From a bacterium (GTDB lineage Bacteria; Patescibacteriota; Minisyncoccia; UBA6257; JAUSGH01): DNA of 50,337 nucleotides. This document shows positions 1 to 50,337 of this stretch, in pieces. Where the stretch lies: positions 1-50,337 of the forward strand of contig JAUSGH010000012.1 in assembly GCA_030649055.1 (NCBI GenBank), read 5' to 3'. The notes beneath the pieces were generated by a model. That model was not told the origin of the DNA. It saw only the letters and a list, made by a program, of their open reading frames with translations, and did no database searches. The translations under genes were made by a program, and so were the position numbers. Position 1 is the stretch's first letter. The number at the start of each line of letters is the position of its first letter.

Positions 1-615
1 GTGGATGTGGTCGCGGGAAATGTCGCAACAGCGAGTGGCACCGTTGATTTGATTAAGGCGGGAGCGGATGCGATTAAGGTGGGCATCGGGCCCGGGGCGG
101 CGTGTTCCACGCGCATCGTGGCGGGTTCCGGCGTGCCGCAATTTACGGCGGTCAAGGCGTGCGTTGAAGCGGCGAAGAAATACAATGTACCGATTATCGC
201 CGACGGCGGAATAAAAAATTCCGGTGACGTGGCAAAAGCCATTGGCGCAGGTGCCTCAGCGGTCATGATCGGCAACATGTTTGCGGGAAGTTTGGAATCG
301 CCCGGCGAGTATTACATTGAAGACGGGGGAGCATTTAAGATTTATCGCGGGCTTGCCTCGCGCGATGCTTCCATGGACCGCGGAGCGCGCGAAGCAAATG
401 CCGAGCGCGCCGACCGCGCGCCGGAGGGCATCGGCTACCGCGTCACGTATAAAGGAGAAGTGAAAAGAATCCTCGGCAATCTCGTGGACGGACTCCAGTC
501 CGGTATGAGTTACACTGGCGCCCGAAATTTAAAAGAATTTGCCGATAAAGCGGAATTTGTGCGGATGACCGATGCGGGTATGCGCGAAAGCGTGCCGCGG
601 AGCCATCAGCAGTAA
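1..615 (+). CDS. guaB: IMP dehydrogenase, C-terminal part (5'-truncated by window edge)
   Basis: IMP dehydrogenase oxidises IMP to XMP in guanine nucleotide synthesis in the cytoplasm. The visible 204 residues are the C-terminal half of the TIM barrel. They start at the conserved DVVAGNVAT strand, followed by the catalytic loop GPGAACSTRIVAGSGVPQ (Cys about residue 35 of the fragment), the phosphate-binding ADGGIKNSGD and IGNMFAGSLESPGE segments, and the flap ending in GMSYTGARNLKEF. The IVAGSGVPQ version of the loop favours IMPDH over GMP reductase. The GTG at base 1 is an internal codon, because the N-terminal barrel half and any CBS domains must lie upstream of the window. The next gene starts 63 bases downstream with its own TATAAT-like box. 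Confidence 0.93.
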   Translation: MDVVAGNVATASGTVDLIKAGADAIKVGIGPGAACSTRIVAGSGVPQFTAVKACVEAAKKYNVPIIADGGIKNSGDVAKAIGAGASAVMIGNMFAGSLESPGEYYIEDGGAFKIYRGLASRDASMDRGAREANAERADRAPEGIGYRVTYKGEVKRILGNLVDGLQSGMSYTGARNLKEFADKAEFVRMTDAGMRESVPRSHQQ

Positions 616-632
616 GGGCGGGGTGCGGGTGG

Positions 633-638
633 TATAAT
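633..638 (+). promoter_or_regulatory. Putative -10 box for the zinc-ribbon gene pair
   Basis: A perfect TATAAT lies 41 bases before the ATG at 679. No convincing -35 hexamer is seen 16-18 bases upstream. A strong ribosome-binding site (AAAGGAGGTG) lies between the box and the start. Confidence 0.5.
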
Positions 639-678
639 AAAAAATAGTGGGAGGCCGCATCGAGAAAGGAGGTGCGCG

Positions 679-948
679 ATGGAGACCATGGGCTTGCACG
701 TGCTTTGGGTTTTCGTGCGCGACTATCTTGCGGGAAAAAACGCTGACGCGCAGAACGTCACGCTTGCCCGGGATCTTGAGTGGCGCGGTATTACGGACGG
801 CGATCGTATCGCGAAGTTCACGTGTCCGCGGTGCCGGGAGCCGCTGTATTTCCTTGAAGGGTTCGGTCCGGCGTGTTCAGGTTTGCGTGGCGGTTGCGGA
901 TTGAAGGCGCCGCGCGGGAAGCGCGTGCCATTCGAGAAAAAGAATTAG
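679..948 (+). CDS. Small zinc-ribbon protein, first of a tandem pair
   Basis: An 89-residue protein of unknown function. The C-terminal half carries CPRCREP, then a single Cys in GPACSG and another in GGCG, a likely four-Cys zinc ribbon (roughly residues 50-80), and ends in a basic tail. No signal peptide or membrane segment is seen. The start is set by AAAGGAGGTG seven bases before the ATG. It is related to the next gene (959-1339), which shares the pattern CPRCR, FGP-CSG, GGCG-K-P, KR. The two are separated by ten bases and probably co-transcribed, pointing to a local duplication. No function is inferred beyond metal binding. Confidence 0.8.
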   Translation: METMGLHVLWVFVRDYLAGKNADAQNVTLARDLEWRGITDGDRIAKFTCPRCREPLYFLEGFGPACSGLRGGCGLKAPRGKRVPFEKKN

Positions 949-958
949 GAGATGCAGG

Positions 959-1339
959 ATGGCAATTACGGTTGATGACATCGCTGAAGCGGTGGACATT
1001 GAGGAAGTCATCCAGGAGTACATGGCGGGCGGGTTGGACAAAGAACAAACCCGGGAGATGCTCAAAGAGCTCATGAAGCTCAAGGTAAGCCCGGGTGACC
1101 GCCTACTGTTCCGTTACCCGGTGCCGGATCCGAATAATCCTGCGGTGCCGCCGCGCTGGTATGCCTACGCGGTACGGTGTCCGAGGTGCAGGAAGCCGTC
1201 CGTGTACTTCTTCCAGGACTTCGGTCCGGGGTGTTCGGGAATGGACGGCGGATGTGGCTATAAAGTGCCAAAGGAAAAGCGTCCGTGGTACGATCCGCCA
1301 TCGGATGTCAATCGTGGCAGGGCGCCATACAAAACATAA
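959..1339 (+). CDS. Small zinc-ribbon protein, second of a tandem pair
   Basis: A 126-residue protein whose C-terminal third repeats the zinc-ribbon signature of its neighbour (CPRCRKP, GPGCSG, GGCGYKVP, then a KRPWYDPP tail). The N-terminal 45 residues are acidic and probably helical (VDDIAEAVDIEEVIQEYMAGG) and are lacking in the first copy. An AGGAG motif overlapping the end of the upstream gene gives the start. A strong hairpin follows directly after the stop. The function is unknown; the ribbon could bind zinc and nucleic acid, but nothing beyond the cysteines supports that. Confidence 0.8.
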   Translation: MAITVDDIAEAVDIEEVIQEYMAGGLDKEQTREMLKELMKLKVSPGDRLLFRYPVPDPNNPAVPPRWYAYAVRCPRCRKPSVYFFQDFGPGCSGMDGGCGYKVPKEKRPWYDPPSDVNRGRAPYKT

Positions 1340-1385
1340 CGACCCCCAAGCTCGTGATGAGCAAGGGGGTCGTTCGCTTTTTGTT
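1338..1385. terminator. Rho-independent terminator, probably bidirectional
   Basis: The perfect stem AACGACCCCC / GGGGGTCGTT (1338-1347 with 1365-1374) is followed by CGCTTTTTGTTCTTT. It lies between the end of the + zinc-ribbon gene (1339) and the end of the convergent - strand gene (1395). Confidence 0.8.
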
Positions 1386-1394
1386 CTTTCGGAG

Positions 1395-2435
1395 TTAGTC
1401 CGCGCGGCCGTACTTCTTTTTGAGGTAGACCGTGTAGTCCGCCAGGAACTTCGGACCGAAGTTCCTCGGAGAGAAGGGGAGCGGCAGCCACTCTGCGGCC
1501 GAGGTTTTCCACGCACCGGTGATTGTGCCCTTCGTGTGTGTGAACAGGCGCACAGTAGGGTCGTAGTGTTTGCCGGTGAGAATGGCTCGCCTGATTGCGG
1601 CTCCGAGGAGCCGCTGTCGGTCGCGGTACATGACGCTGGGTGGCATCGTGCCATCGCCTTCGGCCACGATCATGACCGACTTGATGTAGGGATCCTTCGC
1701 GCGCCTCATGGCACGAACAGCATCTTCAACCGGATAGATCGGGTGAAAATCCTCCTCGTTGGACATCGCGCCGAAATACATCCGGTCGGTGACGGCGCTC
1801 TCGCCGGTCGCGATGGACACGAAGTAGTTCCGTAACGGGCACTTCAGGGGATCATGGGAGGGATTGTCCATCAGCGCCTCGCCTTCGCGGATCGTCTGCG
1901 TGATCGAGATGTTCAGGACGTCGATCTTCGAGAGCGGTACGCGTGCGTAGTCTTCAAAGAGCACGTCGGCGAGCGTCGCAATCACCGCGGTGCCGCCATC
2001 GGATGTTCCGCAGATGAGGATGCAATCCTCGCCTACGGTATCGCGCAGAAAGTCGCGACAGCCACCGCAGGGCATCGCGAACCGCTTGGGGGTTCCGGAT
2101 TTGTGCCCCGCGAGAATAACGAGCGCCGGAGTCACGGGGTTTTCGATGGAATTTTGCCGGGAGGCGAGTGCGGCAATCACGGCCACTTCAAGGTGAAGCG
2201 AGTCGCAGTTGCCGGACTCTACATTCTCGGATTGCGCGATCGCGAGCTCGCCGGCTCCTACGCAACCCTTCACGTGGTATCCGGAGAAGATCGGATTTCC
2301 GGATTTCGCCTCCGACGCGCGCGTAAGGAGCATGAGGTAGTACGGCGCCATCACGCGCTCCACCTTCGTAAGCGGCCGGAGCGAATGTTCGCCGTTCTTC
2401 GTGATCACAAGCCGCATCAGTTCCCACTTCGGCAT
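1395..2435 (-). CDS. Two-domain cytidine-deaminase-like protein
   Basis: A 346-residue cytosolic protein. The N-terminal half has a complete CDA-type zinc site: a His/Glu pair in LHLEVAVIAAL and PCGGCRDFL with two Cys ligands. The C-terminal half looks like a second CDA fold without ligands: YPVEDAV stands where His-Ala-Glu is expected, and PPSVMYRDRQRL where PCGxCRQ is expected. This resembles the catalytic-plus-dead domain design of enterobacterial Cdd, although overall length and spacing differ. Deamination of cytidine or deoxycytidine is the likeliest activity; another nucleoside or base is possible. An upstream in-frame ATG at 2459 exists, but CGAAAGGAG sits correctly only for the ATG at 2435. 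Confidence 0.75.
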   Translation of the reverse strand: MPKWELMRLVITKNGEHSLRPLTKVERVMAPYYLMLLTRASEAKSGNPIFSGYHVKGCVGAGELAIAQSENVESGNCDSLHLEVAVIAALASRQNSIENPVTPALVILAGHKSGTPKRFAMPCGGCRDFLRDTVGEDCILICGTSDGGTAVIATLADVLFEDYARVPLSKIDVLNISITQTIREGEALMDNPSHDPLKCPLRNYFVSIATGESAVTDRMYFGAMSNEEDFHPIYPVEDAVRAMRRAKDPYIKSVMIVAEGDGTMPPSVMYRDRQRLLGAAIRRAILTGKHYDPTVRLFTHTKGTITGAWKTSAAEWLPLPFSPRNFGPKFLADYTVYLKKKYGRAD

Positions 2436-2516
2436 GGTTGTCTCCTTTCGTTTGTTCATACCTTTAATAGCAGTGCTACAAGGATACTAATGCGTTTTTG
2501 TGAAATATACAACTTG

Positions 2517-2535
2517 GCGGAGGGGGTGGGAGTCG
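2517..2535 (-). repeat. 19-bp direct copy of the tRNA-Ser(CGA) 3' end
   Basis: The 19 bases at 2517-2535 are identical to 2651-2669, which cover the T-arm 3' strand and acceptor of the tRNA-Ser at 2652-2736. The copy lies downstream of the tRNA on its own strand and is followed by CA, so it even ends in GCCA. No complete tRNA can be folded around it. Confidence 0.75.
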
Positions 2536-2559
2536 CCTCTCATTTTTGCTACAACTCGA

Positions 2560-2606
2560 GACCTTCGCTCCCTCTTCGGGAGCTGCGGCCCGCGGTTCGA
2601 ATCCGT
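2560..2606 (+). other. tRNA-like fragment (T-arm and stem) before a terminator
   Basis: On the + strand a hairpin GCTCCC-TCTT-CGGGAGC is followed by GCGGTTCGAATCCGT, which looks like a tRNA T-arm, and then CACCAG. No matching acceptor, D-arm or sensible anticodon arm could be assembled, so this is treated as a remnant, not a gene. Together with the tRNA-Ser 3' copy it fills the space 2517-2612. Confidence 0.35.
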
Positions 2607-2612
2607 CACCAG

Positions 2613-2650
2613 AAAAATTTGGCGTGGCATGAATGCCATCCCAAATTTTT
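2613..2650. terminator. Hairpin terminator between tRNA-Ser and tRNA-like fragment
   Basis: AAAAATTTGG at 2613-2622 pairs with CCAAATTTTT at 2641-2650, enclosing a second stem TGGCAT/ATGCCA. U-tracts form on both strands, so it can stop transcription in either direction, including from the - strand tRNA-Ser. Confidence 0.7.
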
Positions 2651-2651
2651 G

Positions 2652-2736
2652 CGGAGGGGGTGGGAGTCGAACCCACGATGCCTTGCGGCATACCGGTTTT
2701 CGAAACCGGCGCAATCGGCCACTATGCGACCCCTCC
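2652..2736 (-). tRNA. tRNA-Ser (anticodon CGA)
   Basis: A type II tRNA. The acceptor GGAGGGG pairs with CCCCTCC with discriminator G. The D-arm begins GCATAGTGG. The anticodon arm is CCGGT-TTCGAAA-ACCGG with anticodon CGA. A long variable arm (ATGCC/GGCAT) and T-loop TTCGACT follow. CCA is not encoded. Confidence 0.95.
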
Positions 2737-2803
2737 AAATCAACGTCTTCAGTATAACGAAATTGCACAAAAGGTCAAAAAGTGATAAGGTATGAAGGAA
2801 ATT

Positions 2804-2876
2804 GCCCTCGTAGTTCAACGGATCAGAACAGTCCCGTCCTAAGGGATAGATCGAGGTTCGATTCCTCGCGAGGGCA
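2804..2876 (+). tRNA. tRNA-Arg (anticodon CCU)
   Basis: The acceptor GCCCTCG pairs with CGAGGGC, discriminator A. The anticodon loop GTCCTAA gives CCU. The T-arm is CGAGG-TTCGATT-CCTCG. CCA is not encoded. Confidence 0.93.
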
Positions 2877-2947
2877 CATCGGGCTTTAAGCTTTTGTTTA
2901 TCCCTGCTACGCTTGAAGTAGCACGGGATATTTTTGGAGGGAGACCG

Positions 2948-3925
2948 ATGATTGAGCGGCTGAATCTCATCAAAGGGCCGGAAGGTGAAGGAGCCGGCAA
3001 ACCGGACATCATGGAAATGATGGACGTGAACGCCGCCGGAATCCTCGTGCGCCGGTTGCTGCGGTATACGCTTCGGGAGTACAATGAGCGTGCCATGCGC
3101 GAGTCGCTTAGCAAGCGATTCGTGCGTCACACAAAGCACTTGGTCGCGATGCAGGCCGCGCACATAGAGCGTGTGCTCTGGAATGGCAACGCGCTTACGC
3201 GCCGGCTGCTCATCGGCATTCCGCCGAAGGAGCGCACGGAGAACGAGGAAGAAACGCTCATGAATCGGATCCGCGAGGTTGAATTCGCGCTTCTGATGCA
3301 TGAGTGTGCCAAGATGAATCCCAAGTGTCGTGGCGGCGTGAACCCCGACCGTCACATGGAGGAAACGTGCAACGATACGCTGACCTTCCTCGCTGACTAC
3401 CGCAGGAAGCGCAAGCCGCTGGCCGATCGGATCGCCGCGATGGTAGAGGTTTCCGGGTCGCCGTACTCCATATACGCGAAGCACACCGGCACGCGCACGC
3501 CGGCGACGGTTGAAGAGGCCATCGTCTTCGCGGCAGTGAACTTGGATGCAATTGACTTCTGGGGCGCGCGCGACATCGTGTGGATCCGCCAGCATCCGGA
3601 AATGCTGGGTGGGGAGAGTCTGGAACCCGAGCATGTCCGGGAGTCGCTGGAGTTCGCCAAGCGCATGTGCGACGACGCGGCGAAGCGAGTGAACAGTCTG
3701 AATCTCCGCAAGTTGGACGGGGCCGAAAAGAAATCCATCGCGGATTTCGGCATTGCGTACTGGCGCCGGAGCGAACAATTCTTCGCGTTCGTTGAAGAGT
3801 GGTCTCCGCAGAGCTTCGTTGAGTTCCGCGGCGCATGTACTGCATTCCTTCGCGCGGAATTCGGAAAACGCATCACGCGTCCCGAGTGGAACGTCGGTTC
3901 GCGCATGCCCAACATACACGACTGA
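2948..3925 (+). CDS. Protein of unknown function, His-rich helical
   Basis: A 325-residue soluble protein I do not recognise. It is strongly helical and charged, with clustered His residues (RHTKHLVAMQAAH about 60-72; LLMHECAKMNP about 118-128) and a later AVNLDAIDFWGARD segment (about 195). That spacing faintly recalls HD-type metal hydrolases, but no HD dyad is present, so this is only a suggestion. The start at 2948 is chosen because GGAGGGAG lies six bases upstream; an upstream in-frame ATG at 2894 lacks a ribosome site and lies close behind the tRNA. A hairpin terminator follows the stop. Confidence 0.7.
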   Translation: MIERLNLIKGPEGEGAGKPDIMEMMDVNAAGILVRRLLRYTLREYNERAMRESLSKRFVRHTKHLVAMQAAHIERVLWNGNALTRRLLIGIPPKERTENEEETLMNRIREVEFALLMHECAKMNPKCRGGVNPDRHMEETCNDTLTFLADYRRKRKPLADRIAAMVEVSGSPYSIYAKHTGTRTPATVEEAIVFAAVNLDAIDFWGARDIVWIRQHPEMLGGESLEPEHVRESLEFAKRMCDDAAKRVNSLNLRKLDGAEKKSIADFGIAYWRRSEQFFAFVEEWSPQSFVEFRGACTAFLRAEFGKRITRPEWNVGSRMPNIHD

Positions 3926-3968
3926 CTGCCGTGCTTTTCTTCGGAAGAGTGCGGCAGTTCAATTTTTA
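3924..3968 (+). terminator. Rho-independent terminator
   Basis: GACTGCCG pairs with CGGCAGTT (3924-3931 with 3952-3959), with an inner TCTTC/GAAGA stem, followed by CAATTTTTATA. Confidence 0.75.
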
Positions 3969-3979
3969 TACGGCCCGTT

Positions 3980-4013
3980 CTTATGCTGGTGTTCTTGAGA
4001 ACACCAGCATAAG
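3980..4013. repeat. Perfect 16-bp inverted repeat with 2-base centre
   Basis: 3980-3995 is the exact reverse complement of 3998-4013, around the central core TTCTTGAGAA. No T-run follows on either strand, so it is not a normal terminator. The same core sits in the palindrome at 25580-25619. It could be an operator or a dsRNA-forming hairpin. The rest of 4014-4094 shows nothing else. Confidence 0.8.
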
Positions 4014-4094
4014 GAATCGGAGATGGTGCGGGTGCTTTTGAAAAAAGTTTGATATGGTGCTATGCTGTATGCAAAACAGAAAAGCCGATAAGAA

Positions 4095-4165
4095 GGGCCT
4101 ATAGTGAAGCGGTATCACGGATCCATGGCATGGATCAAGTTGGGGTTCGACTCCCCATAGGTCCA
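4095..4165 (+). tRNA. tRNA-Ala (anticodon GGC)
   Basis: The acceptor GGGCCTA pairs with TAGGTCC and contains the G3-U70 wobble that identifies alanine tRNAs; discriminator A. Anticodon loop ATGGCAT gives GGC. T-loop TTCGACT. CCA is not encoded. A protein gene starts five bases after the discriminator. Confidence 0.95.
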
Positions 4166-4170
4166 CGAAT

Positions 4171-4398
4171 ATGTCTGAATATCTTGAACAAGAAGAAGAT
4201 GAAGAGGGCGGCTTTGACGCCGAAGCCGCCGAACAACAGGAATCGGTGCGGTTGGAAGGCGTTGCGCGGGAGATTGACTCGGCCGCAAGTTTTCCGATGC
4301 TCTTTGGCATTGGGTTAATCACCTCGCTTTTTAATCGTCCGGCGAAAAACAAAGAAGAGGAACCAAAACCCAAAAACAATGAACGGAGAGCTGCGTGA
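4171..4398 (+). CDS. Small acidic protein directly behind tRNA-Ala
   Basis: A 75-residue protein: a Glu/Asp-rich N-terminus (about 1-33), a short hydrophobic stretch FPMLFGIGLITSLF (about 41-54) too short to be a sure membrane anchor, and a Lys/Glu/Pro-rich tail. It starts five bases after tRNA-Ala with no ribosome-binding site, so 3' processing of the tRNA would leave a nearly leaderless message. Its 3' end overlaps the next start by 20 bases, suggesting translational coupling. The function is unknown. Confidence 0.6.
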   Translation: MSEYLEQEEDEEGGFDAEAAEQQESVRLEGVAREIDSAASFPMLFGIGLITSLFNRPAKNKEEEPKPKNNERRAA

Positions 4399-4645
4399 AA
4401 AAATACGGCAATATATTTTGCAATCGCCGCTTGCGTTAATGGACAAAGCGGAGTTTTCGGATTTCCTTTCGCGCGCGAAGGAAGATGAGCTCGCGCCACT
4501 TGTTCAATTGTTTGAGAAAGACGCGAGTTGGGTCACAAAACTTTTTCATAACTACCAAGATAAAAAAGCCGCGTTTGCCAGCCGCGACCCGAAGCTATGG
4601 GAGAAAATTTTAGACGAGGAAGAGCGAATGCTCCGCGAGCGTTAG
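4379..4645 (+). CDS. Small helical protein of unknown function
   Basis: An 88-residue, all-helical charged protein (starts MNGELREKIRQYIL, ends EKILDEEERMLRER). It overlaps the preceding gene by 20 bases in another frame, and its stop overlaps the convergent gene at 4642 by four bases. No motif is recognised. Tight overlap with the preceding gene suggests the two small products act together. Confidence 0.65.
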   Translation: MNGELREKIRQYILQSPLALMDKAEFSDFLSRAKEDELAPLVQLFEKDASWVTKLFHNYQDKKAAFASRDPKLWEKILDEEERMLRER

Positions 4646-5691
4646 CCTAAGAGGCTTCGTATCTTTCCGCGTACTTCACTGATGAGTGCGTTAAGGCGGC
4701 TATAGTCGGCCGGATATCCGACGAGTTCCATAAATCCGGCACCAGAAACGGTTTTTTCGCCTATTGTGCCGGATACATCCACGGGACCCTCCCAATAATT
4801 CATTCCGGCGAGGAGCAGTTCTTCGTCGGCGAGTGGCGCGTGCGCGGAAAGACGTATGGCGGCGTCCGGTATAGAGATGTCCCATGAGAGGGGATACTCG
4901 GCGTTTGTGCGCGGACTTTTCCATATATCCGTGCCGGGCGTGAGTGTAAGTTGAGTATAGTGCGCGCTTGTGCCATCCGGTCGTAATACATCAACGAGCC
5001 CTTCTTTTTTCTCGCCGTTCTGATACTCCACGCACATGAGGTCGATGCCGTCGTGCAGTTGCAACGAGAACCAATTCCACCGGTCGCGCGCGTATGGGAC
5101 ATTCGCCCATTGGTGATCCATCCACGCCTTGCCTTCAATCGCAATCCAATTGCCATCAACGAGAATGGAACCTGTGACACGCAAATCCGTCAGCGAATAG
5201 TAATAACTTTCGCGTCCGGCAACAGAAATAAAACCCGTGCCCGCCTCAAGGAGGGGTTGTTTTTGTGAGACGAGCGAGAGATTGAGATTTTTTGATTTGA
5301 GTTGATACGTGAACGGCGCGGTTTCGGTGATTTCTGTCGGCACCTCATGGCGGGTCAGTGGGTCATGGTATGAAACGTAGAGCAGGGGATTCCCGAAGCT
5401 CTCGCGCGAAATAAACACCACATGCTGCGCGTCTTTGAGTGCGGTTTGTTTGGTGATGTTGGAAAGTACCGCGTGCGCGAAATACGCGTGCGGCATGTGG
5501 CTTTGCAGCGGCAAACTTTTTAAGAACGGAATTTTCGCCTTCGCCACGTCGGCGCGGAAAAGACAGTTGGTGAAACTGTACCGATTGCCGGAAGCATCAC
5601 GCAAATGGCCGTTCCAATACCACCATTCAATCGTGGCGTCGTGCGATTGCTCGTCGCTGGGAAAAACGATTGGCGTTGGAGGGTTCGGCAT
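4642..5691 (-). CDS. CrtC/AttH-type lipocalin-like protein
   Basis: A 349-residue protein beginning with IEWWYWNGHLRD (residues 20-31), the hallmark of the hydroxyneurosporene synthase (CrtC) / AttH family. Further support comes from DHQWAN in the middle (WMDHQWANVPYARDRWNWFSLQL) and YWEGPVDVSG near the end, as in the double-lipocalin fold. Known members hydrate carotenoids (CrtC) or accompany AttEFG transporters. Neither carotenoid genes nor such a transporter are nearby, so only the fold is assigned. There is no signal peptide. A TATACT box ends ten bases before the ATG and no SD is seen, suggesting a nearly leaderless transcript. Confidence 0.78.
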   Translation of the reverse strand: MPNPPTPIVFPSDEQSHDATIEWWYWNGHLRDASGNRYSFTNCLFRADVAKAKIPFLKSLPLQSHMPHAYFAHAVLSNITKQTALKDAQHVVFISRESFGNPLLYVSYHDPLTRHEVPTEITETAPFTYQLKSKNLNLSLVSQKQPLLEAGTGFISVAGRESYYYSLTDLRVTGSILVDGNWIAIEGKAWMDHQWANVPYARDRWNWFSLQLHDGIDLMCVEYQNGEKKEGLVDVLRPDGTSAHYTQLTLTPGTDIWKSPRTNAEYPLSWDISIPDAAIRLSAHAPLADEELLLAGMNYWEGPVDVSGTIGEKTVSGAGFMELVGYPADYSRLNALISEVRGKIRSLLG

Positions 5692-5745
5692 ATGTTTTCC
5701 AGTATACTGCTTTACGACGCCACGGCGCTACTTACATAAAGAAGT

Positions 5746-5773
5746 GGCCCGAGGCGCTGGTGCGCCTCGGGCC
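5746..5773 (-). terminator. Strong GC hairpin after the HD gene
   Basis: GGCCCGAGGCGC pairs with GCGCCTCGGGCC around TGGT. On the - strand it is followed by ACTTCTTTAT, a weak U-tract. It lies between the HD gene end (5805) and the next - strand start (5691). Confidence 0.65.
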
Positions 5774-5804
5774 GGTATAAACCGCGTTCGAACATGTGAC
5801 TTGT

Positions 5805-6476
5805 CTACGTCTCGGTTCCCGTGAGGAGCGCGACGAGCTCGGCGGCCTCGGCGATCTTCTCCTCGATGATGGGCGCCGGAAACTTCGCCTTTGCCCATTC
5901 GGTGGAGAACTTGAGGTTTTTGTGGAATGGCCCCTGGAGCTTGAGCACTTCGAGGGGCGTCTTGCCCCACTCGGTCGCGAGGCCGAAGACCACCTGCTGG
6001 ATCCACGCGACGCTGAGCGCCTGACTCAAGTCCGCGTCGCGGAGAATCTGTCCCGAAAGACCAACCGCTTCCGATGGTGATGTGTGCGGGAACTCGGTGG
6101 CCTTGATGAGCTCCGCGATGTTCTCGAACTCACCCGCGTCTTCGGGGGCGAGATGTTGTTTCAGTCCCGCGATGGCCCGTTCGATGTTTGCTGCGTCGGG
6201 ACCGGGCACGCCAGTGTGGTCGAAGTCATGGAAGAGCGCCGCGATGAGGAGTGTGCGCACCTCGCGCTTCGTGAGCGTCGTGTCATAGAACATGCACGCG
6301 TTGTAGCACAGCCATAGCACGTGGCACATGTGCCGGAAGTTGTGGTACGGGTTGCACAGGTTTTCCGCGCGGTTGAAGACCGATCGGAAGTAGCTGACGA
6401 GATTGCCCTCGTAGCGTCCCGTCGCGTTGTTGATGATGGCGGGAATACTGCCGCAGATCTCCAGTGTGGAGCCCAT
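5805..6476 (-). CDS. HD-domain phosphodiesterase-like protein
   Basis: A 223-residue cytosolic protein with metal-binding motifs in the order of class I cyclic-nucleotide phosphodiesterases: YHNFRHMCHV (about 44-53), the HD motif AALFHDFDHTGVPGPDAAN (about 80-98, reading HDxxH-G like the PDE signature) and a later RDADLSQAL (about 146) supplying the distal Asp. Hydrolysis of a cyclic nucleotide or other phosphoester is the best guess; substrate cannot be read. It is shorter than eukaryotic PDE catalytic domains (about 330 residues). AAGGAGG lies five bases before the ATG. Confidence 0.75.
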   Translation of the reverse strand: MGSTLEICGSIPAIINNATGRYEGNLVSYFRSVFNRAENLCNPYHNFRHMCHVLWLCYNACMFYDTTLTKREVRTLLIAALFHDFDHTGVPGPDAANIERAIAGLKQHLAPEDAGEFENIAELIKATEFPHTSPSEAVGLSGQILRDADLSQALSVAWIQQVVFGLATEWGKTPLEVLKLQGPFHKNLKFSTEWAKAKFPAPIIEEKIAEAAELVALLTGTET

Positions 6477-6564
6477 GTTGGCCTCCTTGGTAAGGTGCCG
6501 CTAATCTCCCCAAACAACAGCGTCTGAGGTTGCGCTTATGCTAACACGCCGACGCCGATTAAGC

Positions 6565-6598
6565 AAACGGCTCAACGGCGCCTCCCGTTGAGCCGTTT
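6565..6598. terminator. 14-bp hairpin upstream of the HD gene
   Basis: AAACGGCTCAACGG (6565-6578) pairs with CCGTTGAGCCGTTT (6585-6598). The U-tract is poor on both strands. It probably separates tRNA-Ser(UGA), further upstream on the - strand, from the HD gene. A second weaker hairpin (GCGGT...GAGACCC/GGGTCT...ACCGC) lies at about 6620-6650. Nothing else is seen in 6477-6667. Confidence 0.5.
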
Positions 6599-6667
6599 GG
6601 AGTTATTCAAACTCAAGCTTGCGGTCCCCGAGACCCTTTCGGGTCTACCGCATTTTCCCGCGCAAAG

Positions 6668-6754
6668 CGGTGGGGGTGAGATTCGAACTCACGGTACCCT
6701 TTCAGGTACAGCAGTTTTCAAGACTGCCGCCTTAAACCACTCGGCCACCCCACC
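6668..6754 (-). tRNA. tRNA-Ser (anticodon UGA)
   Basis: A type II tRNA. Acceptor GGTGGGG pairs with CCCCACC, discriminator G. The anticodon arm GCAGT-CTTGAAA-ACTGC gives UGA. Variable arm TACC/GGTA; T-arm GTGAG-TTCGAAT-CTCAC. CCA is not encoded. Confidence 0.95.
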
Positions 6755-6868
6755 GTTGGCTCTAGCATAGCCTAAAACAGTAAGTTGTCGCAATACTCGG
6801 GGTTGTATAGATAACTTCTCTATGATAGTATTTGCCTCAGTGAAGGCGTAAACGACAAGGAGGTTCCC

Positions 6869-7576
6869 ATGCGTTCGCGTCATGAGATACTGGCGAAGCG
6901 GTGGAGGTTTATCGGGATATGGGGCTGGATGGCGAGTGTGCTGATACTATTGGCGCTGAACATCGCGAAGGGATGCGGCGCGCATTGGGCGGAGGTGGCG
7001 GTGAGGAGCGGATGGTCCGTGTTTCTTGTTGCCGCTATCTTCGCGCTCTACTTCTACGCTCGGAGCAAGTGGAAGTTTCACGTGCTGCGCTATTGCCGCG
7101 CGTGCAAGAGAGAGATGAGCGGCGATAAACCCGAAGAGCGGTGCAACGCGCCAGAATTGTGGGGGCAGTTTGCGGTGTGCGACGCGTGCCGGAGCAACGC
7201 GGATTTCTACGCATCGCTGCCAAATTGCGAGCCCTCGCTGTGGAACGAGGAGCTGGCGAAACGATGGTTTCGCATATTGCTTAGGGCATTGGGATGCATC
7301 GTGGTACTCATGATCGTTTCTCTCATCCCAAACGGTGAGCCCTTGAGTGATATCGCGCTCGTGCTACTGCTTTGTGTGTTGCCCGTGTCATTTCTCTCTT
7401 CCGAGAAGTGGAACGCGTACAACACGGCATTCTGCGTCCGTTGCAAGCGCGACATCGCGCTCTGTGAATCCCGGGTGTGGGTGAATAGCGCGGCGGTGGT
7501 TTGTGAACAATGCGATGACGTGGAGTGTAGAAACAATGACGACGACGATGACGGCGATGAGTTCGCCGGCGCGTGA
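6869..7576 (+). CDS. Membrane protein with duplicated TM and zinc-ribbon units
   Basis: A 235-residue protein built as two similar halves. Each has a hydrophobic hairpin (about 13-62; 135-172) followed by a cytoplasmic or periplasmic CxxC...CxxC ribbon (YCRACKRE...VCDACR about 83-116; FCVRCKRD...VCEQCD about 188-217). The C-terminus ends in an Asp run. The start is fixed by AAGGAGGTTCCC before the ATG. A strong terminator follows. The function is unknown. Confidence 0.75.
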   Translation: MRSRHEILAKRWRFIGIWGWMASVLILLALNIAKGCGAHWAEVAVRSGWSVFLVAAIFALYFYARSKWKFHVLRYCRACKREMSGDKPEERCNAPELWGQFAVCDACRSNADFYASLPNCEPSLWNEELAKRWFRILLRALGCIVVLMIVSLIPNGEPLSDIALVLLLCVLPVSFLSSEKWNAYNTAFCVRCKRDIALCESRVWVNSAAVVCEQCDDVECRNNDDDDDGDEFAGA

Positions 7577-7586
7577 AGAAATGACG

Positions 7587-7624
7587 CCGCTCGGTTCCAG
7601 TCGGGACCGAGCGGATTCTTTTTA
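7587..7624 (+). terminator. Rho-independent terminator
   Basis: CCGCTCGGTTCC (7587-7598) pairs with GGGACCGAGCGG (7603-7614), followed by ATTCTTTTTA. Confidence 0.85.
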
Positions 7625-7629
7625 TACAG

Positions 7630-7658
7630 TTGCATTAAAAATGCTTTCGTGATAATAT
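7630..7658 (+). promoter_or_regulatory. Sigma-70-type promoter of the small membrane protein gene
   Basis: TTGCAT (7630-7635), a 17-base spacer and TAATAT (7653-7658). The bases after the -10 (GTCATCAG) resemble those after the -10 at 24432 (GTCTTCAG). Confidence 0.65.
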
Positions 7659-7704
7659 GTCATCAGTGTTGAGGTGGCGGTTTCCAAGTTTAACGGAGGT
7701 GCTT

Positions 7705-7953
7705 ATGAATTCCCGGATGTGGAGAGTCGTTGAGGTGGTCGGCACGGCGCTTGTGGTATGCGATACGATACTGCTTGCCGCGTGCTGGTTGCTTATGCAG
7801 TTCGTTCTCGCCATGGTCGCGCGCGGGATTTGGCGCACAACTCCCGGCTGGCACGGCGTGGTCGGAGCCGCGACGTTCGCGCTATTCACGACAATACTCT
7901 GGGCGCTTGCCGTGTGGAGTATGCGGCACGCTCGTCTTCGCGATGACTTGTAA
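7705..7953 (+). CDS. Small two-helix membrane protein
   Basis: An 82-residue protein with two hydrophobic segments (about 8-34 and 47-70) and short charged ends. The start at 7705 has CGGAGGTG seven bases upstream and lies behind a clear promoter. The in-frame ATG at 7657 overlaps the -10 box and is rejected. Monocistronic. The function is unknown. Confidence 0.65.
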   Translation: MNSRMWRVVEVVGTALVVCDTILLAACWLLMQFVLAMVARGIWRTTPGWHGVVGAATFALFTTILWALAVWSMRHARLRDDL

Positions 7954-7967
7954 ACGAAGAACTCGCG

Positions 7968-8693
7968 CTATATCGCCCTGGCTATTGTCAGGGCGATCAC
8001 TATTTTCGCGCCCGCGGTTTTGAGCATCCGGACGGCTTCGCCGATGGTCGCGCCGGTGGTGAACACATCATCAACGAGTAGGATATTTTTTCCTGCGATG
8101 GCGGTGCTGTGTGGATTTATCGCAAACGCATCTGCAAGATTCGCGCTGCGTTCCGCGCGATCGCGCATCTTTGCCTGTGCGGGGGTTGCTTTGACGCGCT
8201 GAAGCACGTCCGTTACGAGCGGCAAGCGAAGATGCGCCGCAACGTGCGTCGCAAGTAGTTCAGCCTGATTGAAGCCGCGTTCCTCAAACCGGTCGGCGTG
8301 AAGCGGCACAGGCAAGACAGTGAACCCCAAAAAATGATAATCAAGCGTCGTAAGATATTGCGCGAGAAGCCCGGCGAGCGGCACGGCGGCAGCGCGCAAT
8401 TTTCCATATTTCAAGCGCCATATGAGTTTTTGCACCGCTTCGTTGCGGTATGAGGCGGCGCTGCCTAGCATGTAAAGTGCCTCGGGGTGACAAATTTTCG
8501 CGTTCCCGGGCAACCGCGCGCCGCAAACAGAACAAAACAGCGTGTCAAAAAGCGCGATGCTGCCAAAGCACGCAGCGCAAACATTTTGCGTTTTTTCTTC
8601 CGGCAAAAGATTTTTCTCGCACGCAAAACAGAGCGGCGGGAAAAGAATGTCCAGCACCGTGTCTTTTATTGCCGCAAGCGACGGGATTTTCAT
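7968..8693 (-). CDS. comF: ComF family amidophosphoribosyltransferase-like protein
   Basis: A 241-residue protein of the ComF family, needed for natural DNA uptake in competent bacteria, probably acting with inner-membrane translocation machinery. The N-terminus has a four-Cys zinc motif (LCFACEK, VCAACFG, FCSVCGARLPG, a single Cys in ICHPE). The C-terminus has the phosphoribosyltransferase PRPP loop ILLVDDVFTTGATI. ERGFNQAELLA is also typical. The start at 8693 is chosen over an upstream ATG because the family normally starts shortly before the Cys motif. No SD is visible. Its position next to the pilus locus fits a role in DNA uptake through the pilus (inference). Confidence 0.88.
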   Translation of the reverse strand: MKIPSLAAIKDTVLDILFPPLCFACEKNLLPEEKTQNVCAACFGSIALFDTLFCSVCGARLPGNAKICHPEALYMLGSAASYRNEAVQKLIWRLKYGKLRAAAVPLAGLLAQYLTTLDYHFLGFTVLPVPLHADRFEERGFNQAELLATHVAAHLRLPLVTDVLQRVKATPAQAKMRDRAERSANLADAFAINPHSTAIAGKNILLVDDVFTTGATIGEAVRMLKTAGAKIVIALTIARAI

Positions 8694-8756
8694 GATATAC
8701 TGATGGTATGGTGATTGCCGGCGAATGGCAAATTGTTTAGAGCTTATAGGATTTGT

Positions 8757-8843
8757 CATTCCGGGCTTGACCCGGAATCCAGTGTGTGCAAATTCTGGAT
8801 TCCCGCTGGAGTTTACCCGCCTTTGGCGGGCGGGAATGACACT
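8757..8843. repeat. REP-like palindromic repeat (CATTCC...GGAATCCAG)
   Basis: GTCATTCCGGGCTTGACCC-GGAATCCAG is followed by CTGGATTCCCGC and GGCGGGAATGAC, forming nested inverted repeats in the gap between comF and pilM. A shorter related copy lies at 24358-24386. Confidence 0.75.
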
Positions 8844-8852
8844 GTTATTTTT

Positions 8853-9929
8853 ATGGAGTTTAATTTTTTTAAAAACCTTTTTTCTCCGCGCACCTATCTT
8901 GGCGTGGACATCGGCACCACGTCATTAAAAATCGTGGAGATGAAGCGCGGGAAAGAGAACGTCGAATTGTTGAACTACGGCTATCTGGAAAGTTTTGATT
9001 ATTTGGAACGCGCGAACGAGGCGTTTCAGACGAGTACCTTAAAGTTGCAGGAGGAGACGGTGGCGAAATACTTGCGGGCACTCATGAAAGAAAGCGGTAT
9101 TGCCGCGCGTCCGGTGATTGCCGCGCTTCCGTCGTTTTCATCGTTCACCACACTTATTGAAGTGCCGATGCTCTCGGACGAAGAGCTGGGTAATTCCATG
9201 CAGCTGCAGGCAAAACAGTATGTGCCGATGCCGATAACGGAAGTGAAGCTGGACTGGCAAAAAGTGGGGGAGCGGCGCGACACCGACGGCCGTGTGCTGC
9301 AGCAGGTGCTGCTCATTTCGGTGCCAAATGAAGTCATCAGCCGCTATCAGAACATTTTCAAGCGCGCGGGGTTGAACCTCCTGGCGCTGGAAGTTGAAGG
9401 TGTAAGTTTGGCGCGCGCCTTGACTACCGGTACTACCGGCCCATCGCTCGTGATGGACATCGGTTCGCGTTCAACAACGATAGTGGTCGCCGAAGGGGGA
9501 TTGATGAAATTCGCGGGGCAGACCGATTTTGCGGGCGCGACGCTCACGCAAACCGTCGCGACGGGGTTAAAACTCGGTAATCGCCGCGCGGAAGAAATGA
9601 AGCGGCACCGTGGCTTGACCGGAGCGGCGGGAGAGTATGAGTTATTCACACTGCTGTGCCCAATGGTAGATGTTATAATAAATGAAGGAATGCGTGTAAA
9701 GAAAAATTACGAAACGCTGTATAAAACAGCCGTTTCACGCATCGTCCTTTCCGGCGCAAGCGCGAACTTGCCCGGTCTTGACCGTTACATCGCGAAAGAA
9801 ACGGGTCTCGCGGTTTCGCACGCGGAACCGTTCGCGCATATCACCTACCCCATGCGTATGGCGCCATTTCTTTCAGATTTGGGGCCGGTACTTTCGGTGG
9901 CGATTGGGTTAGGACAAAAGGAGTTGTGA
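8853..9929 (+). CDS. pilM: Type IV pilus assembly ATPase-fold protein PilM
   Basis: A 358-residue actin/FtsA-like cytoplasmic protein that binds PilN and couples the inner-membrane alignment complex to the motors. Visible are the phosphate-1 motif YLGVDIGTTSLKIVEM (about 16-31), the second phosphate loop LVMDIGSRSTTIVVAEGG (about 198-215) and the adenosine motif RIVLSGASANLPGL near residue 305. Length matches the family. The start at 8853 precedes MEFNFFKNLF, typical of PilM; the upstream reading frame is repeat sequence. It is the first gene of the pilus block. Confidence 0.93.
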   Translation: MEFNFFKNLFSPRTYLGVDIGTTSLKIVEMKRGKENVELLNYGYLESFDYLERANEAFQTSTLKLQEETVAKYLRALMKESGIAARPVIAALPSFSSFTTLIEVPMLSDEELGNSMQLQAKQYVPMPITEVKLDWQKVGERRDTDGRVLQQVLLISVPNEVISRYQNIFKRAGLNLLALEVEGVSLARALTTGTTGPSLVMDIGSRSTTIVVAEGGLMKFAGQTDFAGATLTQTVATGLKLGNRRAEEMKRHRGLTGAAGEYELFTLLCPMVDVIINEGMRVKKNYETLYKTAVSRIVLSGASANLPGLDRYIAKETGLAVSHAEPFAHITYPMRMAPFLSDLGPVLSVAIGLGQKEL

Positions 9930-9933
9930 TGGG

Positions 9934-10047
9934 ATAAAATAAAGCATAAAAACAACGAAGCAATAAAGCATAAAAATACAAAAGCAAGAAAGCGCACAAG
10001 AGCGCCGCGTTGCTTCTATGCTTAGTTGCTCAAATGTTTTTTTGTGC
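9934..10047 (+). repeat. A-rich AGCAATAAAGCA repeat, copy 1
   Basis: Runs of AAAGCA/AAGCAATAAAGC are followed by GCGTTGCTTCTATGCTTAGTTGCTCAAATG. The whole block is repeated with small changes at 13404-13510 upstream of pilT, and partly at 11172-11222 and 18849-18890. The two halves are roughly inverted copies. Confidence 0.75.
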
Positions 10048-10053
10048 CACACG

Positions 10054-10596
10054 ATGCCAGAGCTTTTACAAAATAACAGCGCGTTGCAGGATCGCGACAC
10101 CGGACCAGGTGTGCCGTGGAAGATTTTTTTATTCTCTATCATTTTACTTTCCACCGCGGTCGCGGGATATGTCGGCGTTCGCGCCGGGTATGAGCCGTAT
10201 GTCGCGGGAAAGTTGGATACAGTGAACGCGGGGCTCAAAGCGCTCTCCGAAGCGGTGCCGGAGCGTGATCAGGCAAATCTTTTTAAGTTTTATTCCCAGA
10301 TCGTGAACTTGAAGGGGCTGTTGGACAAACACGTCATTGCGAGTAAAGTCCCCGCGTTTTTAGAAAAAACAACGAATGCAAAAGTTGTGTATACGAATCT
10401 CGGCGTAGACGCGATGCGCCGCATTGTGACGCTTGAAGGATTAACTGACCGCTATGAGACATTGAGCGAGCAGTTGGAAGCCATTCGACAGTCATCGGAT
10501 GTTGAATCGTATTTGTTGAATGAATCGCGCACCACGGAAGGAAAGGTGCGTTTTCGAATTTCCGCGACACTAAGACCCGAGTTGTTTCGTGATTAA
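10054..10596 (+). CDS. pilN: PilN-like inner-membrane pilus assembly protein
   Basis: A 180-residue bitopic protein: a short cytoplasmic N-terminus, one membrane segment (about 23-43, FLFSIILLSTAVAGYVGV) and a periplasmic coiled-coil plus ferredoxin-like domain. Position between pilM and pilO and topology identify it. The N-terminus lacks the textbook INLLP motif but is similar in placing. The start at 10054 follows the repeat block with no SD. It is six bases from pilO. Confidence 0.82.
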   Translation: MPELLQNNSALQDRDTGPGVPWKIFLFSIILLSTAVAGYVGVRAGYEPYVAGKLDTVNAGLKALSEAVPERDQANLFKFYSQIVNLKGLLDKHVIASKVPAFLEKTTNAKVVYTNLGVDAMRRIVTLEGLTDRYETLSEQLEAIRQSSDVESYLLNESRTTEGKVRFRISATLRPELFRD

Positions 10597-10601
10597 AAAA
10601 C

Positions 10602-11171
10602 ATGCGCCATTCTACTAAACGCATCTTGAGCTTATTCGGCAGCGCGGCATGCTTTGTCGCGGCGCTTATTGTCTACGCCGCGTTTTTGCAGCCGCTCTAT
10701 GCGAGCGTCAACACCATGCGCGGTGAGCTCGCGGCAAAGTCAAAACTGTACGACGACCAGCAGCGCATCATTGCGAAAGTGAACGATCTTGTCGCGCAGT
10801 ATCAAGGCAAAGTGAAAATTCAGGACACTATTTCCACCACGCTTCCGTTTGAACCTAACGCGTCGTTTGTTGTGGCACAGCTTTCGGCAATCGCGGCGGG
10901 GAATAGTGTCGCGGTGCAGGAATTGAACACGCAATTGCTGCCGGTGGATAAGCCATTAGCAAACATGGGTGGTCTTAAAGGGTTGGGCCGTATGCGCGTT
11001 TCGGTGAAACTACTCGGCTCGTACGCGGGGCTTAAAGGATTTTTGCAGGGCGTGGAAACCAATTTGCGGCTCATGGATCTTGTGGAGGCGAAAGTTGAAT
11101 CAATGCCGAAAAGCCCGGATACGCTTTCCTTCGCGTTGCTTATTGACGCATATTATCAGGCCGCGCAGTAG
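10602..11171 (+). CDS. pilO: PilO-like inner-membrane pilus assembly protein
   Basis: A 189-residue bitopic protein: membrane segment about 9-33, coiled coil about 34-68 (MRGELAAKSKLYDDQQRII), then a ferredoxin-like periplasmic domain ending in FALLIDAYYQ, typical of PilO. It would pair with PilN and link to PilP. No SD is seen before the ATG. Length fits the family (about 200). Confidence 0.87.
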   Translation: MRHSTKRILSLFGSAACFVAALIVYAAFLQPLYASVNTMRGELAAKSKLYDDQQRIIAKVNDLVAQYQGKVKIQDTISTTLPFEPNASFVVAQLSAIAAGNSVAVQELNTQLLPVDKPLANMGGLKGLGRMRVSVKLLGSYAGLKGFLQGVETNLRLMDLVEAKVESMPKSPDTLSFALLIDAYYQAAQ

Positions 11172-11247
11172 CAAAGAAGCAATAAAGCAAAAAATCAAGA
11201 AAACAACGAAGCATCTATGCTAGATTCTAGATACTAAATTCTAAACA
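11172..11247 (+). repeat. Two short repeat families in the pilO-pilP gap
   Basis: 11172-11222 is a partial copy of the A-rich AAGCAATAAAGCA repeat. 11220-11246 is the TAGATTCTAGATACTAAATTCTAAA repeat type, also found at 42212-42247 between secE and nusG. Confidence 0.65.
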
Positions 11248-11251
11248 CCCT

Positions 11252-11542
11252 ATGCCATTCATCGTTCCCGAAAAACAAAAAAGCATTCCATGGTTCGCGA
11301 TTATCGCGACGCTGTTTATTGTTGCCGTGATTATTGTGGGCGCGTATTATCTCTTTTTCTCGCCGGCGCCGGCGATTGAAGTACTTGTTCCCGCGCCGCT
11401 TCAGAGCGCGAATCAACTCTCGTTCATTGAAGTGGACCCGACCACGGTCATCAACAGCAAAGATTTCCGCACGCTCCGCAGTTACACGGGGTTATTGGGC
11501 GTGGGGACACAAGGGAGGCAAAATCCGTTTCTGCCGTTCTAG
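11252..11542 (+). CDS. Small PilP-like membrane protein
   Basis: A 96-residue protein with one membrane segment (about 14-36) and a short extracytoplasmic part ending in GRQNPFLPF. The GR-NPF-P end recalls the conserved GRRDPF element of PilP, and its place after pilO fits. It is much shorter than proteobacterial PilP and lacks a lipobox, so homology is tentative. Confidence 0.65.
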   Translation: MPFIVPEKQKSIPWFAIIATLFIVAVIIVGAYYLFFSPAPAIEVLVPAPLQSANQLSFIEVDPTTVINSKDFRTLRSYTGLLGVGTQGRQNPFLPF

Positions 11543-11545
11543 TGT

Positions 11546-11662
11546 AACGTCAGGGGTCGGGTGACCGGTGACCGACGTCCGACGACCGATGTCCGATGTC
11601 CGATGACCCTCGTCTTCCGTCTTCCGTCACCCAACACCTGACACCCGACACCAGACATCAAA
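11546..11662 (+). repeat. CCGATGTCCGATG-type low-complexity repeat before pilB
   Basis: A block of degenerate units (GTCCGACGACCGATGTCC, GATGTCCGATGACC, CGTCTTCCGTCTTCC, CACCTGACACCCGACACC). A related reverse-complement stretch is translated inside ligA at about 24088-24120. Confidence 0.65.
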
Positions 11663-11664
11663 CC

Positions 11665-13395
11665 ATGGACTCCAAACTTCTTCTTAAATCATTAGTAGAC
11701 GCCGGCCTCTTGACGCAAGAGGCGCTTTCCAGCGTGCTCCGCGAATCAACATCGCTCCAGAAAGACGTAGAGAGTATTATTGTTGAGCGGAAAATTGTTG
11801 CTGAGCCGGAATTGGCGAAAGTGAAAAGCCGCATTGTGGGTGTGCCGTACAAAGCCGTGGAGGCAGGCAGCATCAGCGATGAGGTGTTAAAAATGGTTCC
11901 GGAGGAGACCGCGCGTGGCTACAAAATTTTACCTATCGGGTTGGAGAAAAATCTGCTGATTGTCGGGATGCTGAATCCGGACGACACCGCGGCGCAGGAA
12001 GCCCTGCGGTTTATCGGAAAGCAAAACAAAGTGAGTTTGGGTGTGTATCTCATCACCAAAAGCGATCTCGACGCCGGGCTACGCCGCTACGCGCCGTTTG
12101 CAAATGAAATTCAGGAGGCGGTGAAGGGGCTGAAGTTGAAAGGTGGGGAGACCACGGCGCGCGTTGTGCAGTTGGAAGAAGGCGGGACACGTGTGGCGGA
12201 AGAGGCGCCGGTGATCAAAATCGTTGCGTCGCTTATTAAGGAAGCGGTAAATATCAACGCCTCCGACATTCACATTGAGCCGCAACGTACGCGTCTGCGC
12301 ATCCGCTACCGCGTGGACGGCCGGTTGCAGGAGGCGACGTCGTTGCCGTTGGCGCTGCATCAACCGATTGTCTCGCGCGTGAAAGTGCTTTCGGAACTGA
12401 AGATTGATGAAACACGCATCCCGCAAGACGGCCGTTTTCGTTCGGCATTGTTCGGCCGCGACATCGACTTCCGCGTTTCCACATTTCCGACGCCGACGGG
12501 GGAGAAGGTGGCTATCCGTGTGCTTGACCCAACGGTGGGATTAAAAACATTGAGCGACATTGGCATGCTTCCGCTTGTTGAGGAAAAAATCCGCGCCGCC
12601 ATTCAAAAACCGTTCGGTATGGTGCTCGTCACCGGCCCCACGGGCTCCGGAAAAACAACGACGCTCTACGCGCTCCTCCAGATTTTGAACAGCGAGGAGG
12701 CGAACATTGTGAGCTTGGAAGATCCGGTGGAGTATGTGGTGGACGGGTTGAACCAATCGCAGGTGCGTCCGGAGATCGGGTATGATTTTGCCTCCGGCTT
12801 GCGCCAGATTTTGCGGCAGGACCCCGACATCGTCATGGTCGGGGAAATCCGAGACAATGAAACCGCGGCGCTTGCCGTGCACGCGGCGCTTACCGGACAC
12901 GTGGTACTCTCAACCCTTCACACAAATAACGCGTTAAGTGTTATCCCGCGTCTGATTGACATGAAGGTGGATGCGTTTTTGTTGCCGTCGGCGTTGAATA
13001 TCATGTTGGCACAGCGGCTGGTGGCGCGTCTTTGCCAAAAATGTAAAACCGAAAGCGCTCCGTCCGAAGATTTGCTCGCGGAAATCAAAAAAGAAGCGGA
13101 CCGGCTTCCGGCAGCGGTAAAAAAATTGTTGCCGGAAAAAGGCGGGTACAATATTTATCATTCGCCCGGATGCGCGGCGTGCAACGGCAAGGGCGTTGAA
13201 GGGCGCGTGGCGTTGTTCGAGGTGTTGGAAATGACCAAGGAGTTGGGTGACGTGACCACCAGCGGAGTCACCGAAAGCAAAGTTGCCGAGGAAGCGCGTC
13301 GGCAGGGGATGGTGACCATGCGCCAAGATGGTGTGGTCAAAGCCCTGCAGGGCCTCGTCGCTATGGAGGAAGTGCTTCGGGAAACGAGTGAATGA
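11665..13395 (+). CDS. pilB: Type IV pilus extension ATPase
   Basis: A 576-residue hexameric motor of the GspE/PilB family that powers pilin assembly at the cytoplasmic face. Order: an N-terminal MshEN/GspE-N domain (about 1-150), then the N2 domain with DIHIEPQRTRLRIRYRVDGRL, Walker A GPTGSGKTTT (about 324-333), Asp box LEDPVEY, Walker B DPDIVMVGEIRD, His box LSTLHTNNA, and a tetracysteine zinc site CQKCKTE...CAACNGKG near residue 500 typical of extension ATPases. The start at 11665 is chosen because the upstream in-frame sequence is low-complexity repeat. Confidence 0.96.
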   Translation: MDSKLLLKSLVDAGLLTQEALSSVLRESTSLQKDVESIIVERKIVAEPELAKVKSRIVGVPYKAVEAGSISDEVLKMVPEETARGYKILPIGLEKNLLIVGMLNPDDTAAQEALRFIGKQNKVSLGVYLITKSDLDAGLRRYAPFANEIQEAVKGLKLKGGETTARVVQLEEGGTRVAEEAPVIKIVASLIKEAVNINASDIHIEPQRTRLRIRYRVDGRLQEATSLPLALHQPIVSRVKVLSELKIDETRIPQDGRFRSALFGRDIDFRVSTFPTPTGEKVAIRVLDPTVGLKTLSDIGMLPLVEEKIRAAIQKPFGMVLVTGPTGSGKTTTLYALLQILNSEEANIVSLEDPVEYVVDGLNQSQVRPEIGYDFASGLRQILRQDPDIVMVGEIRDNETAALAVHAALTGHVVLSTLHTNNALSVIPRLIDMKVDAFLLPSALNIMLAQRLVARLCQKCKTESAPSEDLLAEIKKEADRLPAAVKKLLPEKGGYNIYHSPGCAACNGKGVEGRVALFEVLEMTKELGDVTTSGVTESKVAEEARRQGMVTMRQDGVVKALQGLVAMEEVLRETSE

Positions 13396-13403
13396 TGGTA
13401 TAA

Positions 13404-13510
13404 TAAGCAAGAAAGCAATAAAACAATAAAGCAATAAAAACACAAAAGCAAGAAAGTGCACGAGAACGCTCCGTTGCTTCTATGCTTACTTGCTTAAATG
13501 TTTTCTTTCG
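13404..13510 (+). repeat. A-rich AGCAATAAAGCA repeat, copy 2
   Basis: Nearly the same block as 9934-10047, including AAAAGCAAGAAAG, GTTGCTTCTATGCTTA and TTGCTTAAATGTTTT, directly upstream of pilT. Confidence 0.75.
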
Positions 13511-13514
13511 TGCC

Positions 13515-14588
13515 ATGACCGAACATCAACAAAAACTGAACGAATTATTATTGACCACCGCGACGCAGAACGCGTCGGATTTGCATATTGCCGTCGGACG
13601 GAAGCCCATCATCCGGGTTGACGGCGCGCTTATTCCGCTTCAAAAAGAACCCGTCATAACGCCGGAGGAGGCGACCGGGCTTATTATGGCGCTCTTGACT
13701 CCGGAGCAAAAGAAACAGCTTGAGGAAGAAAAAGAAATTGATTTCGCATACGCCTTCGAAGACAAGGCCCGCTTTCGCGTGAACGTGTATTCCCAGCGTG
13801 GATTTTTGGCGGCGGCGCTTCGTCTTATTCCTGCCAAAATCCAAACGATTGAAGAGCTGAACCTGCCGCCAATTTTACACGATTTCACGAAACTTTCGCA
13901 AGGTTTCATTCTCGTGGTCGGTCCCGCCGGTCACGGCAAGTCCACAACCATCGCCGCGATGACCGATGAAGTGAACCATACGCGCATGGACCACATCATC
14001 ACGATTGAAGATCCGATTGAATATCTATTTGAACAGGACCGCGCCATCATCTCCCAGCGCGAAGTGAAGCTGGACACGCCAACATTTCATCGCGCGCTTC
14101 GCTCGCTCCTTCGGCAAGATCCGGACGTCGTGATGATCGGCGAAATGCGCGACCACATATCGTTTTCCACCGCGTTGACCGCCGCCGAAACTGGACACTT
14201 GGTGTTTTCAACGTTGCACACTAACTCCGCTTCGCAGACCATTGACCGCATCATTGACACCTTCCCGGCGGAACAGCAGGGTCAGGTGACTTCGCAATTG
14301 GCCGCGACGCTCGTCGCCATTGTCTCCGAACGGCTGGTGAGCAAAGTGGACGGAGGCAGGGTGCCTGCCTGTGAAATCATGATTGTGAACTCCGCCATCC
14401 GCAATCTTATCCGCGAGCGCAAGTCCTATCAAATTGACCTCGTGATTGAAACAAGTATGCAGGAGGGGATGATGTCGCTGAACCGTTCGCTCGTGAATTT
14501 GGTGAAACAGCGGATGATCACGCCGGAAGTCGCGGAAACTTATTCGCAAAATCCGTCGGAATTAAGAATTCTTCTTCAAAGGATTTAA
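13515..14588 (+). CDS. pilT: Type IV pilus retraction ATPase
   Basis: A 357-residue PilT-type motor that disassembles the pilus for retraction, twitching or DNA uptake. It has an N-terminal PAS-like domain with ASDLHIAVGRKPIIRVDG, Walker A GPAGHGKSTT (136-145), Asp box IEDPIEY, Walker B DPDVVMIGEMRD, His box FSTLHTNSA, and the PilT-specific AIRNLIRERKSYQI. The usual Thr-Gly-Ser of Walker A is Ala-Gly-His here. It lacks the zinc motif of PilB. The start follows repeat sequence and has no SD. Confidence 0.95.
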   Translation: MTEHQQKLNELLLTTATQNASDLHIAVGRKPIIRVDGALIPLQKEPVITPEEATGLIMALLTPEQKKQLEEEKEIDFAYAFEDKARFRVNVYSQRGFLAAALRLIPAKIQTIEELNLPPILHDFTKLSQGFILVVGPAGHGKSTTIAAMTDEVNHTRMDHIITIEDPIEYLFEQDRAIISQREVKLDTPTFHRALRSLLRQDPDVVMIGEMRDHISFSTALTAAETGHLVFSTLHTNSASQTIDRIIDTFPAEQQGQVTSQLAATLVAIVSERLVSKVDGGRVPACEIMIVNSAIRNLIRERKSYQIDLVIETSMQEGMMSLNRSLVNLVKQRMITPEVAETYSQNPSELRILLQRI

Positions 14589-14629
14589 TAGGACCTATAA
14601 GTCCAATAGGTCTTATAGGACTTATATGG
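14589..14629. repeat. CCTATAAGTCC palindromic repeat
   Basis: Units ACCTATAAGTCC, AATAGGTCTTATAGGACTTATA fill the pilT-pilC gap and are partly self-complementary. Confidence 0.65.
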
Positions 14630-14633
14630 TGCC

Positions 14634-15842
14634 ATGAAATACCAATACAGCGCGCGCACAAAATCCGGTGAGATGCAGATGGGTTATGTGGAATCCGGCA
14701 GCCGCGAGGCGGCGTTCCAGATGCTTTCCGGTCACGACCTTTATGTGTTAAGCATTGAGGCCGAGCGCGAGCCGACGTTTTTGACGCACGTTGCGGATTA
14801 TTTTCGTCGCGTGAAGTTATTGGACGTCGCCATTTTCACGCGGCAATTCTCCACCATGTTGGAAGCGGAGATTCCGCTCGGCGATACACTCAAAAGTTTA
14901 TATCGTCAGACGACCAACGCAATTCTCCGCGAAACGATTTTTGAAATATCGTCGGATATTGACGCGGGGTTGTCGCTTTCGCAGGCGCTTGGGAAGCACG
15001 GCAACGTGTTTGATAATTTTTATGTAAATCTGGTACGCTCGGCGGAAGTCACGGGTAGAGTTGAAGAAGTGATGGGTTTTTTGGCGGATTATTTGGAGAA
15101 AGAGCATATCTTGCAGTCAAAGGTGAAAAACGCGCTTATCTACCCGGCGTTTGTCGTGGGGTTGTTTGTGGTGGTCGCGGGAATCTTGATCGGCGTTGTG
15201 TTCCCGCAGATCGGACCGATTTTTGAAGAATCCGGCGTGCAATTGCCACTCCCCACGCGCGTGCTCATCGGCGCGGGGAACTTTTTGGCCAACTGGTGGT
15301 TTGCGGTGGTGATTGTCTCCGCGATATTTCTTTTTATGGCGATTGACTACGCGCGCAGTCGCGAGGGGAAAATTGTGATAGACCAAATCAGCGTGAAGTT
15401 GCCGGTGTTCGGGCAGTTGTTCGTGAAAACATACGTCGCGCGGTTCGCGGAAGCGGTGAATGTGTTGATCCGCGGCGGCATCCCCATCGCGCAGGCGATT
15501 GAAATCAGCGCGGACACCATCGGCAGCGACGTGTACCGCGAGGCATTAAAAGAAGCCGCGGCGGGAATAAGGCGTGGAGAGCTGATGTCCGCGACGCTGG
15601 AAAAAAACGAAACATATTTCCCCGCGATTGTGAGCCAGATGATCGCGGTGGGGGAATCCACCGGAAAACTGGACGACATGTTAAAGCGGCTCGCCACATT
15701 TTATACGCGCGAAGTGGATGACTTGGTTACCAATCTCGTGGAGCTCATTCAACCTGCGCTGATGGTCGTGGTCGGCGTTCTTACGGGGCTCCTCTTCGCC
15801 TCACTCCTCTTGCCGCTCTACAGCTTGGTGCGGGCGTTTTAG
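14634..15842 (+). CDS. pilC: Type IV pilus inner-membrane platform protein
   Basis: A 402-residue GspF/PilC-family protein on which PilB and PilT act. Two related cytoplasmic helical domains (about 55-165 and 255-370) each precede membrane segments (about 167-190, 215-237 and 372-398). Characteristic stretches are FTRQFSTMLEAEIPLGDTLK, GESTGKLDDMLKRLA and LIQPALMVVVGVLTG. Full length for the family. Confidence 0.95.
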   Translation: MKYQYSARTKSGEMQMGYVESGSREAAFQMLSGHDLYVLSIEAEREPTFLTHVADYFRRVKLLDVAIFTRQFSTMLEAEIPLGDTLKSLYRQTTNAILRETIFEISSDIDAGLSLSQALGKHGNVFDNFYVNLVRSAEVTGRVEEVMGFLADYLEKEHILQSKVKNALIYPAFVVGLFVVVAGILIGVVFPQIGPIFEESGVQLPLPTRVLIGAGNFLANWWFAVVIVSAIFLFMAIDYARSREGKIVIDQISVKLPVFGQLFVKTYVARFAEAVNVLIRGGIPIAQAIEISADTIGSDVYREALKEAAAGIRRGELMSATLEKNETYFPAIVSQMIAVGESTGKLDDMLKRLATFYTREVDDLVTNLVELIQPALMVVVGVLTGLLFASLLLPLYSLVRAF

Positions 15843-15865
15843 AAAGAACTCGCTCAATATGCTAC

Positions 15866-15871
15866 TATAAT
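15866..15871 (+). promoter_or_regulatory. Putative -10 box of the major pilin gene
   Basis: TATAAT lies 43 bases before the pilin ATG in an AT-rich leader. The -35 region is not clear. A separate promoter would suit an abundant pilin. Confidence 0.45.
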
Positions 15872-15913
15872 AGATATATTTATCGAAAGGTCGAGTTTTG
15901 CTTTCAAATTGTT

Positions 15914-16363
15914 ATGCAAAATAAAAAATCAGGTTTTACGCTCATTGAAGTTCTGATCGTGGTTGCCATCATCGGTCTCTTGGCATCCATCGTACTGGTA
16001 GGTTTGGGCAGTTTCCGCGCGAGAGGGCGTGATGCGCGCCGTGTGGCGGACTTGCGCCAGACGCAGAATGCACTTGAGCTTTTCTACACCCAAAACATCG
16101 CGTACCCGGATGTGAACAGCTGGAGTGCCTTGGAGACTGTGTTGGTAGGCGCGAGCATCGGCGTTTCAAAGATTTCCAATGATCCGCTGGGAGGTTCGCG
16201 GTCATACGATTACGCGGCGGGACCGGCGGCGGGTAATGGACCGCAGAGCTATGCGTTACGCGCGCAGCTCGAAGATCCGGCAAACCCCGTCTTGAACGAT
16301 GACGTGGACGGCACGGTCTTTGGGCAAGATTGCAGTGACCCCTTCTACTGCGTGCAGTTTTAG
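15914..16363 (+). CDS. pilA: Major type IV prepilin-like protein
   Basis: A 149-residue prepilin with a short basic leader MQNKKSG and cleavage before FTLIEVLIVVAIIGLLASIVLVGL, including the Glu at position 5 of the mature chain. The globular domain has the GspG-like RARGRDARRVADLRQTQNALELFY start and a two-Cys loop near the C-terminus (DCSDPFYC). Its own -10 box, the following large hairpin, and the canonical leader suggest it is the main subunit, cut by PilD. Confidence 0.92.
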   Translation: MQNKKSGFTLIEVLIVVAIIGLLASIVLVGLGSFRARGRDARRVADLRQTQNALELFYTQNIAYPDVNSWSALETVLVGASIGVSKISNDPLGGSRSYDYAAGPAAGNGPQSYALRAQLEDPANPVLNDDVDGTVFGQDCSDPFYCVQF

Positions 16364-16368
16364 AAAAG

Positions 16369-16473
16369 GAAGAAGCGCAGAAATGAGCGCTCGCATTGTC
16401 GCCCCTCGTCGAAGTAGTTTCCAACTACACCTCCTCGGGGCTTCGCGCGATCACTCCATTTCTGCGCTTCTTC
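16369..16473. other. Large hairpin element after the major pilin gene
   Basis: A perfect 17-bp outer stem (16369-16385 with 16457-16473) encloses a second stem GCCCC/GGGGC and an apical stem GTAGTT-TCC-AACTAC. A short T-rich stretch (TCAATTTGTTG) follows on the + strand, so it may act as the pilin-gene terminator or an mRNA-stabilising structure. Much larger than other terminators in the window. Confidence 0.7.
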
Positions 16474-16492
16474 TCAATTTGTTGTTATAGCG

Positions 16493-16643
16493 AGAAAGCT
16501 CGGCATAGTGTTGTGAGCGGGTTTGTCGGAGGCGATTCGGCATGGTGTCCGATGAACACATTGGACCGAATCGCCGAGACGTTAAGGCCAGTCGCCAAAG
16601 GCGACTGAGCCGAACCCGCGAGCAATACTATGTCGGGCTTTCT
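16493..16643 (+). ncRNA. Candidate three-way-junction RNA element before pilD
   Basis: Two 33-base arms (16493-16525, 16611-16643) pair with only about two mismatches; five of the differences from perfect pairing are G-U wobbles that hold only in + strand RNA. Inside are two hairpins: GGCGATTCGG/CCGAATCGCC (16531-16540 with 16566-16575) and CAGTCGCC-AAA-GGCGACTG (16589-16607). The distal arm contains an in-frame ATG for pilD (16630). It may be a cis-acting leader of pilD or a mobile palindromic element. Confidence 0.5.
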
Positions 16644-16671
16644 GACTGATATATTCGCGATTACTCCCTCT

Positions 16672-17553
16672 ATGTACGCACTGCTTTTCATCTTCGGATT
16701 AGCCATTGGCAGTTTTTTAAACGTCGTCGCGCTGCGCTACGACCCCGACAAAGGTTTTAATTTCCGTTCAATCGGCGGACGTTCGCGCTGTTCTTCGTGC
16801 AACACACAGCTACGTTCGCACGATTTGATTCCGCTTTTGAGTTTTCTCCTCCTTCGCGCCAAATGTCGCTATTGTCGCCATCCGCTCTCGTTCCGATACC
16901 CGATAGTTGAACTTGTCTCAGGATTTATTTTTCTTTTGCCGCTCTATTTCAGTAATCACTTCGGCCTCGCGCACCTGCTTGCCGTGAACGACACGCTTAT
17001 CTGGTATTACGCGCTTATCGCCATTTGGACGCTTGCGCTTCTCGTGTTTCTGCTCATCGCGCTTATTGATATCCAACTCTACATTATTCCGAACGGATTA
17101 AACTGGACGCTTGCGGCGCTTGGCGTTGCGCGCGCAGGGATTCTTTTTTGGTACGACAAGTTCGATACAACGTACGGAACATTTTTGGGAAACTACGCGC
17201 TGCTCGCCGGTCTTAGGGAAAATGTGTTTGTAAATATCGCGATGGGCGCGCTTATCGGGGCAGGTTTCTTTGGTGTTATTATTGCCGCGACGCGTGGTCG
17301 GGGCATGGGCCTCGGTGACTTGAAGCTTGTGGGCGCGCTGGGGCTGCTGTTCGGCTGGCCGGACATTGCCCTTGTTATTGTCTTCGCCTTTGTTTTCGGG
17401 TCGCTCTACGGCGTACGTTTGCTTCTTGCCGGAACAAAGTCGCTGAAGGACGCCGTCCCCTTTGGTCCGTTTATCGTGCTGGGCGCCACATTTGTGGTGT
17501 TTTTCGGCTACGATATCGCGCAATGGTATTTTAATTTCTTTAATATCACATGA
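16672..17553 (+). CDS. pilD: Prepilin peptidase / N-methyltransferase
   Basis: A 293-residue multi-pass membrane aspartyl protease that cleaves prepilin leaders and methylates the new N-terminus. Visible are the first helix FGLAIGSFLNVVALRY, the four-Cys zinc loop CSSCNTQ...CRYCRHP (about 42-75), one catalytic Asp in LIALIDIQLYIIPN, and the GxGD motif GMGLGDLKL (about 226-234). The family usually begins just before GSFLNV, so ATG 16672 is chosen; ATG 16630 would add 14 residues and lies in the structured arm. It overlaps the next gene by four bases (ATGA). Confidence 0.93.
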   Translation: MYALLFIFGLAIGSFLNVVALRYDPDKGFNFRSIGGRSRCSSCNTQLRSHDLIPLLSFLLLRAKCRYCRHPLSFRYPIVELVSGFIFLLPLYFSNHFGLAHLLAVNDTLIWYYALIAIWTLALLVFLLIALIDIQLYIIPNGLNWTLAALGVARAGILFWYDKFDTTYGTFLGNYALLAGLRENVFVNIAMGALIGAGFFGVIIAATRGRGMGLGDLKLVGALGLLFGWPDIALVIVFAFVFGSLYGVRLLLAGTKSLKDAVPFGPFIVLGATFVVFFGYDIAQWYFNFFNIT

Positions 17554-18176
17554 GTCCCATTCGCATTATTTTGCGCCAGATTCGCATTATTCGCGACTAC
17601 TCCCGGGGTTTTACCCTTGCCGAAGTCATCGTATCTGTCAGTGTCATGGCGCTGCTTTCCGCGGTATTCATCGGGTACTCGCGTTCCGGCAGCGCGCAAA
17701 TTAAAATATTGAAAAATAAGAGCGAGTTTATCGCGATGATGTATCGCGCGCGGTCACTCGCTGTTGCGACGTATCAGTATGATCCGCCGGAATGCGGCTA
17801 CGGCATCCATGTATTTACCGGCGAGAGTCCGGTGCGGCGGTATGTGCTCTGGCGCGATACGGCCGGAAACGGGGATTGCAATGACGCCGACCCCGCACTC
17901 CGCGCAAACGGCATCTATGACATAAACAGAGATGCAAACGGCGACGGCAAAAACGATGAGGACGTGGAATTTTTCACGCTGGACTCTGGCATTGAGTTCG
18001 GAAATGTCGGCGCGGCGGATTTCATGAGCGACATTCTTTTTATTCCTCCGGATCCGCGCATTATCCGGAACGGTAATTCCGGCGCTGTCGGTCAATTACG
18101 CGTCGTTATTGGTACTCCCGACGGCTCCTCGGGAAGTACCTTGAATGTGAACGACTACGGCCAAGTGGAAGAATAG
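17550..18176 (+). CDS. Minor pseudopilin, GspH-like
   Basis: A 208-residue prepilin. An unusually long 20-residue basic leader ends in SRG before FTLAEVIVSVSVMALLSAVF. The leader is encoded by a repeat that also occurs untranslated at 42809-42856. The globular part contains Asp/Asn-rich loops (DTAGNGDCNDADP, DINRDANGDGKNDED) that resemble EF-hand-like calcium sites. The start overlaps the pilD stop (ATGA). Probably a pilus-tip or priming subunit. Confidence 0.85.
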   Translation: MSPIRIILRQIRIIRDYSRGFTLAEVIVSVSVMALLSAVFIGYSRSGSAQIKILKNKSEFIAMMYRARSLAVATYQYDPPECGYGIHVFTGESPVRRYVLWRDTAGNGDCNDADPALRANGIYDINRDANGDGKNDEDVEFFTLDSGIEFGNVGAADFMSDILFIPPDPRIIRNGNSGAVGQLRVVIGTPDGSSGSTLNVNDYGQVEE

Positions 18177-18179
18177 CGC

Positions 18180-18282
18180 GAAAATTTCCAATTTCAAATA
18201 TCAAATTCCAAATTAAGGAAGGGAGCATTTAAATCATTAGACATTTATTAGAAATTTGAAATTAGATATTTGGAATTTTCGC
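18180..18282. repeat. AAATTCCAAATT-type inverted repeat pair
   Basis: AATTTCCAATTTCAAATATC at 18182-18201 plus CAAATTCCAAATT is echoed in inverted form by AAATTTGAAATTAGATATTT at 18250-18269 plus GGAATTTTC. Fills the gap between two minor pilin genes. Confidence 0.6.
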
Positions 18283-18299
18283 TGTGCTATCCTAAACAT

Positions 18300-18845
18300 A
18301 TGCTCCGCCGCCCTTCTTACTTCTTACCTCCTACGTCTTACGTCTCCCAGGGTGGCATCGCCCTCATTGAGGCGGTCATTGCGATTTCCATCGCGACGGT
18401 GGGCTTGCTGGCGCTCTTTACACTGCTTACGCGTTCATTGGGTTTGCAGCGCGTGGTTGCGGAACGTTACATTGCCTCAAATCTTTCCGCGGAAGGCATA
18501 GAGCTCGCGCGTAATCTCGTGGGCACAAACTTTTTGCGCGGCACCGCATGGAATGAGGGGCTTCCTTCGTCGCCTGGGGAGTATGAAATGGACTACAACG
18601 ATGAGGAGCTCACTCCTCGCGCCGACCGGCCACTGCGTTTCGACGGAACATTTTATAGTTACGACGCCGGCGCCGAAACAGCGTTTTATCGTACTATTAC
18701 CGTTTCGCCTATTGGCTCACCGATTGAAGAATTGGGCGTGCGTTCCGTTGTGCGTTGGACGTCACGCGGTATCCAATCGTCCATAGACGTGGAAGATCAT
18801 TTATTTAATTGGCGCTGCACGCCCGGAATTCCGGGATGTCCGTAG
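18300..18845 (+). CDS. Minor prepilin, PilV-like
   Basis: A 181-residue prepilin. The leader (19 residues, encoded by a CTTCTTAC/CCTACGTC repeat) ends in QGG before IALIEAVIAISIATVGLLALF; position 1 is Ile instead of Phe, as in many PilV/GspI proteins, with Glu at position 5. The globular part has IELARNLVGTNF, typical of PilV-like proteins, and ends with a C-terminal Cys pair (CTPGIPGC). Three bases from the next gene. Confidence 0.82.
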   Translation: MLRRPSYFLPPTSYVSQGGIALIEAVIAISIATVGLLALFTLLTRSLGLQRVVAERYIASNLSAEGIELARNLVGTNFLRGTAWNEGLPSSPGEYEMDYNDEELTPRADRPLRFDGTFYSYDAGAETAFYRTITVSPIGSPIEELGVRSVVRWTSRGIQSSIDVEDHLFNWRCTPGIPGCP

Positions 18846-18848
18846 GAT

Positions 18849-19379
18849 ATGAAAGCAAAAAAGCAAGAAAGCAAAAAAGCAAGAAAGCAGGCTGCCGGCT
18901 TCACCATCGTAGAGCTCCTTATCGCCGTTGGCTTATTTTTGATTGTGCTCTCTATTATAAGCGGGGCTTTTATTGAGGCGTTGCGGACGGAGCGGGCGAC
19001 ATTGCGCCTGATGGCCGCGAATGACACGGCGTCATTTGCGCTGGAGCAAATGGCGCGCGACATCCGCGTCGGTACGGATTTCTCCCTCGTTGGACCGAGC
19101 GAGTTGCATTTTAACGACCGTGTTGGAACGGAAGCTGTTTACCGGCTGAACGCCGGACGCGTTGAAAAGAGGAGCGGCGCCGGAGCGTTTACTCCAATCA
19201 CCGCGAATACGGCACTCGTGACCACGCTACATTTCGCGCTGGCGGGTGAGCTAAACACCGACAGTCTCCAGCCACGCGTGACTATCGCGATGTCTGTTGG
19301 CGCTACCGGACGCGATATCGCAGGCGTAACAACCGCGGTGCAAACAACGGTGACGCCCCGCCTTTTGGACGTTCCATAA
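18849..19379 (+). CDS. Minor prepilin, PilW/GspJ-like
   Basis: A 176-residue prepilin. The 17-residue leader, very rich in Lys, is encoded by the A-rich AAGCAAGAAAGCA repeat seen near pilN and pilT. Cleavage is expected at AAG before FTIVELLIAVGLFLIVLSII. The globular region begins ALEQMARDIRVG, as in GspJ/PilW proteins. GTAGGAT just before the ATG is a weak SD at best. Confidence 0.83.
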   Translation: MKAKKQESKKARKQAAGFTIVELLIAVGLFLIVLSIISGAFIEALRTERATLRLMAANDTASFALEQMARDIRVGTDFSLVGPSELHFNDRVGTEAVYRLNAGRVEKRSGAGAFTPITANTALVTTLHFALAGELNTDSLQPRVTIAMSVGATGRDIAGVTTAVQTTVTPRLLDVP

Positions 19380-19397
19380 TGTTATAATGAAATAAAT

Positions 19398-19442
19398 ATA
19401 GGCCTTCGATAAACTCAGGCAATAATTATTCGCCGAGCGATG
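19398..19442. repeat. CTTCGAnAAnCTCAGG repeat (locus 1)
   Basis: GGCCTTCGATAAACTCAGGC followed by GCCGAGCGATGTCGAAGCG, an inverted pair of the most frequent repeat family in the window. Confidence 0.7.
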
Positions 19443-19462
19443 TCGAAGCGTTACAATATTTT

Positions 19463-21463
19463 ATGTTCCGCTCATCATTTTTTATCTGGTTTTTCATTAT
19501 CGTCGTCGCGACGTTTTCGTTGAGCGTGAACGTCGCCGAAGCGAGTTTTTGGAGCGTGTTTTGGACTGTTATTGCCGCAGTTGTGACGGTGGCGCTTGTT
19601 GTTTTAACGGGTGGTGGAGCGCTTGCGCTTCTTGGAATTAATCTAATGACCGGATCGGTTTCGCTCGGCGGCATATCCGCCGCGCTTATCACAACCGGAG
19701 TGGCCTGCGGCACTGGACTCATTTGCGGTGGGTCAACCGAAAATCCGATTGCGATTGTTTCCAGCGGCACGGGAAATTGTTCATCGGACAACGGCATGCG
19801 GTTTTTTGACACCGAGCCGGGCGTCGCAAGCCCGGATGACCAAATCGCGATCTATCGATTTTCAATCGTCCCGGACCCTGCGTTTCTCGATTATTATCTT
19901 GCGATATGGATGGGGAGTAAGCGCGGGTTTAATGTCCGCGATCCTATGGCGCCCGGATTTTACGACGCGGCAAACGACGGAACGGGGCGTGCGTATGTGG
20001 AGACGGAGAGTAATAGCTACGCGAACTATCTAAGCGATGTAGGGATAAGTACGACGCCGATTCGCATTGCGCGGTACGGTGACATATGTTCGCAAAGCGG
20101 CGTTTGTCAGATATTGGATCAATCGGCGCCGGAGAATAGTTACGTCATCTATGCCGCGAAAGTCCTGAAAAATTATCCGCGTGTGCACTTGTCTGGCGGG
20201 GACGGGACGCTTCTTTCGTTGGATAATAAATTTTTGACCGCGGTTGCGGGTTCGCCGGCAACATTTCCATATTTTAACTATGCCGCGTATCAAGACTGTG
20301 GGGGAAATAGCGCTTGCCGTCGGGTTGCCGGCCAGTGGTATCGTCCGGGAACGGTGTTCGCGGGTCCGTTTCGCGTCAGCGCGCTTGATCCCGCAACCTG
20401 TCCAGCGCCCGTTACCCCTGTGGCGGTTGTAAATACCGCGCAGACGGGATGCAATTTCGTCACATTGTCGGTAACTCCGGCAAACGCCGAAACATATGAT
20501 GTACTGCGCGATGGCGCCACAATCGCCACGAATATTTCCTCGGACGAACAGGTGTATAACGACACGGGTCTCGCGCCAGCCACAACCTATCGGTATCGCG
20601 TTATTGCGCGAAAAGGCAGTGAGACCGGCGAGTCAAACGAAGTGACAACGGCGACGTCTGCATGCGCGGCGGGGGCGGCGTCCGCGCTATCAGCGCAAAC
20701 AGCGCTCCTTGAAACGCAGTGTGAGGCAGTGACGCTCGGCGTCACAACCGAAAATGCGACCTTTTATCATGTGTTCAGAGATGGCGCGCCGGTTGCGGTA
20801 AATATTCCCGCAACCGAAACACGATACGCCGACAGTGACCTTGATCAAAACACGGCATATTCCTACGTCGTGCGGGCGACTAACGGCGTGGAAAACGTGG
20901 ATTCGGCGGCGCTCGGAATTCGCACGCCCGATTGCGGCTCGGAGCCGCGAGCAATCATCGCGCTTGGCGGAGGTGGTGCGGGAGCGGGGGAGTGCACCGC
21001 GGTAACGCTTTCGGTTGTTGTGGAAAACGCCGCGACCTACGATGTGCTGCGGGATGGCGTGGTGATCGTGACGGGGATTTCCGCGTCGCAAACCACGTAC
21101 CGCGACGCGCCGCTCACGCGCTCAACTAATTACTCCTACACTGTCATCGCGCATGGGAGTTTCGGGCGAAATGCCGAGTCAAATGTTCTGCCAACGCGTA
21201 CCGCGTGTTTCCCGGCGTGTACCTTTGGCGCGAGTCCGGAGAGTATCGTGCGCGGCGAAACCTCACGGCTTGGTTGGAGCTGTAGAGAGGTTGATGCGTG
21301 CGCGATCGACGGAGCATCCGTCGCGGTGCCGGAGGGGACAAAGACCGTTGCGCCCACCGCGAACACCACCTACACCCTGCGATGCGAAAACGCCGACGGC
21401 TCCACCACCACGCAAACCACTATAAATGTCACTCGCCCGGGTTTGCGCGAGGTGCCGCCATAG
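19463..21463 (+). CDS. Large secreted repeat protein of the pilus locus
   Basis: A 666-residue exported protein. A signal peptide (about 1-28, ending VAEA) is followed by a second hydrophobic region (about 32-90). A unique domain (about 95-310) comes next, then three similar beta-rich units of about 75-90 residues (about 320-400, 405-490, 505-585). Each has a Cys, TLSV-like strand, Y-V-RDG, a T-Y turn and Y-V-A, in the style of fibronectin type III domains. An Ig-like domain with Cys pairs closes the protein (about 590-660). Flanked by minor pilin genes, it is a candidate pilus-tip adhesin or surface anchor; this is inference. Confidence 0.75.
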   Translation: MFRSSFFIWFFIIVVATFSLSVNVAEASFWSVFWTVIAAVVTVALVVLTGGGALALLGINLMTGSVSLGGISAALITTGVACGTGLICGGSTENPIAIVSSGTGNCSSDNGMRFFDTEPGVASPDDQIAIYRFSIVPDPAFLDYYLAIWMGSKRGFNVRDPMAPGFYDAANDGTGRAYVETESNSYANYLSDVGISTTPIRIARYGDICSQSGVCQILDQSAPENSYVIYAAKVLKNYPRVHLSGGDGTLLSLDNKFLTAVAGSPATFPYFNYAAYQDCGGNSACRRVAGQWYRPGTVFAGPFRVSALDPATCPAPVTPVAVVNTAQTGCNFVTLSVTPANAETYDVLRDGATIATNISSDEQVYNDTGLAPATTYRYRVIARKGSETGESNEVTTATSACAAGAASALSAQTALLETQCEAVTLGVTTENATFYHVFRDGAPVAVNIPATETRYADSDLDQNTAYSYVVRATNGVENVDSAALGIRTPDCGSEPRAIIALGGGGAGAGECTAVTLSVVVENAATYDVLRDGVVIVTGISASQTTYRDAPLTRSTNYSYTVIAHGSFGRNAESNVLPTRTACFPACTFGASPESIVRGETSRLGWSCREVDACAIDGASVAVPEGTKTVAPTANTTYTLRCENADGSTTTQTTINVTRPGLREVPP

Positions 21464-21541
21464 TTTGCCGGTCGATGGACGCTAAGTTGTCAGTTGAGCC
21501 TAAAAATCTAATAACGCTAGTAATCTAACGAAGCTAATTCT

Positions 21542-21814
21542 ATGGAAGACAAATTTCTTATGTATCGGAAGTGGTTTTGGATCGGGATTGTCGCGGGATT
21601 TATGAATGCGGCGGTGGGGTTGATATACGGAATCGCGCTGGCGATGGAACCGGAACACCGCAAAGAGGGCGCAGTGATTATCGCGTGGTCGTTTGTCGCG
21701 TTCGGCATCACGTACCTTATTGCAATGTGGCTCCAGTCGAAAGGAATCATTCCGACGTTTATCGCTTCTCCTACCGCGAAACCCTCCGTACTTTCTCCTC
21801 AATATCAGTTCTAA
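21542..21814 (+). CDS. Small two-helix membrane protein in the pilus locus
   Basis: A 90-residue protein with two membrane segments (about 10-34 and 43-65) and a Pro/Ser-rich tail. Its stop overlaps the next start by one base (TAATG), implying coupling to the PilX-like gene. No SD; the leader is an AACGCTAGTAATCTAACG-type repeat. Function unknown. Confidence 0.65.
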   Translation: MEDKFLMYRKWFWIGIVAGFMNAAVGLIYGIALAMEPEHRKEGAVIIAWSFVAFGITYLIAMWLQSKGIIPTFIASPTAKPSVLSPQYQF

Positions 21815-22188
21815 TGATGAAACGCGAAGACGGACAGGTGATGCTCATGGCCGTCGTGATTCTCTCCGGCGTGTTTTTGGCCATCACAGCAATCTCGGGA
21901 TATTTGACGCTTACACAATTGCGTCTTGCAACCGCGGCATCTGATTCAACGCGCGCCATCTTTGCGGCGGATACTGGTGTGGAGTGGGAGTTGTACAAAC
22001 ATTTCCGCTGCGCGGACCCCGATACCGCGCCCACGCGGTGTGCCGAGCCGCCGCCGACGCTCGCGAACAACGCCGTTTTTGAAACAAAAATGAATCCGAG
22101 CGGTGAGTCGGTAAAATCCACCGGCTACGCGGACGGCCGCAAAAAAATCGCCCGCGCATTTGAGTTACTGTTCGCCGCCTTTGAGTAG
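21814..22188 (+). CDS. PilX-like minor pilin
   Basis: A 124-residue protein with a short N-terminus MMKREDGQ, a hydrophobic helix VMLMAVVILSGVFLAITAISGYLTL and the PilX-type continuation AIFAADTGVEWELYKHF (aa pair AAD-G-E-ELY). It lacks a normal prepilin Gly-Phe site; as in many PilX/GspK proteins, cleavage after Gly-7 before Gln is possible. Two Cys in the short domain. Closes the pilus block. Confidence 0.75.
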   Translation: MMKREDGQVMLMAVVILSGVFLAITAISGYLTLTQLRLATAASDSTRAIFAADTGVEWELYKHFRCADPDTAPTRCAEPPPTLANNAVFETKMNPSGESVKSTGYADGRKKIARAFELLFAAFE

Positions 22189-22217
22189 AAGCGCGAGCCA
22201 CTGGCCACCAGCACGCT

Positions 22218-22243
22218 TACTCCCTGAGCTTGTCGAAGGGCTT
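22218..22243. repeat. CCCTGAGCTTGTCGAAGGG repeat (locus 2)
   Basis: A full copy, itself an imperfect palindrome, lies upstream of ligA. Two diverged copies are translated inside ligA. Confidence 0.75.
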
Positions 22244-22263
22244 CATTCATCTATAATAAGTGC

Positions 22264-24345
22264 ATGGATAAAGCGGCCGCCAAAGCCCGCATTGAGCAAC
22301 TAAAAAAGGTGATTCACCATCACCGGTATCTTTATCACGTCTTGGATAAGCAGGAGATTTCCGATGAAGCGCTTGATGCGTTAAAAAAAGAACTGTTTGA
22401 TCTTGAGACGCAGTTTCCGGAGTTTGTGACGGCGGATTCCCCAACACAGCGCGTGGGAGGGCGTCCGCTCAAGGAATTTAAAAAACTTCGGCATGAGAAG
22501 CCGATGCTCTCCTTTAACGATGCGTTTTCGGAGGCTGATATGCGCGAATGGCTCACGCGTCTGGAGAATTACTTGGGGCATAAAGTTTCGGAAAACGACC
22601 GGACATTTTACTGTGAACTGAAAATTGACGGCCTCGCGATTGAGCTGGAATATGTTGACGGCGTATTCGTGCGTGGCGGCACGCGCGGCGATGGATTAGT
22701 GGGGGAGGATGTCACGCAAAACATCCGCACCGTGGAAGCGATTCCATTGCGGCTTGAGGGTAATCCGCCGAAGCGCCTCGTGGTGCGCGGCGAAGTATTT
22801 TTGACGAAAAAAGAATTTGCCCGCATCAATAAAGAACAAGCAGCAAGTGGTGAAAAAATCTATGCGAACCCGCGTAACTTTGCCGCGGGTTCCATCCGCC
22901 AGCTGGACCCGAAAGTTATGGCGGCGCGTAAACTGGATTCGTTTCAATATGATATTGTTTCCTCTTACCCCCTGAGCTACGTCGAAGGGTTTAAAACCCA
23001 CGAAGAGGAGCACGCGGCGTTGAAATCGTTTGGCTTTAAAACAAATCCGGACAACAAGCGCGCCGGCACGTTACGGGACGTTTTCGCCATTCGCAACTAT
23101 TGGGAGAAACATCGTGACGGATTGTTGTACGAAATAGACGGCATCGTCGTCATCGTGAACGACAATAAAACATTTGAAGACGGCGCGGTTATCGGTAAAG
23201 CGCCGCGCGCCGCAATGGCGTATAAGTTTTCTCCACGCGAAGCAACAACGGTGGTGGAGCGCGTTATTATAAATGTTGGCCGCACCGGCGCCTTAACTCC
23301 GGTTGCCGAAATGCGTCCGGTGAATGTGGGTGGCGTTACCATCACGCACGCGACGCTTCATAATATGGACGAAATTGAACGGTTGGGTTTAAAAATCGGA
23401 GACACGGTGATTGTGAGCCGCGCGGGCGACGTGATTCCGCAGGTGACGAAAGTGTTGAAAGAAATGCGTACCGGCAAAGAAAAAGCGTTTACGATGCCGC
23501 TCATATGCCCGGTGGATGGCTCAAAAGTCATTCGTGACGGCGTGGCGCACCGATGTTCCAATCCGTATTGCGGCGCCCGGTTGCGCGAAGGACTTTATCA
23601 TTTTGTAAGCCAGAATGCCTTTAATATAGAAGGCGTCGGTCCGAAAGTCATTGACCGTTTTCTTGATGAAGGGCTTATTACTGATGCCGCTGATTTATTT
23701 ACGTTGCAAAAAGGCGACGTTGAAGCGCTGGAGCGTTTCGGGGAAAAATCCGCGGAGAATATTATTGAAGAACTGCAGTTGCGTAAAAAAATTTCGCTTG
23801 ATCGCCTCATTTATAGCTTGGGCATTCTGCACGTCGGCGAAGAGACCGCCAGGGCGCTTGCGCAATTTATAATGAATAAATTATTCCCTGAGCGAGTTCC
23901 GATAGCAATCGGGACGAGTCGAAGGGCTACCATAAGCGGCGTGCTGCGATTTTTCCTCTCCCTCTCCCTTGACCAATTGCAGGAAGTCCCGGACATCGGC
24001 CCAAAAGTCGCGCAAAGCATTTATGGCTGGTTCCACGAACCGCGCAATGTGAAGTTTGTGGAAAAACTCGCGAAAGCCGGCGTGGTCATCGAACACCGAA
24101 CATCGGTCATCGGACAACAAAAGTTTTCAGGGAAAACTTTTGTGCTCACCGGCACGCTTCAAACGATGAGCCGCGAGCAAGCAAAAGAAAAAATCCGTGC
24201 GGCTGGTGGCGACGTGAACGAGTCCGTTTCAAAACATACGTCGTATGTCGTGGTGGGCGCGGAGCCCGGCTCAAAATTCGCGCAAGCCAAAAAACTCGGC
24301 GTGCCAACGCTGGACGAGAAAGGGTTTCTGGGGATGATTAAGTAG
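22264..24345 (+). CDS. ligA: NAD-dependent DNA ligase
   Basis: A 693-residue ligase that seals nicks during replication and repair using NAD. Domain order: Ia (about 1-70), adenylation domain with catalytic Lys120 in CELKIDGLAIELEY, OB fold (GRTGALTPVAEM), four-Cys zinc finger (first Cys 415: CPVDG...CSNPYC), helix-hairpin-helix region, and a C-terminal BRCT domain (about 619-693, FSGKTFVLTGTL). Three stretches look like translated dispersed repeats: about residues 236-242, 541-555 and 608-618. Slightly longer than the usual 670 for this reason. No SD. Confidence 0.96.
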   Translation: MDKAAAKARIEQLKKVIHHHRYLYHVLDKQEISDEALDALKKELFDLETQFPEFVTADSPTQRVGGRPLKEFKKLRHEKPMLSFNDAFSEADMREWLTRLENYLGHKVSENDRTFYCELKIDGLAIELEYVDGVFVRGGTRGDGLVGEDVTQNIRTVEAIPLRLEGNPPKRLVVRGEVFLTKKEFARINKEQAASGEKIYANPRNFAAGSIRQLDPKVMAARKLDSFQYDIVSSYPLSYVEGFKTHEEEHAALKSFGFKTNPDNKRAGTLRDVFAIRNYWEKHRDGLLYEIDGIVVIVNDNKTFEDGAVIGKAPRAAMAYKFSPREATTVVERVIINVGRTGALTPVAEMRPVNVGGVTITHATLHNMDEIERLGLKIGDTVIVSRAGDVIPQVTKVLKEMRTGKEKAFTMPLICPVDGSKVIRDGVAHRCSNPYCGARLREGLYHFVSQNAFNIEGVGPKVIDRFLDEGLITDAADLFTLQKGDVEALERFGEKSAENIIEELQLRKKISLDRLIYSLGILHVGEETARALAQFIMNKLFPERVPIAIGTSRRATISGVLRFFLSLSLDQLQEVPDIGPKVAQSIYGWFHEPRNVKFVEKLAKAGVVIEHRTSVIGQQKFSGKTFVLTGTLQTMSREQAKEKIRAAGGDVNESVSKHTSYVVVGAEPGSKFAQAKKLGVPTLDEKGFLGMIK
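22970..22989 (+). repeat. CCCTGAGC...GTCGAAGGG repeat inside ligA
   Basis: CCCTGAGCTACGTCGAAGGG is read in frame as part of PLSYVEG within the ligA adenylation domain end. Confidence 0.7.
23886..23926 (+). repeat. Long CCCTGAGCGAG...CGAGTCGAAGGG repeat inside ligA
   Basis: Outer halves CCCTGAGCGAG and CGAGTCGAAGGG enclose the hairpin TTCCGATAGCAATCGGGA. It is translated as PERVPIAIGTSRRA in the helix-hairpin-helix region, where no such insertion is expected. Confidence 0.75.
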
Positions 24346-24357
24346 CGCTTGGGCGTA

Positions 24358-24386
24358 TGTCATTCCCGCGGAAGCGGGAATCCAGC
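24358..24386. repeat. REP-like CATTCCCGC...GCGGGAATCCAG repeat
   Basis: TCATTCCCGC-GGAA-GCGGGAATCCAG, a palindrome of the same family as 8757-8843, lies after the ligA stop and may also act as a terminator. Confidence 0.7.
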
Positions 24387-24408
24387 CGGTTTTTCCGCCG
24401 TATACCAC

Positions 24409-24437
24409 TTGCTTTTTCGCGCCATCTGTCGTAATAT
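24409..24437 (+). promoter_or_regulatory. Sigma-70-type promoter
   Basis: TTGCTT (24409-24414), a 17-base spacer and TAATAT (24432-24437), followed by GTCTTCAG, resembling the promoter at 7630-7658. Confidence 0.6.
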
Positions 24438-24492
24438 GTCTTCAGCATCGGGAACTGTTCCCGGGCAATGTCTCTTTTTGTGGAGGTGAGTC

Positions 24493-25509
24493 ATGTCGGA
24501 CGTTCACAGCACTCGTCGGTACGAGCGCTACGAGAACGATGACCCGAAGCCGGTTCCGGCAACGCCGCAACTGACGCCGGCGCAATCGGCGGCCGCGAAG
24601 TGGGACGAGGAAGACCGTCGGAGGCTCTGGCGGCAGGTGACGAATCTCGGTGAGACGGCGAAGCGCAACAACATCATCTTCGCCATGAGTGTCAGCATCG
24701 GCATCCTCTTGACTGTATTCTGCTGGTTCGAAGGCTCCGCGTCGGATGAGCGCGTGAGTGCGAAGCAGAAGGCGATGGCCGATCAGGTTCAGGAGTTCTA
24801 TTTCGCGCTCGAGCGTACGGCCGCCGATGTGGATGACAACCGCAAGGCGACCGCGGTGGCATCCACGGAGTTCGTCGGGAACGAAGAGTGGATTGATGAT
24901 AGGAAAGGGGCGTATAACAGCTATTGGTGGTATATGCCCGCACCATCCGAGATCGGCGAATACGACGGTGATGTAATCATCCAACGCTTCGACGAGTTAC
25001 GCGTAGTTCATGTAATGCATCCTCTCCGAAAAGGACCGTTCAAGGGCTGCAAAGAGAATACGCTGATCTACCTTGACGACGCGGCTTACGCCATCACGAA
25101 GGAGATGAAGACGCTGGATGTCGCGAGGATCGAGGCCGAACTTGCAAAGGCGAAAAAGCCGGACGTCGGTACGAATGAATCGGCGACGCGCGGCGAGAGT
25201 CCCAAGCTGGAGGGCAACGATGCGAGCGGCATCGTAGGGCTGCTCGGCGAAGCGGTGCGCAAACTGACGGCACCGAAGCCGCTCTCGCTGGCCGAACTTC
25301 GTCAGTACGACGGCGAAGAAATCGTGTGCTCGGCGACAAGTGGGGCGAAGCCCAACGTCACTTACGGGATTTTCGTGAAGCACCTTCCGTATGCGTACGG
25401 TAAGCATGAGCTGATCGCCCTGAGTCTTTCGGCGGAGGATTTCGCCTTGATGAAGGGCATGAAAACGCTTAACGTGCGTGTCCTGGAGGACGCGCATCGT
25501 AGTCGCTAG
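24493..25509 (+). CDS. Membrane-anchored protein with an internal duplication
   Basis: A 338-residue protein of unknown function. A polar N-terminus (about 1-55) precedes one membrane segment (about 57-77, NIIFAMSVSIGILLTVFCWF). Two related extracytoplasmic units follow (about 155-215 and 270-335), sharing YDGxxI, a K-x-LI-L step and A-x-x-K-x-MKTL-V. A charged linker joins them. TGGAGGTGAG before the ATG fixes the start. It has its own promoter and a terminator follows; inserted between ligA and the gat genes as a single transcription unit. Confidence 0.72.
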   Translation: MSDVHSTRRYERYENDDPKPVPATPQLTPAQSAAAKWDEEDRRRLWRQVTNLGETAKRNNIIFAMSVSIGILLTVFCWFEGSASDERVSAKQKAMADQVQEFYFALERTAADVDDNRKATAVASTEFVGNEEWIDDRKGAYNSYWWYMPAPSEIGEYDGDVIIQRFDELRVVHVMHPLRKGPFKGCKENTLIYLDDAAYAITKEMKTLDVARIEAELAKAKKPDVGTNESATRGESPKLEGNDASGIVGLLGEAVRKLTAPKPLSLAELRQYDGEEIVCSATSGAKPNVTYGIFVKHLPYAYGKHELIALSLSAEDFALMKGMKTLNVRVLEDAHRSR

Positions 25510-25525
25510 CACGAAAAACGTATCG

Positions 25526-25566
25526 CGGCTCGGGTCACGAAGATCCGAGCCGTAACCATTTTTATA
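25526..25566 (+). terminator. Rho-independent terminator
   Basis: CGGCTCGG (25526-25533) pairs with CCGAGCCG (25545-25552), followed by TAACCATTTTTATAAAATTTTATTT. Confidence 0.8.
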
Positions 25567-25579
25567 AAATTTTATTTAC

Positions 25580-25619
25580 ATATCTATTCTCAAATTCTTG
25601 AGAATTTGAGAATAGATAT
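25580..25619. promoter_or_regulatory. 19-bp perfect palindrome, putative operator of the wHTH gene
   Basis: 25580-25598 is the exact reverse complement of 25601-25619, around a TG centre. It abuts the -35 hexamer of the downstream regulator gene. A diverged copy overlaps the 3' end of that gene. Confidence 0.7.
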
Positions 25620-25647
25620 TGCGGTATGTTAATTATGTTAATATAAA
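25619..25647 (+). promoter_or_regulatory. Promoter of the winged-helix gene
   Basis: TTGCGG (25619-25624), a 17-base spacer and TATAAA (25642-25647). The ATG at 25651 is so close that the mRNA should be leaderless. Confidence 0.6.
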
Positions 25648-25650
25648 GCG

Positions 25651-25923
25651 ATGGCATCACCGGAGCGGAAAATCGAGCGTATCGTGAAAGGGTTCGCGAA
25701 CCATCGGCGCATTGAGATTATGCGATTGCTGTCGGCGGAGCCGGAGCTCTCGGTTTTTGAGATTGCGCGGAAGCTGAAAGTGAATTTTAAAACAATATCC
25801 GAACACGCGCGGCGACTCGCCATCGCCGGACTCGTCCTTAAACGCAACGAGGGGAACATGGTGCGTCATGCGCTTTCCGATCGCGGTAAGTCTATTCTCA
25901 AATTCTTGAGAATATTGGAATAG
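25651..25923 (+). CDS. Small winged-helix (ArsR-like) regulator
   Basis: A 90-residue DNA-binding protein. The helices IERIVKGFANHRRIEIMRLLSAEP and LSVFEIARKLKVNFKTISEHARRLAIAGLV form the HTH (recognition helix about 45-60), and a basic wing (KRNEGNMVRHALSDRG) follows, as in ArsR/MarR folds. No metal-binding Cys are present, so it is not a metal-sensing ArsR. The flanking palindromes (25580-25619 and 25891-25926) suggest autoregulation. The last eleven codons are themselves made from the second palindrome. No SD; probably leaderless. Confidence 0.82.
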   Translation: MASPERKIERIVKGFANHRRIEIMRLLSAEPELSVFEIARKLKVNFKTISEHARRLAIAGLVLKRNEGNMVRHALSDRGKSILKFLRILE

Positions 25924-25926
25924 ATA
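25891..25926. promoter_or_regulatory. Second, imperfect copy of the palindrome
   Basis: TCTATTCTCAAATTCTTGAG at 25891-25910 is identical to the left part of 25583-25602; the right arm has three changes in 16. It covers the stop of the regulator gene and lies 61 bases before gatC. Confidence 0.7.
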
Positions 25927-25986
25927 ATACCGATTTTTACGAAATGCAACATTGGCGCAATGACGCTTTTTGATTAAACTAGTACT

Positions 25987-26286
25987 ATGGCGGAAATCAC
26001 TAAACAGCTCGTGGAACATTTGGCGGACCTTGCGCGGCTTGAACTTGATGAAAATGAGGCGGGGAAGTTTACCGACGATCTCGGGAAAATTTTGGCGCAC
26101 GTGAAGGAGTTGCAGAGCGTGGATACAAAGAATATCGCGCCGATGACCGGCGGCACTATGCTGACGAACGCGTTTCGGAGCGACGAGGAGCCGCAGGGGG
26201 ACATGATGGAGGTCTCGCGCAAAATTATCGCCGAGTTTCCCGAAAGCGAAGGCGGATATAACAAAATCCCGCCAGTGTTTGAATAA
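25987..26286 (+). CDS. gatC: Asp/Glu-tRNA amidotransferase subunit C
   Basis: A 99-residue GatC subunit that wraps around GatA and supports the GatCAB complex, which converts Glu-tRNA(Gln) and/or Asp-tRNA(Asn) to the amide forms. Typical start VEHLADLARLELDENE, middle ILAHVKELQSVDTKNIAPM and end LRSDE-like FRSDEEPQG. Length normal. No SD. Two bases from gatA; gatB lies 20 kb away at 47758. Confidence 0.93.
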   Translation: MAEITKQLVEHLADLARLELDENEAGKFTDDLGKILAHVKELQSVDTKNIAPMTGGTMLTNAFRSDEEPQGDMMEVSRKIIAEFPESEGGYNKIPPVFE

Positions 26287-26288
26287 TT

Positions 26289-27755
26289 ATGAAGGTTGAA
26301 GACCTAACAATAAAAAAGTTTGCTGACGGACTGCGGAAAAAGGAGTTTTCCGCGGAGGAGGTGACGAGGGGCTATCTTGGGCGCATTGAAAAAAATGACG
26401 ACGAGATTGGCGCGTATTTGCACGTGATGAATGAAGCGGCGTTGGCGCAGGCGAAGAGTGTTGACGCGCGCATCGCGAAAGGCGAGGCAGTTGGCGCGCT
26501 TGCCGGAGTCCCGCTCGCGATTAAGGATAATATGCTCATCACTGGCGTTCCCGCGACCGCCGGCTCAAAAATGCTGGAGCATCACGTTGGCGTGTATGAC
26601 GCGACCGTTATTAAAAAACTAAAAGATGAGGGCGCGGTGTTTTTGGGAAAAACCAACATGGACGAGTTTGCGATGGGATCGTCCACGGAAAATTCCGCGT
26701 ACAAAAAGACAAAAAATCCCCGTGACCTCACTAGAGTACCCGGCGGCTCGTCCGGCGGCTCGGCTGCCGCGGTGGCGGGGGACATGGCGTTGGGTGCGTT
26801 TGGGTCAGATACCGGCGGCTCTATCCGCCAGCCCGCGGGATTTTGCGGCGTCGTTGGGTTGAAGCCCACCTACGGCGCGGTTTCGCGTTACGGTTTGATT
26901 GCGATGGCATCAAGCTTGGATCAGATCGGACCATTTGCGAAAACCGTGGAAGATGCGGCATTGCTTTTCCGAGGCATTGCGGGATATGACAAATTTGACG
27001 CGACGAGCGTCAACCTCCCCTACGATGATGAGGTGACGCATGTGCACGAGAACGAAATCAAAAACATGACCGTCGGGTTGCCGAAGGAATATTTTATTGA
27101 AGGTCTGGAGCCGGAAGTCAAATTCGCGATGGACAAGGTTATTGCAACGATCAAAGGGCTCGGATTGAAGATAAGGGAAATCAGTTTGCCGCACACGGCT
27201 CACGCGCTCTCATGCTATTACATTATTATGCCGGCGGAAGTGAGTTCCAACCTCGCGCGCTTTGATGGTATCCGGTACGCGAAAGTCGCGGGCGTTGAAC
27301 GTGGCGTCCATAACCTTGCCGAACTGTACAAGAAAAATCGCCATACAGGTTTCGGCGCGGAAGTGAAGCGGCGCATTATGCTTGGCACATTTGTGCTTTC
27401 CTCCGGCTACTACGACGCGTACTACAGTCAGGCGCAAAAAGTGCGCGCGATGATAAAAAATGATTTCGATGAGGCATTCCGTGACGTTGATATGATTTTG
27501 ACACCGGTCTCGCCCACGCGTCCGTTTAAGTTCGGCGAAAAAGTAGATGACCCACTCGCGATGTATCTCTCCGACATTTTTACGATTCCCGCGAACCTCG
27601 CCGGCGTTCCGGCAATTTCCATCCCCGTTCGTTCAGCGAAGTCAGCGTCAAGTCCGCGTGAATCCGCGTCTTTGCCGATTGGCTTCCAGCTCATCGGCAA
27701 GCACTTCCGCGAAGAAGACATTTTGAGTCTGGGGCAGATGTACGAGGCGGCGTAA
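26289..27755 (+). CDS. gatA: Asp/Glu-tRNA amidotransferase subunit A
   Basis: A 488-residue amidase-signature enzyme that releases ammonia from glutamine for GatB. The catalytic triad is Lys79 (AIKDN), Ser154 (GGSSGGS) and Ser178 (SDTGGSIRQ). Near the C-terminus, between NLAGVPAISIP and LPIGFQLIGKHF, about 12 extra residues including KSASSPRESAS are encoded by a dispersed repeat whose relative sits inside murD. This is the loop between two conserved strands, so activity may be kept. Translational coupling with gatC is likely. Confidence 0.96.
   Translation: MKVEDLTIKKFADGLRKKEFSAEEVTRGYLGRIEKNDDEIGAYLHVMNEAALAQAKSVDARIAKGEAVGALAGVPLAIKDNMLITGVPATAGSKMLEHHVGVYDATVIKKLKDEGAVFLGKTNMDEFAMGSSTENSAYKKTKNPRDLTRVPGGSSGGSAAAVAGDMALGAFGSDTGGSIRQPAGFCGVVGLKPTYGAVSRYGLIAMASSLDQIGPFAKTVEDAALLFRGIAGYDKFDATSVNLPYDDEVTHVHENEIKNMTVGLPKEYFIEGLEPEVKFAMDKVIATIKGLGLKIREISLPHTAHALSCYYIIMPAEVSSNLARFDGIRYAKVAGVERGVHNLAELYKKNRHTGFGAEVKRRIMLGTFVLSSGYYDAYYSQAQKVRAMIKNDFDEAFRDVDMILTPVSPTRPFKFGEKVDDPLAMYLSDIFTIPANLAGVPAISIPVRSAKSASSPRESASLPIGFQLIGKHFREEDILSLGQMYEAA
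27634..27671 (+). repeat. GTCAGCGTC-AGTCCGCGT repeat inside gatA
   Basis: 28 of 32 bases match the murD copy (29199-29236, other strand), and both are read in the same frame to give KSASSPxxSAS. Confidence 0.8.
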
Positions 27756-27797
27756 AGCTTGCTATGCTCTTAGGAGTAGTCCATTAAGGAGTCTGTC

Positions 27798-28190
27798 GTG
27801 AAGAGAAAATATCCGAAAAGAGAACGATTCCGGCTGACGATGCTGGAACAATCCGACAATCCGGATGAAATCGTGCGCGTGCTGCGCTGTGGGTTTCTGT
27901 TGAGCCGAAAGGATCTTGCGGTCGTGACCGGTGTCCGCGCGCGGACGGTGTGCCGGTGGGAGAGGGGAAAGCCGCCCTCCATGGCGCATGAGTTGCGGAT
28001 GATTGCCCTGCGGCTGATTGCACTGCAACTACGCCAGACAATGACGCGGCGAGGCGTAGCCCAATGGCTGCGCTGGAAAAACCCGTACCTTGGTATGCGC
28101 GCATTGGACGCGCTCCGGAAAGGGCGCTCCGATCTTGTGTGCAACGCGATCCGCGAGGATGAGGCATCGTCGGATCAGAATGGCATCTAA
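27798..28190 (+). CDS. Orphan helix-turn-helix protein, possibly MbcA/ParS-like
   Basis: A 130-residue basic protein. An HTH region (LLSRKDLAVVTGVRARTVCRWERGKPPS, about 34-61) resembles Xre-type DNA binding. The C-terminal WLRWKNPYLGMRALDALRKGRSDLV (about 92-116) resembles the toxin-binding domain of MbcA/ParS antitoxins (NPxLGxxxPxxLL). No RES-type toxin gene is adjacent, so an antitoxin role is doubtful. The GTG start has AAGGAG seven bases upstream. A terminator follows; single-gene unit between gatA and tRNA-Asp. Confidence 0.68.
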   Translation: MKRKYPKRERFRLTMLEQSDNPDEIVRVLRCGFLLSRKDLAVVTGVRARTVCRWERGKPPSMAHELRMIALRLIALQLRQTMTRRGVAQWLRWKNPYLGMRALDALRKGRSDLVCNAIREDEASSDQNGI

Positions 28191-28196
28191 CACGCG

Positions 28197-28230
28197 AATG
28201 CCCGGCTTCCTGAAAGGAGGCTGGGCATTT
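28197..28230 (+). terminator. Hairpin terminator of the HTH gene
   Basis: AATGCCC...GGGCATT (28197-28203 with 28223-28229) with an inner CTTCCT/AGGAGG stem, then TCACTTACTT. Confidence 0.65.
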
Positions 28231-28239
28231 CACTTACTT

Positions 28240-28254
28240 GTGCGCGGTGGATGG
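28240..28254 (-). repeat. Direct copy of the tRNA-Asp 3' end
   Basis: GCGCGGTGGATGGGA repeats the sequence at 28678-28692 at the 3' end of tRNA-Asp. The bases around it (28255-28307) include a stem CCTAAA/TTTAGG and look tRNA-like, but no complete tRNA folds. Confidence 0.65.
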
Positions 28255-28307
28255 GAGTTGAACGTCGCTTCTTACGGTCGCTCCCTAAAACCCAGCGGTT
28301 TAGGACC

Positions 28308-28572
28308 CTATCGCAATTCTTATCTCTGGCGCGAAGCCGCAGATTGCTCGCGCGGCGCAAGGCGCGAGGAGTGTAGTGTATCCCCTGGGATACATAAGCG
28401 ACGAGCAACACAGCGCTGCGCGGCAAGATGCGGCTTCCCGAAGGGTTGCGCACCGCGCGCGCGAATCACGGCGTCGTTCCTCCTCGGCGTATGCAAGTGC
28501 ATACAACCTCGTCGTCGCTCCTTGTGCTCGCGCGCGGGGAGCGCACCGCGCCGAGAGCAAGAATTGCGATAG
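28308..28572. mobile_element. 265-bp GC-rich element with 25-bp terminal inverted repeats
   Basis: The ends (28308-28332 and 28548-28572) are inverted copies, perfect over the outer 14 bases (CTATCGCAATTCTT) and again over GGCGC/GCGCC. The interior holds several hairpins: CTCGCGC/GCGCGAG, GTATCCC-CT-GGGATAC and GTATGC-AAGT-GCATAC. No credible protein is encoded. It may be a MITE-like or REP-type insertion or a structured RNA. It sits between a partial tRNA-Asp copy and the real gene. Confidence 0.5.
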
Positions 28573-28636
28573 TGTCCATTTCCGCCACGAGAAAACTCCC
28601 GTTTTCCCGACCCCTTTCTCAATCCAAATCCCATCC

Positions 28637-28679
28637 GCTAATATAAAGAACCGGACACAATCCGGTTCTTTATATTAGC
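28637..28679 (-). terminator. 19-bp hairpin behind tRNA-Asp
   Basis: 28637-28655 is the exact reverse complement of 28661-28679 around CACAA. In the - direction the GAACCGGA/TCCGGTTC core is followed by TTTATATT. Just outside it, 28623-28636 is an inverted copy of part of the tRNA-Asp T-arm (TCCAAATCCCATCC). Confidence 0.75.
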
Positions 28680-28752
28680 GCGGTGGATGGGATTTGGACC
28701 CACGATCTTTCCCGTGACAGGGGAACGCTTTAGACCGCTAAGCTACCACCGC
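28679..28752 (-). tRNA. tRNA-Asp (anticodon GUC)
   Basis: Acceptor GCGGTGG pairs with CCACCGC, discriminator G. Anticodon arm TTCCC-CTGTCAC-GGGAA gives GUC. The T-loop reads TCCAAAT, so position 55 is C instead of the nearly universal U. CCA is not encoded. Confidence 0.92.
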
Positions 28753-28784
28753 ATGATAGATATAATAGCGATATTCTAGAAAAA

Positions 28785-30134
28785 TCACAAGCCACGCACG
28801 ATACGCTTGAATTGTTCGCCGCGGTCGGCGTAGTCCTTGAACATATCGAAACTTGCGGCGGCGGGGGAGAAGACAACAACAGAGCGTTCAGCGGTTAGCG
28901 TATAGCGTTTAGCAAGGCGATAGGCGGCGCGGACGGCGTCGGCAAGCGTTTTGCATTCCACGATTTCTGACCCTTGCTTCATGCTTCCACGCAGGGCATC
29001 GTTGATTTTTTTCTTATTTTCTCCGAATAGAATGACACTCTTCACGTTTTGAGATTTGCGGATTGCCTGCGCTAATGGCGCATAGTCAAGATTTTTGTCT
29101 TTACCTCCGGCGATTAATATGAGCGGCTCATGAAACGCGCGTACTGCCGCCGCCGCGGTTTGAGGATTGGTGCCGGCAGAATCATCATAGAACCGCACTG
29201 ACGCGGACTGATGCGGACTGGACGCTGACTTACGCGGAACAATGCTTATTTCGCGTACTAACTGAAGACGATGCGGAAGCCCACGAAAACGTTTTACGGT
29301 TGCGGTAATAACCTTTTCGCTCACGCCAAGCGCGCGGGCAACCGTTGCCGCCATTACGGCATTGTTGAAATTGTGGCTTCCCGGGATTTTTACGTCCGTT
29401 GGCGCAAACAGAGAAAAGCCATCCGCGGAAACGGCGACTTTTTTGCCCCGGCCTTCATTTGCCGCTTTTGCGCTGAAATCATTATTGCTCATGTAAAAAA
29501 CCCGGTCTTGCGATGTCTGATGTCGCGCGATATGCATTTTCGCGTCAAGGTATTCATCAAAGCTCCGGTGGCTGTCCATGTGGTCGGGAAAAATATCTAG
29601 GATAACGGCAATTTCCGGCGAGCACTCAAGGTCCTGCAGTTGAAAACTGGAAAGTTCAAATACAACAATAGATTTTTTCTTGAGCTTCGGAAGCGCTTCA
29701 AGCGCCGTGGTGCCGATGTTGCCCAAAAGATACGTGTCGCGGCCGGCGGCTTTCAAGATGTTGTAGATAAGCGTCGCGGTGGTGCCTTTGCCTTTGGTGC
29801 CGGTGACGCCGATGATGGGGCACGTGGCCAATTCAAAAAACAGTTTTGTGGCGCTGGAGCATTTCGCGCCTTCTTCTATAACGTGTTGGATTTCGGGTGT
29901 GAGGTAGGGAATGCCTGGGGAGCGGAGCATGAGCTTGAATCCATGCAGCCATTGCAGGGCATCTTTTCCTAAAATAGCGCGCGCGCCGCGGGGGACCTTA
30001 ACTTTCGGATTGTGGTCAAAAATAACAAGCTCCGCGCCGCGGTAGTCGGGCGAAGTTTGCAAAAATTTCAATATCGCTTTGCCTTCGCGGCCGAAGCCGA
30101 GAATGGCGATTTTTTTGTTGGTCGTTTTCGGCAT
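28785..30134 (-). CDS. murD: UDP-N-acetylmuramoylalanine-D-glutamate ligase
   Basis: A 449-residue cytoplasmic Mur ligase that adds D-Glu to UDP-MurNAc-L-Ala. The N-terminal Rossmann domain starts IAILGFGREGKA; the ATP P-loop TGTKGKGTT is at 111-119; the Mg site is FELSSFQL and the linker NFNNAVMAATVARALGV; the C-terminal domain has FYDDSAGTNP and the final FSPAAASFDMFKDYADRGEQF. About 13 residues including KSASSPHQSAS (about 299-313) are an insertion encoded by a dispersed repeat just before VRFYDDS. A TATAAT on this strand shortly before the ATG suggests a leaderless mRNA. Confidence 0.95.
   Translation of the reverse strand: MPKTTNKKIAILGFGREGKAILKFLQTSPDYRGAELVIFDHNPKVKVPRGARAILGKDALQWLHGFKLMLRSPGIPYLTPEIQHVIEEGAKCSSATKLFFELATCPIIGVTGTKGKGTTATLIYNILKAAGRDTYLLGNIGTTALEALPKLKKKSIVVFELSSFQLQDLECSPEIAVILDIFPDHMDSHRSFDEYLDAKMHIARHQTSQDRVFYMSNNDFSAKAANEGRGKKVAVSADGFSLFAPTDVKIPGSHNFNNAVMAATVARALGVSEKVITATVKRFRGLPHRLQLVREISIVPRKSASSPHQSASVRFYDDSAGTNPQTAAAAVRAFHEPLILIAGGKDKNLDYAPLAQAIRKSQNVKSVILFGENKKKINDALRGSMKQGSEIVECKTLADAVRAAYRLAKRYTLTAERSVVVFSPAAASFDMFKDYADRGEQFKRIVRGL
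29194..29241 (-). repeat. GTCAGCGTC-AGTCCGC repeat inside murD
   Basis: The - strand copy of the repeat also found in gatA, with an extra flanking unit (CAGTCCGCGTCAGTGCG). Read in frame as PRKSASSPHQSAS. Confidence 0.8.
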
Positions 30135-30146
30135 CGTTTGTATTAT
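30118..30146 (+). promoter_or_regulatory. Putative + strand promoter of the folded element
   Basis: TTGGTC (30118-30123), a 17-base spacer and TATTAT (30141-30146), reading away from murD towards the 30169-30363 element. It overlaps the - strand murD promoter (TATAAT in the complement of about 30143-30149). Confidence 0.4.
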
Positions 30147-30168
30147 AACCGTGACATCGCAAAATGCG

Positions 30169-30363
30169 TAGGGCTCGTGGAGTGCACGAGCCCTAGAGCT
30201 TCGAGTTACAAAACTCCTCGCAGACGATTTTGAGAAGAGTTTCGAGCGAGACGCCGCGAGAAAAAATGAGCGATATACACTTGTATCTCGCGAATTTTTT
30301 CTCGCGAGTCGCAGCCGAAAGTGTTCCAAAAGCGGCGCGACTGGAGTTTTGTAATTCGGAGCT
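30169..30363 (+). ncRNA. Candidate structured RNA with a four-way junction
   Basis: A perfect 11-bp hairpin (30169-30179 with 30185-30195) precedes a 21-bp closing stem (30197-30217 with 30343-30363) with two G-U wobbles valid only for + strand RNA. Inside, without gaps at most junctions, are arm A (30218-30249), arm B (13-bp perfect stem 30255-30267 with 30294-30306, with a further inner stem) and arm C (AGTCGC/GCGACT, 30307-30342). It lies in the space between murD and the NlpC/P60 gene and just touches the latter's stop codon. No protein is encoded. It could instead be a DNA-level mobile palindrome. Confidence 0.5.
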
Positions 30364-30778
30364 ACAAGATGCGTTTCATGAGAACGAGCTTTTTCCGTTT
30401 CGCGACGCTGAGTTTGGTGATGTGTACGCCACGCCGACGTGTGCATTGGACGATTTTTCCTTCTCCGGCATAAATCGCCACGTGCCCGATCCAGAACTCC
30501 ATACCTTCAAGGACTACGGGTTTCCGTCCCGCGATGTGTCCCTCGAAGAACAGGAGGTCGCCGCGTTGCAGCCCTGCTTCATCGCGGACGATTATTCCGC
30601 ACTGCGCCTGCTGATATGCCCGTCGCGGCAATGCAATCCCGACGAGTCCGAAGACGAGCTGTGCGAACGACGAGCAGTCCAGAAACGCGGGCATTTCTTC
30701 GGGTCTAACGCCGCGCTTGAACGGAGTCCCCCTGAACTGTCTCGCGGTCGCGATGATGGCGCTTGCGCGTTGTTCCAT
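30362..30778 (-). CDS. NlpC/P60-type cysteine peptidase
   Basis: A 138-residue single-domain peptidase of the NlpC/P60 family, which usually cuts peptidoglycan stem peptides. The catalytic Cys lies in FLDCSSFAQLVF (about residue 35), the His in IGHVAIYAGEGKIVQC (about 98), with RGDLLFF between. No signal peptide is seen, so it may act inside the cell or leave by another route, or hydrolyse another substrate. AAGGAGGTAG before the ATG and a clear promoter upstream. It stands alone, with a terminal structure (30169-30363) beyond its stop. Confidence 0.85.
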   Translation of the reverse strand: MEQRASAIIATARQFRGTPFKRGVRPEEMPAFLDCSSFAQLVFGLVGIALPRRAYQQAQCGIIVRDEAGLQRGDLLFFEGHIAGRKPVVLEGMEFWIGHVAIYAGEGKIVQCTRRRGVHITKLSVAKRKKLVLMKRIL

Positions 30779-30808
30779 AAACTACCTCCTTCAATGAGTT
30801 CTGGCAAA

Positions 30809-30837
30809 AGTATAGCAGAGATTTTCTGAGGAGGCAA
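30809..30837 (-). promoter_or_regulatory. Promoter of the NlpC/P60 gene
   Basis: On the - strand TTGCCT (complement of 30832-30837), 17 bases, TATACT (complement of 30809-30814). Confidence 0.65.
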
Positions 30838-30859
30838 ATGTTTATGGAAAACATAAAGA

Positions 30860-30880
30860 ACGCCCTGATGAGGCGTCCTT
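30860..30880 (-). terminator. Terminator behind tRNA-Met
   Basis: ACGCC-TCATCA-GGGCGT stem on the - strand (complement of 30860-30876), followed by TCTTTATGTTTT. Confidence 0.7.
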
Positions 30881-30887
30881 TATTTTG

Positions 30888-30959
30888 TGCCGACGGGAGG
30901 GATCGGACCTCCGACCTTGGCCTTATGAAAGCCCTGCTCTACCACTGAGCTACGTCGGC
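30888..30959 (-). tRNA. tRNA-Met (anticodon CAU), elongator type
   Basis: Acceptor GCCGACG pairs with CGTCGGC, discriminator A. Anticodon loop TTCATAA gives CAU. The T-loop reads TCCGATC with C at position 55. It could be an Ile-CAU tRNA modified to lysidine; the sequence alone cannot decide. CCA is not encoded. Confidence 0.88.
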
Positions 30960-30999
30960 GACATTCGCAATATAACCCAAAAACTTTATGAATGCAACT

Positions 31000-32574
31000 C
31001 TATCGTTTAATGAGAAAAACTTGCTCCGTCTTCGCTTCAAACGCTTTTTCGTATCGCGAATCGCCGGAAAGATACGCGGAAAGTTTCGGGTTGCGCCACG
31101 GCTCAACAAGAATGTATTTTGCGTTGAAGTCACGGGTCAAAACGGTGTAAGTATCTTCTGCGGTTCCCTCAACACAAGGATAGGTGCCGCAAGTGTTGTT
31201 GGTCATCAGGTCTTTTGAAAGGTAATAAAATTTCCAATACATCGCGGGCGAGTAGTCGTATTGGAAAATCGGGTCCATGCCGCCGAGGTAATAATTTTTC
31301 TGGTCGTGGAAGAATAGCGGGGCAAAGTTGTCCCAGTGTGTGTTAAACACGATGTCGCCGGGCGCGCTATTCGTGTTGAGCCACTCGCTTGAGCCTTTAA
31401 GCCACTCATAGGGGAACGTGGTATAACGGACGTTCAAGTCATGCCGATAGATGGCGTAAGGGAACATAACGACGATCGAAATCATGAGCAGCCCCAGCGC
31501 GTACTCTTTAATTTTTTTCGGCAAAAGATACGTGTAGGTTGCCGCGATTCCCAAGGTACCAAACGCTTCCCATTGTACGAGCGATCGGCGCGCGATAAAC
31601 GCCGTCAAGACAAAAAACGCGCCGGCGATTCCCGTGGCGCTGACCAAAAACAAGCGTTCGTTCGCGGGAACATTATTCCATCGTTCACGGAAATTGAAGT
31701 ACGCGACGGCAATCGTAAGAAGCGACGCGACCCAAAGGATAAAAAAAAGAGTGGAGGTTGTGGCGAGTTCGCCAAGCGGGAGCGGCGCAAGTTCGCGGCC
31801 AAAAGTGAGCGGCGCGCCGCCGGTTTTTTCGAACAGCAGTTTAAAAATTTGGATGTAGGCAAGTTTGGCGGCGGCAATGGGGTGCGGTCGGAGCACTGCG
31901 CCAAGTGCGGTGCCAAGAAATACGAGCAGTGTATTGAGCCAACCGATGGGGGCGACTTGCGCCGCGGTCTTTTGAATTTTTTTGACGATAGCGCCCGCCA
32001 CTTGGATGCCGAGCACCGCAAGCGCGATGAACGGCCCGATCCAGAAAAATCCCAGATGGAAAAAGGTGATCGCCGTGCTGATGAGCAGCACCTGCCACCA
32101 TGTTCCGCGTGCGAGGAATGAAAGCAAACCAATGGCAAATGCGAGAGAGAATACATGCGGCCGCACCATCAAGTATTGAAACAGGACATTCGGAATCGCG
32201 AGAAAGAAAAATAGCGGCCAAAAATACATCATGGAAAACTTGTGGCGTTTCGCAATCCATAAGACCGCAGAGAGCAATGCAAGCGTAAAAAGCACGCCGC
32301 CGATCTTGATACCGGTTACGAGGTTGGGGAAGTAGGTGAGGGGAATAAGAGTCAGGTGGAGGCCGTACCAGATGTCGGCTCCAAGTGTGCGGATGGAAGA
32401 GAACTGCGTCCACGGGAATGTAGTGTCAAAAAGTGATTGCGTGCGATAGAGCCACGAATGGCGCAGATGATAAAAACTATCCGGATCTGGTATGCCGCTT
32501 GTGAGGCCATGGAAAAGAAGCGTGACAGCAAGGATGGCGAGGAGAGGAAAGACGAGAGGTCGGAGTCGTTGCAT
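31000..32574 (-). CDS. Multi-pass membrane protein, GT-C glycosyltransferase-like
   Basis: A 524-residue protein with about ten membrane segments and a soluble C-terminal part (about 390-524). The first loop contains GIPDPDSFYHLRHSWLY (about 27-43): acidic residues just outside the first helix, as in GT-C enzymes of the STT3/PMT type. The C-terminal domain has YEWLKGSSEWLNTN and HWDNFAPLFF, like the substrate-binding ends of such proteins. Transfer of a sugar from a lipid carrier is plausible for pilin or surface glycosylation; the donor is unknown. No SD. Confidence 0.68.
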   Translation of the reverse strand: MQRLRPLVFPLLAILAVTLLFHGLTSGIPDPDSFYHLRHSWLYRTQSLFDTTFPWTQFSSIRTLGADIWYGLHLTLIPLTYFPNLVTGIKIGGVLFTLALLSAVLWIAKRHKFSMMYFWPLFFFLAIPNVLFQYLMVRPHVFSLAFAIGLLSFLARGTWWQVLLISTAITFFHLGFFWIGPFIALAVLGIQVAGAIVKKIQKTAAQVAPIGWLNTLLVFLGTALGAVLRPHPIAAAKLAYIQIFKLLFEKTGGAPLTFGRELAPLPLGELATTSTLFFILWVASLLTIAVAYFNFRERWNNVPANERLFLVSATGIAGAFFVLTAFIARRSLVQWEAFGTLGIAATYTYLLPKKIKEYALGLLMISIVVMFPYAIYRHDLNVRYTTFPYEWLKGSSEWLNTNSAPGDIVFNTHWDNFAPLFFHDQKNYYLGGMDPIFQYDYSPAMYWKFYYLSKDLMTNNTCGTYPCVEGTAEDTYTVLTRDFNAKYILVEPWRNPKLSAYLSGDSRYEKAFEAKTEQVFLIKR

Positions 32575-32610
32575 AACGTCAGTGTACGCAAATTAAGCAT
32601 GCCGCACAAT

Positions 32611-32645
32611 ACAAAAAACCGCCAGAAAATCCGGCGGTTTTTTGT
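32611..32645. terminator. Bidirectional terminator
   Basis: ACAAAAAACCGCC (32611-32623) pairs with GGCGGTTTTTTGT (32633-32645). It ends the initiator tRNA on the - strand. Confidence 0.85.
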
Positions 32646-32651
32646 ATTTTG

Positions 32652-32724
32652 TTGCGGGGGCGGGAATCGGACCCGCTACCTTCTGGTTATGAGCCAGACG
32701 AGCTACCAGTACTCCACACCCGCG
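32652..32724 (-). tRNA. Initiator tRNA-fMet (anticodon CAU)
   Basis: The CGCGGG 5' end against CCCGCA leaves the C1-A72 mismatch that marks bacterial initiators. Anticodon arm TCTGG-CTCATAA-CCAGA. D-arm GAGT/GCTC with CTGGTA. One extra base appears to lie between the acceptor and D-stem, and the usual three G-C pairs of the anticodon stem are reduced to two. T-loop TCCGATT has C55. CCA is not encoded. Confidence 0.85.
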
Positions 32725-32792
32725 TGTTAACCTGCACGCTTATATTATCTTTATCTGGCTTTTTAGTCAAACCGGAGTTATGCTGGGAATAT

Positions 32793-33440
32793 ATGGATGC
32801 GCTACGCCGGCTTGTTTTCTCGCTCGTCGCCTTCGTTGTCGTTGGCGCGGCGGGCTACTATATATTGAAGCAGGACCGTGTGTTTGAAGTGGTCATTCCT
32901 TCCGGTGTCTTTGGCGATAAGGCGCGCGCGGTGATTAATCCGACGCGGGAAAAAATTATCAACACCGTTGATAGTGTCGTGGGCGCTGTGAAGGAAAAGG
33001 CGCAGGGGGTTATTGACGGGGTGACCGGCGTCATAAAGCAAAAGGCATTTGAGTCGGTGAAAGACGCGGTGAACGATAAGTTAAATGAAGTAGGCAAGGA
33101 CCTTGGCGTGCCGAAAACCACAACTGCTCCTCTGGCGGGCGCCATTGTGCTGGGGGGCGCTCCGGCGATATCAAGCTCCAATAACGTTCCGTTGGGGTTC
33201 TCGGTAAAAAGGGGCCAGCTGGCGGTGTTTGTATTAAAAGACGTCGCCGAGGGGAGTGCCAAGGTTCCGTATGCCATTCAATGGGGCGATGGCTCGACCG
33301 AAAGCGGCACACTTGCCGATAAGGACGCGAAGACGATTTCGCACACATGGGGATCGGTAGGTGAGTATACGATTAAAATTACGATGACCGTCGGTGAAAC
33401 CATTATGGTGTACGAAGTGTATATTATGGTATATGCGTAA
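32793..33440 (+). CDS. Membrane-anchored PKD-domain protein
   Basis: A 215-residue protein. A membrane anchor (about 5-24, LVFSLVAFVVVGAAGYYIL) is followed by a helical region (about 45-105, repeated EKA/VKD heptad-like) and a C-terminal PKD-like beta-sandwich (about 130-215) with IQWGDGSTESG and ISHTWGSVGEYTIKITMT. Likely cell-surface exposed. Its last eight bases overlap the start of the next gene. No SD. Start at 32793 is chosen at the first Met before the anchor; the sequence upstream is the tRNA gene. Confidence 0.75.
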   Translation: MDALRRLVFSLVAFVVVGAAGYYILKQDRVFEVVIPSGVFGDKARAVINPTREKIINTVDSVVGAVKEKAQGVIDGVTGVIKQKAFESVKDAVNDKLNEVGKDLGVPKTTTAPLAGAIVLGGAPAISSSNNVPLGFSVKRGQLAVFVLKDVAEGSAKVPYAIQWGDGSTESGTLADKDAKTISHTWGSVGEYTIKITMTVGETIMVYEVYIMVYA

Positions 33441-34191
33441 CAAGAAACTCATCATTTTTGACCTGGACGGCACGTTGGCGCCGAGTAAATCGCCGATGGA
33501 TGCCGATATGTCCGGATTGCTCTCGGATCTTTTGCGCACTAGGATGGTGGCGGTCATTTCCGGCGGCTCGCTCGCGCAATTTCAGAAGCAGTTTTTGGGG
33601 AGCTTAAACGCGGCGCCGGAGCTGCTAAAAAACCTGTATCTTTTCCCGACCTGCGGCGCGGCATTTTATCGCTACAAGGAATCGAGCGGCGCGTGGCAGT
33701 GCGTATACACCGAGGCGCTGACCGCCGATGAAAAAGTCCGCGCCGGCAGCGCGTTCACCAAAGCATTCCGTGATCTGAACCACAAACATCCTGAAACGCT
33801 CTATGGCGACGTGCTGGAAGACCGCGGAACCCAGGTGACGTTTTCCGCGTTGGGACAGCGGGCGCCGTTGCCCTTGAAGGCCGCGTGGGATCCGGACTCA
33901 AAAAAACGGCTGCGGATTGCCGAGGCGGTGCAAAAATATATTCCCGACCTTGAAGTGCGCGTCGGCGGCACTACGTCTATTGACATCACGCGCCCGGGTG
34001 TTGATAAGGCATACGGCATCAAAAAAATGGAGGAGTATTTGGGCGTCACGAAAGCCGAGATGTTGTTTGTGGGCGATGCGATCTTTCCGGGTGGCAACGA
34101 CTATCCGCCGAAAGCGATGGGCGTGGACTGTGTTCCCGTAGAAAACCCGGACGATACGAAAGGGCTGATCCGCACACTACTGGTGGTGTAG
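33433..34191 (+). CDS. HAD-IIB phosphatase / phosphomannomutase-like
   Basis: A 252-residue cytoplasmic HAD protein. Motif I DLDGTLAPS (about 9-17) has both Asp, motif II is VISGGS, the Lys is near GVDKAYGIKKMEEYLG, and motif IV is FVGDAIFPGGNDYPPKAMG. The cap architecture and ending resemble eukaryote-type phosphomannomutase (PMM) and sugar-phosphate phosphatases. Substrate is probably a sugar phosphate. It overlaps the PKD gene by eight bases (ATGCGTAA), so the two are co-translated. Confidence 0.82.
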   Translation: MRNKKLIIFDLDGTLAPSKSPMDADMSGLLSDLLRTRMVAVISGGSLAQFQKQFLGSLNAAPELLKNLYLFPTCGAAFYRYKESSGAWQCVYTEALTADEKVRAGSAFTKAFRDLNHKHPETLYGDVLEDRGTQVTFSALGQRAPLPLKAAWDPDSKKRLRIAEAVQKYIPDLEVRVGGTTSIDITRPGVDKAYGIKKMEEYLGVTKAEMLFVGDAIFPGGNDYPPKAMGVDCVPVENPDDTKGLIRTLLVV

Positions 34192-34225
34192 CGTTTATGC
34201 GTTTTTTTTGTTACGATTTTTAGTA

Positions 34226-35254
34226 ATGGACGTCCTTGAACTGAAAAAGCACGCGCTTCACGAAATCGCCGAAGCGAAAGATGCGAAAGCTCTTGAAGCG
34301 GTGCGGGTGAAGTATTTGGGCCGCGAAAAAGGCGAGCTGACGAAAGTTTTGCGCGGTCTGAAGGATTTACCCGAAGCGGAAAAGCGCCGCGTCGGCCCCG
34401 CCGCAAATGCCTTGCGCAATGAACTTGACGCCGCCTTTGACGCAAGGTTGCGTGCTCTACAAGCTACAACCTACCAACTACAACCTGCCGTCGACGTCAC
34501 CATGCCCGGCAAAAAAGTGTCGCTGGGACATTTACACCCCCTGACGCTCACGGAAAACAGTATCCGAGAAATTTTTGCCGGCCTGAATTTTTCTGTTGTG
34601 GAAGGGCCGGAAGTTGAAAACGAACACTACAATTTTGACGCGTTGAACATTCCCGCGAATCATCCGGCAAGGGATATGTGGGATACGTTTTGGCTTCGCC
34701 AAAACGAAGGAAAAACGGAAAATGAAAAAGGAAAAACAAGGGAACGGTTATTGTTGAGGACGCACACGAGCCCGGTGCAAATCCGCTACATGGAAACGCA
34801 CGAGCCGCCGTTCCAAATCATCGTGCCCGGCAGAGTATTTCGGTTTGAGGCGATTGATGCATCGCATGAAATAAACTTTCACCAGGTGGAGGGGTTGATG
34901 GTGGGGGAGAATGTGTCACTTGCGAACTTTAAGTATCTCATTCTGCATTTTTGCAAAAAGTTTTTCGGTACGGATGTGAAACTGCGTTTCCGTCCGAGTT
35001 ATTTTCCGTTCGTTGAGCCGGGGCTCGAGGTGGATATTCAGTTGCAGAAAGGGCCGTGGAGCGGCAAGTGGCTGGAGGTGATGGGTGCCGGTATGGTGCA
35101 CCCGAAGGTCTTTGACGCCGTAAAATACAATCCGAAATTCGTAAAAGGGTTTGCGTTCGGCTTGGGGTTGGAGCGTTTCGCGATGATCAAATACAACATT
35201 CCCGACATCCGGATGTTTTACGAAAACGACATGAGATTTTTAAAGCAGTTTTAA
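34226..35254 (+). CDS. pheS: Phenylalanyl-tRNA synthetase alpha chain
   Basis: A 342-residue catalytic subunit of PheRS. An N-terminal coiled coil (about 1-80) contacts tRNA-Phe. The class II core shows motif 2 FRFEAIDASHEINFHQVEGL and motif 3 GFAFGLGLERFAMIKYNIPDIR. Two stretches look like translated low-complexity repeats: LQATTYQLQPA (34457-34489), replacing the usual linker, and NEGKTENEKGKTRER (about 34702-34746), in a loop before LLRTHTSPVQ. The start at 34226 fits the usual N-terminus. No SD. Confidence 0.96.
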   Translation: MDVLELKKHALHEIAEAKDAKALEAVRVKYLGREKGELTKVLRGLKDLPEAEKRRVGPAANALRNELDAAFDARLRALQATTYQLQPAVDVTMPGKKVSLGHLHPLTLTENSIREIFAGLNFSVVEGPEVENEHYNFDALNIPANHPARDMWDTFWLRQNEGKTENEKGKTRERLLLRTHTSPVQIRYMETHEPPFQIIVPGRVFRFEAIDASHEINFHQVEGLMVGENVSLANFKYLILHFCKKFFGTDVKLRFRPSYFPFVEPGLEVDIQLQKGPWSGKWLEVMGAGMVHPKVFDAVKYNPKFVKGFAFGLGLERFAMIKYNIPDIRMFYENDMRFLKQF

Positions 35255-35256
35255 TA

Positions 35257-35316
35257 TACTCCCTGAGTTTATCGAAGGGATACAATAATGTAAGCCTTCG
35301 ACAAGCTCAGGCAATA
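35257..35316. repeat. CTTCGACAAGCTCAGG repeat pair between pheS and pheT
   Basis: CCCTGAGTTTATCGAAGGG and the inverted CCTTCGACAAGCTCAGGC lie back to back and fill the whole gap. Confidence 0.8.
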
Positions 35317-35321
35317 AGGTT

Positions 35322-37313
35322 ATGCGATTCAGCTACTCATTACTCAAACAATTCGTTCCCGCCTTGAAGAGCTCCGAACACTTGAAGGACGTCTTAACGG
35401 CACATCTTTTTGAAGTGGAATCCATTGATGGCGACACGGTGGACATCAAGGTGTTGCCGAACAGATATAGTGATTGTGCTTCGCATATCGGTATCGCGCG
35501 CGAGGTTGCGGCCGCGTTAGGTAAGCCCTTGAAGTTGCCGAAGGCGAGCAATGCGGAATCCCGCGCATCGCACGTGGAAGCGGCGTTAGACCTCGTGTTG
35601 AGCGTCAAAGAGCGCGTGCTTTGCCCGCGATACATGGCGCGGTATTTTGAGATTGATGCAAACGCTACGACACCGGAGTGGATGAAGCGCGTGCTTGCCT
35701 CTTGTGGTATGCGGCCGATTAATCCGGTGGTGGACATTATGAACTACGCGATGCTGGAGGTTGGTCAGCCCATGCACGCGTTTGACGCGGATAAAATAAA
35801 AAATATCACCATCCGCCGCGCGGAGGCAAAAGAAAAAATAGAAACACTGGACGGCAATCATTTTACGCTCACGCCGGATGACTTGGTCATTGCCGACGGG
35901 GCTCACGTGCTGGGCATCGCCGGCATTAAGGGCGGAAAGCGCGCCGAAGTAACGGCGTCCACAACGCGCATCGTGGTGGAGGCGGCGACGTTTGACAGTG
36001 TGGCGCTTTATAAAACATCAAAGCGGTTGAAGCTCGTGACGGATGCCTCGCAGCGTTTTACGCACCGCTTATCATCGGTGATGCCGCAGGAAGGAATGCT
36101 TCGCGTGACCGAATTGCTTATTAATATTTGTCACGCGCGCGTGGGCGAAGTTGTTGATTTTTATCCGAAAAAAATGAAGCCTGCGGTGTTGCGGTTCACC
36201 GCCGAAGAATTTAACGCATTGTCGGGAATGAAGTTGACGCTTACGCAGGCGCTGGGATATTTGAAGCGCTTGGGATTTGAGGTTCGGGGTGAAGGGAAGC
36301 TGACGAAGGTGGTTGCGCCCGCGCGGCGTACGGACATTGAGCGTTTTGAAGACCTTGTTGAAGAAATTGTGCGGCTCGTCGGGTACGATAAACTTCCTTC
36401 AACGCCTCCGGCGATTGCCCTTACTCCCGCGGTGCATGATGACGCGGTGAGCTTGAAAGCGCTCATCCGCCAGCTCCTCCCCGGCGCGGGATTAACCGAA
36501 GCGTATAACTACTCGTTTGTTTCCGAAAAAGATATCGCGCGAGCGGGAACTTCCGACGGAGCCGTGGCGCTTCAAAATCCCGTCAGCGCCGAGTTTGCGT
36601 ATTTGCGGCCGACGCTGGCTGGTGGCCTGCTGAAAAATATAGAAAGCAATTTCCGTTTCTCCGATACGGTGCGTATTTTTGAAATAGGGAAGGTGTTTGT
36701 CGAGACGAAGGGGAAGGTGAGTGAGCACTTGGCGCTGGGCATTGCGCTTGGCGCGAAGCATGCGTCTCCGCTCTTGGAACTGAAGGGTATCATATCCGAA
36801 CTGTTGGATCGGTTGGGGCTGATGGAGCATGTGATGCGCGATGTTACCAATGTCGGGGCGAAATATTTGAACGCCGGTGAGAGTATGTGTGTTGAGTCCG
36901 ATCATCGCTTGCTGGGCATCTTCGGCGCGGTGCCGCAGACGCTTTTGGCGCACGCGGCAATTGCGGAAATTGACCTGGGAGAACTGACTGAGCTTGTCGT
37001 TGGCGAGCGCGAATATGAACCCATCGCGAAGTATCCTTCCATAGCGCGGGACATCTCGGTGCTCATTCCGCGCGCCACGCGCGTGGGGGACATTCTTGAG
37101 GAAATCCAAGCCGTGAGTCCGAAGTTTGTCTACGACGTTGACCTCATTGATTATTTTGAAGATGAGGCGAAAATGCGCGCCGACCAAAAGAGTTTGACGT
37201 TCCGCATTGTGTTTCAGGCAAACGACCATACGTTGACCGACGATGAAGTGGGGCGTGAAATGGAAAAAATCGTGCATGTGTTGCGTGACCGTTTGTTCGC
37301 AGAGGTGCGATAG
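35322..37313 (+). CDS. pheT: Phenylalanyl-tRNA synthetase beta chain, lacking the EMAP-like domain
   Basis: A 663-residue beta subunit; typical bacterial forms have about 790. After MRFSYSLLKQFVPAL...LFEVESIDGD the chain runs directly into VDIKVLPNRYSDCASHIGIAREVAAALG (about 45-70). The roughly 110-residue tRNA-binding OB domain usually inserted there is absent. B3/4 editing, B5, the catalytic-like core and the C-terminal FDX-ACB anticodon-binding domain (about 565-663: AKYPSIARDISVLIP...LTFRIVFQANDHTLTDDEV) are present. No SD. Confidence 0.95.
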   Translation: MRFSYSLLKQFVPALKSSEHLKDVLTAHLFEVESIDGDTVDIKVLPNRYSDCASHIGIAREVAAALGKPLKLPKASNAESRASHVEAALDLVLSVKERVLCPRYMARYFEIDANATTPEWMKRVLASCGMRPINPVVDIMNYAMLEVGQPMHAFDADKIKNITIRRAEAKEKIETLDGNHFTLTPDDLVIADGAHVLGIAGIKGGKRAEVTASTTRIVVEAATFDSVALYKTSKRLKLVTDASQRFTHRLSSVMPQEGMLRVTELLINICHARVGEVVDFYPKKMKPAVLRFTAEEFNALSGMKLTLTQALGYLKRLGFEVRGEGKLTKVVAPARRTDIERFEDLVEEIVRLVGYDKLPSTPPAIALTPAVHDDAVSLKALIRQLLPGAGLTEAYNYSFVSEKDIARAGTSDGAVALQNPVSAEFAYLRPTLAGGLLKNIESNFRFSDTVRIFEIGKVFVETKGKVSEHLALGIALGAKHASPLLELKGIISELLDRLGLMEHVMRDVTNVGAKYLNAGESMCVESDHRLLGIFGAVPQTLLAHAAIAEIDLGELTELVVGEREYEPIAKYPSIARDISVLIPRATRVGDILEEIQAVSPKFVYDVDLIDYFEDEAKMRADQKSLTFRIVFQANDHTLTDDEVGREMEKIVHVLRDRLFAEVR

Positions 37314-37386
37314 TCGCTTTCTATTTTCGGCGTAATGCGATACGTTCTAATGTAGAACATCAATGTTGTGTAGAAAGAGGTGCGCA

Positions 37387-37878
37387 ATGCCGATCTTCAA
37401 TACGAAGCGCTGCCGGAAATACTTTGTGAAGGAGTGCCGCGATTTCGGGCATGAAACGCTGGAATCTCTTATCGCGGAGCGTAGCGAGGCGCTTGCGTTG
37501 GCGGCGCCCACGCCGCAATGCGTGAAGTTCCCGATGCTCGTGGGAATGGAGCCGGTGACGGACGAGGTGCACAGTGCGGAGGATTGCATGTTCTGCCGCA
37601 GCGTTCTTTACGTGTACTACTTCCTTTACATAACCAAGAAGGAGCTGCGGCTGTACAGCAAAGTCGTTGCGCGAAGAAACGAAACACCGGTCGCGGCGGT
37701 GTGTCGCGCGCTCAAATCCAGCATGTTCAAGGGCGGAAAGGAATGCTTGAACACGGGTGAAGCGATGAACTTTGACGCGCTTCCGCCGGAACAGCAAGAG
37801 CATCGCATGGACTGCGTGAAGTGCAACTTGCGCGTTGATCTGTGGGCTGTAATTGGCAACATTGAACTGCGGAGGTGA
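37387..37878 (+). CDS. Protein of unknown function with Cys pairs
   Basis: A 163-residue protein. Paired cysteines in EDCMFCRS (about 62-69) and MDCVKCN (about 142-148) could bind a metal. Between them lie YVYYFLYITKKELRLYSK and a basic stretch. No signal peptide. AAAGAGGTG lies seven bases before the ATG at 37387, which is chosen over the upstream 37363. The next gene follows after three bases with its own SD. Confidence 0.68.
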   Translation: MPIFNTKRCRKYFVKECRDFGHETLESLIAERSEALALAAPTPQCVKFPMLVGMEPVTDEVHSAEDCMFCRSVLYVYYFLYITKKELRLYSKVVARRNETPVAAVCRALKSSMFKGGKECLNTGEAMNFDALPPEQQEHRMDCVKCNLRVDLWAVIGNIELRR

Positions 37879-37881
37879 GTG

Positions 37882-38559
37882 ATGGTTGAACTGCGATTCA
37901 CCGCCGGGCGATTTCGGCGGTGGCTTGTTTCGTTCGCGAAGCGCGCCGGACTCTCCGTCACCGAGGCGCGATGGAAGATTGACGCATTTGCGGAGACGAC
38001 GCTCTGCAACGACGACCGGATAGTGTTGAGGCATCTGGAACGGGCGGAGTTGGACGACTCCGCGCATCAGCAGATCGTCAACAGGTGCTGGCGCTGTCAC
38101 GCGTTCGCAGTGATCGCCCGGCTTTTCTTTGCCGGTATGCACGAACGCATTGCGGCGGTGGGGAGGCGGCGCGAGCGCGCGCTCTATGGCGCGTTGTGCC
38201 GTTTGGAGAACATGCTCGCGGGTAAGCCGGAGGAAGACGGGGTACGCGAGTCGGAACCAAAACGTAAGGGTTCTCCGTACGCGAACGTGGGGCGATATGA
38301 TCCGGAGGCAGACGAAGAGGACGAAGGCGGCTGTGAGGAAAGCGCGCTCACGCGTCGCGTGACGCTTGAGGAGCTGCTCCGGTTTCCGTCGCTCCCTATC
38401 GTGCGGCGCTTTGCGGTGAACGAATGCGGGGAAGACCGCGCCGTGGTCTACGCGTTGAAAAATGTTCGCATCGTTTTCGGTCCGGCGCATGCGCATCGGG
38501 GCGAAAAGAGAGAGAAGCGCGGAGTAAGGCGGGCGGCGCGTTTGCGCCGCAAGCGATGA
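37882..38559 (+). CDS. Basic protein of unknown function
   Basis: A 225-residue protein: an Arg-rich N-terminal half with one CWRC pair (about 68-71), an acidic middle (YDPEADEEDEGGCEE) and a strongly basic tail (GEKREKRGVRRAARLRRKR). No recognised domain. GGAGGTGAG precedes the ATG at 37882. It is probably co-transcribed with the preceding Cys-pair protein and ends at a terminator. Confidence 0.65.
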   Translation: MVELRFTAGRFRRWLVSFAKRAGLSVTEARWKIDAFAETTLCNDDRIVLRHLERAELDDSAHQQIVNRCWRCHAFAVIARLFFAGMHERIAAVGRRRERALYGALCRLENMLAGKPEEDGVRESEPKRKGSPYANVGRYDPEADEEDEGGCEESALTRRVTLEELLRFPSLPIVRRFAVNECGEDRAVVYALKNVRIVFGPAHAHRGEKREKRGVRRAARLRRKR

Positions 38560-38560
38560 T

Positions 38561-38592
38561 GCCGGTCGCCTGGGGCGACCGGCGTTTCCTTA
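38561..38592 (+). terminator. Rho-independent terminator
   Basis: GCCGGTCGCC-TGG-GGCGACCGGC (38561-38583) followed by GTTTCCTTAT. Confidence 0.75.
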
Positions 38593-38604
38593 TATAACGC
38601 ACTG

Positions 38605-38633
38605 TTGAATTCGCGTTATTTTTTTGATATACT
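38605..38633 (+). promoter_or_regulatory. gyrB promoter
   Basis: TTGAAT (38605-38610), a 17-base spacer and TATACT (38628-38633). Transcription should start near 38640, leaving about 16 bases before the ATG at 38656, with no SD. Confidence 0.7.
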
Positions 38634-38655
38634 TATAGTATTCATTTCCATCATT

Positions 38656-41600
38656 ATGCCTTCCAAAAAACCTGAAAAATCAGCCGCGAAACCAAGCGAA
38701 GAGAAGCCCAAAACAACCGCTCCCGGAATGGCCGAAGCGAATAAGCCGACATCCTATACCGCCAAAGACATTTATGTGTTGGAGGGTTTGGAGCCGGTCC
38801 GGAAACGTCCCGGAATGTACATCGGTTCCACCGGCCCGGACGGTCTGCATCACCTGATATGGGAGGTAGTGGACAACTCCATTGACGAGGCGATGGCGGG
38901 ATATGCCAAGACCATCCGCGTGGAAATGTTGCCGGATAATAAAATTGCCGTGTCGGACGATGGCCGCGGAATCCCAGTGGAAACACACGCGCAAACAAAG
39001 GTGTCGGCGTTGGAAACCGTGATGACCAAGCTTCACGCCGGAGGAAAATTCGGCGGCGAGTCCTATAAAGTGTCCGGCGGTTTGCACGGAGTGGGCGTCA
39101 GCGTCGTGAATGCCCTTTCCACACATTTGGAAGTGGAGGTTTCGCGTGACGGCAATTTATATAAACAAGAATACAAGTGCGGTGCGCCGCAGTATAAGGT
39201 GAAGAAGGTGGGGAAGAGCCCAATGCCCGGCACCGGAACAAAAGTAACCTTTGAGGCGGACCCGACGATTTTCCAAAAAGTGGAATACGACCGCAAGCGT
39301 GTGATTGAGCATTTGCGCCAGCAAGCGTATCTTACGAAGGGCGTGAAGGTGGAAATCATAGACACGCGCGAGCCCGGTGCGCCGTTTTATTATGGATTTT
39401 ATTTTGACGGTGGACTGCTTTCATTTATCAAGTACCTCGGCCGCGCGGAGAAGCCCTTGCAGGAGACGCCGTTTTACGTGGATAAAAATTCCGAGAACGT
39501 GGAAGTGGAAGCGGCGTTTGTGTTCAACAACGAATACGAAATGCAGGAGCTTTCGTTTGCGAACAATATTTATACGCCCGACGGCGGCATGCACTTGACC
39601 GGTTTCCGCTCTGCCTTGACGCGTACGTTGAATGACTACGCGCGGAGCAATGAATACATCAAAGCGGCGGACGAAAACTTGACCGGCGACGACGTGCGCG
39701 AGGGGATGATCGTGGTGATTTCCGTTAAGTTGCGTGAACCGCAGTTTGAAGGGCAGACCAAGGCGCGGCTGGGCAGTCCTGAGGCGCGTACCGCAACCGA
39801 AACCGTGACGGGTGAGGCGCTCAAAGAATTTCTTGACCGCAATTCCGCTGACGGCCGCCGCATTATTGAAAAGTGTCTGCTTGCCGCCCGTGCCCGAAAG
39901 GCCGCAAAGGCCGCAAAAGAAACCGTGCTTCGGAAGGGAGTACTGGAAGGTTTGACACTTCCCGGAAAACTCGCGGATTGTTCAAGTAAGAATCCGGCGG
40001 AATCCGAGCTCTTCATCGTGGAGGGCGATTCTGCAGGTGGTTGTTTTTCCGGTGAAACAAAAGTTGCTCTTGTGGACGGAAGAACCGCGTCTTTTGAAGA
40101 GTTAGTTGAAGAAGATAAAAAAGGAATAAAGAATTATTGCTACACTATTGACGCGAACGGTTCCGTTGCGATTAGCGAAATACTCCATCCTCGCGTGACA
40201 AAGAAAAATGCAGCAGTCGTAAAAGTGGTGTTGGACAATGGGGAAGAAGTTGTTTGCACGCCGGACCATAAGTTTATGCTCGCTGACGGCGTATATAAAG
40301 AAGCAAGAAATCTTACATCGACCGATTCGCTGATGCCGTTGTATCGCCAACACTCGCGGATAGGAAAACGGATTACTATTGAGGGATACGAAATGGTGTT
40401 TGACCCCGCGGCACGCCGGTGGCTTTTTACGCACGTGCTTGCCGACCAATATAACCTTGCGCGCGGCGCATACATTGAAACGGCGGGGTCACACCGTCAC
40501 CACAAGGATTTCAATAAATGCAATAACAACCCCGACAATCTTTGGCGGCTCACGCGCGAAGGACATCTCGCGACGCATCGTAAACATGCCGCGGTGACAT
40601 TGCAACGGCCGGATACACTCGCGAAACTGCGCGCGCTTCGGGCGACTCCGGAGTTCAAGCAAAAGATGAGCGTAAAGATGTCCACCATGCGGGATATGTT
40701 GAGCGCGCGGGCAAAAAGGCAGTGGGAGAGCGTGGAGTATAAAGCATTTATGACGGAAAAGTTTTTAGCGTTTTATCACGGCAATGCCGCCTATCGTGCG
40801 CAGAGTAACGTACGGCTTGCTGCGGCGCAGGAAAAGTATTGGAGCGAGGGGTCGCATCGGGAGGCGCAAGCCGAACGCACGCACGGCTATTTTGTAGCAC
40901 ATCCTGAGGAGCGTGCCGCCCGCGCCGTTGTCGCGGACGCGCAATGGCAGAATGGCGCATTGCGACGATGGCGTAGCGAAAAAACAAAAAATCAGTGGAC
41001 GGTGGAATTTCGCGCGAAGCGCCGCGCAGCGTATAACGAAACGTATTATCACAAGGCATTGAGCGTGTTGCGGAATATTTTTGAGCGCGCGGGGACGGTT
41101 GATGGCGGCGCGTATGAGCTTGCGCGAAGAAAAACAAACGATAAATCGTTGTTGCGCTATGACACGATACTTGCGCGCTTCTTTAGTAACGACGCGGCGC
41201 GTCTTGGCGAAACGGTAGCGCGCTATAACCACAAAGTCAGTTCCGTTACGCTGCTTACGGAGACGATGGACGTATATGACATGGAAGTTCCCGGAACGCA
41301 TAACTTCGCGCTTGCTTCGGGCGTGTTTGTGCATAATAGCGCCAAGCAAGGCCGTGACCGGAGATTTCAGGCAATTTTGCCGCTCAAAGGAAAAATTTTG
41401 AACGTGGAGAAATCCAACGTGGAAAGAATGCTTTCGTCCAAAGAGGTGAAGGCACTCGTTATCGCGCTCGGCACCGCGATTGCGGAGAGTTTTGATATTT
41501 CGCGGTTGCGTTACCACAAAATCATCATCATGACCGATGCCGACGTTGACGGCGCGCACATTAGGACGCTCCTCATGACCCTTTTCTATCGTTATTTCCG

Positions 41601-41958
41601 TCCCATTATTGAACAGGGATATCTCTACATTGCACAGCCGCCGCTCTATCGTATCCAAAAAAATAAAGAGGTGCTCTATGCGTATAGCGACAATGAAAAA
41701 GAGAAAGTGGTAAAACAGATGGGTGGCGACAAGGGCGAAAAAATAAACATCCAGCGTTATAAAGGTCTTGGTGAAATGAACCCGGACCAGCTGTGGGAAA
41801 CAACTATTGACCCCGCGAACCGGATGCTCAAGGTTATTGAAATCGCGGATGCCGCCGCCGCGGACCAGATGTTTGATATTCTGATGGGTGAAGAAGTTGC
41901 CCAACGCAAAAACTTTATCCAAACGCATGCGCTGTCGGTGAAAAATCTTGACGTGTAA
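38656..41958 (+). CDS. gyrB: DNA gyrase subunit B containing an intein
   Basis: A 1100-residue precursor; 668 residues of extein and 432 of intein. The extein shows the GHKL ATPase (VVDNSIDEAMAGY, DDGRGIPVE, GLHGVGVSVVNALS), transducer (QTKARLGSPE) and TOPRIM parts (EGDSAGG...SAKQGRDR, MTDADVDGAHIRTLLMTLF), ending with the IQRYKGLGEMNP region. The intein interrupts the TOPRIM motif between EGDSAGG and SAKQ. GyrB must be spliced to be active. The start at 38656 is fixed by the promoter, since the upstream TTG is part of the -35 box. Confidence 0.97.
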   Translation: MPSKKPEKSAAKPSEEKPKTTAPGMAEANKPTSYTAKDIYVLEGLEPVRKRPGMYIGSTGPDGLHHLIWEVVDNSIDEAMAGYAKTIRVEMLPDNKIAVSDDGRGIPVETHAQTKVSALETVMTKLHAGGKFGGESYKVSGGLHGVGVSVVNALSTHLEVEVSRDGNLYKQEYKCGAPQYKVKKVGKSPMPGTGTKVTFEADPTIFQKVEYDRKRVIEHLRQQAYLTKGVKVEIIDTREPGAPFYYGFYFDGGLLSFIKYLGRAEKPLQETPFYVDKNSENVEVEAAFVFNNEYEMQELSFANNIYTPDGGMHLTGFRSALTRTLNDYARSNEYIKAADENLTGDDVREGMIVVISVKLREPQFEGQTKARLGSPEARTATETVTGEALKEFLDRNSADGRRIIEKCLLAARARKAAKAAKETVLRKGVLEGLTLPGKLADCSSKNPAESELFIVEGDSAGGCFSGETKVALVDGRTASFEELVEEDKKGIKNYCYTIDANGSVAISEILHPRVTKKNAAVVKVVLDNGEEVVCTPDHKFMLADGVYKEARNLTSTDSLMPLYRQHSRIGKRITIEGYEMVFDPAARRWLFTHVLADQYNLARGAYIETAGSHRHHKDFNKCNNNPDNLWRLTREGHLATHRKHAAVTLQRPDTLAKLRALRATPEFKQKMSVKMSTMRDMLSARAKRQWESVEYKAFMTEKFLAFYHGNAAYRAQSNVRLAAAQEKYWSEGSHREAQAERTHGYFVAHPEERAARAVVADAQWQNGALRRWRSEKTKNQWTVEFRAKRRAAYNETYYHKALSVLRNIFERAGTVDGGAYELARRKTNDKSLLRYDTILARFFSNDAARLGETVARYNHKVSSVTLLTETMDVYDMEVPGTHNFALASGVFVHNSAKQGRDRRFQAILPLKGKILNVEKSNVERMLSSKEVKALVIALGTAIAESFDISRLRYHKIIIMTDADVDGAHIRTLLMTLFYRYFRPIIEQGYLYIAQPPLYRIQKNKEVLYAYSDNEKEKVVKQMGGDKGEKINIQRYKGLGEMNPDQLWETTIDPANRMLKVIEIADAAAADQMFDILMGEEVAQRKNFIQTHALSVKNLDV
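40042..41337 (+). mobile_element. GyrB intein with HNH homing endonuclease (432 aa)
   Basis: Codons 463-894 of gyrB. Block A CFSGETKVAL starts with the nucleophilic Cys1; block B is TPDHKFML; block F is YDMEVPGTHNFAL; block G is GVFVHN, followed by Ser+1 of the extein. The inner part has HHKDFNKCNNNPDNLWRL and EGHLATHRKH, an HNH endonuclease motif rather than LAGLIDADG. The site (GDSAGG/SAKQGRDR) is one used by known GyrB inteins. All splicing residues are present, so splicing looks functional. Confidence 0.93.
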
Positions 41959-42012
41959 TAAATCAGTTGACTTTCGCCACCCGTTGCCGTACAATAAACC
42001 AATTACCGTACT

Positions 42013-42201
42013 ATGTTTGAAAAACTCAAGCTTTTCTTGCAGGAGTCGAGGACGGAGTTCCAGCGCGTAAACTGGCCGACGCGTCAGGAAACGACACGTT
42101 TAACGTTGGTTGTTATCGTCATGTCGCTTGGCGTCGCGGTCTTTTTGGGCGTTGTTGACTATGTGTTTTCAATCGGCCTCGCCCGCATCATCACCCCGTA
42201 A
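42013..42201 (+). CDS. secE: Preprotein translocase subunit SecE
   Basis: A 62-residue single-spanning SecE: the amphipathic helix LQESRTEFQRVNWPTRQET is followed by one membrane helix (about 31-56). It clamps SecY in the translocon. It is placed before nusG, as in most bacteria. No SD. Confidence 0.93.
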   Translation: MFEKLKLFLQESRTEFQRVNWPTRQETTRLTLVVIVMSLGVAVFLGVVDYVFSIGLARIITP

Positions 42202-42205
42202 GAAG

Positions 42206-42250
42206 CCGCCCCATATTAAATACTAAATTCTAGATACTAAATACTTAGCC
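42206..42250 (+). repeat. AATACTAAATTCTAGATACTAAA repeat
   Basis: The secE-nusG gap is filled with TACTAAATTCTAGATACT units like those at 11220-11246. Confidence 0.65.
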
Positions 42251-42252
42251 CC

Positions 42253-42804
42253 ATGTCCCGCATTGAAGGCACAAAAGAACGCTCATGGTATGCCGTGCAT
42301 ACCTACTCGGGTTACGAAGATGCCGTCGCGCGTTATTTAAAACAGCGCGTTGATTCACTCGCGATGGGCGACAAGATTTTTAATGTTATCGTTCCGAAAG
42401 AAAAAAAGATTCGCGTAAAAAACGGCAAGCGTCGCGTGATTGAGGAAAAGATTTACCCGGGCTATGTGCTGGTGGAAATGATGCTTGGCGACGATTCGTG
42501 GTATGTGGTGCGGAACACTCCGCGCGTGACGGGCTTTGTGGGTTCGGACTCCACCACCCCCACACCGCTCTCCAAAGCGGAGGTGGACTTGTTGATGTCG
42601 CGGATGGGTGAAGGAACGGAAAAGAAGTTTTTGGTGGATTTGGTGGCAGGCGACATGGTGCGCGTTTCCGACGGTCCGTTTAAGGACTATGACGCGAAAG
42701 TGTCCGAAGTGGACTCCGAGCGCGGCAAGGTCAAGGTCTTGATTCCGATTTTCGGACGTGATACACTCGTTGAATTGGACGTGCTGCAAATACAAAAGTT
42801 GTAA
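42253..42804 (+). CDS. nusG: Transcription antitermination factor NusG
   Basis: A 183-residue protein: the NGN domain starts SWYAVHTYSGYEDAVARYLKQRV and includes YPGYVLVEM and NTPRVTGFVG; the C-terminal KOW domain has GDMVRVSDGPFKDYDAKVSEVD. It binds RNA polymerase and couples it to ribosomes or Rho. Lies between secE and rplK as usual. Confidence 0.96.
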   Translation: MSRIEGTKERSWYAVHTYSGYEDAVARYLKQRVDSLAMGDKIFNVIVPKEKKIRVKNGKRRVIEEKIYPGYVLVEMMLGDDSWYVVRNTPRVTGFVGSDSTTPTPLSKAEVDLLMSRMGEGTEKKFLVDLVAGDMVRVSDGPFKDYDAKVSEVDSERGKVKVLIPIFGRDTLVELDVLQIQKL

Positions 42805-42808
42805 CAGC

Positions 42809-42856
42809 CCCATTCGCATTATTTGAATCAGATTTGCATTATTCGCGATTACTCCT
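42809..42856 (+). repeat. CCCATTCGCATTATT repeat, untranslated copy
   Basis: CCCATTCGCATTATT...CATTATTCGCGATTACTCC, nearly the same as 17556-17604, where it encodes a prepilin leader. Here it fills the nusG-rplK gap. Confidence 0.75.
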
Positions 42857-43282
42857 ATGGCCAAACCAATCAAAACAACTCTAAAACTCCAGATTGAAGC
42901 GGGCAAGGCAAACCCGGCGCCGCCGATCGGACCAGCATTAGGTCAGCATGGCGTGAACATTGCCGAGTTCTGCAAGCAGTTCAACGCCGCGACAAAAGAC
43001 ATGACGGGTGATGTTATCCCCGCCGAAATCACGATCTACGAAGACCGTAGTTTTACGTTTATTTTGAAAACCCCTCCGGCATCCGCGTTGCTCAAAAAAG
43101 CCGCGGGTATTGAAAAGGGTTCCGGAACGCCGAACAAAACAAAAGTGGGTAAGGTGACGAAAGCCGACCTCCGCGCCATCGCGGAAAAGAAAATGGTGGA
43201 CCTGAACGCAAACGACATCGACGCCGCGATGAGAATTATCGCGGGAACGGCGAAGAATATGGGGATAGAGGTTGTTGACTAG
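42857..43282 (+). CDS. rplK: 50S ribosomal protein L11
   Basis: A 141-residue uL11: N-terminal [33 protein letters not shown] and C-terminal rRNA-binding [44 protein letters not shown]. It forms the GTPase-associated stalk base. Usually followed by rplA (uL1); here a terminator and tmk follow instead. Confidence 0.97.
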
Positions 43283-43315
43283 GAATCAGGAAGCAGGAAT
43301 AACGAATCAGGAAAA

Positions 43316-43346
43316 AACCCGGTCGCCTAAGGCGACCGGGTTTTGT
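43316..43346. terminator. Bidirectional terminator after rplK
   Basis: AACCCGGTCGCC-TAA-GGCGACCGGGTT with TTTTG on one side and AAAAAA on the other. Repeats of GAATCAGGAAGCAGGAATAA type precede it (43281-43312). Confidence 0.8.
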
Positions 43347-43363
43347 GTTAAGATGAAACTACT

Positions 43364-44095
43364 ATGGCCGCGGCTAAAGGCAAATTTATCGTCATTGAGG
43401 GCACTGACGGTTCCGGAAAGGGGACGCAGTTTCAAAAATTGGTTGAACGGCTGAATGTGGTGAATGTTCCGCTTGCCACGTTTGATTTCCCGCAATACGG
43501 GAAGCCGTCGGCGTATTTTGTTGAGCAGTATTTGAATGGACGCTACGGCGCCATGAACGAGAGTGTCAGCGGATTATTCGCGCTGGATCGCGTTGACGCG
43601 GTAAGTCCCGAGGCCGCCTCGCTTTTTTATGCGCTTGATCGTTTTGATATACGGAAAGATATAAACGACGCGCTCGCGGCGGGGAAACTTGTGCTTTCCA
43701 ATCGCTACGTGACTTCCAATATGGGGCACCAGGGCGCGAAGATTGCGCGCAAAGTCGATCGCGCGCGTTACTTGAAGTGGCTGGATAACATCGAGTATGG
43801 AATTTTGGGCGCGGCTCGGCCAGACATGGTCATCTTGCTCCACGTGCCGGCGGCAATCGCCCAGCAGCTCATCGCGAAAAAAGCGGAGCGCAAATATCTT
43901 GAGGGCGTCAAAAAAGACATTCACGAAAAAAATCTTGAGTATTTGAAAAACGCGGAGGCGGTGTATCTGGAAGTCGCCGCGATGTATCCGGAAACATTCC
44001 GTGTCATTGAGTGTACCGAAGGCGGCAATCTAATGCCCATTGAGGCGATTCATGAGCGCGTATGGGCGGTAATTGAACCGTTGACGCGCCGTTGA
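43364..44095 (+). CDS. tmk: Thymidylate kinase
   Basis: A 243-residue dTMP kinase. P-loop GTDGSGKGTQ (13-22), the DR-type substrate motif FALDRVDAV/FYALDRFDIRKD, the NRYVTSNMGHQGAK region and the C-terminal helices. It phosphorylates dTMP to dTDP. Longer than the E. coli enzyme (213), closer to forms with a longer lid region (KAERKYLEGVKKDIHEKNLEYL). No SD. Its stop overlaps the promoter of the next gene. Confidence 0.93.
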   Translation: MAAAKGKFIVIEGTDGSGKGTQFQKLVERLNVVNVPLATFDFPQYGKPSAYFVEQYLNGRYGAMNESVSGLFALDRVDAVSPEAASLFYALDRFDIRKDINDALAAGKLVLSNRYVTSNMGHQGAKIARKVDRARYLKWLDNIEYGILGAARPDMVILLHVPAAIAQQLIAKKAERKYLEGVKKDIHEKNLEYLKNAEAVYLEVAAMYPETFRVIECTEGGNLMPIEAIHERVWAVIEPLTRR

Positions 44096-44119
44096 CATCA
44101 CGTGCTCGCGGGCTATGCT
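44092..44119 (+). promoter_or_regulatory. Strong promoter overlapping the tmk stop
   Basis: TTGACA (44092-44097), a 16-base spacer and TATGCT (44114-44119). It reads into the gene at 44153. The -10 matches those of the three cassettes that follow. Confidence 0.7.
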
Positions 44120-44152
44120 TTGATAAGGACAACTCGTGATCGGAGGTGACTG

Positions 44153-44692
44153 ATGCTGAACGAATTGACGCTGAGCGAGGCGTGGGAAAAGGAAGCAAAT
44201 CGTTTGCGCTCCCTGCCCAACCCCGTGCGTGAAGCGTTCGCCAAGCATGCGAGAAATGAAGCGCTGCGGAGGTGGACGGGGACGCATAAGCGCAAGGCGG
44301 AGGATCTGCCGACGGCGGTTGCCGCCGGAACCACCGAACTCCGCGCGTTCTTCGCCGGTTTGGAGGGCGCGCGCATGGAGTCATTGCTGCGGGCAAGCGG
44401 CAGGCGGATCGAGCTGGGGAAGGCGATCGTGATGGGATTCTCCGGGGAGTACGTCGTTGAAGAACACGGCATGTTCCTGGAGTTCTGCAGCCTGCGGGAG
44501 TGGGAGAATCGGGGAGGTAGAGCGACCAAGTGGAGATTCCATCTCACCGTTGAGGAAACGGTGTGGGTCGTGCTCGCGTGCCAGTGGCGGAAGCCGGAAG
44601 AAGTCGCGCAGGCCCTGCGCGAGGAGGTGGCAATCATTCTCCACGGCTCGCTGGACTCGCATGACCCGATCAATAGGAAGCGGAGAGAGTAG
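44153..44692 (+). CDS. Protein of unknown function before the cassette array
   Basis: A 179-residue soluble protein, mostly helical, with Arg/Glu-rich helices (SEAWEKEANRLRSLPNPVREAFAKHARNEALRRW) and a central beta part (IVMGFSGEYVVEEHGMFLEFCS). No family recognised. CGGAGGTGA precedes the ATG. Promoter and hairpin terminator of its own make it a single-gene unit like the three cassettes downstream, but the protein is not obviously related. Confidence 0.68.
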   Translation: MLNELTLSEAWEKEANRLRSLPNPVREAFAKHARNEALRRWTGTHKRKAEDLPTAVAAGTTELRAFFAGLEGARMESLLRASGRRIELGKAIVMGFSGEYVVEEHGMFLEFCSLREWENRGGRATKWRFHLTVEETVWVVLACQWRKPEEVAQALREEVAIILHGSLDSHDPINRKRRE

Positions 44693-44700
44693 CGTACGAA

Positions 44701-44731
44701 CGAGGCAGTCCCGCATTACGGGACTGCCTCG
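44701..44731 (+). terminator. Hairpin after the 44153 gene
   Basis: CGAGGCAGTCCCG-CATTA-CGGGACTGCCTCG, 13 bp. Only a weak U-tract (AACTCGTTT). Confidence 0.7.
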
Positions 44732-44749
44732 AACTCGTTTCAAGATTTG

Positions 44750-44778
44750 TTGACGCCCTAGGATTTTCTCGCTATGCT
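44750..44778 (+). promoter_or_regulatory. Cassette 1 promoter and shared leader
   Basis: TTGACG, 17 bases, TATGCT, followed directly by GGTTGCAGATTGGTTTAGG and then CAGTTGGAGG. The same arrangement recurs at 45240 and 45852. Confidence 0.8.
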
Positions 44779-44818
44779 GGTTGCAGATTGGTTTAGGTTT
44801 CAGTTGGAGGATGCTCGC

Positions 44819-45175
44819 GTGGTAGATAACAGCGACTTCGACGGCGCAAAATGGCGATGCGCAGACGAATTCGCCAAGTTCTGGGATGGCCCGGAGGGTG
44901 TGGCGGCTCGGGCGGTACTCAAGGAGCGTAAGAAGACAATCACGATCGGGAAGGAGGAATGGACTGGCGGTTGGCACACCTTCGTGCTCGATGGGCAGGG
45001 TCACACGGACTATTCGGATGGGGGATCGCGTTCTAACCCGCTGACGGCCTTCGGTATCGTGTCGTTGTGGCTGGTGCAGGATGCGTCACGTAAGCCAAGC
45101 GACTTCATGCCCTGGCTGGATGCGGAACTTGCGAAGGCGAAGTCTCCACGCCCATGGTGGAAGTGGTGGGGATAG
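44819..45175 (+). CDS. Cassette 1 protein of a novel tandem family
   Basis: A 118-residue protein of unknown function. Core pattern shared with the next two genes: an acidic start, FAKFWDGPEGVAARAVLKERKKTITIG, a variable beta stretch, NPLTAFGIVSLWLV and a closing FMPWLDAELAKAK. The GTG start at 44819 has TTGGAGG at the right distance. An ATG at 44774 gives a longer frame but lies within the -10 box and is rejected. Own promoter and terminator. Confidence 0.7.
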   Translation: MVDNSDFDGAKWRCADEFAKFWDGPEGVAARAVLKERKKTITIGKEEWTGGWHTFVLDGQGHTDYSDGGSRSNPLTAFGIVSLWLVQDASRKPSDFMPWLDAELAKAKSPRPWWKWWG

Positions 45176-45195
45176 CGGAACGAGCGTGTATGCGC

Positions 45196-45239
45196 GGGGC
45201 AGAGTCCGGAACATCGGACCCTGCCCCGAACCATTTTTG
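45196..45239 (+). terminator. Cassette 1 terminator
   Basis: GGGGCAG/CTGCCCC with inner GTCCG/CGGAC, then AACCATTTTTG. It merges into the -35 of cassette 2. Confidence 0.8.
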
Positions 45240-45268
45240 TTGACGCTTCTCGATTTTCCCGATATGCT
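45240..45268 (+). promoter_or_regulatory. Cassette 2 promoter and shared leader
   Basis: TTGACG, 17 bases, TATGCT, then GGTTGCAGATTCGTTTAGTG and GTTCCAGTTGGAG. Confidence 0.8.
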
Positions 45269-45309
45269 GGTTGCAGATTCGTTTAGTGGTTCCAGTTGGA
45301 GATATACTG

Positions 45310-45798
45310 ATGAGCGCGTTTGCCGGGAGATGTCGTCGCGCTGCCGATCGGTATCGGCGGAATCGCGATTGTTTCATTCCCAACATCAAGTATCCGCCGG
45401 ACGTGGAGTCCGAGATTCAGGACGCCGCGGAGAAATTCCAGAAGTTCTGGGACGGGGCGGATGGCGAGGCCGCTCGGAAGATGCTCAAGGAGAGCGGGAA
45501 GTTCGTGGAGTTCGGCCGCGACGAGCACGGAGTGGTGGACTTTTTCCATGGTGAGGGTCACCACCGGATGTTCGGCACCTTGCTGGTGCAGACGAACCCC
45601 TACGCCTCCTATGGCATCGTCCGTAGTTGGTTGGAGAGCGAGCCGGGCCGTGAGCCCAAGGGGTTCATGCCATGGCTCAAGTCGAAGCTCTGGGAGATCG
45701 TTGACGCTGCGCCGAAGCCGAAGAGGGCGAGGAAACCGAAGAAGCCGGCGGCGTATGCGGTGTCGGATGGCACGGCGGGTTGCGAGCGACAGGGCTAG
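45310..45798 (+). CDS. Cassette 2 protein of a novel tandem family
   Basis: A 162-residue protein. A basic N-terminus (MSAFAGRCRRAADRYRRNRD) precedes the family core FQKFWDGADGEAARKMLKESGKFVEFG, NPYASYGIVRSWLE and FMPWLKSKLWEIV. A Lys/Pro/Ala-rich tail is unique to this copy. The start at 45310 follows TTGGAGATATACTG. The in-frame ATG at 45271 lies just after the -10 and is rejected. The core is about 40 per cent alike to cassette 1 by eye. Confidence 0.7.
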   Translation: MSAFAGRCRRAADRYRRNRDCFIPNIKYPPDVESEIQDAAEKFQKFWDGADGEAARKMLKESGKFVEFGRDEHGVVDFFHGEGHHRMFGTLLVQTNPYASYGIVRSWLESEPGREPKGFMPWLKSKLWEIVDAAPKPKRARKPKKPAAYAVSDGTAGCERQG

Positions 45799-45805
45799 TT
45801 ACGTG

Positions 45806-45843
45806 CGGGACGAGTCCGATGGACTCGTCCCGAACTTATTTTT
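45806..45843 (+). terminator. Cassette 2 terminator
   Basis: CGGGACGAGTCC-GAT-GGACTCGTCCCG, then AACTTATTTTTAAT. Confidence 0.85.
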
Positions 45844-45851
45844 AATCTCGG

Positions 45852-45880
45852 TTGACGCTTCTGAGCTTTCTCGTTATGCT
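45852..45880 (+). promoter_or_regulatory. Cassette 3 promoter and shared leader
   Basis: TTGACG, 17 bases, TATGCT, then GGTTGCAGAATCTCTTAGTG and GTTCCAGTTGGAGG. Confidence 0.8.
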
Positions 45881-45921
45881 GGTTGCAGAATCTCTTAGTG
45901 GTTCCAGTTGGAGGTACAGAT

Positions 45922-46257
45922 ATGAGCGTTGAACTTTGCGACAGTGCATCGCTCGACGAGGTGGAGGCGGCGGTTGAGGGCTTTCTGAAAAGTCCTGAGG
46001 GCGTAGTTGCTCTCGAGAAGATCAGGGTCGCGGGGAGTTGTCTCACAATCAACAATCTCCGCACGCACGCGGACGTGCTTTGCGAAGGAGGCTTTTGTAT
46101 GGATGTGCCGTATTTCGGAATGCACTGCTTCGGATCCGGCCGTCCGTTGAAGACTATCATCGCGGACTGGGCAGCGAAAGTTCGTCGCCCGGCTTCGGTC
46201 TTCTTGCCGGCATTGAAGGCCGGACTCGACAAGATCGGCAAGGCGAGTGGCAAGTAG
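45922..46257 (+). CDS. Cassette 3 protein, diverged member of the family
   Basis: A 111-residue protein. The family core is present but weaker: VEGFLKSPEGVVALEKIRVAGSCLTI, a Cys-rich beta stretch (DVLCEGGFCMDVPYFGMHCFG), then PLKTIIADWAAK and VFLPALKAGLDKI. TTGGAGG lies eleven bases before the ATG at 45922. Own promoter and terminator. The function is unknown; the Cys residues are not shared with the other copies. Confidence 0.7.
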   Translation: MSVELCDSASLDEVEAAVEGFLKSPEGVVALEKIRVAGSCLTINNLRTHADVLCEGGFCMDVPYFGMHCFGSGRPLKTIIADWAAKVRRPASVFLPALKAGLDKIGKASGK

Positions 46258-46266
46258 CGTTCGAAC

Positions 46267-46306
46267 GGGGCAGAGTCCGAGACATCGGACCCTGCCCCGA
46301 TCCATT
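46267..46306 (+). terminator. Cassette 3 terminator
   Basis: GGGGCAG/CTGCCCC with inner GTCCG/CGGAC, then GATCCATTTTC. Nearly identical to the cassette 1 terminator. Confidence 0.8.
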
Positions 46307-46370
46307 TTCGACAGACGCGCTGTGAATTGTTACACTATAAATGAAGTTAAATATTGCGAATCATTGTAGT

Positions 46371-46418
46371 GGTTCGACAAGCTCACCAACTATTATATCC
46401 TGAGTTTATCGAAGGATT
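46371..46418. repeat. TTCGACAAGCTCA...TGAGTTTATCGAAGG repeat pair
   Basis: An inverted pair of the CCTGAGCTTGTCGAAGG family just before the HD gene. Confidence 0.7.
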
Positions 46419-46428
46419 TCCATTGCTC

Positions 46429-47691
46429 ATGTTTCGAATTCCAAAACTCGTTTCCGATCCCATTCTCGGCCTTGTTGATATCGGGCCGGTGTTGCCAATG
46501 GTTGACGCGCGGCCGTTTCAGGAACTTGCTTTCAAGCACCAACTTGGGCTTACATTTTTGCTCTATCCCGGAGCAACGCATACGCGCAAAGAACATTCGT
46601 TCGGCGCATATCAGCGCACTAAAGTGTTGATGGAGGAGTGGCTTGCGAAGGATTTTGTGACGAAAGACGAAGCCACAACCGTCGCCGCATACGCCTTGTA
46701 TCACGACATCGGGCACGGCCCGTTTTCGCACGCCGTTGAATCATTACGCAAAATTGACCATAAGGAATACGGGCTGAAGCTCGTGAAAGGACTAAAAAAA
46801 GAAATTGAGTCCGCGGGCGTAAATTACAAACTTTTCATTGAGCTCTTTGAACGCAAACACCCGCTCTATGCGGCGGTCGCGGACCGCAACCTCGGCACCG
46901 ACAAGTTGGACTACTTGGAGCGCGACGCATTCTACACCATCCGCGAAGGCCCGGGCGTGGATTATCTTTCAAAATATATTTATTTTGTTGACGGCCACGT
47001 GGTGATTGACGAGCATGCGATTGATGAAACAAAAGCCATTCAGGAGTTCTATATTAAAATCACTAAAAATGTCTATTTGCGGAAGCGCGCCATCATTTTG
47101 CAGGGGCTGATGCAGGCGATGACGTATCAACTGCTGGAGGACGGTTTGTCGCTTGCAACGCTCTATACATTGACGGACTTCGGACTTTTGGGCCGGTTTG
47201 AACTCTCCAAAAATTCGTATGTGCAGTTTGGCTACCAATGTTTGCTTGGCGGACATTTCCCGAAAACCGCGATTGAGCTTAAAGACGCGCAGTTTGTGGG
47301 CACGGTCACTTCGGCTGGAAAACTGATGGCAATCCGCGCGATCACGAGCGCCGAGATGCAGGGGTTAAAAGATCTGGGATTATCGCATGATTTTCCCGCG
47401 CTCCGCGCAATGGAGGCGCATGTGGCAAAACTCGCCGGAGTCCCGGTGCAAGAAATTCTCATCGTTCCGCCGCTCTTCACCGAACGGCTGCACATTGAGG
47501 ACGTCCGCATCTATCGCGCCGGAGGGAAAGTGGATTTAATGAGCGCCGTGTATCCGCATCACTTCCGCGCGATGGAAGAGCACGCCATGTCCTATGACGG
47601 CTTCCGCGTTTGCGCTTTCGGCGACGCGCGCGAAAAGGTGCAGAAAAAATCTAAAGCAATTGTTGATTATATTTTAAGCTTATTAAGGTAG
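46429..47691 (+). CDS. HD-domain protein of the dGTPase/SAMHD1-like family
   Basis: A 420-residue cytoplasmic phosphohydrolase-like protein. Substrate and metal elements in order: FQELAFKHQLGLTFLLYPGATHTRKEHSFG (about 25-54), the HD motif AYALYHDIGHGPFSHAVESL (about 77-96) and RNLGTDKLDYLERDAFYT (about 153-170). This order is that of dNTP triphosphohydrolases and their YdhJ-like relatives. dNTP hydrolysis is plausible but not proven. The start at 46429 avoids translating the upstream repeat. No SD. Confidence 0.83.
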   Translation: MFRIPKLVSDPILGLVDIGPVLPMVDARPFQELAFKHQLGLTFLLYPGATHTRKEHSFGAYQRTKVLMEEWLAKDFVTKDEATTVAAYALYHDIGHGPFSHAVESLRKIDHKEYGLKLVKGLKKEIESAGVNYKLFIELFERKHPLYAAVADRNLGTDKLDYLERDAFYTIREGPGVDYLSKYIYFVDGHVVIDEHAIDETKAIQEFYIKITKNVYLRKRAIILQGLMQAMTYQLLEDGLSLATLYTLTDFGLLGRFELSKNSYVQFGYQCLLGGHFPKTAIELKDAQFVGTVTSAGKLMAIRAITSAEMQGLKDLGLSHDFPALRAMEAHVAKLAGVPVQEILIVPPLFTERLHIEDVRIYRAGGKVDLMSAVYPHHFRAMEEHAMSYDGFRVCAFGDAREKVQKKSKAIVDYILSLLR

Positions 47692-47692
47692 C

Positions 47693-47747
47693 GCTTCGAC
47701 TAGCTCAGCGTATAAAAGATATTTCCTGAGCTTGTCGAAGGATTACA
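47693..47747. repeat. CTTCGACTAGCTCAG...CCTGAGCTTGTCGAAGG repeat pair
   Basis: Two inverted copies fill the space between the HD gene and gatB. Confidence 0.75.
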
Positions 47748-47757
47748 TTAAATCTCT

Positions 47758-49218
47758 ATGGACTATATTCCCACCATCGGTCTCGAAATCCACGCGGAGC
47801 TCAAAACGAGGACAAAAATGTTTTGTCATTCGTTGAATGATCCGTTGGAAACAAAACCGAACGTGAACATTTGTCCCGTTTGCACCGGTCAGCCCGGCAC
47901 GCTCCCCACCATCAATAAGCGGGCGATTGAGCTGATGGTAAAAATCGGACTTGCATTGGATGGAAAAATTGCCGAACGCACAAAATTTGACCGTAAAAAT
48001 TATTTTTATCCCGATTTACCGAAGGGCTACCAGATTTCGCAATATGACCAACCGATTGTTTCCGGTGGAAATTTGCTCGGCGTTCGTATTACGCGCGTGC
48101 ATCTTGAAGAAGACGCGGGACGGCTTCTTCATAGCGAGGGAGGTCCTGAATCAAGTTCAGGACGACCAGCTTCGCTGGTCGACTATAACCGCGCCGGTTT
48201 GCCGCTGATGGAGCTCGTCACCGAACCGGATATTACCAACGCAAAGCAGGCAAGCGAGTTCGCGAAAGAATTGCAACGCATCCTGCGGTACTTGGACGCC
48301 TCGGACGCGGATATGGAAAAAGGACAAATGCGTGTGGAGGCGAACATCTCCATTCGCCCGAACGGCACGGAGAAGCTCGGTACAAAAGTGGAAGTCAAAA
48401 ACCTGAACTCCTTCCGCGCGGTGGAGGACGCGATTGCGTATGAAATTGACCGGCAGCAAGCCGTGCTCCTCGGCGGTGGCAAAATCATTCAGGAAACCCG
48501 CGGCTGGGATGAAAATAAAAAAGAAACGTTCAGTCAGCGTATTAAAGAAGAGGCGCATGACTACCGCTATTTTCCGGAGCCGGATCTGCCGCAGTTGGTG
48601 ATGAGCGAAAGCGGCATTGATGTTGTGGCGCTGAAAAAAGAAATTCCCGAGCTCCCGATGGCGAAGCGCGATCGGTTTATGGCCGAGTACGCGTTGTTGC
48701 ACGACCAGGCGGATGCGTTGGTCGCGGAGCGCGCAAACGCCGATTATTTTGAGCAAGCCGTGTCCGAGCTTGAAACGGAAGAGGGCGGTAAACGCAGTGA
48801 GGCGGTAAAACTGCTATACAACTATTTCTCCAGCGACTTCTGGGGACTCTTGAAAGAGTTGGGCATTCCGCTCGCGGCGTCAAAAATCACGCCGGAAAAC
48901 TTTGCTGATCTCATTATGCTTCTCGCGACAAACAAGATCTCCAGCCGTTCGGCGAAAGATTTGCTGCGCAAGATGAACGAAACCGGATCTGACCCGCGGG
49001 AACTCGTAAAAACCGGTGGACTTGAACAAATTTCCGACACTGCCTCTCTTGAACCCATCGCGCAAAAAGTGATGGAAGAAAATCCGAAAGTGGTAGCGGA
49101 CTACAAAAAAGGCAAAACCGCGGCGATCCAGTCGCTCATCGGCAAAACCATCGGCGCGACCAGCGGTAAAGCAAACCCTAGCGTGGTCAAGGAAATCTTT
49201 GAGCGGCTGTTAAAATAA
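47758..49218 (+). CDS. gatB: Asp/Glu-tRNA amidotransferase subunit B
   Basis: A 486-residue kinase-like subunit that activates the misacylated tRNA and receives ammonia from GatA. Start IGLEIHAELKTRTKMFC, cradle motifs CPVCTGQPGTLP and FDRKNYFYPDLPKGYQISQYDQPI, MRVEANISIRPNG, helical and YqeY tail domains to residue 486. Insert EGGPESSSGRPAS (about 128-140) before LVDYNRAGLP comes from a palindromic repeat (GTCCTGAA-TCAAG-TTCAGGAC). Located 20 kb from gatCA. Confidence 0.96.
   Translation: MDYIPTIGLEIHAELKTRTKMFCHSLNDPLETKPNVNICPVCTGQPGTLPTINKRAIELMVKIGLALDGKIAERTKFDRKNYFYPDLPKGYQISQYDQPIVSGGNLLGVRITRVHLEEDAGRLLHSEGGPESSSGRPASLVDYNRAGLPLMELVTEPDITNAKQASEFAKELQRILRYLDASDADMEKGQMRVEANISIRPNGTEKLGTKVEVKNLNSFRAVEDAIAYEIDRQQAVLLGGGKIIQETRGWDENKKETFSQRIKEEAHDYRYFPEPDLPQLVMSESGIDVVALKKEIPELPMAKRDRFMAEYALLHDQADALVAERANADYFEQAVSELETEEGGKRSEAVKLLYNYFSSDFWGLLKELGIPLAASKITPENFADLIMLLATNKISSRSAKDLLRKMNETGSDPRELVKTGGLEQISDTASLEPIAQKVMEENPKVVADYKKGKTAAIQSLIGKTIGATSGKANPSVVKEIFERLLK
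48143..48181 (+). repeat. GTCCTGAATCAAGTTCAGGAC repeat inside gatB
   Basis: GTCCTGAA/TTCAGGAC palindrome plus a second small hairpin GACCAGC-TTC-GCTGGTC, read in frame within a surface loop. Confidence 0.75.
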
Positions 49219-49224
49219 TTGTGT

Positions 49225-50337
49225 ATGAATAGAAATATGCTGCGGTTGTTTATTGTCATTGGGATTTTTCTTTCCATCCCCGCATATTCCGCATCTGCCC
49301 AAACCTAGAGCGCGCAAACGTCGGGGACTTCCGACAGCCTTAGCGGCGTTTCATTTGTGAATTCGACAACGGGGTGGGTAGTGAGTAATGTTGCGACCAT
49401 TTTTGCAACGACAGACGGCGGCTCAACATGGACTGCGCAGACATCAGGCACGTCAAATCCGCTCCTCGATGTACACTTCGTGAATTCTACGACCGGTTGG
49501 GCGGTGGGCGCGAATGGAGAGGTTCGTGTGACAACGAATGGCGGTTCAACTTGGAGTGGACAGACATCGGGCGTTGCAATTTCTCTAAATGGAGTTTTCT
49601 TTACAGACGCGTCGAATGGTTGGGCGGTAGGCGCGAGCGGCGTAATCCGCGCGACAACCAACGGCGGCTCCACTTGGAGTGGGCAAACCTCTGGCACTGC
49701 TGAGATTTTGAACGACGTTTATTTCGCTGATGCAAATAACGGCTGGGCGGTCGGAAATAGCGGCACGATTCTCACAACAACTAACGGCGGCTCCACTTGG
49801 AGTGCGCAAATTTCAGGAACCACCGACGGACTTTATGGTGTGTCATTTGTAAGTGCTTCAATCGGCTGGGCGGTTGGTGGTGATTCAAGGGGCGGGACGC
49901 AGGCAATTCTAAAAACGACAAATGGCGGTTCCACCTGGACGGCGCAAACCGGCACCACCGATGAGTTGATAGGTGTTGCATTTGTGGATTCAAATACCGG
50001 CTGGGTCGTGAGTAATACACCGGCGATTCTTGCGACGACCAATGGCGGTTCCACATGGGCGACGCAGGCGCCTGGCACCGCGAATGCCCTCGATGCTGTT
50101 TCGTTTATTGACGCAACGACCGGTTGGGCAGTGGGTGATGCCGGCACCATCCTGAAATTCACCGGCGCCGCGGGATCGTCATCAACTGGTAATCCCCGCG
50201 CCCCGCTTTCATTTATCGAACAACAGCGTCGTCTTGCCCTTCACCTCACCCCAAACACCCCTTCTGCCGCGCGCGTGCTTCCGCTCACATGCTCCAACGG
50301 CGATTGCCCGCTTGATATTGAATTCACATATGATCCG
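49225..50337 (+). pseudogene. Secreted BNR/Ycf48-like repeat protein with an in-frame TAG at codon 28
   Basis: The frame from ATG 49225 encodes a signal peptide (LRLFIVIGIFLSIPAYSASA) and then TAG at 49306-49308. The same frame stays open to the window end for 343 codons. These encode about seven repeats of roughly 45 residues (FVNSTTGWAVG...TTNGGSTWSAQTSGT), a BNR/Asp-box-like propeller as in Ycf48 proteins, followed by a different domain (PLSFIEQQRRLALHLTP...). The TAG stands exactly where the repeats have the Trp of TWSAQ, so one G-to-A change explains it. Real nonsense mutation, sequencing error or amber readthrough are all possible. The 3' end is beyond the window. Confidence 0.75.

Follow-up and report, generated by a model that had tools for sequence, protein, structure and literature searches.

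The stretch of DNA analyzed here (the window, 50,337 nucleotides) holds a real, clean, and unusual array of four head-to-tail single-gene units, which form an island of 2.2 kb flanked by tmk and an HD-domain gene and encode an undescribed protein family. We infer, with a probability of roughly one in three, that the array supplies strongly and separately expressed, diversifying cytosolic proteins that bind partners, likely parasite or conflict molecules. The genome comprises 875 kb in 23 contigs and belongs to a class of small genomes, in keeping with CPR/Patescibacteria. A sequence-only reading of the window had described a paralog array of three members. The array stands, but its members number four when the gene at 44153 (g0) is counted alongside u1, u2, and u3. 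The units are composed as follows.

44092..44119, + strand: unit 0 promoter, TTGACA-16-TATGCT (sequence motif)
44153..44692, + strand: unit 0 gene (g0), 179 aa, divergent fourth family member by shuffle test against u2
44701..44731, + strand: unit 0 terminator hairpin (-27.9 kcal/mol, z -7.1)
44750..44778, + strand: unit 1 promoter, TTGACG-17-TATGCT (motif and alignment)
44779..44818, + strand: unit 1 leader, GGTTGCAGA...CAGTTGGAGG, conserved and unstructured, with Shine-Dalgarno sequence (alignment and folding)
44819..45175, + strand: unit 1 gene (u1), 118 aa, GTG start, 39 of 93 aligned residues identical to u2
45195..45228, + strand: unit 1 terminator hairpin, nearly the same as that of unit 3 (comparison and folding)
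45240..45268, + strand: unit 2 promoter, TTGACG-17-TATGCT (motif and alignment)
45269..45309, + strand: unit 2 leader, conserved (alignment and folding)
45310..45798, + strand: unit 2 gene (u2), 162 aa, ATG start (ORF, AlphaFold2 model)
45806..45832, + strand: unit 2 terminator hairpin, followed by a T-run (folding)
45852..45880, + strand: unit 3 promoter, TTGACG-17-TATGCT (motif and alignment)
45881..45921, + strand: unit 3 leader, conserved (alignment and folding)
45922..46257, + strand: unit 3 gene (u3), 111 aa, ATG start (ORF; marginal sequence kinship to u1)
46266..46299, + strand: unit 3 terminator hairpin, 93% identical to that of unit 1 over 43 nt (comparison and folding)

The promoter TTGACG-17-TATGCT was found exactly at 44750, 45240, and 45852, as the earlier reading had claimed for three units. 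The leaders that follow are 40 to 41 nt long, start with GGTTGCAGA, and carry AGTTGGAG as their Shine-Dalgarno sequence. They had been called nearly identical, which agrees with pairwise identities of 82, 76, and 82% for promoter plus leader (z 14 to 22; 82% for u1-u2) and with 45 invariant columns out of 65 in the alignment. BLAST placed the shared leader at only three positions in the 875-kb genome, those of units 1 to 3, and the leader of g0 differs from it. The claim that each unit ends in its own hairpin terminator was borne out at -24 to -29 kcal/mol (-27.1, -24.3, and -29.0 for u1, u2, and u3), with z values from -5.6 to -7.5 across all four units. The near identity of the terminators of units 1 and 3, which had also been noticed, is evident from the feature list. 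Judged by this anatomy, each unit is probably transcribed separately and strongly. The anatomy would fit the suggestion that the array was built for separate expression, but units of this solo kind are frequent across the genome, and a design of separate units is therefore not special to this family.

The leader might be conserved because it coordinates the units as a regulatory RNA, be it a riboswitch, an sRNA target, or an attenuator, and a 30-nt 5' untranslated region conserved past the promoter and Shine-Dalgarno sequence would be in keeping with such a role. However, the leaders of units 1 to 3 folded no better than their shuffled versions (z +1.24, +0.29, and -0.29), the leader matched no Rfam family above its gathering score, the Rfam scan of the window returning only tRNAs, and no long complementary match was detected elsewhere in the genome. 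A coordinating RNA of this kind is highly improbable, and the leader may hold a short sRNA seed or a protein site.

In shuffle tests, the proteins u1 and u2 proved to be closely related (z 23 to 30), and g0 resembled u2 with z 6.7 to 7.3, a similarity that 0 of 1,000 shuffles reached. The gene at 44153 had been credited with the same type of -10 element and solo layout; this holds, but the gene shares more than layout, as it is homologous to u2. By this measure, g0 is a fourth, older, and divergent member of the family. The assertion that the genes of units 1 to 3 are related is very strongly supported for u1 and u2, but for u3 the similarity was marginal or not significant: z 2.6 to 3.7 against u1 (28% over 92 in the alignment) and z 1.5 to 1.9 against u2, which is not significant alone, with a likewise nonsignificant result against g0. 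The common leader and terminator, the marginal alignment, and a similar order of elements in the AlphaFold models weakly suggest that u3 belongs to the family.

The GC3 of all three ORFs from u1 to u3 is coding-like (0.68 to 0.80). Between u1 and u2, fourfold sites are saturated, with 6 of 21 identical, and differences are fewest at second codon positions (30 versus 44 and 51), which argues that both are old, constrained coding sequences. Set against the 82% identity of their leaders, the same fourfold sites uphold the earlier statement that the leader is better conserved than the protein. Since the leaders are alike, the terminators of units 1 and 3 nearly match, and the proteins are far apart, the flanks appear to have been conserved or homogenized while the proteins diverged. 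Kinship among the units is mosaic: u1 goes with u2 in the coding sequence, u2 with u3 in the leader, and u1 with u3 in the terminator, and g0 resembles u3 just after the stop codon (TAGCGTNCGAACGNGGCAG). Such a pattern does not suit one duplication series with uniform clocks and requires selection on the flanks, recombination between copies, or both. Leader conservation could also come from recent duplication of the flanks by some copying process rather than from the needs of expression.

The backbone around the array has the order nusG-rplK-tmk-HD gene-gatB. In G387, a relative from another family of the same taxonomic order, by inspection about 45 nt separate tmk from the HD gene and the island is missing, whereas this gap measures 2.3 kb in the window; the present genome is the sole representative of its family among those compared. 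The island genes have a GC3 of 0.68 to 0.80, compared with 0.60 to 0.63 in nusG, the L11 gene, tmk, the HD gene, and gatB, and a GC content of 0.58 to 0.62, compared with about 0.52 in flanking genes. On position and composition, we regard the four-gene block as an insertion-type island. Insertion within a conserved operon neighborhood, the higher GC content, and the promoter and terminator belonging to each gene would all suit single-gene accessory cassettes that were carried in by a mobile element or phage, in the manner of morons, and were duplicated later. Against such an origin, which we consider quite unlikely, no integrase is present among the genes from rplK to gatB, no att-like repeat was detected, and searches of phage (50,697 records), plasmid (72,556 records), and viral (2.9 million contigs) sequences yielded no relative.

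Integron gene cassettes were rejected, as each unit has its own promoter, no integrase lies between rplK and gatB, and the Rfam scan gave tRNAs only. A toxin-antitoxin or immunity system recognizable by an adjacent cognate partner was likewise rejected: the flanks are tmk and the HD-domain gene, and the four proteins had no PADLOC match. No defense or toxin gene adjoins the array, and no catalytic motif was seen in the four proteins. In G579 and G581, orphans near this operon were considered as possible relatives and proved unrelated to the array's four proteins. In G581, a tandem pair of paralogous orphans (L074:6049-6916; mutual score 164) lies downstream of gatB and is unrelated to the array family. 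Two further features of the window were recorded. An interspersed element, TTCGACARGCTCA...TCGAAGGA, occurs at 46373-46420 and at 22 other places in 384 kb, one copy being located in the leader of the HD gene directly after the array. At 49225-50337 lies a secreted repeat protein whose start is signal-like and whose repeats follow GGSTW..Q.SGT...V.F.....GWAVG; it continues past the contig end and has an in-frame TAG just past the signal region, and we take the repeats to resemble YCF48/BNR propellers.

Searches for relatives agreed with the earlier impression of an unrecognized family. None of the four proteins had a match above cutoff in Pfam, PHROGs, NCBIfam, or PADLOC, or a meaningful match among PDB sequences, and a pattern-based search of GTDB contigs with u2 returned nothing. 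A profile of the family matched this genome alone among 244 genomes of the order and 380 of the phylum; weak protein matches in class genomes (E 0.001 to 0.01) were not taken as relatives. When the leader was searched as a sequence model in the 244 order genomes, one match below 0.001 was obtained outside this genome (G498, E 8e-5); it lies inside a gene resembling tryptophanyl-tRNA synthetase and was treated as chance. The same applies to a match in G387 that lacks the cassette layout and to the single match of the leader pattern among 85k GTDB species, inside a 484-aa ORF of a Verrucomicrobiales record. Weak BLAST matches of the leader in class genomes were in unrelated sequence.

The sequence-only reading had named two outcomes that would speak against it. 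One was a placement of the proteins in unrelated known families, and the libraries, PDB sequences, and folds placed them in none. The other was the lack of homologues anywhere; none were found outside this genome in the searched collections, but four related copies exist within it. These copies, the saturated synonymous divergence of u1 and u2, and the retained core residues indicate that the family is lineage restricted rather than unreal. As far as the searched collections reach, both the family and its leader are lineage restricted in their sequence.

The AlphaFold2 model of u2 has a core of two helices, four strands, and two helices (residues 30 to 133). Its mean pLDDT is 71, with values mostly from 76 to 91 in the core and one dip to 66. 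The model of u3 follows the same H-H-E-E-E-E-H-H order at a mean pLDDT of only 63; it was built on the same four-sequence alignment and is not independent of the u2 model, because that alignment included other family members. A fold search gave no match at E <= 0.001 in PDB or BFVD, only noise. Inspection of the N termini by eye revealed no signal peptide, lipobox, or transmembrane stretch in the four proteins, which are probably cytosolic. This bears on the idea that they are secreted effectors or surface variants by which an episymbiont acts on its partner cell. A genome this small hints that the bacterium depends on other cells, and variable paralog arrays behind one conserved upstream sequence are exemplified by the erp/ospE-related surface lipoproteins of Borrelia (literature cited in PMC10016077). 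Yet the apparent lack of signal peptides in g0 and u1 to u3 argues against surface antigens, which the earlier reading had suggested beside toxins, immunity proteins, and effectors; the C termini of the four proteins differ, and we find secretion or surface display very unlikely.

Units of this style were scanned for in 384 kb of the 875 kb (about 44%), taken as stretches and including the window. Strict combinations of promoter, Shine-Dalgarno sequence, and small ORF numbered 16, of which 4 are the island, versus 0 in a reversed control, a contrast that is somewhat flattering because reversal breaks reading frames. The 16 units have a mean GC3 of 0.75 and are mostly GC-rich orphans. TAG stops were found in 14 of 19 solo units and 31 of 73 long genes, a difference that is suggestive only. 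Relatives within the order carry similar small solo genes, such as a 110-aa gene with a GC content of 0.62 in a genome of 0.43. In G342, which belongs to another family, two solo orphan units adjoin each other (L091:13746-14794), each behind a TTGACA-17-TATACT/TATAAT promoter of its own.

A second multicopy orphan family, with the N terminus TNERLVKLVESGLWD, the core PLTPTTFG...PPF.DEGGWD...ADG, and eight matches, was also detected. Its copies share a leader, CACGCCCAAAT...TAGTGCGGGYGATGC...TTTTGGACAGGAGGTCT, which is unlike that of the array and precedes differing cores. They include L045:3747-4340 and the contig ends of C7, C9, C11, and C15 (L099-L105); the position of four of the eight at contig ends suggests that the copies break the assembly. 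This family was absent from the 188 class genomes searched. Cassettes with a conserved leader and a variable protein are thus, in sequence, a recurring layout in this genome and not unique to the array.

The commonness of such units raises the possibility that the array consists of ordinary lineage-specific orphans, a cluster of local duplicates with no special role in diversification, whose flanks are alike because purifying selection acts on such short functional elements. The genome has many further solo units that combine a consensus promoter, a Shine-Dalgarno leader, and a terminator, 0 of the 10 tested outside the island had a Pfam or NCBIfam family above cutoff, and an unstructured leader makes a regulatory RNA unnecessary. 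On the other hand, leaders more than 80% identical over more than 45 nt were not seen in any further pair of units across the 384 kb, and the primary sequence of terminators is rarely kept, yet that of units 1 and 3 is. We judge this explanation possible but doubtful.

Our preferred reading, that of diversifying partner-binding proteins, would proceed as follows. Whole cassettes from promoter to terminator would have been duplicated in tandem to yield the units. What keeps their flanks alike would be recombination among the copies, selection for strong constitutive expression, or the two together. The small, probably cytosolic proteins with their helix2-strand4-helix2 core would meanwhile diverge, each to fit a partner that differs or changes. 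The partners would most likely be parasite or conflict molecules (of the phage, mobile-element, or toxin kind), and the proteins may, more speculatively, act as protective inhibitors of the immunity type. By analogy, the logic would be the same as in early anti-defense genes of archaeal viruses, with one regulatory sequence in front of dissimilar small proteins.

These small-genome bacteria have many genes without any known match, and the most promoter-like sequences here mostly precede such orphans. In one family, conserved flanks accompany diverging proteins, and a pattern of this sort brought anti-defense genes of archaeal viruses to light. If the reading is correct, the similarity of promoter plus leader could sort dark-matter genes into functional sets and pick candidates for assays of defense, counterdefense, or host interaction, and the array would point toward solo orphan cassettes as a general class. 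It is a more far-reaching, and on balance unlikely, proposal that the dispersed GC-rich single-gene orphan cassettes with near-consensus promoters in genomes of this order form a fast-turnover protective or conflict repertoire, in which recombination homogenizes the flanks of some families and new variants are expressed at once.

Several known systems share parts of this layout. Phage morons are single genes with their own promoter and terminator that are inserted between older genes. The array has the same one-gene insertion layout but lies outside a phage genome, and no phage relatives were found. In the halovirus HF2, intergenic repeats carry promoters for different downstream genes (PMC8707807), as the repeated intergenic sequence of the array appears to do; unlike the array, these repeats are viral and archaeal and do not accompany a set of paralogs. 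The early genes of SIRV2 are small genes that share regulatory sequence, in sharp contrast to their low gene conservation, and for some genes of this type an anti-defense role was already known or was demonstrated (PMC11065993). Both they and the array consist of small, hypothetical, mostly single genes with similar and strong regulatory sequence, the strength being predicted in the case of the array, and dissimilar proteins. However, the SIRV2-type genes belong to archaeal viruses, use TATA/BRE promoters, and come with a gene for the regulator Aca8 (PMC11065993), whereas the array lies on the chromosome between housekeeping genes, each unit has a sigma-70-type promoter and a strong terminator of its own, and no relatives were found in the viral collections searched. 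The Borrelia erp/ospE-related genes with an "upstream homology box" encode surface lipoproteins on cp32 prophages. Like the array, they are variable and lie downstream of a conserved sequence that all share, and family members mutate and recombine with each other (cited in PMC10016077). The array, by contrast, is a chromosomal tandem whose products are probably cytosolic, with no lipobox seen by inspection. On the sequence features compared, the array resembles the SIRV2 early genes and the Borrelia erp genes in layout only, and it shows neither the viral origin of the former nor the surface signals of the latter.
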